A stretch of DNA of 27,452 nucleotides from a virus, in the IMG/VR virus record IMGVR_UViG_3300046660_000373, positions 1-27,452 of that record. The stretch is one strand, 5' to 3'. Shown here in pieces: positions 1 to 27,452 of this stretch. A program made the position numbers and the translations under genes. The notes under the pieces are model-generated. The model was not told where the DNA came from. It ran no database searches and saw nothing but the letters and a program-made list of their open reading frames with translations. Position 1 is the first letter of the stretch, and each line of letters starts with the position of its first letter.

Positions 1-66
1 TACTGGCTCACCATGCATGGAATGTTTCGGTTGGCGGTTCTGCTCTACAAGATTGGTGTGCGTTGA
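1..66 (+). CDS. C-terminal end of an upstream gene (partial, unidentified)
   Basis: The first reading frame is open from base 1 and ends at the TGA at 64-66, giving 21 residues (YWLTMHGMFRLAVLLYKIGV plus R). The stop overlaps the TTG start of the primase gene at 63 as TTGA, the same overlap style used throughout the window. This suggests a real upstream gene in the same operon rather than chance. The fragment is too short to assign a family. The primase frame is also open to the window edge, so a longer primase with no upstream gene here is the alternative. Confidence 0.4.
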   Translation, partial: YWLTMHGMFRLAVLLYKIGVR

Positions 67-2243
67 ACGCAGCCGCATCTCAAGCCACGCAAATGAGCCG
101 CGCGCTTGCGCTTGCCGAGATCCACGGCATCCCCGTGTTCCCGTGCGATCGCACCCCCATCGAGAAGGACGGGCTGTGGACGGCCAACAAGGCGCCGCTG
201 TGCGGGGCCGGCGGATTTCACCAAGCTACGTGCGACGCTGAGCAAATCCAGAAATGGTGGACGCAATTCCCTGATGCGCTGATCGGCGTGCCTACCGGCG
301 CGCTGTCTGGCCTGTTCGTGGTCGACATTGACCCTGTGGGCGTTCCCTACTACAGCGGAAACCCTGACTACTTCGGCTGCGGTCGCGTGCAGAAGACAAA
401 TCGCGGTTTCCACCTGATCTACCAGCACCCTGGCGATCTCGGCACCACCGCCAAGAAGTGGCATCCCCAGAAAGATCACAAGGGCGACACCGGACTCGAT
501 ACGCGCGGCGATGGCGGCTACATCATCTGGTGGGAAGCTGAGGGCTTGGCCTGCACTGGCAGCATGGAAGATATCGGGCCGGTGCCTGAGATAATGCTGG
601 CGTCGCTGCGCCGATACGAAGGCGGCAGGACAAAGACTCGCCAGCCGAGTAACGGCGGCATTGGCCCCGATCGGTCGAAAGACCTTCTGCGCCGCGTTGG
701 CATGGACGTGCGCAATGGGTTGGCGGACTACGAGATTCATGCGCGGCACGAAGGGCATCCTCATGTGGTCGATCAGGCCGATGGCCTGCGGGCTATCCAA
801 CGCTGCATTGATCTCGCGCGCAGCGAAGCGCCGGTCACGCACATGTCGGCATCACAGACGGGCGAGCGCGCCCCAGGTGCATCTAACAGTCTCATTCAAG
901 GCACCGACCTTGCCCTTGGGCGTCGCCTGCATGAACGCCATGGGCCCAACCTGCGTTTTACTGTTGAGCGTGGCTGGCTCGTTTGGTCAGGCCGCCACTG
1001 GCAGATCGATGACAAGGGGCTTGCGGTTGCTGACTGCGCGAAGGAGTCCGCGGAGTCGATGTTCGATGAGATCCGCGACGCGCCCGATCAGAAGGAGGCG
1101 TTCAAGCTTGCGAAGCTGGCCGCACAGAAGCGCGCGATTGAGGCGGCGATCTGGCTCGAGCGATCAGAGCGCGGCGTGCCAGCGCGGCTCATCGACTTCG
1201 ACGTTGACCCGATGATCCTGAACGTGCGCAACGGCATCGTGGACCTCACGAGTGGCGAGTTGCTCACGCACGACAAGACGAAGCTCTGCACGATGCTGGC
1301 CGGGACAGAGTTCGATGCGTCGGCGACATGCCACCGCTGGCGCCAGTTCGTGGGCGAGATCACGGGCGAGAACGTGCCGTTGATGGATTACATCCAGACG
1401 CTGTGCGGGTACCTGCTCACGGCATCGGTTGCCGAGCACTGCATGGCGTTCTTCTACGGACTGGGCCGCAACGGCAAGTCAGTCTTCCAGGACACCATCT
1501 ACGAGCTGCTGGGGGACTACGCGTGCTCATCGAACCCCGAGCTCATCATGGCAAGGAAGCACCAGGGCATACCGAACGATGTGGCTCGGCTACGTGGTAA
1601 GCGGGCGGTGTTCCTCAACGAGACCGAGCGCGGCGGGCGCTTCGACGAGGCCAAGCTCAAGCAGTTGACCGGCGGCGATGTGCTCAACGCCAGGTTCTTG
1701 CGCGAGGAATTCTTCGACTTCGCGCCTACGCACAAGCTCGTCATGCGGGGAAACTACCAGCCGCGGATCACCGGCACCGACGACGGCATCTGGTCACGCA
1801 TGCGGCTCGTCCCATTCGAGCAGTCGTTCGTGGGGCGAGAGGATCGCGGGCTCAAGGACACGCTCCTGGCCGAACTACCAGGCATCTTGAATTGGGCCAT
1901 CGAGGGGTGCCTGAGGTGGCAGCAAGAAGGATTAGTCACGCCTCAGTGCGTGCTCGATGCGGTCCAGCAGTACCGCCAGGAATCGGACGTGTTGGGCTCG
2001 TTTTTGGACGAGGACTGCGTGCTCGGAAAGGCGCTGAAGTGCAAGTCATCGGTGCTCTATCGGCGGTACCGAGAGCACTGCGAGCAGTCCGCAGAGCGCG
2101 CAATGCCGGCGAAAGACTTCCCTCACGAGCTCGAGAAGCGCGGGATCACGAAATCTAAGTCGCACGGCACGATGATGTTTCAAGGCATTGATTTGCGACA
2201 ACTTGACACGCAAAACGGAGGCTATTGGTATGACCACGACTGA
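63..2243 (+). CDS. Bifunctional DNA primase/SF3 helicase (P4/D5-type)
   Basis: Predicted replication protein of 726 residues that would unwind the phage origin and prime DNA synthesis. The N-terminal Prim-Pol-like domain (about residues 13-190) shows the metal-binding DID at 88-90 (in LFVVDIDP), RGFHLIY at 114-120 and GLDTRGDGGY at 144-153, as expected for this family. A D5_N-like region follows, then a superfamily 3 helicase core: Walker A GLGRNGKS at 466-473, a Walker B-like AVFLNE at 515-520 and the sensor-like stretch ending NYQP at 564-567. The C-terminus looks like the winged-helix tail of P4-type primases. The TTG at 63 is chosen because it overlaps the upstream stop as TTGA. ATG at 93 is possible, and the frame remains open to base 3, so a start outside the window cannot be excluded. 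The general function is secure. Confidence 0.93.
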   Translation: MNAAASQATQMSRALALAEIHGIPVFPCDRTPIEKDGLWTANKAPLCGAGGFHQATCDAEQIQKWWTQFPDALIGVPTGALSGLFVVDIDPVGVPYYSGNPDYFGCGRVQKTNRGFHLIYQHPGDLGTTAKKWHPQKDHKGDTGLDTRGDGGYIIWWEAEGLACTGSMEDIGPVPEIMLASLRRYEGGRTKTRQPSNGGIGPDRSKDLLRRVGMDVRNGLADYEIHARHEGHPHVVDQADGLRAIQRCIDLARSEAPVTHMSASQTGERAPGASNSLIQGTDLALGRRLHERHGPNLRFTVERGWLVWSGRHWQIDDKGLAVADCAKESAESMFDEIRDAPDQKEAFKLAKLAAQKRAIEAAIWLERSERGVPARLIDFDVDPMILNVRNGIVDLTSGELLTHDKTKLCTMLAGTEFDASATCHRWRQFVGEITGENVPLMDYIQTLCGYLLTASVAEHCMAFFYGLGRNGKSVFQDTIYELLGDYACSSNPELIMARKHQGIPNDVARLRGKRAVFLNETERGGRFDEAKLKQLTGGDVLNARFLREEFFDFAPTHKLVMRGNYQPRITGTDDGIWSRMRLVPFEQSFVGREDRGLKDTLLAELPGILNWAIEGCLRWQQEGLVTPQCVLDAVQQYRQESDVLGSFLDEDCVLGKALKCKSSVLYRRYREHCEQSAERAMPAKDFPHELEKRGITKSKSHGTMMFQGIDLRQLDTQNGGYWYDHD

Positions 2244-2244
2244 A

Positions 2245-2343
2245 ATCGGGGGAGGGTGGGGGAGAGTTCTCCATATCTTTTACATGGCGCGCGCATATAG
2301 AGAACTAAGCGGACGACCTTCCCCAGCCTCCCCCGATATTTTT
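2245..2343 (+). terminator. Large GC-rich inverted repeat followed by a T-run (terminator or origin-type structure)
   Basis: Just after the primase stop, 2245-2263 pairs with 2319-2337: 17 Watson-Crick pairs, one G-T pair and one mismatch in 19. Inside it, 2265-2276 (AGTTCTCCATAT) pairs with 2295-2306 (ATATAGAGAACT) at 11 of 12 positions, leaving an 18-base loop and a 12-base one-sided bulge at 2307-2318. The outer right arm is followed directly by ATATTTTT. A GC-rich stem plus T-run fits an intrinsic terminator ending the replication operon. The unusual size, the repeated GGGGGAG (2248-2254 and 2258-2264) and the position beside a P4-type primase leave a replication origin possible. No gene is seen in 2244-2378. 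Confidence 0.5.
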
Positions 2344-2378
2344 CAGGCATTGGACCACTACGCTTTTGGGCCACGCTG

Positions 2379-2720
2379 ATGCCCCATCCCCGCGCCCTGA
2401 CCGACGAGGAAGCCGCCACAGCCGAGCAGTGGTTTCAGGAGCACGAACGCATAGGCTCGGTCGCTGCGAAGGCCAAGGAGCTTGGCGTGACCCGACAGAC
2501 GCTCTACGACGCGATACGCCGGGTGCGTGGTGGCGACACTGTGGCGACGCGAAGGAAGCTCACGCAGTTCGAGTTGGGCAATCTCGTCGCGACGGTAGTT
2601 AGCCAAGCCGTCGTCGGCGGCTGCGTGCAGTTCCACGTGGAACGTACGGCTCGTATCACGCTAATAGAGGAACCTAGACAGAGTGGTGAACAACAGTTAG
2701 ACGATAGCGGCGAAAAGTAG
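2379..2720 (+). CDS. Small helix-turn-helix DNA-binding protein
   Basis: A 113-residue ORF. The first half reads as a helix-turn-helix: LTDEEAATAEQWFQEHERIG, then SVAAKAKELGVTRQTLYDAI at about residues 27-46, with the A..LGVTRQTLY pattern typical of resolvase-type or small phage regulators. The second half has no family I recognise, ends in a charged tail and contains the parS-like palindrome. ATG 2379 has no clear ribosome binding site, so the start, or the gene itself, is uncertain. It lies between the inverted repeat and the virion genes, a plausible place for a regulator or small packaging factor. No function beyond DNA binding can be claimed. Confidence 0.5.
   Translation: MPHPRALTDEEAATAEQWFQEHERIGSVAAKAKELGVTRQTLYDAIRRVRGGDTVATRRKLTQFELGNLVATVVSQAVVGGCVQFHVERTARITLIEEPRQSGEQQLDDSGEK
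2630..2643. promoter_or_regulatory. Perfect 14-bp palindrome GTTCCACGTGGAAC, parS-like
   Basis: The sequence GTTCCACGTGGAAC is a perfect palindrome. It equals the central 14 bases of the parS sequence TGTTCCACGTGGAACA known from Pseudomonas chromosomes, the loading site of the ParB CTPase clamp. It falls inside the 3' half of the small HTH gene, coding F-H-V-E. Whether ParB binds it is inference; it could instead be the operator of a phage regulator. A second, near-identical site lies at 27394-27409. Confidence 0.55.
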
Positions 2721-2758
2721 ACGACACTCACGCGCGATCCCAACAGGAGCCGCGCTAA

Positions 2759-3193
2759 GTGTCAGCCTCGAACGCGATGGAAAACAGCACGCTGCTGCTG
2801 TACTTCAACAACACCGCCTTTGCGCTCATCGGCGACGCCAGCGGCCTTCAACCCTCCGCCACTGCGGGCAGCCTCTACGTCAGCCTGCACACCGGCGATC
2901 CCGGCGAGGGCGGTAGCCAGACCACCAGTGAATCGGCCTACACGAACTACGCGCGCGTCGCCGTCGCTCGCTCAGGCGCCGGATGGACGGTATCAGCTGC
3001 CAACGTCAGCAACGCCGCCGCCGTCACGTTCCCCGCATGCGGCGTCACCGGCTCCACGATCACGCACTTCGGCATCGGCACAGCATCGGCTGGCGCCGGC
3101 GTGCTGCTGTTCAGCGGCACCTGCTCGCTAGTCGTAAGCGCTGGCATAACGCCATCGTTTGCGATCGGCGCGCTCGATGTGGACGCGGACTGA
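2759..3193 (+). CDS. Small virion protein of the phage tail-fibre-annotated family
   Basis: A 144-residue protein with the layout of a widespread phage family often annotated as tail fibre or structural protein. It has an N-terminal ENSTLLLYFNNTAF segment, SLYVSLHTGDPGEGG at about residues 37-51, a YTNYARVAVARSGAGWTV stretch near 60-78, then an ITFPA-like strand and TITHFGIGTA near 98-107. It is rich in Ser, Thr, Ala and Gly with no membrane segment, and probably folds as a small beta-sandwich. GTG 2759 is chosen because AGGAG at 2745-2749 lies 9 bases upstream; ATG 2777 would be the alternative. It opens a run of small structural-type genes placed before the terminase. Exact virion location is unknown. 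Confidence 0.75.
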   Translation: MSASNAMENSTLLLYFNNTAFALIGDASGLQPSATAGSLYVSLHTGDPGEGGSQTTSESAYTNYARVAVARSGAGWTVSAANVSNAAAVTFPACGVTGSTITHFGIGTASAGAGVLLFSGTCSLVVSAGITPSFAIGALDVDAD

Positions 3194-3205
3194 GGTAGGC
3201 GAGTC

Positions 3206-3463
3206 ATGGCCATCCTCTCCGACCCCGATCGCCTTGCCGTATGGATCGAGTTCATGCGCGTGGTCGAGAACATCAACGCAGGCGCGAGTGGTGTGAGCAA
3301 GGCCGATCTGCGCGCCGCGGTGACTGCGATCGATCAGTGGAACGAGGACAACCAGGCCGCGTTCAACTTGGCGATCCCGCAGCCCGCGCGCGGTGCGCTC
3401 AGCGCAAAGCAGAAGGCCGCGCTGCAGATGGCGATCGTCGCGCGTCGCTGGCTGGTGAGCTAA
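3206..3463 (+). CDS. Conserved small phage protein, function unknown
   Basis: An 85-residue, mostly helical protein: ILSDPDRLAVWIEFMR, KADLRAAVTAIDQWNEDNQA and LSAKQKAALQMAIVARRW. I recognise this as a common phage family found among virion genes, without established function. It lacks membrane segments and signal peptides. It follows the previous gene by 12 bases, with a purine-rich GGTAGGCGAG upstream, and its stop overlaps the next start as TAATG, suggesting translational coupling within one operon. A virion or assembly role is inferred only from its neighbours. Confidence 0.8.
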   Translation: MAILSDPDRLAVWIEFMRVVENINAGASGVSKADLRAAVTAIDQWNEDNQAAFNLAIPQPARGALSAKQKAALQMAIVARRWLVS

Positions 3464-3963
3464 TGGCCCGCACCATCGCCTACCTGACTCCAGGCGGGGC
3501 AGAGACGAAGACCACGACGTTTCCCGCGCCTGGTCGCTCATCGGATGCGTCGGGCGCGCGCCCATACCTCGCGTACGACGCGGGCACTGACGAGGCGGCC
3601 TACTGGACGCTCGCCGTGCCCGTGGGCTACACGAGCCCGCTGACGGCCGTCTTGAGCTATGCGATGGCATCGGCCACGTCTAACAACACGATATGGGACG
3701 TGACGGTCGAAGCGCTGACATCGGCTGATGCGGTCGACACCGACAGCGCAGAGTCGCTGGACACCGCGAACACGTCAGGCGCTGACGCCGTGCCTGCCAC
3801 CGCTGGCCACATGAAGCAGCTGAGTATCGCGCTGACGAACGGTGACAGCGCGGCAGCGGCTGACATGCTGCGCATTCGCGTGCGGCGCGTAGGCTCGAAC
3901 GGCTCTGACAATGCGACTGGCGATGCGTTTCTCTTCGTCGTTGAGCTCAGGGACGCGACGTAA
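3463..3963 (+). CDS. Putative virion structural protein
   Basis: A 166-residue protein starting at the ATG that overlaps the previous stop as TAATG. The frame is open further upstream, but the overlap and the MARTIAYLTPGG start favour 3463. It is rich in Ala, Thr, Ser and Asp, with alternating strands such as AYWTLAVPVGY, TIWDVTVEAL and DAFLFVVELRDAT, suggesting a beta-sandwich. No signal peptide or membrane segment is seen. It sits directly before the LamG-like fibre gene, so a fibre accessory or decoration role is plausible but not demonstrated. I do not recognise a named family with certainty. Confidence 0.75.
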   Translation: MARTIAYLTPGGAETKTTTFPAPGRSSDASGARPYLAYDAGTDEAAYWTLAVPVGYTSPLTAVLSYAMASATSNNTIWDVTVEALTSADAVDTDSAESLDTANTSGADAVPATAGHMKQLSIALTNGDSAAAADMLRIRVRRVGSNGSDNATGDAFLFVVELRDAT

Positions 3964-3972
3964 GGCCAAGCC

Positions 3973-5556
3973 GTGGCCATTGCAGTCACCAACGACGCCA
4001 GCGCCTTCAAGCGCAGTGCGAACGTCCCCGGCCAGACAGCGATGGCGCTGTGGGGCTGGTTCAATTTCTCATCCGTCACACCGGCAAGGTTTTGGGGGCC
4101 GCTCGGCATATACGCGAACGGCAGCGACGGCGCGCCTGCATCGCAGCAGTTCTGGCAGATTTCATCCACCGCGTCGGGTTCGGCGAATCTGTCGCTGTTC
4201 TACCGCAACGCCAGTGCCGACGTTGAGATCCCGCTGTTCACGGCATCAGCGAACACCTGGTACTTCATCGCGATCAGCTGCTCGGCGCTCACCGCCGGCA
4301 ACTTACGCGCGCACGTTCGGGCACTGACGGCGAACACGCTCACCACCGTCGTGAGCACGAACACCGCGACCACGTGGACGCCAGCGCGGATGGAGTGGGG
4401 CCGGGACGCATTCACCGGCGACTTCATCTCAGGCTCGATCCACGCCGTAGGCGCTGCTGATGCCGCGCTGTCGGTCGATGAGCTGCTCGAGCTCTCGTAC
4501 TTCCACGAGCCGCAGGCCGACGGCATCCGCTCGGTGAACTGCTTCTATCCGTGCATCGCTGACACCGCTGCGAATTGCCAGGTCGACAAGAGCGGCCTTG
4601 CCCGCAACGCGACAGCGACGCCCGGTGCGCTAGCTGACTCGCCAGCACTGCTGTGGCGGGCAATACCGCCGTATACGCCGCTGCATGCGTTGGGTGGCAG
4701 TGGGGCGATGACGGGCGCGACCACGCTCACCTTCACACCGACCGGCGTCCTGACTGGCGCGGGTGCATTGGCAGGCGCGTCGACACTGACGTTCTCGCCA
4801 TCGGCCACGCTGACTGGATCTGGCTCGCTCGTCGGCGCATCGATGATCACGTTCAGCCCATCGGCAACGCTTGCTGGCAGCGGTGCATTGGTCGGTGCCA
4901 GCACGCTCACATTCACGCCGTCAGCCACGCTCACAGGCGCGGGCGCTCTTGTGGGCGCATCCACGCTGACGTTTGCACCAGCCGGTGTATTGACCGGCAC
5001 CGGCGCGCTAACAGGCTCCGCAACCATCACGTTCACCGCCACGGGCGTGCTTGCCGACGATGTGGCTGGCGCTCTCAGTGGCTCATCGTCGATCACGTTC
5101 ACCGTGGTTGGCGTACTCACTGGCACCGGTGATCTCGCGGGCTCAACGACGCTCACGTTCTCGCCGTCTGGTGTGCTCAGCGATGCGAGTGCGCCGCCTG
5201 TCACGCCTACCGGACCAACCCCTGGCGGTGGAGGCGGCGGCTCAGGCATCGACTACCAGCGCATCCGCCGCGATCACAGGCGGCCTAACAAAGAGATCAA
5301 GTCGCTTCTCGATGAGGCGCTGCCGGAGGTTTATGCGGAGCTTACAGCGGGGCCGAAAGAGATCGCGAACCAAGCGCACGCAATCGTTGAGCCGTTCAAA
5401 GAGGCGAGCGGCATTGATTGGGCGGCACTCGAAGCAGATGCGGTTGCTGTTGGAAAACTTCTCTCTCGCGTTGCACGACTTCGCTCGGCATATGCGGCAG
5501 AAGCTAAGCGAGCAGCACTGCAAGCCCACGACGAAAACTGGTTTTTGATGCACTAG
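3973..5556 (+). CDS. LamG-like tail fibre/adhesin with eight 20-residue repeats
   Basis: A 527-residue probable host-recognition fibre. Residues 1-210 look like a concanavalin A/LamG-type lectin domain: MALWGWFNFSS, NTWYFIAISC, then a MEWGRDAFTGDFISGSIHAVGAADAALS stretch with the typical 'small decoration of glycan-binding jelly roll' wording. Residues about 242-403 are eight tandem repeats built on G-[AS]-G-[AS]-L-x-G-[AS]-[ST]-[TM]-[LI]-T-F. A Gly-rich hinge (TPGGGGGGSG) leads to a helical, charged C-terminal part of about 100 residues. GTG 3973 has only a weak upstream purine stretch. It precedes the terminase genes, apart from the fibre and spike cluster near 21-24 kb, so this phage appears to carry more than one adhesin. 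The ligand is unknown. Confidence 0.75.
   Translation: MAIAVTNDASAFKRSANVPGQTAMALWGWFNFSSVTPARFWGPLGIYANGSDGAPASQQFWQISSTASGSANLSLFYRNASADVEIPLFTASANTWYFIAISCSALTAGNLRAHVRALTANTLTTVVSTNTATTWTPARMEWGRDAFTGDFISGSIHAVGAADAALSVDELLELSYFHEPQADGIRSVNCFYPCIADTAANCQVDKSGLARNATATPGALADSPALLWRAIPPYTPLHALGGSGAMTGATTLTFTPTGVLTGAGALAGASTLTFSPSATLTGSGSLVGASMITFSPSATLAGSGALVGASTLTFTPSATLTGAGALVGASTLTFAPAGVLTGTGALTGSATITFTATGVLADDVAGALSGSSSITFTVVGVLTGTGDLAGSTTLTFSPSGVLSDASAPPVTPTGPTPGGGGGGSGIDYQRIRRDHRRPNKEIKSLLDEALPEVYAELTAGPKEIANQAHAIVEPFKEASGIDWAALEADAVAVGKLLSRVARLRSAYAAEAKRAALQAHDENWFLMH
4696..5181 (+). repeat. Eight in-frame tandem repeats of about 60 bp
   Basis: Repeat units begin near 4696, 4756, 4816, 4876, 4936, 4996, 5065 and 5122. 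Five are exactly 60 bases, one is extended to 69 and one shortened to 57. Each codes a variant of GAGALVGASTLTFSPSATLT. DNA identity has drifted mostly at third positions, so the protein pattern is better kept than the DNA. Such in-frame repeats can expand or contract and change fibre length. Confidence 0.9.
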
Positions 5557-5567
5557 GAGATATCGCA

Positions 5568-5885
5568 ATGGCTCAATCAGGTTATTCACAAGACAGGGCT
5601 CTCGGCTACGCGCAGTTCGCGGCTGGCGGCGTCGATGCCTCAACGCTCGTATCGACCGCGCAGTTCGCCGGCCTCGCTGCTGGCATCCCGATCGGCACGA
5701 CGAAAATCCTCATCAACTGCGCCGCGCAGGCGATCCGGTGGCGCGACGACGGCACGGCGCCGACCGCGGCCGTGGGCTATCCACTGGCGACCGGCGTTGA
5801 CCTCGTATTCACCGGCGACTTCAACAAGCTGCGACTGATCGCGCAGGTGGCTGGCGCGGTGGTGAACATGGTTGCGTACGGCTAA
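5568..5885 (+). CDS. Small conserved virion-type protein (decoration-like)
   Basis: A 105-residue protein with an excellent ribosome binding site (TAGGAGATATCGCAATG). It is rich in Ala, Gly and Val and largely beta: the IPIGTTKILINCAAQAIRW stretch at about 43-61, DDGTAPTAAVGYPLATG, then DLVFTGDFNKLRLIAQVAGA near the end. The pattern of a value with a default followed by 'IAQVAGA' resembles a common small phage protein found near packaging and head genes. No signal or membrane segment is seen. It ends 4 bases before the small terminase start. Decoration or tail attachment is an inference from position. Confidence 0.75.
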   Translation: MAQSGYSQDRALGYAQFAAGGVDASTLVSTAQFAGLAAGIPIGTTKILINCAAQAIRWRDDGTAPTAAVGYPLATGVDLVFTGDFNKLRLIAQVAGAVVNMVAYG

Positions 5886-5889
5886 CACG

Positions 5890-6339
5890 ATGAAGCGCAC
5901 CACCGAGTACAGCACCGCGCTGGCCGTGAAAATCTGCAGCCGCGTTGCCGATGGCGATTCGGTGCGCAAGATCTGCCAGGACGATGACATGCCGTCGAAG
6001 TCGACGGTGTTCAACTGGCTCGCTGCTCACCCCGAATTCGTCACGATGTACGAGGTGGCGCGCGATATCCAGGCGGATGCGTGCTTCGATGAGGTGCTCG
6101 AGATCGCCGACGACGGCCGCAACGACTGGATGGAGCGCAACGACCCGAAGAACCCAGGCTGGGCCGTCAACGGCGAGCACATCCAGCGCAGCCGCGTCCG
6201 CATCGATACGAGGAAATGGAAGCTCGCGCGCATGAACGCGAAGAAGTACGGCGACAAGCTGGACTTGGGGACCAATGGCGGGCCGTTGCAGGTGCTGATC
6301 GTCGATCCGAAGAGGAAAAAGGAAGGCGGTGAGGATTGA
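5890..6339 (+). CDS. terS: Terminase small subunit
   Basis: A 149-residue DNA-recognition subunit of the packaging motor. The N-terminal helix-turn-helix reads AVKICSRVADGDSVRKICQD then MPSKSTVFNWLAAHPEF at about residues 36-52, typical of phage TerS. The middle has VARDIQADACFDEVLEIADD, a helical oligomerisation segment, followed by RVRIDTRKWKLARMNAKKYG, a motif well known from this family. ATG 5890 is chosen over an upstream in-frame TTG at 5872. The gene overlaps the large subunit start by 11 bases, as expected for a coupled TerS-TerL pair. Confidence 0.92.
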   Translation: MKRTTEYSTALAVKICSRVADGDSVRKICQDDDMPSKSTVFNWLAAHPEFVTMYEVARDIQADACFDEVLEIADDGRNDWMERNDPKNPGWAVNGEHIQRSRVRIDTRKWKLARMNAKKYGDKLDLGTNGGPLQVLIVDPKRKKEGGED

Positions 6340-7768
6340 ACTCCCCTATCGCTGGAACACGCGCGACTACCAAGAGCCGCTGTGGGACTACCTCGCAGGC
6401 GGTGGTCGAAATGCCGTCGCAATCTGGCATCGCCGCGCTGGCAAAGACGATCTCGCACTTCAGCACACTGTCTGCGCGCTTCATCAGCGCAAGGGCAGCT
6501 ACGTGCACATGCTGCCCGAGTACGAGCAGGCCCGGCGCGCGCTGTGGGATCAGGTCGACTCGAACACCGGCGTCAGGCGCATTGATCAGATATTCCCAAA
6601 AGAGCTTAGGGAATCAACGCGCGATGACACGATGTTCATCCGCTTCAAGTGCGGCTCCACGTGGCAGCTCATGGGCTCAGACCGCTACAACGCGGCGATG
6701 GGCGCAGGCTTCTGCGGCATCGTGTTCAGTGAATTCGCGCTCGGCAACCCGGCCGCGTACAGCTACTTCAGCCCCATGCTGGCCGAGAACAACGGCTGGC
6801 GCGTGGTTATCACGACGCCTCGCGGGCACAACCACGCCGAGATGCTCTACAAGCACGCCGCGAAGGAGATGCGAGCTGGCGGCGATTATTTCGCGCAGAT
6901 CCTCACCGCTGAGCAGACCGGCGCCATCAGCCCGCAGATCCTGCAAGACGAGCTCGCGTCGATGTGCGCGCTCCACGGCGAGGCATTCGGCCGCGCGCTG
7001 TGGCTGCAGGAGTATTTCGCCAGCTTCGAGGCAGCGATACCTGGATCGATCTTTGGCGAGGACATGGCGCGCGCCCGTGCGGAAGGCCGCATCGGTGTTG
7101 TGCCCATCGAGCCAGACATTCCGGTCCACACTGGCTGGGACTTGGGGCGCACCGACGATACGTCCATCTGGTGGTTCCAGATGTTAGGCAACGAGCCACG
7201 GCTGATCGACTACGAGGCCGACAACTTCAAGGAAATCCCGCACTACGCGCAGTTGCTCAAGGACAAGGCCGAGGAACGCGGCTTCAAGTACGGCTACAAC
7301 TATCTACCGCACGATGCCAAGCCAGTGAAGCTTGGCATGGGCGGCAAGAGCATCCTGCAGCAGTTCGTGGATTGGAACCGCGACCGCAACAACTGTTTGG
7401 GCCAGTTCATCGTCATGCCGCCGTACGCGAAGACTGAGCAAATCCAGGCAACGCGCGCAACGTTGGCGAAGGCGTGGATCGATGAGTCGCATTGTGGTGA
7501 CGGCCTCTCCTGCATCACGCAGTACCACCGCGAGTGGGACGACGAAAAGCGGGTGTTCACCGATAAGCCCGTGCACGACTGGTCGTCCCACGGCGTTGAC
7601 GCTCTGGCTACTGTCGCCATGAGCTGGCGCGCTAACAAGGTGGCGAAAGAGGACCAGCAGCCCACCCCCGAGCGCCTGATCGCTGGCTCCGTTCAAGGCC
7701 GCACGATGGGCGACATGCGCAAAGAATTCTTTAAGCGGCAGCGAGCGCGCCGCGAGGGCAGTTTATGA
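6329..7768 (+). CDS. terL: Terminase large subunit (ATPase/nuclease)
   Basis: A 479-residue packaging motor and headful nuclease. Walker A-type WHRRAGKDD is at residues 33-41, the Walker B-type GIVFSEFAL at 130-138 with catalytic Glu135, and the coupling motif TTPRG at 162-166. The C-terminal RNase H-like nuclease shows three acidic positions in context: D271 (GWDLGRTDDT), D329 (LPHDAK) and D424 (SHGVDALATVA). Length and motif order are complete. The start is GTG 6329, preceded by AAAAAGGAAGGCG, a strong ribosome binding site inside the end of terS. The stop overlaps the portal start as ATGA. Confidence 0.96.
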   Translation: MRIELPYRWNTRDYQEPLWDYLAGGGRNAVAIWHRRAGKDDLALQHTVCALHQRKGSYVHMLPEYEQARRALWDQVDSNTGVRRIDQIFPKELRESTRDDTMFIRFKCGSTWQLMGSDRYNAAMGAGFCGIVFSEFALGNPAAYSYFSPMLAENNGWRVVITTPRGHNHAEMLYKHAAKEMRAGGDYFAQILTAEQTGAISPQILQDELASMCALHGEAFGRALWLQEYFASFEAAIPGSIFGEDMARARAEGRIGVVPIEPDIPVHTGWDLGRTDDTSIWWFQMLGNEPRLIDYEADNFKEIPHYAQLLKDKAEERGFKYGYNYLPHDAKPVKLGMGGKSILQQFVDWNRDRNNCLGQFIVMPPYAKTEQIQATRATLAKAWIDESHCGDGLSCITQYHREWDDEKRVFTDKPVHDWSSHGVDALATVAMSWRANKVAKEDQQPTPERLIAGSVQGRTMGDMRKEFFKRQRARREGSL

Positions 7769-10059
7769 CCGATGAGACAACCGCAGTGGCCGCTGAACCT
7801 GAGGACAAAGGTAACAGGGAAGCCATCACGCACTGGCTGTCCGAGATCGACGCCGCACGCGATCGCGAGGATGAGTTCCGCAAGGACGGCGCGAAGCTGC
7901 GCGAAATGTACGCGGGCGAGAAGAAGGCGACGACGCCGTTCAACATTGTGTTCAGCAACACCGAGACCATCGCGCCCGCGCTGTACTCCGCGACACCGCG
8001 CCCCGTCGTCAGCCGTCGCTACAAGGACGATGATCAGGTGGGCAAGCTCGCAGCGACCGCTGGGCAGCGCATGCTGGAGTTCCTGCTCGATACGAACCTC
8101 AACGAGTACGAGACGTTCGACGGTGCCGTGAAATCAGCCGTCAACGACTCGCTCCTGCCCGGTCGCGGTGTCACGACTGCGAAGTACGACGCGGAAATCT
8201 ACGACGAGAAGGTGGCGAGCGAGCTTGCGTGCCTGTCGAGTGAGAAGTGGGACCGTGTGTGCTTCGGGTATGCGACGAAGTGGGTCAACGTCCCGTGGGT
8301 CGCCTTCGAGATGTACTACACGAAGGCGTCGGCGAAGAAGGACTTCGGCCCCGCTGTTGCCAATGCCTTGCAGTACAGCGAGGACGAGGACCGCGACGAG
8401 GGTGGGAAGAAAGGCGGCAAGGAGAAGAAGGGGAAAAAGGACAAGGGCAGCGCCAAGCTCGCCTGCGTCTATCAGATTTGGGACAAGCAGGGCGGCAGGA
8501 AGGTCCGCTACGTCTCATCTAGCTACCCGGATGCGTACCTCAAGGTCGACGCTGACCCGTTGGAGCTATCGGGCTTCTACAACTGCCCGCGCCCGTTGGA
8601 ATTCATCGAGAAGTCCGCCGATCTCACGCCCACTGCCCCGTATTCGCTCTACCAGACGCAGGCAGAGGAACTGAACGACCTCACGCGGCGAATCATCAGA
8701 ATCACGAAGGCCATCAAGGCCCGCGGTCTCTACGATTCGACGCTCGGCACGGACTTCGACAACCTGATGAGCGGCGACGACAACGAGTTGCTGCCGACAG
8801 AGAGCGCGGCAACGCTGGCGGGTGGGGACATCAACAAAGCCATCTGGTTCATGCCGCTCGAGCAGCTGATTGTCACGCTCAAAGAGTTGATCGTCGCGCG
8901 CGAGTCCTGCAAACAGACCATCTACGAGATCATGGGCATCGCCGACATTCTGCGCGGCGCGTCCGACGCTGGTGAGACGCTCGGGGCGCAGCAGATCAAG
9001 ACACGTTGGGGCTCACTACGGCTCAAGCCGAAGCAAGGTGAAGTGCAACGCTACGTGCGAGATTTGCTGCGCCTCTTGCTTGAGATCGCCGCCAACAAGT
9101 TCAGCCAGGAAAGCTGGGCCAAGATGACCGGTTTGCCGTACCTGACCGACATGCAGGTGGAGCAGGGCATGGCGGTCGCGCAGGCTGCCGCTTCTCAGGG
9201 TCAGAACGAGCCGCTGCAGCAGCTGCAGGCGGCGCCCAAGTGGGCGGATGTGCTCAAGGTGTTGAAAGACGACCTGACGCGCGCGTTCAAGATCGACATT
9301 GAGACGAACTCCACCATCGAGCCAGAAGCGATGGAGGATCAGCAGTCGATCACGCAACTCATGGATGCGCTCGGCGGCTTCATGAAGGGCGTCGGCCCGC
9401 TGGTCGTACAAGGCGTAATGCCGTTCGAGGCTGCGCAGGCGATGTTGCTCGCGATCACGCGTCGCTTCCGCTTCGGCGACACCATCGAGGACATGATCAA
9501 GCAGATGAAGCCGCCGAAGCCGGTCGATGACGGCGCGAAGGAAGAGGCCGCGGCGAAGGAGCAGGCCGCACAGCAGCAGATGATTCAGGCGCAGCAGGAT
9601 GCGATGAAGAAAGACGCCGAGATCCAGCAGCTGAAGACCGAGGTGAAGCAACTCACGGCCGAGAAGCAGTTAGGAGCGGAGAAGTCCGCCGTCGCGCTGG
9701 AGCGCATCGACCTCGATACCGAGAAGAAGCTGTTCGAGATCGAGAAGCGCGCGGCAGAGAACGAGCACACCAACAAGGTCAAAACTGAAAGCCAAGGGCT
9801 CGATCACAAACGCCAGCTGAACGGGCTCACGGAGAAGGTCGCGAAGCAATCGCAGGGGTCGGCGGAGAAGGCGGGTACGAAGTACGACGCGGCGTTGGCA
9901 ACGGTGGTGCAGAGCATTGAGCAGTTGACGAAGTTGAATGGCCACCAGGCCGAGACGTTCGCTGCCTTGACGAAAGCCATCGGCGCGCCAAGGAAGCGCA
10001 CAGCGGTGTACGGGAAGGATGGAAGGATTGAGTCGTCGACGGAAGAGGTGGTGCAGTGA
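7765..10059 (+). CDS. Portal protein (podovirus/P22-like)
   Basis: A 764-residue dodecameric portal, the DNA gate of the head and seat of the terminase and tail. The conserved N-terminal stretch has FRKDGAKLREMYAG, FNIVFSNTETIAPALYS and ATPRPVVSRRY. The middle carries AEELNDLTRRIIRITKAIKA and EIMGIADILRGASDAGETLGAQQIK, patterns typical of podovirus portals. Residues about 208-232 are an unusual Lys/Gly-rich acidic-basic insert. From about 585 onward it is Gln/Ala/Glu-rich coiled coil, matching the barrel extension of long portals. It overlaps terL by ATGA and the next small gene by GTGA. Confidence 0.93.
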   Translation: MTDETTAVAAEPEDKGNREAITHWLSEIDAARDREDEFRKDGAKLREMYAGEKKATTPFNIVFSNTETIAPALYSATPRPVVSRRYKDDDQVGKLAATAGQRMLEFLLDTNLNEYETFDGAVKSAVNDSLLPGRGVTTAKYDAEIYDEKVASELACLSSEKWDRVCFGYATKWVNVPWVAFEMYYTKASAKKDFGPAVANALQYSEDEDRDEGGKKGGKEKKGKKDKGSAKLACVYQIWDKQGGRKVRYVSSSYPDAYLKVDADPLELSGFYNCPRPLEFIEKSADLTPTAPYSLYQTQAEELNDLTRRIIRITKAIKARGLYDSTLGTDFDNLMSGDDNELLPTESAATLAGGDINKAIWFMPLEQLIVTLKELIVARESCKQTIYEIMGIADILRGASDAGETLGAQQIKTRWGSLRLKPKQGEVQRYVRDLLRLLLEIAANKFSQESWAKMTGLPYLTDMQVEQGMAVAQAAASQGQNEPLQQLQAAPKWADVLKVLKDDLTRAFKIDIETNSTIEPEAMEDQQSITQLMDALGGFMKGVGPLVVQGVMPFEAAQAMLLAITRRFRFGDTIEDMIKQMKPPKPVDDGAKEEAAAKEQAAQQQMIQAQQDAMKKDAEIQQLKTEVKQLTAEKQLGAEKSAVALERIDLDTEKKLFEIEKRAAENEHTNKVKTESQGLDHKRQLNGLTEKVAKQSQGSAEKAGTKYDAALATVVQSIEQLTKLNGHQAETFAALTKAIGAPRKRTAVYGKDGRIESSTEEVVQ

Positions 10060-10235
10060 GTAACTTTAAGAGAATTCAGGAAGCACTCATCGAGTCTATG
10101 AATGCACGCCACATCGAAAGCATAAAGCGGGCCATCGACAACGGCTATTTCAAGCCGATCTCAAAGCCGCTAACGCCGGAAGACGCTCGGCGCTTGGTTG
10201 ATACGGCTTTGGAGGGTCTCCATGCCTCTTTATGA
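10056..10235 (+). CDS. 59-residue conserved-looking small protein
   Basis: A short gene using GTG at 10056, which overlaps the portal stop as GTGA, with the purine-rich GACGGAAGAGG just upstream. It ends at the TGA at 10233-10235, 14 bases into the next gene. The protein begins MSNFKRIQEALIESMNARHI and contains IKRAIDNGYF, then PLTPEDARRLVDTALEGL. It is helical, basic at the start and has no membrane segment. The perfect coupling at both ends and a sensible amino acid composition argue for a real gene. It could be a portal-associated assembly factor; no family is recognised. Confidence 0.7.
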   Translation: MSNFKRIQEALIESMNARHIESIKRAIDNGYFKPISKPLTPEDARRLVDTALEGLHASL

Positions 10236-10668
10236 ATTCGAGTGCCGCCACGGCCACGTGCTGGAGATCCTGCGAGACATTTCGGAGTGCTCTGCCCCCG
10301 CGTCATGCCACTGCGGCGAACTAGCGTTGCGCATTCTTTCGCCCACCATCGGCTACGTGCAGCGCGAATGCCGCTACGACAGCCCGATCGACGGCCGCCC
10401 GATCAGCAGTTACGCCGAGCGCAGGGAAGACCTCGCGCGCAACCACTGCCAGGAGTACGACCCTGAGATGAAGAAGGACGCCGCACGGTACAGGGAGCGC
10501 GAGCAGGCGAAGCTGGAATTAGCGGTGGACGAGTCAGTCGAACGCGCCGTCATGAGCATGGACGGAACGAAGCGCGAGAAGTTAGCGGCGGAATTGCAGG
10601 GCGGCGCTGAGGCGACGCCGGTGAGAGAGAGTGTTCCCAAAGCAACCATTACGAGGATCAGCAAATGA
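10222..10668 (+). CDS. FmdB-like zinc-ribbon phage protein
   Basis: A 148-residue protein. The N-terminus MPLYEFECRHGHVLEIL and the CHCGELALRIL segment resemble the FmdB putative regulatory zinc ribbon, whose usual pattern is YEYxCxxCG then CPxCG. Here the first pair is C-x-H (ECRHGH) rather than C-x2-C, and the second is CHC, so metal binding may be altered. The rest is helical and charged (YAERREDLARNHCQEYDPEM and following), typical of versions found between portal and scaffold genes in podoviruses. ATG 10222 is chosen because GGAGGG at 10211-10216 precedes it; upstream in-frame starts lack this. Its role in virion assembly is unknown. Confidence 0.8.
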   Translation: MPLYEFECRHGHVLEILRDISECSAPASCHCGELALRILSPTIGYVQRECRYDSPIDGRPISSYAERREDLARNHCQEYDPEMKKDAARYREREQAKLELAVDESVERAVMSMDGTKREKLAAELQGGAEATPVRESVPKATITRISK

Positions 10669-11690
10669 ACGGCCCCGAAGACACCAGCGACACTGGTTTG
10701 GAATTGGACAACGACACTGGCGGTGACGCTGGCTCAGGCGGCGAGCTCGGCTTCGACCTCGACAAGAGCGTTGATGCGATCAGCCGCGGGCTGGATCTGG
10801 GCCAAGGTGAGAGGAGGACGCGTGAGGCCACAACGGAGCGCGAGCCGGTAGCCGCGACGACTGACACCGCTGCTGCCGCCGCAGCCCTCCAAGCCCTCGC
10901 CCCGCCCAAGTCATGGGCCGCCGACAAGCACGACCTCTGGAAGCAGCTGCCGCGCCCCGCGCAGGAGTACTACAACACGCGCGAGCAGCAGTTCCTGACC
11001 GGCCTCGAGCAGTACAAGGGCGATGCGGGCTTTGCGAAGCAGATGAAGGAGATCGTCAGCCCCTACCTGCCGATGCTGCGCGCGCAAGGCGTGACCGAGC
11101 ACCAGGCCGTCCAGTACCTGATGAACGCTAACTACCGGCTGACGCAGGGCACGCTGGAAGAGCGACAGGCGGCCTACCGGGATATCGGGAAGGAACTCGG
11201 CATCGTGGCTGGCGGCGAAGCTGGACACAATGGTGAACAACAGGCTGTAGACCCGGTGGTCAAGCAGTTACAGAATCAGCTCGGGCAGATTCAGACTGTC
11301 CTGTCAGCCGAGCAGCGCGCCCGCCACGAGCAGGCCCGCACGAAAGCTGACGCCGATGTTCAAGCGTTCGCCGCCGACAAAACGAACCTGTACTTCGATG
11401 AAGTCTCCAAAGACATGGTGGGCTTCATCAACCAGGGGCTGGACATGAAGGAGGCGTACGACAAAGCCGTCTGGGCCAACCCCGTGACGCGGGCCAAGGA
11501 AATCGCGCGCATCAAGACAGATGACGCCGCGAAAGCTCCTGACCCGCAGAAAGTGGAAGCCGCCCGACGTGCCGCCAGTGTCAACACCCGCGGCACCGAG
11601 TCCCAACGCACTCCGACAGAGGCAAAGGGCAAGTTCCTGAGCGACGAATCGATGAAGGAAGACCTTCGCAAGATCCGCGCTCGTCACTAA
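10665..11690 (+). CDS. Scaffolding protein
   Basis: A 341-residue assembly chaperone that would guide capsid shell formation and then leave the head. The N-terminal 60 residues are highly acidic and Gly/Asp-rich (NGPEDTSDTGLELDNDTGG). A PPKSWAADKHDLWKQLPRPA motif at about 84-103 is characteristic of podovirus scaffolds. It is followed by helical, coiled-coil-prone sequence and a basic C-terminus (KFLSDESMKEDLRKIRARH), where scaffolds usually bind coat protein. It overlaps the previous gene by ATGA and stands directly before the major capsid gene, the classic order. Confidence 0.88.
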   Translation: MNGPEDTSDTGLELDNDTGGDAGSGGELGFDLDKSVDAISRGLDLGQGERRTREATTEREPVAATTDTAAAAAALQALAPPKSWAADKHDLWKQLPRPAQEYYNTREQQFLTGLEQYKGDAGFAKQMKEIVSPYLPMLRAQGVTEHQAVQYLMNANYRLTQGTLEERQAAYRDIGKELGIVAGGEAGHNGEQQAVDPVVKQLQNQLGQIQTVLSAEQRARHEQARTKADADVQAFAADKTNLYFDEVSKDMVGFINQGLDMKEAYDKAVWANPVTRAKEIARIKTDDAAKAPDPQKVEAARRAASVNTRGTESQRTPTEAKGKFLSDESMKEDLRKIRARH

Positions 11691-11734
11691 ACCAGCCCTT
11701 CGTTAGAGCGCCGTCAACGCCGACAGCCAACAAC

Positions 11735-11786
11735 GTGACTCCGAGGGCCATCTGACGCATTTGCGTCTACCTACCCTCGGAGTCAC
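11735..11786 (+). promoter_or_regulatory. 13-bp perfect hairpin covering the capsid ribosome binding site
   Basis: GTGACTCCGAGGG at 11735-11747 is perfectly complementary to CCCTCGGAGTCAC at 11774-11786. A small inner hairpin, GACGC (11754-11758) with GCGTC (11763-11767), sits in the loop. The right arm contains GGAG at 11779-11782, six bases before the capsid ATG at 11789, so the folded RNA would hide the ribosome binding site. No T-run follows. Regulation of capsid translation, RNA processing or mRNA 5'-end protection are possible roles. The rest of 11691-11734 shows nothing clear. Confidence 0.75.
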
Positions 11787-11788
11787 AC

Positions 11789-12751
11789 ATGGCATCGCCA
11801 AACGCTACCTTTACCGAACTCGTCAGCACGACCTTCCGCAAGCACCGCCGGGAGATCAAGGACAACATCAGCAACCGCAACGCGCTGCTGCTGTACATGA
11901 ACAAGCGGGGCAACACGCGCAAGGAAGACGGCGGTCTTTCCATCGCGACGCCGCTCGATTACGCGGCAAACCAGACCTACCAGCGCTACAGCGACTGGGA
12001 CAACCTCAACATCTCGGCTTCCGACACGATCAGCTCGGCGGAGTACCAGTGGCGACAGATCGCGATCAACGTCGTGGCGTCTGGCCGCGAACTGCGCATC
12101 AACAGTGGTGAGAGCAGGATCATCAATCTCGCGAAGGCACGCATCAAGAATGCCCTTCGCACGTTCAACAACAACTTCTCGAGCGATCTCTACTCGCTCG
12201 GCACGCTGACGAACCAGATCAACGGCATCCAGGCGCTGATCTCGGACGCCGGCACCGGCACCGTGGGCGGCATCGACTCCGGCGCGTTCCCCTTCTGGCA
12301 GAACACCGTGATCGACGCGTCGAACCTCTCGGTCACGCCCTCGGCGACCACGATGGAAACCGGCCTGATGCTCCCGGCGTGGCTTGCGACCGATCGTGGC
12401 CCCGATGACCAGGTGGATCTGATCGTCGCCGACAACAACTACTACACGTTCTTCGAGGCGTCGCAGGTGCCGTTCAAGCGCTACAACGACACCACGAAAG
12501 GCACGGGTGGTTTCACGACCCTGAAGTACAAGAACGCGGACGTGATCTACGACGGCAACTCCGGCATCCCGACGAACCGTATGTACGGCATCAACACCGC
12601 CTACTTCGAGTTGGTCGTGCACGAAGACGCCGATCTCGAAGTGATGGACGAAATGCGCCCCGTGAATCAGGACGGCGCGGTCACTCCCATCCTGTGGATG
12701 GGCAACCTCACCTGCTCGAACCGCCACCAGCAGTTCGTGATCCTGCCGTAA
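11789..12751 (+). CDS. Major capsid protein
   Basis: A 320-residue shell protein, presumably of HK97 fold. It starts MASPNATFTELVSTTFRKHR and continues EIKDNISNRNALLLYM, a pattern I know from major capsid proteins of this podovirus-like group. Later parts include ISASDTISSAEYQWRQ, INVVASGRELRINSG, and a VDLIVADNNYYTFFEAS stretch near 210-226, typical of the A-domain. The C-terminus ends in a compact strand, SNRHQQFVILP. No cleavable delta domain is apparent; the scaffold is a separate gene upstream. Placement after the scaffold supports the call. Its ribosome binding site lies inside a 13-bp stem, which may limit or time translation. Confidence 0.92.
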   Translation: MASPNATFTELVSTTFRKHRREIKDNISNRNALLLYMNKRGNTRKEDGGLSIATPLDYAANQTYQRYSDWDNLNISASDTISSAEYQWRQIAINVVASGRELRINSGESRIINLAKARIKNALRTFNNNFSSDLYSLGTLTNQINGIQALISDAGTGTVGGIDSGAFPFWQNTVIDASNLSVTPSATTMETGLMLPAWLATDRGPDDQVDLIVADNNYYTFFEASQVPFKRYNDTTKGTGGFTTLKYKNADVIYDGNSGIPTNRMYGINTAYFELVVHEDADLEVMDEMRPVNQDGAVTPILWMGNLTCSNRHQQFVILP

Positions 12752-12778
12752 GCGCAACCGAGACAAGGAAACACACAC

Positions 12779-13501
12779 ATGTTTGCACCAATGAATTTCG
12801 CGGGCGCTTCGCCCTTCAACGACTGGTTCGCGCCGGACACTACGCAGCGCCACACGCTCGGCCTGGAAGTCGCCGCCTTCGACCCCTGGTGGGGTTACGG
12901 CGAGTTCCTGTACGTCAAGAGCAACGACACGATCCTCAAAGGCTCGGTCGTGTGCGTTGGCACCGCGCCGACGTTCCTCGCGACGCTCACGCCGACCACG
13001 ATCAACCTCGGTCAGCCGGTGGCTGTCGCGATGGCGCCCATGGCCTCCGGCACCTTCGGTTGGGTGCAGGTGGTGGGCAACGCCATCTACAAGATGGGCG
13101 CGACCGCCGCGGCCGATGCTGCTGTCGGCATCTTCACCTCCGCCGGCCAGCTGACCGGCACGATTGTAGCTGGACGAGGAATCATCGGCATCCATCACTA
13201 CAAAGCGCCGGCCGCGACGCTCACGGTGACGGCGAACACCACGATCGGCACGGGCGTGCTCACCACCAACGGCTATGACGGCTTCTTCGTCGGCATGGCG
13301 CTGTCTGGTTCGGGCATTCCGGCCTCGACGGTCGTGGCGAAGCTCGACCCGGACGGCCGCACGATCTACACGGGCTCGGCCATCGGCACGCTGGGGGACA
13401 AGAACTCCACGCTCGCCGGATCGATCACCCTCACCGGCACCTACACCGGCTTCGGCATGGGCCGTCTGAGCCGTCCGCACGGCACGCAGATCACGGCGTA
13501 A
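12779..13501 (+). CDS. Capsid-adjacent structural protein (decoration-type)
   Basis: A 240-residue protein lying 27 bases after the capsid gene, with AAGGA upstream of its ATG. It is beta-rich, with strands such as GEFLYVKSNDTILKGSVVCV, QPVAVAMAPMASGTFGWVQV and GNAIYKMGATAAADAAVGIF. This resembles head decoration proteins with a 'propagated constant and reset' beta-barrel. A second beta part (about 145-230) is Thr/Gly/Ala-rich, like small Ig-type or spike domains. There is no signal peptide or membrane segment. Head decoration is the best inference; I cannot place it in a named family. Confidence 0.72.
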   Translation: MFAPMNFAGASPFNDWFAPDTTQRHTLGLEVAAFDPWWGYGEFLYVKSNDTILKGSVVCVGTAPTFLATLTPTTINLGQPVAVAMAPMASGTFGWVQVVGNAIYKMGATAAADAAVGIFTSAGQLTGTIVAGRGIIGIHHYKAPAATLTVTANTTIGTGVLTTNGYDGFFVGMALSGSGIPASTVVAKLDPDGRTIYTGSAIGTLGDKNSTLAGSITLTGTYTGFGMGRLSRPHGTQITA

Positions 13502-13507
13502 CAAGAG

Positions 13508-13520
13508 CCTAGTAGCTAGG
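13508..13520 (+). promoter_or_regulatory. Short hairpin touching the ribosome binding site of the next gene
   Basis: CCTAG (13508-13512) and CTAGG (13516-13520) form a 5-bp stem with a 3-base loop. The ribosome binding sequence AGGAG (13518-13522) overlaps its right arm, seven bases before ATG 13529. It is a much weaker version of the capsid-gene hairpin and may be chance. Confidence 0.3.
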
Positions 13521-13528
13521 AGCACACA

Positions 13529-14215
13529 ATGATCGGAGCAGAACTCGAACCCAAGGCAGAGCGCCCGGCGTACGTACGATTCGTGCGCCGGGCGGTCGAA
13601 GACCGTCAGGCGTCACAGGCCGAAGGCAAGTACGTTGCCAAGGACGTGGACTACGCCCTCATCACGCCGCCGTACTCGCGCGACGTGGTGGAGGTGAAGG
13701 CTGCCCAGTGGTTCGAGAACCTGGCCAACGACGAGCGAGCCGGTCGCATCCCGAAGGAGTGGGTCGACCGGTATCGCAAGGTGCACGAAGCCTGGAAAAA
13801 CGGACAGGAGTTGCCGCCCTCGGGCACTCCCATCCGTGGCTGGGGCGTCACCTCGCCCGCGCAGCAGGAAATGCTGATCAAGATGAACATCCTCACGGTG
13901 GAGGATCTCGCAGGCGTCAACGACGAGGGCGCCAAGCGCATCGGCATGGGCGCGATGGAGCTCAAGAACCGCGCGAATGCGTGGCTCAAGCAACTCGCAG
14001 ACAAAGGGCCGCTGACGCTGGAAGTGGCGGCCCTGCGTACCGAGAACGAGCAGTTCAAGGCCACGATTGCTGCCCTCACGGAGAAAATCGACCAGCTGTT
14101 GGCGCAGCGACGGGACAAGAGCGACGCGGAGCCGGAAGCGGTGGCGTCAAGCGCTGCCGATCTGATCGATGACGCACCGCCCCCGGTTCGTCCCAAGCTC
14201 TCGCTGAAGAAGTAG
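13529..14215 (+). CDS. Conserved phage protein with HhH-like segment and coiled coil
   Basis: A 228-residue protein with a strong ribosome binding site (TAGGAGCACACAATG). The N-terminal half contains YVRFVRRAVEDRQASQ, then VDYALITPPYSRDVVEVKA and AQWFENLANDERAGRIPKEW, a recognisable conserved phage pattern. A helix-hairpin-helix-like stretch (ILTVEDLAGVNDEGAKRIGM, about residues 120-139) suggests DNA contact. A coiled coil (about 162-195) and a Pro-rich basic tail follow. It lies between capsid and adaptor genes, so it may be a head completion or assembly protein. The function is not established. Confidence 0.78.
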   Translation: MIGAELEPKAERPAYVRFVRRAVEDRQASQAEGKYVAKDVDYALITPPYSRDVVEVKAAQWFENLANDERAGRIPKEWVDRYRKVHEAWKNGQELPPSGTPIRGWGVTSPAQQEMLIKMNILTVEDLAGVNDEGAKRIGMGAMELKNRANAWLKQLADKGPLTLEVAALRTENEQFKATIAALTEKIDQLLAQRRDKSDAEPEAVASSAADLIDDAPPPVRPKLSLKK

Positions 14216-14218
14216 CGC

Positions 14219-14935
14219 GTGAATGCGCTGGAAATCATCCAGCGGACGACCGATGCGCTGAGCATCCCTCAGCCGTCTGCGGTCGTCGGCGTGCAGCAGG
14301 ACCACGAACGGCAGCTGCTCGAGCTACTGAACCAGGAGGGCCGCGCGCTGTCCGCGCGCTTCGACTGGCAGGCGTTGCAGAACGAGGCGACGTTCACGAC
14401 GGTCGCTACGGAATCACAAGGCACGCTCACCTCGATCATCGGCGCGACGCAGTCGTTGCGGAAGATCGTCAACGACACGATCTGGGACCGCACGCAGAGC
14501 CTTCCGATTTGCGGCCCTGTCTCCCGTCGCGACTGGCAGGCGCGCCTTGCTACGCCCTCCGCAAGCCCGTACAGCGAGTACCGCATTCGGGGTGGCCAAC
14601 TACTGCTGTATCCCGCGCCGACCGCTGGCCACAGCTGCTACTTCGAGTACGTGAGCGCGAGCTGGTGCACGGATGCGACCGGCGCCACGTACCGCAGGAA
14701 CATCGCCAACGACACCGACGAGGTGTTGCTCAACGATGAACTGATGTGCGCCGGACTGGAATGGCGCTGGTTGAGGAAGAAGGGCCTCTCGTACGCGGAG
14801 GAATTCGCGAACTACGAGGCGCTGTACGCGCAGCTGACTGGCAACGACGGCACGAAACCACGGCTTTCGATGGACGGTGAGACGCGCAGGCGTGCCGCGG
14901 GCATCGTGGTGCCGATCGGGAATTGGCCGCTATGA
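14219..14935 (+). CDS. Head-tail adaptor (gp4/gp6-type connector)
   Basis: A 238-residue protein starting at GTG 14219, three bases after the previous stop, with GAAGAAG upstream. The start MNALEIIQRTTDALSIPQPS and the continuation LLELLNQEGRALSARFDWQA are typical of podovirus adaptor proteins that extend the portal and seal packaged DNA. Central strands include YRIRGGQLLLYPAPTAGHSC and YFEYVSASWC. The C-terminal helices include DELMCAGLEWRWLRKKGLSY and EEFANYEALYAQLTG. It overlaps the nozzle gene by ATGA. The family resemblance is by pattern and gene order; the exact P22 or T7 equivalent is not asserted. Confidence 0.82.
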   Translation: MNALEIIQRTTDALSIPQPSAVVGVQQDHERQLLELLNQEGRALSARFDWQALQNEATFTTVATESQGTLTSIIGATQSLRKIVNDTIWDRTQSLPICGPVSRRDWQARLATPSASPYSEYRIRGGQLLLYPAPTAGHSCYFEYVSASWCTDATGATYRRNIANDTDEVLLNDELMCAGLEWRWLRKKGLSYAEEFANYEALYAQLTGNDGTKPRLSMDGETRRRAAGIVVPIGNWPL

Positions 14936-16503
14936 GAATGGCAGCCGAAAGGAAGACCGCGCCGCTCGCCGCCAGGAGCCAGTCGGACTCGATTCCGGCC
15001 CCCATCGGTGGGCTCAACGCGCGCGACTCCATCGCGAACATGCCGATCACCGACGCTGTGGAGCTTGAGAATTGGGACCCGAAGACGACCTCGGTTGACC
15101 TGAGGAAAGGCTTCATCGATTGGAGCACCTTCACGGGTGTCTGCCAGTCGATCCTCGTCTACTCAGGGGCCACGACGACGAAGGTGTTCCCGTGCGTGAA
15201 GAACGCCGCGGTCTACTCGATCTATGACGGCACATCATCGGGCGCGCTGACCGTCCCCGTCGTCGGTGGCGCTGGCAACACGGTGCAGGCGCTGACCTCC
15301 ACCCGCTTCGACTACGCGAGCTTCGGCACGACCGGCGGGCAGTTCATGACCGTCGTTAACGGCGCTGATGTGCCGCTGCAGTACGACGGCACGACGTGGA
15401 TCGCCTCCACGATGACCGGCGGTACGCCCGCTAACTACTTCACGGTGGCGGTCTACAAGCGCCGCCTTTGGTACGCAGCGAAGAACAGCTTCGATATCTA
15501 CTACCTGCCGGTGGACTCGATCACGGGGGCGGCGACGCGGCTGCACTTAGGCCCGCTGTTCAAGCTCGGCGGCAGCCTGAACGCGATCATCACCGTCACG
15601 GATTCATCGAACGAGCTGATCGACTACATCGGCTTCATGTCGACCGAGGGCGAGGTGGTGGCCTTCACCGGCGTTGACCCATCGTCTGCCTCAACGTGGG
15701 CGCTGGTCGCGCACTTTCGTCTCGGCCGTCCCGTGATCAAGGGCAACCGTTCGTGGCAGAAGTGGGGCTCGGACGCGATTGTCCTTTGCGCGGATGGCGT
15801 CTATCCGATTCGTAAAGCCATTCAGGCTGGCTCGTTCTCGGGCGGCCTTGCGGTGTCCGACAAGATCCGCAACCTCATCAACCGCGACCTGATCGCGCAC
15901 GGTGGGAAGTACGGCTGGCAGCTGCTCGTGCATCCCACCGGCAGCAAGTTGTTCGTCAACGTGCCGACGCTTGAAGATGTGTCTGCTTACCAGTACGTGA
16001 TGAACACCGAGACCGGCGCGTGGACCAAATACACGGGCTGGACGGCGTTCTGCTTCGAGATCGCGCTCGATCAGCTGTACTTCGGCGCCAACGGCGAGAT
16101 GGTGAAGGCCGATGTGAGCGGCGCTGACGACGACGCTGCGATCACCGCCATCGGCCGGCAGGCGTTCAACTACTTCAACGCCCGCGGCGCGACCAAGCAG
16201 ATGAAGATGCTGCGCCCGATCCTCGCCGCTGACGGCGACTTCCAGATGGCGCTCGGCGTGGATACGGACTACCGCGACAACGCGACGCTCGCCTATAGGA
16301 ACCTGGTCGGCGGCGGCGGTGATCCGTGGGGCGGCATCTGGGATGTGGCGTGGTCGGGCGGCATGGCGGCGTTCCTGAACTGGTACGGCGTGTCCGGCGT
16401 TGGTCACTCGATGGCGCCGAACCTCAACGTGAGTGCGAACGGCGTCAGCATCAGCTGGAGCGCGACGGATGCGGTTTATGAGACCGGCGGGGTGCTGGGA
16501 TGA
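14932..16503 (+). CDS. Tail tube/nozzle-like protein (P22 gp10-type)
   Basis: A 523-residue beta-rich protein. Its N-terminus, SIPAPIGGLNARDSIANMP then AVELENWDPKTTSVDLRKGF, is a signature of podovirus nozzle or packaged-DNA stabilisation proteins. Repeating strands such as CQSILVYSGATTTKVFPCV, YKRRLWYAAKNSFDIYYLP and SWQKWGSDAIVLCADGVYPI suggest a beta-propeller. It would form the lower part of the short tail and hold DNA in place. ATG 14932 overlaps the adaptor stop as ATGA and is preferred over an upstream in-frame start. Its end overlaps the GNAT gene, again as ATGA. Confidence 0.85.
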   Translation: MRMAAERKTAPLAARSQSDSIPAPIGGLNARDSIANMPITDAVELENWDPKTTSVDLRKGFIDWSTFTGVCQSILVYSGATTTKVFPCVKNAAVYSIYDGTSSGALTVPVVGGAGNTVQALTSTRFDYASFGTTGGQFMTVVNGADVPLQYDGTTWIASTMTGGTPANYFTVAVYKRRLWYAAKNSFDIYYLPVDSITGAATRLHLGPLFKLGGSLNAIITVTDSSNELIDYIGFMSTEGEVVAFTGVDPSSASTWALVAHFRLGRPVIKGNRSWQKWGSDAIVLCADGVYPIRKAIQAGSFSGGLAVSDKIRNLINRDLIAHGGKYGWQLLVHPTGSKLFVNVPTLEDVSAYQYVMNTETGAWTKYTGWTAFCFEIALDQLYFGANGEMVKADVSGADDDAAITAIGRQAFNYFNARGATKQMKMLRPILAADGDFQMALGVDTDYRDNATLAYRNLVGGGGDPWGGIWDVAWSGGMAAFLNWYGVSGVGHSMAPNLNVSANGVSISWSATDAVYETGGVLG

Positions 16504-16925
16504 ATACGCGCCGCCTGATCTACGACCAGCCTGACCGCGTTGCGCAGTGGGTTTACAGCCGCTTGCCACACAGCGATGACGCCACGGCGTTCTCCGCCAT
16601 CGGGCTTGAGAGCGCAGGCGAGCTCGTCGCGGGCGTCGTCTACAACTCGTACACCGGTTTCGACATCGACATGTCAGCGGCCACCGTGCCGCACCTTCTG
16701 TGGCGCCCGCAGTGGCTCGTGCCGATCTTCAGGTACCCCTTCGCCCAGCTCCGCTGTCGGCGGGTCTCTGCGGGCGCTGCTTCCCGTAACCGCGCATCGA
16801 TCGCTGTGCTGCTGCACTTGGGCTTCAAGCCCGAAGGCTGCAAGCGCGATGCGCTGCCCGACGACGACCTGATTCTTTTCGGCATGCGTCGTGACGAGTG
16901 CCGGTATTTGGAGAGCATGCAGTGA
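16500..16925 (+). CDS. GNAT-type N-acetyltransferase
   Basis: A 141-residue protein with the layout of phage GNAT enzymes. The strand pair SAIGLESAGELVAGVVYNSY is at about 32-51. A helix with AASRNRASIAVLLHLGFKPEG near 98-118 resembles the classic N-x-A-x-x-L-x-x-L-GF-x-x-EG end of GNAT domains. An aspartate-rich strand with LILFGMRRDECRYL follows. The usual Q/R-x-x-G-x-G/A acetyl-CoA loop is not clear, so activity is uncertain. It would transfer an acetyl group from acetyl-CoA to an unknown substrate. It overlaps the nozzle gene before it (ATGA) and the S74 gene after it (GTGA), so it is co-expressed late. Confidence 0.78.
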   Translation: MNTRRLIYDQPDRVAQWVYSRLPHSDDATAFSAIGLESAGELVAGVVYNSYTGFDIDMSAATVPHLLWRPQWLVPIFRYPFAQLRCRRVSAGAASRNRASIAVLLHLGFKPEGCKRDALPDDDLILFGMRRDECRYLESMQ

Positions 16926-18013
16926 AAAGTCCCAAAGCGCCGAAAACCCCCGATCCACGCGAAGTTTCCGCCGCGCAGACGCAGAGCAATCGCGATACTG
17001 CGGCGTACGACAACGCGATCAGCCACGGCAACACCACGACGCCGTTCGGCTCGCAGACTTTCACGTCACGCGTCGACCCAACTACCGGCGCGACGGTCTA
17101 TGACCAGAACGTGTCGCTGTCGCCTGATCAACAGCAGCTGTACGACCAGCAGCAGCAACAGAACCTGGCGCTGGGCCAGACCAGCAATCGCATGCTGGGG
17201 CAGGTAGATCAGGCCTACGGCCAGCCGTTCAACCCGGAACTCTCGCAGCTTCAAGGGGCGGAGGATCTCGAAGGCTCGCGTCAGGCCGTCTCGGACGCGC
17301 TCTACAAGCGTCAGGCAGCCTACCTCGACCCGCAGTACCAGCAGGCCGATACCTCGATGCGCACGCGCCTTGCGAACCAAGGCATCACCGAGGGTAGCGA
17401 GGCGTGGAAAAACTCCATCGATGAGTTCAATCGAGGGAAGTCCTTCGACTACGGACAGGCGCGCGAGTCGTCCATCGCTGGCGGGCTGTCGGAGATGAAA
17501 GGACTGTCGGATATCTCGAGCAGGAATCGCAATCAGCAGCTGTCCGAAGCGCTCGCGCGCCGCGCGCTGCCGCTGAACGAGTTCAACGCACTGCGCGCGG
17601 GCTCGCAGGTCGACGTGCCGCAGTTCCAGAACCCAGGAAACGCGAACGTACAGCCGACAGATGTTGCTGGGAATACCTGGAATTCCTACAACGGGAATTT
17701 GCAGGCATGGCAAGCGCGCGCTGGACAGGCTGGCGCCACTAACAATGGCCTCATGAGCCTCGCCGCCGCGGCGATGATGTTCTCCGATGAGCGTGTGAAA
17801 GACGAGGTTGAGCCAGTGGGCATGCTCACGCCAGACCTCGGCCTCTACGAGTACGAGTACAAAGGCGACCCGCTGCATGAGCGGCACACCGGCGTTATGG
17901 CGCAGGAAGTCGAACAGGTCGACCCCGGCGCAGTTGTTACTGGTGACGATGGTGTGAAGCGCGTGAACTACTCCCGCGTGTTGGCGCAAGCGCTCATGAA
18001 GAGAGCGGCATGA
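16922..18013 (+). CDS. Virion protein with C-terminal endosialidase-chaperone (peptidase S74) domain
   Basis: A 363-residue protein. GTG 16922 overlaps the GNAT stop as GTGA, with TTGGAGAGC upstream. The N-terminal 280 residues are Gln/Asn/Ala-rich and helical with a poly-Gln run near 70-80, unlike a fibre shaft. The C-terminal 76 residues match the intramolecular chaperone family: SDERVKDEVEPVG at 288-300, LYEYEYKG, RHTGVMAQEVEQVDPGAVV and VNYSRVLAQAL. Ser288 and Lys293 have the S-x4-K spacing of the known self-cleaving dyad. The domain is shorter than the usual 100-150 residues. It lies with ejection proteins rather than fibre genes, so it may act on an internal or tail protein. Confidence 0.8.
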   Translation: MKSPKAPKTPDPREVSAAQTQSNRDTAAYDNAISHGNTTTPFGSQTFTSRVDPTTGATVYDQNVSLSPDQQQLYDQQQQQNLALGQTSNRMLGQVDQAYGQPFNPELSQLQGAEDLEGSRQAVSDALYKRQAAYLDPQYQQADTSMRTRLANQGITEGSEAWKNSIDEFNRGKSFDYGQARESSIAGGLSEMKGLSDISSRNRNQQLSEALARRALPLNEFNALRAGSQVDVPQFQNPGNANVQPTDVAGNTWNSYNGNLQAWQARAGQAGATNNGLMSLAAAAMMFSDERVKDEVEPVGMLTPDLGLYEYEYKGDPLHERHTGVMAQEVEQVDPGAVVTGDDGVKRVNYSRVLAQALMKRAA

Positions 18014-19368
18014 CCAGCCGGCTGCGCCAAATCTTTGCCTCTACCGAGCCCACGACTGTGGAGGCCACGCAGCGCCGTCAACAACTCGCGCAGGCGATGC
18101 AGGTGCGTGCGTTACAAGGCACGAAAGTCGCAGCGGAGAACTACACGCCTGGCCTTGCGCTCACCGACCTTGCGACCGCGCTGCTGTCGAAGCACAACAT
18201 GAACAAGGCCAACGCCGCCTACGACCGCGCGAAGGATGCGAAGTCAAAGCAGACCTCGGAGGCGTTGAAGCGCTACTCGCAGTCGGTCCCCGATGAGCAA
18301 GTCGGAGCAGTCGCTCGCGATCGCATCATGGACCCGAACCTGCCGGCGAACGAGCTACCTGAGCCGGTGGAGCCGCGCAGCGCTGCTTATGGTGGGCTGG
18401 TTGATACCTTGGACGAGGATTCCAAGGCGCAGATCACGAAGGCACTGATTGCGCAGCAGATGGCCCCCAAGGAGCGCGGCCCCATCAAATTGGGCGCTGG
18501 TGAGTCGCTCATCGATCCCGAATCCTTCAAACCCGTTTATGCCCAGCCGGCGGCGCCTAGCAAGCCACTAGACCCACTTGGACAGCTCGAGGCTGACCGC
18601 CGCGCTGGGCTAATTGATGATGAAGGCTTCAATGCACGCCGTGAGTTGCTCACGACCCGCGCGCCGCCGGCCACGTTGCAGGTTCAGATGGTACCGATGT
18701 CGCCGCAGGAGATAGCCGCTGCCGGGCTGCCTTCCGGAACAGCGGCGCAGCGCAACGTGCAGACCGGTCAAATCGACGTGCTGTCGAAGCGCGACAACAC
18801 CGGCGTTCTGAATCAGAAGGACGCGACGACGGCGAAGATGAAGCTGAATACGGTTTCGCTCGCGCGCCAGCAGCTAAACGCAATCAAAGAGTCGTTTGAG
18901 GCCGGCCGTTCTGGTGGCCTCAACGCCTTCGGTCCCGGTCAAGGCATGCTGCCGACGCAGCAAGGCAAGCAGTTCGACGCGCGCGTGGATCAGATGCGCT
19001 CCACGCTGACCGCGCTCACCCGCGTACCTGGCGTCGGTGCGATGAGCGACTACGAAACGAAGCTTGATCAGTCGAAGTTCCCCGCCCGCGGCGATTACGA
19101 GACGGTGACGGCCGACAAGCTCGCGCAGCTCGAAGACATGCTCGCGCTGATCGAGACCGGATACACGGATCTGTTAGGCAACGGCGCTGGTACTGGTCCG
19201 CAAGGGCAGCAGCCCGGGATACAGGCTCCGCCTGGAGCGCAAGCGCCGCCGCAGGTAGCGCCGCCCACTCCTGCCGCCGGCCAGGCACCGCCGGAAGCCA
19301 TCGCCTTCCTCAAGGCGCATCCCGAAGTCGCTGAGCAGTTCAAGGCGAAGTACGGATACCTGCCGTAA
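18010..19368 (+). CDS. Probable internal virion (ejection) protein
   Basis: A 452-residue helical protein overlapping the S74 gene by ATGA. The first 110 residues are Ala/Gln/Lys-rich helix. The middle includes LDPLGQLEADRRAGLIDDEG and a predicted helical bundle (about 270-390). A Pro/Gln/Gly-rich linker occupies about 396-428. The end, PPEAIAFLKAHPEVAEQFKA, is a short C-terminal helix motif often seen in phage virion proteins. There is no signal peptide or membrane segment. Its position between tail and spike genes matches podovirus ejection proteins that leave the head with the DNA. The function is inferred from composition and order. Confidence 0.65.
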   Translation: MTSRLRQIFASTEPTTVEATQRRQQLAQAMQVRALQGTKVAAENYTPGLALTDLATALLSKHNMNKANAAYDRAKDAKSKQTSEALKRYSQSVPDEQVGAVARDRIMDPNLPANELPEPVEPRSAAYGGLVDTLDEDSKAQITKALIAQQMAPKERGPIKLGAGESLIDPESFKPVYAQPAAPSKPLDPLGQLEADRRAGLIDDEGFNARRELLTTRAPPATLQVQMVPMSPQEIAAAGLPSGTAAQRNVQTGQIDVLSKRDNTGVLNQKDATTAKMKLNTVSLARQQLNAIKESFEAGRSGGLNAFGPGQGMLPTQQGKQFDARVDQMRSTLTALTRVPGVGAMSDYETKLDQSKFPARGDYETVTADKLAQLEDMLALIETGYTDLLGNGAGTGPQGQQPGIQAPPGAQAPPQVAPPTPAAGQAPPEAIAFLKAHPEVAEQFKAKYGYLP

Positions 19369-21218
19369 TGCCGAACGTCTTCGACCAATTCGACGTAGCG
19401 AAGCCACCGCCAGTTGCCGCTGGCAACGTGTTCGATCAGTTCGATGCGTCAGCGCCTGCCGCTGCGCCGATCGCTGCTCCGCCTGCCCCTCTCGGCCTCG
19501 GCCGTGGTGGTCGCGCGCCGAGTAACGAAACGCTCGCGGCGATGCGCGACAACGGCCTATCTAACGCCGTACAAGGCGCGGCCGACGATCCGGTAGGCAC
19601 AATCAAATCAATTCCCGCTGGCTTCAACCGCGGCGTTGCGAACGTGGCCGGCATGTTTGCAGACACCGCTCAGAACGTCGTCGACTTGGGCGGTATGGCA
19701 TACGGCGCTGGTCGCAGCCTTGCTCGAAAAGGCACGCTCGCCGACGCTGACGAGTTCTACAAGCCGCCCGATCGCACGCAGTTGCCACTCACCGGCGACT
19801 GGTTCGCGAAGAAGATGGATCAGGGTAGCCAGGCGCTTGGCGGTGGGCAGGTCACGCAGCCGAGCGCGGACAACGGTATTGCACGCGTGCTGTACGGCGC
19901 ATCTGCTGGCGCCCCAGGCGGCCTGTTGGGCGCTGGTGGTATGAGGCCAGCGCTTACTGGCGCTGCCGGCGGGGCGTCTGGCGCTGCCGTTGCTGAGGCT
20001 GGCGGAGATCCGGCCGCGCAGGCGGCGTCGTCGTTGTTAGGTGGTGCTGCGGCTGCACGCGTTCCTGCGCGCGCGCCCAAACCACAGGCGGCGAAGCCAG
20101 CGCCAGCCGCGAAGCCAACTCAAGACGCGGTTCCAACTACCGCTGAACTGAGCGCGGCGAAAACGCTGGCATACAAGGCGGCCGAAGACGCCAACGTGGT
20201 CATTCGGCCGGAGAGCACGCAGCGCGTCGTCACGATGATGCAGCGCGTGGCTGACAAGGAAAACCTTGGCAAATTGCCGCCGAAGCTCAAAGAGGCATCG
20301 GACATCTTGGCCGAGCGCATCAAGGCCAACAAAGCCCTGTCTCTGTCGGACGCGGACAAGGTTCGCCAGCTCATCAACGATGCGAAGAAGTCGACCGACG
20401 CCGCAGATCAGCGGTTGGCGAAGATCATTCAGACGCAGTACGACGACTACCTGACGAACCTCAAGCCGGCAGACACGCTGGCTGGTGACTCGAAGGCAGG
20501 TGTCGCGGCGCTCGAGCAGGCGCGCGGGCTTTTCCAGCGCCTGAAGAACTCCGAATTGCTGGACTCGATGGAGCGCAAGGCGAAGCGAGCAGGTGAGGCG
20601 AAGTACACGCAGGCCGGCGAAGAGCATGCTCTGCGCGATCAGTTCCGCAAGCTCGCCGACAACGAGAAGAAGACGAAGATGATGCGGCTCACGCCTGCGC
20701 AACTCGCGGCGATTGACCGCGTTGCTGCGCCAGGCATGAAGGCAAACATCGCGCGCAACATCGGCAAGTTCGATCCGATGCGTGGCGGCGTGCCGACGTT
20801 CATGGCAACGACTATGGGCGGTGGGCTTGGAGCAGCGCTTGGCGGCCCGGCCGGTGCGGTGCTTGGACCGGGCGCGCTCGGCATCGTCGGACACCTCGCA
20901 AACCGTTCAGCGCAGAAGACGACGCGAACGAACGTGGCCGGCGCGCGTGAAGCGTTGGTGGGGCGTGGGCTGCCTAAAGCACAGGCGGCGGTTGCAGCTG
21001 CGCTCGCGAAGAAGGCGGCACCCGCTGCCGCCCCATCTACCGCTTCGACTCGTCCTCGCGCTCAGGTGATGGCGGAGATTGATGCGCTTCAGAAGCGCTT
21101 TGCCGCTCTCTCGCCTCAGCAGCTTCAAGAGCAAGGGAATATTCGTTCTTACGTGTCGGAGGCGTTGCGACTCCAAGCTGAATTAAAGAGTTCCGAATCA
21201 CTCGGTGGAACTCCATGA
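19368..21218 (+). CDS. Probable internal virion (ejection) protein with glycine-zipper segments
   Basis: A 616-residue protein joined to the previous gene by TAATG. It begins with two copies of NVFDQFD (residues 3-9 and 21-27), a motif common at the start of podovirus internal virion proteins. A Gly/Ala-rich hydrophobic stretch (about 170-225) and a second near 478-512 (MGGGLGAALGGPAGAVLGPG) look like glycine-zipper segments able to insert in membranes. The centre (about 250-470) is charged helix, and the C-terminus is Ala-rich helix. It probably helps form a conduit across the cell envelope on DNA entry. No lysozyme or transglycosylase motif was found. Confidence 0.7.
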   Translation: MPNVFDQFDVAKPPPVAAGNVFDQFDASAPAAAPIAAPPAPLGLGRGGRAPSNETLAAMRDNGLSNAVQGAADDPVGTIKSIPAGFNRGVANVAGMFADTAQNVVDLGGMAYGAGRSLARKGTLADADEFYKPPDRTQLPLTGDWFAKKMDQGSQALGGGQVTQPSADNGIARVLYGASAGAPGGLLGAGGMRPALTGAAGGASGAAVAEAGGDPAAQAASSLLGGAAAARVPARAPKPQAAKPAPAAKPTQDAVPTTAELSAAKTLAYKAAEDANVVIRPESTQRVVTMMQRVADKENLGKLPPKLKEASDILAERIKANKALSLSDADKVRQLINDAKKSTDAADQRLAKIIQTQYDDYLTNLKPADTLAGDSKAGVAALEQARGLFQRLKNSELLDSMERKAKRAGEAKYTQAGEEHALRDQFRKLADNEKKTKMMRLTPAQLAAIDRVAAPGMKANIARNIGKFDPMRGGVPTFMATTMGGGLGAALGGPAGAVLGPGALGIVGHLANRSAQKTTRTNVAGAREALVGRGLPKAQAAVAAALAKKAAPAAAPSTASTRPRAQVMAEIDALQKRFAALSPQQLQEQGNIRSYVSEALRLQAELKSSESLGGTP

Positions 21219-21267
21219 ACGCCTTGTACGCGCCGAGATTTACGACCTTTCCCACGGAGTTTCTCTA

Positions 21268-21888
21268 ATGGCCTTCTCAGGCGGTGTCTTCTCGAAACTT
21301 TACTCTTGGGTCACGGAGCAGGCCAGTCCTCCCATCGAAATCAGCAAACTAGACGCTCAGGAGGCCGATATTGCCGCCGGGCTGTCCAACTGCATCCTGC
21401 GCGACGGCACTGGCTTGCCCACGGCGGCGATCGACTTCAACGGCCAGAAGATCACGAATTTAGGCACCGCGGCGGCCGGTGGCGATGCCCTATCACGCAC
21501 GGCTGGCGATGCGCGGTATGTGCTGAGCTCGGTTGCTGGCGCGGTGATCTCAGGCACGTACACGCCGACGCTGACGCACACCTCGAACATCGCTTCGAGC
21601 ACGCCAGCGGTCATTCAATACATGCGAGTCGGCAACGTAGTCACGGTCAGCGGCAGCGCTGGCGTCCAGTGCACGAGCGGTGTCGGCGTGGCGACAACGC
21701 TTGGCGTCAGCCTGCCGGTCGCATCGGATCTGGCCGCATTTAACCAGTTGGGCGGGGCAGGGGCGCACAACAGTTCGCCCGTAAGCATCTTGGGGAACGC
21801 CTCATCAAACGTGGCGGCGCTGACCTGGTTCTCATCGACGGTTGGCCTGACCTCCGTCACGTTCAGCTTCTCCTACCTGGTTGTGTAA
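21268..21888 (+). CDS. Tail fibre-type protein with virion-attachment N-terminus
   Basis: A 206-residue protein. ATG 21268 is chosen because CGGAG precedes it by 8 bases and MAFSGGVFSKLYSWV is the usual beginning of this family; the frame is open from 21205, inside the previous gene. Residues 1-90 follow the common phage attachment pattern: ISKLDAQEADIAAGLSNCIL, TAAIDFNGQKITNLGTAAAG, then DALSRTAGDARYV. The rest (about 95-206) is a beta domain starting GTYTPTLTHTSNIASSTPAV, with MRVGNVVTVSG, as in many receptor-binding tips. It is joined to the spike gene by TAATG, suggesting the two act together at the tail tip. Confidence 0.82.
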   Translation: MAFSGGVFSKLYSWVTEQASPPIEISKLDAQEADIAAGLSNCILRDGTGLPTAAIDFNGQKITNLGTAAAGGDALSRTAGDARYVLSSVAGAVISGTYTPTLTHTSNIASSTPAVIQYMRVGNVVTVSGSAGVQCTSGVGVATTLGVSLPVASDLAAFNQLGGAGAHNSSPVSILGNASSNVAALTWFSSTVGLTSVTFSFSYLVV

Positions 21889-23774
21889 TGGCCACCTCAG
21901 TTGCCGTACTTCGCGACCACTTAGACGCAACGCTTAAGTCCCGCATCAAGGACTCTGACGGCGTTGTCTCTAACTACATCGCGATCTACAACAACTGGAC
22001 GAAGATCACCGACGCTGAAGTGACCGCTGGTGTCACGGTAGTCGACTTCGCCTACCCGCCGGGCTACATCAACCGCTACGGCACGAATGACCTGGATAAC
22101 CCGGGCACGACCGACATGACGTTGGCGATTCAGGCCGCCTTCGATCAGCGCGCAGCGGGCGGCGCCGATCCGTACGGCCTCAATCAGATTTACCGCACGA
22201 CAGATTCGATAGTCAAAGACCCGCTCGTCAAAGACATGCATTTCCACTGCGAGCGCGGCGCGATCATGCAGTGCGACCACCTCTCGCATGGGCTGATCTG
22301 GATCTGCCAGGACGAGAACTCGCCTAACAACAGTATCTCGCACTGGACTATCAACGGCCCCAATACGCATCTGCCAGCAGGCGGATATGTGCCGGTGTCG
22401 ACCGGGGCGGGAATCATGATGCACCGGAACGAGGCTCCGGGCACAGAGACCATCTTCGTCACGCAGTACAACGGTTTTCTTCAGGGCGTGACGATTCAAG
22501 GCTTCCTGTGGGGCCTGAACATGATGAACGTCATCGGCCTGCACGTTTACAACAGCTTCTTTCAGTTCAACCAGTACGGCATTCAATTCGACGGCGGGCA
22601 GACCAACGGCAACCACTTCGCCTGTACGCACATCCGCTACAACCGGCTGAGGGGCGTCAACTCCACTGGCCGCCTGGTGCCATCGGGCTTCAACGCCACG
22701 ATGAACACCTTCTACGGGTGTTTGTTCGAGTCGAACATTCCGTACCCGTTCGTCTCTGGTGGCACGCCGCCCACAGACTCAACGTCTGTCTACCTCAACA
22801 ACTCCTATGACTTCGTGTTCGTCGGCTGCTACGACGAGAACCACTACGCGTCCATCTACCTGACGAACAGCAGCAAGTATCACAAGTTCATTGCGCATCG
22901 CATCTCAGGCGGCGCTGGGCGAGAAGGGCGCATCATCCTCGACGGACCCGGGATCTACGACAACGAGTTCGATATCGAAGTCACCGCGCAGAACAATGCC
23001 GAGGTGTCGATAGAGTCGAACGACACGAACCAGCTGTACAACCGCTTCCGTGGCAGCGGGTTGAACTTCATCGGCTCGAGCATCCTGGCGAACCTCGATT
23101 ACAGCGACGTTCGGCCTTCGCTCAACTACTCGCCGTCGTTTGGCGTTGGGCTGATTCGCCTGCCCTCGCAGGGCTACCGCGAGAACGTTGCTGACGGCAC
23201 GAACCCCGGGCAGATCGACTCTATCGGCGGGTCTGCTGAGACGCTGAACATCACGGGCGTGGGCGAGCTGCGCATCGGCAACGGACTTACGGCAAATACC
23301 ACGGTGGCGACGATCTTGGGGGCGAAGCCGAATTCCTTCATCAAGATCCACAATAACCAGTCAGCGTTCTCGTTCTTCCTGATCTCCGACAACTCGAACA
23401 TCGTGCTGCTGAACAAGCGCTCGGTGACGCTGAACAAGGTCGGACAGGAACTTGTGCTGTGGGTCAATGGCGACCTGATCATCACCGAGTCGGGGAGGAA
23501 CTTCTCTTCTCAGGTTGTCGGCAGCGGCACTATTACCGGTGGCGCTACGACGCAGGCTGTGACGTTCGCGGGGCTGGGGTTATTCAACGAGCCGAACACC
23601 TCGTACAAGGTATCGGCGTGGGTTGAGTCGATCACGGGCGCGCCAGCGGCGGGCTCGTTCACGGCCTACGCGACGGCAATCGCCACCACTGGCTTCACGC
23701 TGAACGTACCCGTCGCCCCCGGCGTCGGCGCGTCAGTCACCTTCGGCTTTGAAGCCATACGGCTGGACAGCTGA
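21888..23774 (+). CDS. Tailspike with pectate-lyase-like beta-helix
   Basis: A 628-residue probable polysaccharide-degrading or binding spike. After a 45-residue helical start, YGTNDLDNPGTTDMTLAIQA (residues 64-83) matches the beginning of phage right-handed beta-helix spikes. The following 400 residues show repeated short strands with Asn/Gly turns, for example NMMNVIGLHVYNSFFQFNQY and YDNEFDIEVTAQNNAEVSIE. A separate C-terminal beta-sandwich starts near 525. No catalytic pair can be named by eye. It starts at TAATG after the fibre-type gene and ends 8 bases before the stop of the convergent methyltransferase. It probably decides host range through O-antigen or capsule. Confidence 0.85.
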   Translation: MATSVAVLRDHLDATLKSRIKDSDGVVSNYIAIYNNWTKITDAEVTAGVTVVDFAYPPGYINRYGTNDLDNPGTTDMTLAIQAAFDQRAAGGADPYGLNQIYRTTDSIVKDPLVKDMHFHCERGAIMQCDHLSHGLIWICQDENSPNNSISHWTINGPNTHLPAGGYVPVSTGAGIMMHRNEAPGTETIFVTQYNGFLQGVTIQGFLWGLNMMNVIGLHVYNSFFQFNQYGIQFDGGQTNGNHFACTHIRYNRLRGVNSTGRLVPSGFNATMNTFYGCLFESNIPYPFVSGGTPPTDSTSVYLNNSYDFVFVGCYDENHYASIYLTNSSKYHKFIAHRISGGAGREGRIILDGPGIYDNEFDIEVTAQNNAEVSIESNDTNQLYNRFRGSGLNFIGSSILANLDYSDVRPSLNYSPSFGVGLIRLPSQGYRENVADGTNPGQIDSIGGSAETLNITGVGELRIGNGLTANTTVATILGAKPNSFIKIHNNQSAFSFFLISDNSNIVLLNKRSVTLNKVGQELVLWVNGDLIITESGRNFSSQVVGSGTITGGATTQAVTFAGLGLFNEPNTSYKVSAWVESITGAPAAGSFTAYATAIATTGFTLNVPVAPGVGASVTFGFEAIRLDS

Positions 23775-23782
23775 TGGCTACG

Positions 23783-24505
23783 CTATCGCTTAGTCAGAAG
23801 GAAGCTCGCCCACGTCGGCGTTTGCGCGGCGATGGTGGTGTTGAAGTACGGCGCGAAGGCGGCGAGGAAATCGGCCTTGCGCTTCCTGTTCGGCAGTCCG
23901 CGGTTCGATCCCATCCAGCGCCATACGGTCTCAGGCACGGACAGGAACTCATCGCCATCGAGCAGCCCGTGGTTCGAGAAGTCGACGTTGTGAACGGCAA
24001 CGCCGCCGGGTCGGAGCATCTTCGCGGTGGCCTTGGTGAACGCATCGATGCAAGTGACGTGCTCACCCACGGCTTGCGATATCACGAGGTCGAAGGCGTC
24101 GGTGGGCAGGGCGGCCACGTTTTCGATGGCGGCTGGGATGGCGTGCACTGCGCGTATATCGGCGTCGGTTGGCCTAGCTTCTCGCACAGCGGCGTACCAC
24201 GCCTGCGCGTCGGGGCCGAAGTAATCACCGGGGAAACGGTCGACCACGGTGTACGACTTAGCGCCTGCGCCGAGCAGCACAAGCCCGGTCGCCAGGTGAT
24301 CGCCGGGCCCGATCTCGCACACGTCGGCACCGCTCACGCGAGCGGCTATAGCGGGGTTGTCGTCAACGATCCCGAAGGCGAAGCGCCGCAGGTTCGCCTC
24401 AGTCGGCGGCAGGCTGGTGCGGCCAGCGGCGATACGGCGTTTGGCGATCGACGGGACGCCCATCAGCAGGTTGGCCGCGATCTCTCTCGCGATTCTTATG
24501 ACCAT
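23783..24505 (-). CDS. Class I SAM-dependent methyltransferase
   Basis: A 240-residue enzyme on the minus strand, the only one in the window. Motif I VCEIGPGD is at residues 62-69, the acidic end of strand 2 VVDRF at 87-91 (Asp89), motif IV-like FDLVISQAVGEHV at 138-150 and LRPGG at 164-168: the full order for a Rossmann methyltransferase. The N-terminal helix is basic and hydrophobic but not a clear signal. The acceptor is unknown; similar enzymes occur in surface-polysaccharide clusters, so modification of host sugars is possible. It is divergent from the next gene with 17 bases between starts, and late transcripts would run antisense through it. No strong ribosome binding site or promoter is seen; GATAAT lies just upstream. 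Confidence 0.88.
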   Translation of the reverse strand: MVIRIAREIAANLLMGVPSIAKRRIAAGRTSLPPTEANLRRFAFGIVDDNPAIAARVSGADVCEIGPGDHLATGLVLLGAGAKSYTVVDRFPGDYFGPDAQAWYAAVREARPTDADIRAVHAIPAAIENVAALPTDAFDLVISQAVGEHVTCIDAFTKATAKMLRPGGVAVHNVDFSNHGLLDGDEFLSVPETVWRWMGSNRGLPNRKRKADFLAAFAPYFNTTIAAQTPTWASFLLTKR

Positions 24506-24522
24506 GCCACGAGATTATCAGA

Positions 24523-24840
24523 ATGACGCCGATCGACGAAATGAGCGGCGCTAGCGGCTCCCACGGCGGCTCCCACGGCGGCTCCGTCCGCATGTACGAC
24601 CCCCGGGTATCCCGCGCTCGGGACTGGATCTTGGGCGTCATCGGCTCACTACTCGTCATCGTCCTAGGGTTCTGTGGCAAGAACCTGTGGGACCTGAATT
24701 TAACGATGCGTGACGTGCTCAAGGACGGGCAGACCACTGTTGCGACGCTGACCGATCACGAACTGCGGCTTCGGCAGGTAGAGCGCGACGTGAACACGCT
24801 GGCAGGCAAGAACCTGCGAGGCGGGCCAGATGTCCTCTGA
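24523..24840 (+). CDS. Small single-pass membrane protein, lysis region
   Basis: A 105-residue protein. The first 22 residues contain a Gly/Ser/His run, SGSHGGSHGGS, coded by a short DNA repeat. A membrane segment follows at about 35-51 (WILGVIGSLLVIVLGFC) and then a charged helix (60-92, LRQVERDVNTLAG) likely to form a coiled coil. It overlaps the next gene by 11 bases. Size and location fit a holin accessory, antiholin or other envelope protein; none can be chosen from sequence. The ribosome binding site is weak. Confidence 0.7.
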   Translation: MTPIDEMSGASGSHGGSHGGSVRMYDPRVSRARDWILGVIGSLLVIVLGFCGKNLWDLNLTMRDVLKDGQTTVATLTDHELRLRQVERDVNTLAGKNLRGGPDVL

Positions 24841-25114
24841 ATTCCCTTACAGCATCGACGCCGACGCGGACAACCGTAGTGCGCAGGTCGTGCAGGTTGA
24901 GTCCTCCCGCCTGACGCCGCTGCTAGTGGCGCTTGCGGCCGTGGCGCTGCTGATCTCTGGCCTATCTCTCGGCGTCAGCTGGTGGGCAACTACCGCGTAC
25001 CGAGAGATGGAGCGCGAAAACCGGCTGCTGCAGTTGAAGGTCGACGAGTTCCGCATGGCGCTGCTCAACGCGCGCATCGATCCAAACCCACACGTTGAAG
25101 GAGAGTCGAAATGA
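24830..25114 (+). CDS. Small single-pass membrane protein with coiled-coil tail
   Basis: A 94-residue protein with an acidic start ([14 protein letters not shown]), a membrane segment at about 29-52 ([20 protein letters not shown]) and a helix at 56-80 ([20 protein letters not shown]) typical of a short coiled coil. The ATG at 24830 overlaps the previous gene by 11 bases, and the stop overlaps the next start as ATGA. The layout resembles a short inner-membrane spanin, but a full Rz/Rz1 pair exists downstream, so it may be an accessory. Confidence 0.7.
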
Positions 25115-25245
25115 CCCATACCGCAAGCCACGTAATCATCAATCTCGCCACGCCGGTCGAAGTCGCCAAGGTCAAGACACGCGGCGGCATCGCTGGCGCT
25201 GTGCTCGTACTCGTTGGCGTGCTGATCGGGGCGTTGTTCTTTTAA
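25111..25245 (+). CDS. 44-residue membrane miniprotein
   Basis: A very short gene with an excellent ribosome binding site (GAAGGAGAGTCGAAATG) and overlaps on both sides (ATGA before, TAATG after). The protein has a polar start ([20 protein letters not shown]) and ends in a membrane segment (about 25-44, [19 protein letters not shown]). One hydrophobic helix at the extreme C-terminus and a basic pair before it suggest a tail-anchored peptide. Holin-type, antiholin or superinfection roles are all possible. It is easily missed because of its length. Confidence 0.72.
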
Positions 25246-25472
25246 TGCCCACCTGGCTTCAAATCCTGCTGGCCATCACATCCATCGTGGGGCCTGCAAT
25301 CGCCGGTTACTTCGGCGCCCAACGCGGCATGGCCGTAGGGCTCGCCGTACATGCGGAGAAGATCGCGAACCTAGAGCGCGAAGTGCTGGTGCTGCGAAAT
25401 GCGAAGCACGATCACGCGAGTTTTCTCACGAGGCATGAGATGGATATTGAAGTGTTGAAGAGGAAGGTATGA
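25245..25472 (+). CDS. Small membrane protein with coiled-coil tail
   Basis: A 75-residue protein starting at the ATG that overlaps the previous stop as TAATG; the frame is open further upstream but this start fits coupling and topology. It has a membrane segment at about 5-24 ([20 protein letters not shown]) and a helix at 35-75 ([20 protein letters not shown]) with heptad-like Leu/Val/Ile. Such proteins are common beside phage endolysins and are often annotated as holin or lysis accessory. It is joined to the DUF5675-like gene by ATGA. Confidence 0.72.
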
Positions 25473-25927
25473 AGCTCGTCCTCCGCCGCGACTACCGCGC
25501 AGATGACTGCACTCTCGGCGTTCTGTCGTTTTCAACGGCTGCCGAAGACTACGTTGCTCAGACCATGGAGCGTCCGTGGATACCGATGCCAGGATCGCGC
25601 GGCGGGCTGTCAGGCAAGTCGTGCATGCCTGAGGGCGTGTACCGTCTCGAGCGACACAGCAGCGAGGCGCACCCGAACACGTGGGCGCTGGTGAATCCGG
25701 ATCTCGATGTCGTGCACTACGAACCGCGCGACGATCGCAACAAGCGCTGCCTAGTGCTGATTCACGTAGCTAACTACGCGCGCGAGCTCCGCGGTTGCAT
25801 AGCGCCGGGCTTTGGACGCACGGTCGACGATCAGGGCGTGCACATGGTCACTAGTTCCAAGCGCGCCATGATCGAACTAAAGCGGCTGCTTCCTTGGAAT
25901 GATGAACACACTTTGGAGATCAGATGA
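25469..25927 (+). CDS. DUF5675-like protein, candidate endolysin
   Basis: A 152-residue protein whose layout I recognise as DUF5675: an early strand with [38 protein letters not shown] at 36-55, then [11 protein letters not shown] and a conserved core, [18 protein letters not shown], at 97-114. His99 and Gly109-Cys110 recall the H...GC signature of L,D-transpeptidase-fold enzymes, though the spacing is not canonical. No signal peptide or membrane segment is present. It is embedded between membrane proteins and a holin-like gene, and no lysozyme, amidase or peptidase is otherwise found here. A wall-degrading role is therefore a reasonable inference. Confidence 0.68.
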
Positions 25928-26118
25928 AATTCCTCTCCCGCAAATTCCTTCTCGCCGCGCTGTTCACGGTCACCGGGTGCGGCGTCTTCGCCTTCACCGG
26001 CAAGCTCACTGGCGGCGAGTTCATCACGCTGGTCGGAATCATCATGGGCGTGTTCACGGCCGGTGACACCGCCATCAACGCCATTCACAAACGTAATAGC
26101 GAGGATCAATCGAAATGA
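25924..26118 (+). CDS. Holin-like protein, two membrane segments
   Basis: A 64-residue protein with two predicted membrane helices (about 8-25, FLLAALFTVTGCGVFAFT, and 31-47, GEFITLVGIIMGVFTAG), a short KLTGG turn and a charged tail (HKRNSEDQSK). Size and topology fit a class II-type holin that times lysis. The VTGC at 16-19 resembles a lipobox, but the second membrane helix and this family's usual form favour a holin. It is coupled to the DUF5675-like gene (ATGA) and the next gene (ATGA). Confidence 0.72.
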   Translation: MKFLSRKFLLAALFTVTGCGVFAFTGKLTGGEFITLVGIIMGVFTAGDTAINAIHKRNSEDQSK

Positions 26119-26627
26119 AATACTTACTCATCCTTCTCGCCATCACTGCAACGCCAGCGCTCGCCCAACGCAATACGAACTGCGACGCTGCGACGCCGAA
26201 CAACGCCGCCTGCATCGAGTGGGCCATCGTCGCCACCGACACCAACGGCGCGGCGCTGACGGGCGCGAAGTACCGCGTCGAGCGCCGTCTTGGCACCGGC
26301 GGCACGTGGGGCACGGTCGCGACCGATCTCACCATCGGGAAGTACTACGCGCAGAACCTCGCGGCGGGGGAGCACTACTTCCGCGTGTTCGCATCGTGTG
26401 CCAGCACCGCAGCGTACCAGTGCGTGGAGTCGGCCTCGTCGAACGTCGCGAGCCGGTCAGCATCGGTGCCGGTGGTGCAGCCCAATGCGCCGGTAATCAT
26501 CATCGCGGCGACGATTCGGCCGGGGCAGCCGCCTACGTATCGCATCGTCTATACCGCGCGCCCGCGCGAGGGCGAGATCGTATTCGCCGTGCCTGAGGCG
26601 ATGCGGTCGGTGTACGCGGCGCGGTAA
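26115..26627 (+). CDS. Secreted protein with fibronectin-type-III-like fold
   Basis: A 170-residue protein with a clear signal peptide (MKYLLILLAITATPALA, cleavage before Gln18). The mature part has beta strands of an Fn3-like domain: CIEWAIVATDTNGAALTGAK, YRVERRLGTGGTW, AGEHYFRVFASC. Four Cys at 23, 33, 94 and 103 could form two disulfides in the periplasm. A Pro/Val linker (about 115-123) leads to a second strand set ending PEAMRSVYAAR. It sits between holin-like and HTH genes. An envelope role such as lysis aid or superinfection exclusion is speculative. Confidence 0.7.
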   Translation: MKYLLILLAITATPALAQRNTNCDAATPNNAACIEWAIVATDTNGAALTGAKYRVERRLGTGGTWGTVATDLTIGKYYAQNLAAGEHYFRVFASCASTAAYQCVESASSNVASRSASVPVVQPNAPVIIIAATIRPGQPPTYRIVYTARPREGEIVFAVPEAMRSVYAAR

Positions 26628-26629
26628 CC

Positions 26630-26827
26630 ATGACGCTCGCTGAGGAAATGCGCAGGCTTCGACAGGCGGTGCTAGAGCGCCGGCTGGAGGAAGCTGGCGG
26701 CAACATCAGCAAGGCCGCGCGGGCGGCCGGCATCAACCGCACGCACTTCTACGCGGTCATGCGCCGTACCGGCATCAAGCGGCCGGCGCCGGTTCACGGC
26801 AATGAGCAGTGGCGGGGGTTGCAGTGA
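26630..26827 (+). CDS. Fis-type helix-turn-helix protein
   Basis: A 65-residue protein. After a charged helix (AEEMRRLRQAVLERRLEEAG), GGNISKAARAAGINRTHFYA at 23-42 is the C-terminal helix-turn-helix of Fis and NtrC-type regulators, where this segment binds DNA. The ATPase and receiver domains of NtrC are absent. The start is ATG 26630, two bases after the previous stop. Its stop overlaps the Rz start as GTGA. It may regulate late genes or bind phage DNA; a freestanding domain of this kind inside a lysis cassette is uncommon. Confidence 0.75.
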   Translation: MTLAEEMRRLRQAVLERRLEEAGGNISKAARAAGINRTHFYAVMRRTGIKRPAPVHGNEQWRGLQ

Positions 26828-27312
26828 CCGCCGTCCTCGAATTCATCCACGCTAGGAAATGGCTGGTGGAACTGCTACTGCTCGCGGCCATCGTTGGCGC
26901 CGTCTGGTGGTTCTGCCATCACCTAATCGATGTGGGCGTGCAGCGCGAACGCGCGGCGTGGATGCTGAAAGTCGACGAGGCGAATCTCAAGGCGGCGGAG
27001 GCCAAGGGTCGCGCTGACGCCGCGGAAGCAGCTGGAAAGAAGGAACACGATGAACTTGCGAAATACGTTGCCGATCATCCTTTGCACGGTTCTCTTGCAA
27101 GCCTGTGCCGTAAGCCGTCCAGTGTGCCTGCCGCCACCACCAGCAACCCCGGCAATGCTCGAGCCAGCACCGGCCCCGCTGATGTTCAGCCGCTGCCTGA
27201 GGGAGATCCTGGCGGCGACGTTGGCGAGCCCGATCAGCTCGGAATGCTCAGCGCTCTTGCAGCCAGAGCCGATATTCTGAGCGGGTCATTGCGGGAGTGG
27301 CAGGCGCGGTAG
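26824..27312 (+). CDS. Rz: Inner-membrane spanin subunit (Rz-like)
   Basis: A 162-residue protein. GTG 26824 overlaps the previous stop as GTGA, with GGCGGGGG just upstream. It has an N-terminal membrane anchor (about 11-31, KWLVELLLLAAIVGAVWW), a periplasmic helix rich in Ala/Lys/Glu (35-80, VDEANLKAAEAKGRADAAEA) and the DELAKYVADHPLHGSLASLC stretch typical of Rz. The rest is Pro/Gly/Ser-rich. With Rz1 it would fuse inner and outer membranes in the last lysis step. Rz1 is completely nested in another frame, which supports the call. Confidence 0.85.
   Translation: MTAVLEFIHARKWLVELLLLAAIVGAVWWFCHHLIDVGVQRERAAWMLKVDEANLKAAEAKGRADAAEAAGKKEHDELAKYVADHPLHGSLASLCRKPSSVPAATTSNPGNARASTGPADVQPLPEGDPGGDVGEPDQLGMLSALAARADILSGSLREWQAR
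27050..27280 (+). CDS. Rz1: Outer-membrane spanin lipoprotein (Rz1-like), nested in Rz
   Basis: A 76-residue protein in the +1 frame, wholly inside the Rz gene. MNLRNTLPIILCTVLLQAC is a lipoprotein signal with lipobox LQAC; lipidation would be at Cys19. A Pro-rich stretch follows (VCLPPPPATPAMLEPAPAPL), as in known o-spanins. Nested placement, lipobox and proline content together make a strong case. Its short mature part would bind the C-terminus of Rz in the periplasm. Confidence 0.88.
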   Translation: MNLRNTLPIILCTVLLQACAVSRPVCLPPPPATPAMLEPAPAPLMFSRCLREILAATLASPISSECSALLQPEPIF

Positions 27313-27320
27313 TTGACTAT

Positions 27321-27382
27321 GTGCCGACTTTCGTACCGCCATAGGACGACAAGTACATATGTAGGGGCACGAAAAGCGGCAC
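27321..27382 (+). repeat. Imperfect inverted repeat downstream of Rz
   Basis: GTGCCGACTTTCG at 27321-27333 is complementary to CGAAAAGCGGCAC at 27370-27382 at 11 of 13 positions, with 36 bases between that include the palindrome TACATATGTA. It may close the lysis transcript or form part of a control region. There is no T-run. Confidence 0.45.
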
Positions 27383-27393
27383 AGGTCGGAAGA

Positions 27394-27409
27394 AGTTCCA
27401 CGTGAAACA
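27394..27409. promoter_or_regulatory. parS-like site AGTTCCACGTGAAACA
   Basis: This 16-mer differs from the general bacterial parS TGTTTCACGTGAAACA only at positions 1 and 5. It shares GTTCCACGTG with the palindrome at 2630-2643. It lies in a non-coding stretch, so no coding constraint explains it. ParB binding is inferred, not shown. Confidence 0.55.
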
Positions 27410-27452
27410 ATAGCTTACAGCCGCATTCGGCACTCATAATGCCGGGGTCGAG

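Follow-up and report, generated by a model that had tools for sequence, protein, structure and literature searches.

The lysis region of the phage DNA analyzed here raises the question of which gene product opens the wall of the host cell. The window, that is, the whole stretch of 27,452 bases that makes up the IMG/VR record, encodes small transmembrane (TM) proteins and an Rz/Rz1-like pair in this region, in agreement with the holin-like proteins and spanins described there in an earlier note. The same note had seen no recognizable lysozyme, amidase, or peptidase among them, and we found no lysozyme, amidase, M15 peptidase, or other wall enzyme across the entire record. The endolysins known to us are lysozymes, transglycosylases, amidases, or peptidases. 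As the likely endolysin, the note had proposed a DUF5675-like protein. Based on sequence, gene order, conservation, distant homology, and the absence of other enzymes in relatives, we consider it quite probable that this protein acts as the endolysin, being a small soluble cysteine amidohydrolase and distant kin of the DpaA/YafK branch of the YkuD enzymes.

The open reading frame (ORF) claimed for this protein is real, and its DUF5675 identity is borne out by a Pfam match to PF18925 with 66.5 bits (E = 2.4e-18; curated cutoff, 26.7). Among PHROGs, it belongs to phrog_1501, a family of unknown function. H99 and G109-C110 lie exactly where the note had located them. No TM segment or signal was predicted from hydropathy in the DUF5675 protein, so a holin would be required for it to reach the wall. 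The gene shares ATGA overlaps with both of its neighbors (25469-25472 and 25924-25927), an arrangement that matches coupled lysis operons. The adjacent holin is probably the 64-amino-acid (aa) protein with two TM segments, which weakly matches PHROG holins (phrog_20, E = 0.014; phrog_1350, E = 0.026) and resembles, by eye, a 59-aa ORF located after DUF5675 in Vibrio phage 13VV501A. An architecture similar to that of the 75-aa protein is found upstream of DUF5675 in Marinobacter PS6, a Microcystis phage, and VA-RY-3. The Rz1-like lipoprotein matched phrog_456 (Rz-like) with an E value of only 0.52. The features of the region are collected in Table 1.

Table 1. Features of the lysis region in the window (positions in bases, or residues where indicated)
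Feature	Position	Strand	Basis
DUF5675 protein, candidate endolysin	25469..25927	+	ATG start, 152 aa; PF18925 match
Proposed catalytic residues of the DUF5675 protein	H99, C110, with E34, N102, G109		Near-invariance in 73 members
Candidate holin, 64 aa, two predicted TM segments	25924..26118	+	ATGA overlap with DUF5675
Candidate holin or antiholin, 75 aa, N-terminal TM and probable coiled coil	25245..25472	+	Hydropathy
Bitopic TM protein of lysis region, 94 aa	24830..25114	+	Hydropathy; counterpart in G001
Bitopic TM protein of lysis region, 105 aa	24523..24840	+	Hydropathy; counterpart in G001
Secreted protein, 170 aa, signal-like N terminus	26115..26627	+	Same place in G001 and G002
Rz-like i-spanin, 161 aa	26827..27312	+	phrog_22892, Rz-like spanin, E = 0.0052; one TM
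Rz1-like o-spanin lipoprotein, out of phase within Rz	27050..27280	+	Signal and lipobox-like LLQAC

Several other genes of the window were recorded along the way. A signal-bearing protein, encoded after the holin candidate and before the spanins, is kept in all three related phages (window, 26115-26627; L087, 18129-18680; L003, 10560-11195) and had no family match; the counterparts of the 170-aa protein measure 184 aa in G001 and 211 aa in G002, the two relatives described below. The lysis cluster also contains a 65-aa Fis-type helix-turn-helix protein (26630-26827; HTH_8, E = 1.1e-5). A methyltransferase-domain gene on the minus strand (23783-24505; Methyltransf_11, E = 6.7e-6) lies antisense between the last large plus-strand ORF (21888-23774) and the lysis cluster, and a zinc-ribbon protein (10198-10668; Zn_ribbon_8, E = 6e-7) directly follows the portal gene.

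No end repeats were found in the window record, which is also shorter than its relatives; it may therefore be a fragment of a longer genome. A standard endolysin could then be encoded in the part missing from the 27 kb record, with DUF5675 being accessory in this phage. We regard this as very improbable, given what the relatives contain. The closest one, IMGVR_UViG_3300049382_000002 (G001), has a DUF5675 protein 83% identical to that of the window and comprises 36,995 bp. Its two ends bear an exact direct repeat of 127 bp, so this genome is apparently complete. An integrase and head genes like those of P22 are encoded in it, and its lysis cluster follows an order like that of the window, ending with an Rz-like ORF and an overlapping lipoprotein ORF that span the contig ends. 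When its 51 ORFs under 520 aa were compared with all of Pfam, just twelve families were matched, with no wall-enzyme candidate other than DUF5675 among these ORFs; of the four larger ORFs, one is a P22 portal and three had no Pfam match. A standard endolysin elsewhere in the genome, which the note had named as counterevidence, was looked for in this apparently complete relative and not found, leaving DUF5675 as its sole candidate wall hydrolase. The 33 kb relative G002 was likewise without a standard endolysin in the family profile tests.

We extended the search to all frames of 26 DUF5675-bearing records, composed of the window, 14 IMG/VR records, and 11 named phages. Phage_lysozyme (PF00959) matched none of the 26 and did match the positive controls Mu (E = 1.4e-39) and HP1 (E = 2.5e-30). 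Amidase_2, M15_4, and M15_3 were also absent from all 26 records, with host controls matched; GH19 and GH108 gave no match in these records or in any control and are hence uninformative on absence. M15_4 was absent, too, from the 136-kb Vibrio phage helene 12B3. For the lytic Vibrio phages Virtus and R21Y, which carry DUF5675, the main text of the respective papers holds no endolysin beyond general mentions.

A comparison of gene orders shows what DUF5675 replaces. Phage Mu has the order late activator C, endolysin gp22, Rz, gp24, DUF2730, gp26, TerS, and the endolysin function of gp22 has been shown experimentally (PMC9239132). Vibrio phages ZX4290 and martha 12B12 have the order late activator, DUF5675, small ORF, holin-like protein, Zn finger, DUF2730, TerS, with one small extra ORF in martha 12B12 relative to ZX4290. 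A second case is given by K139, where the tail tube gene is followed by a DksA-like zinc finger, a holin, and an endolysin (phrog_7, E = 1e-54), up to the tape measure gene, and by HP1, whose order of tube, hol, lys, and Rz is like that of K139. Vibrio phage PQ189350 has tail tube, zinc finger, DUF5675, and a 3TM protein, again up to the tape measure gene, and so do the IMG/VR prophages L016, L018, L024, and L027. Given these syntenic slots, at least two lineages of phages, the Mu-like and the K139/HP1-like, have DUF5675 where an unrelated endolysin would otherwise stand. The survey of such replacements that the note had suggested therefore agrees with its view that the protein sits where an endolysin should be, and the assignment as endolysin by position and exclusion draws on both this replacement and the status of DUF5675 as the only candidate wall enzyme in G001. 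DUF5675 genes outside an evident lysis cassette were seen in helene 12B3, L067, and L068.

The partner genes are of a similar kind across loci. When membership in a lysis cassette was tested, DUF5675 was found beside holin-like and spanin-like genes. GTA_holin_3TM directly follows DUF5675 in three phage groups (L018, E = 1.2e-13; L048, E = 8.7e-19; 1.122.A, E = 2.2e-8), and phrog_1544, of the 3TM family, lies beside it in Mu-like, HP1-like, siphoviral, and marine backbones. In 13VV501A, the gene order continues after DUF5675 with an Rz-like spanin (phrog_1152, E = 1.6e-13); for the Microcystis phage, the spanin match is weak. Counting non-redundant loci with a close same-strand neighbor, we found a TM-like (hydrophobic) neighbor at 43 of 67 DUF5675 loci versus 99 of 531 background ORFs (odds ratio, 7.8; Fisher P = 5e-14); the loci are related, which makes this P value too generous, and the excess is large.

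The His and Gly-Cys arrangement highlighted in the note proved nearly invariant in a non-redundant set of 73 members, some encoded by phages and others in the genomes of Pseudomonadota and Bacteroidota. E34 and G109 are present in all 73, and H99, N102, and C110 are each present in 72; the window protein carries all five. C52 is invariant among close relatives and dispensable in distant members. A single member, L096, lacks the His, which is replaced by Gln, and the same member is the only one to lack the Cys, replaced by Ser. Such a joint loss is expected if both residues work together. The L096 copy, encoded at 1227-1853 of a Flavobacteriales metagenome-assembled genome, is by its sequence likely a dead or repurposed enzyme.

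The note had further described this arrangement as reminiscent of L,D-transpeptidase-fold enzymes and had suggested a structural comparison with YkuD-type proteins. AlphaFold2 models of the window protein (pLDDT, 84.8; pTM, 0.81) and of a second member, L069 (pLDDT, 89.9; pTM, 0.85), were searched with Foldseek. The top PDB matches of the window model were both Tlde1a (7uo3: E = 0.029, probability 0.89, TM-score 0.40), an LD-carboxypeptidase whose LD-transpeptidase fold is altered (PMC9638812); the L069 model, though confident, matched no YkuD relative by fold. Among viral models (BFVD), the window model matched DUF5675 proteins as well as one phage protein that carries the annotation L,D-carboxypeptidase/transpeptidase (E = 8.4e-6, TM-score 0.65). 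The fold match is modest in the window protein and absent in the second member, and we take a YkuD-like fold of the family as no more than possible.

At the level of sequence, Tlde1_dom of Pfam gave weak matches in 5 of 25 DUF5675 members (best E value, 0.013), and none of the 25 matched PF03734 (YkuD) at E ≤ 5. The canonical YkuD motif HX14-17[S/T]HGC is not present either, since the spacing is H99-x10-C110 and no S/T-H precedes the GC. NCBIfam gave no useful match, and sequence matches in the PDB, for which the query was either the single protein or a profile of 25 members, were to a ryanodine receptor and a factor X EGF domain and were rejected as spurious. A profile of all 73 sequences, compared with 19 YkuD proteins, reached an E value of 0.0013, better than all 250 column shuffles. 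Against four short YkuD proteins, hhalign gave 1.8e-4, with 0 of 500 column shuffles as good; by BLAST, these four are DpaA homologues (E = 2e-9 to 2e-18). When Escherichia coli DpaA was added, its PEG-x-Y, IH, and GC motifs were superposed with those of DUF5675 (E = 6.5e-4). Against four E. coli LDTs only, just the His...Gly-Cys motif was aligned (E = 0.065); the comparison did not become significant until the alignment of 73 members was set against DpaA-like partners. DpaA, too, has few residues between His and Cys (H-x7-C), which departs from the canonical motif and places the H-x10-C of DUF5675 within the range of the YkuD superfamily. The resemblance seen in the note thus holds as a profile match to DpaA-like YkuD proteins, together with a modest fold match, and does not extend to the PF03734 model or the canonical motif.

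With a PDB fold match below a TM-score of 0.5 and no match for the L069 model, DUF5675 might also be no wall enzyme but a regulator of lysis or a protein acting on some other substrate, its likeness to YkuD being convergent. We give this explanation the least credence, as it has to accommodate near-invariant His, Asn, and Gly-Cys residues, a member in which His and Cys are lost together, a profile match that aligns the catalytic residues and beats 500 shuffles, and the replacement of endolysins at their own slot. The kinship with DpaA raises another alternative, in which DUF5675 would be an auxiliary wall enzyme, for example one that strips the outer membrane lipoprotein Lpp from the wall as DpaA does or one that weakens the wall by trimming stem peptides, and the true endolysin an unrecognized ORF. 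DpaA, the nearest recognizable type of YkuD relative, is a hydrolase that detaches Lpp and does not dissolve peptidoglycan (PMC10653827), and many ORFs in DUF5675 genomes are without known function. However, in the Mu- and K139-type cassettes it is the endolysin gene itself that DUF5675 replaces, the same second enzyme would have to escape detection in all 26 records, and DUF5675 is present in Bacteroidota genomes too, so that we consider an auxiliary role unlikely.

The usual job of YkuD enzymes is stem trimming or cross-linking, and we know of none that serves as a lytic endolysin; no experimental case of a phage YkuD endolysin was found in the literature searched. YkuD proteins with L,D-endopeptidase activity have been reported (PMC12729407). 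From the YkuD hydrolases, we infer the catalytic mechanism of DUF5675 as an endolysin, and the bond cut and the holin-dependent release are inferred as well. Without signal or anchor, the protein would build up folded in the cytoplasm until a holin, for which the 64-aa two-TM protein is the first candidate, passes it across the inner membrane. There, in a pocket shaped by N102 and E34, H99 would activate C110 for an attack on a stem peptide bond of the wall. The target would most likely be the bond from meso-DAP3 to D-Ala4 within a cross-link. Water would free the product from an acyl-enzyme on C110, the wall would fall apart, and disruption of the outer membrane by Rz/Rz1 would follow.

We see a slightly better than even chance that DUF5675 as a whole is a widespread, unrecognized class of endolysins, namely cysteine-dependent L,D-endopeptidases forming a new YkuD-related branch. 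Its users would then include podovirus-like, Mu-like, HP1-like, and siphoviral phages of Pseudomonadota, phage-like elements of Bacteroidota, a Microcystis phage, and even a microvirus. This would mean that a YkuD-type cysteine enzyme serves as the main lytic enzyme, a cross-linking fold turned to dissolving the wall, and it would account for host lysis by the many sequenced phages in which no endolysin is recognizable. Thiol-reactive agents should block such lysis, unlike that by lysozyme-type endolysins. The family would gain a role and testable residues, and annotation pipelines could fill a missing endolysin slot.

The family was found in ∼8% of the sampled Bacteroidota genomes (23/296) and 2% of the sampled Pseudomonadota genomes (8/398). 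In Bacteroidota (L112-L141), DUF5675 recurs in a module, where it is flanked by a protein of ∼250 aa (MARQKGIIKLKGTIGDITFYK...) on one side and a TM protein of 70 to 90 aa on the other. The 4.9-kb microvirus MH992181 has an unannotated DUF5675 gene between its major capsid and pilot genes (L005, 3009-3419), possibly its lysis gene; the 4.2- to 4.3-kb contigs L069 to L071 were rejected as microviruses because the neighboring genes look like those of tailed phages, leaving MH992181 as the only one. In Ralstonia phage RP31, a DUF5675 domain lies within a jumbo-phage protein of over 1,250 aa (BFVD A0A1L7N1E2), which could be a virion-associated wall enzyme.

Among known systems, the endolysins of Mu (gp22), HP1 (Lys), and K139 share the genomic slot and presumed role with DUF5675 but no sequence relation that we could find, those of Mu and HP1 being Phage_lysozyme proteins and those of K139 and HP1 belonging to phrog_7. 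The idea of a DUF5675 endolysin is not wholly new, as there is a precedent for one phage. In a 2022 study of Mu lysis, Martha 12B12 was the only one of 34 DUF2730-bearing Mu-like phages without a recognizable endolysin, and a soluble protein was suggested for this function by synteny and weak HHpred similarity to an L,D-transpeptidase (PMC9239132). We take this protein to be the DUF5675 gene product encoded in the same slot, that of Mu lys, and thus a member of the same family. That study concerns a single phage, without a test, the name DUF5675 does not occur in its relevant passages, and the window phage is podovirus-like, unlike the Mu-like Martha 12B12. What appears to be new in the literature searched is the family-wide scope, the DUF5675 name, the absence test in an apparently complete genome, the replacement at the K139/HP1 slot, and the connection to hydrolases like DpaA. 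Tlde1 has a similar catalytic spacing (10 for H121...C131 versus 11 for H99...C110 in DUF5675) but is a secreted antibacterial T6SS effector with an immunity protein and a capping subdomain, and its TM-score is only 0.40. E. coli DpaA/YafK, an amidase of the YkuD superfamily, differs in being a periplasmic host protein with a signal peptide that removes Lpp, whereas DUF5675 is smaller, phage encoded, and without a signal, the likeness being at the profile level only. In both, however, the PEG-x-Y and IH..GC motifs follow in the same order and the His-Cys spacing is short, and DpaA is a hydrolase rather than a transpeptidase, as DUF5675 would be.
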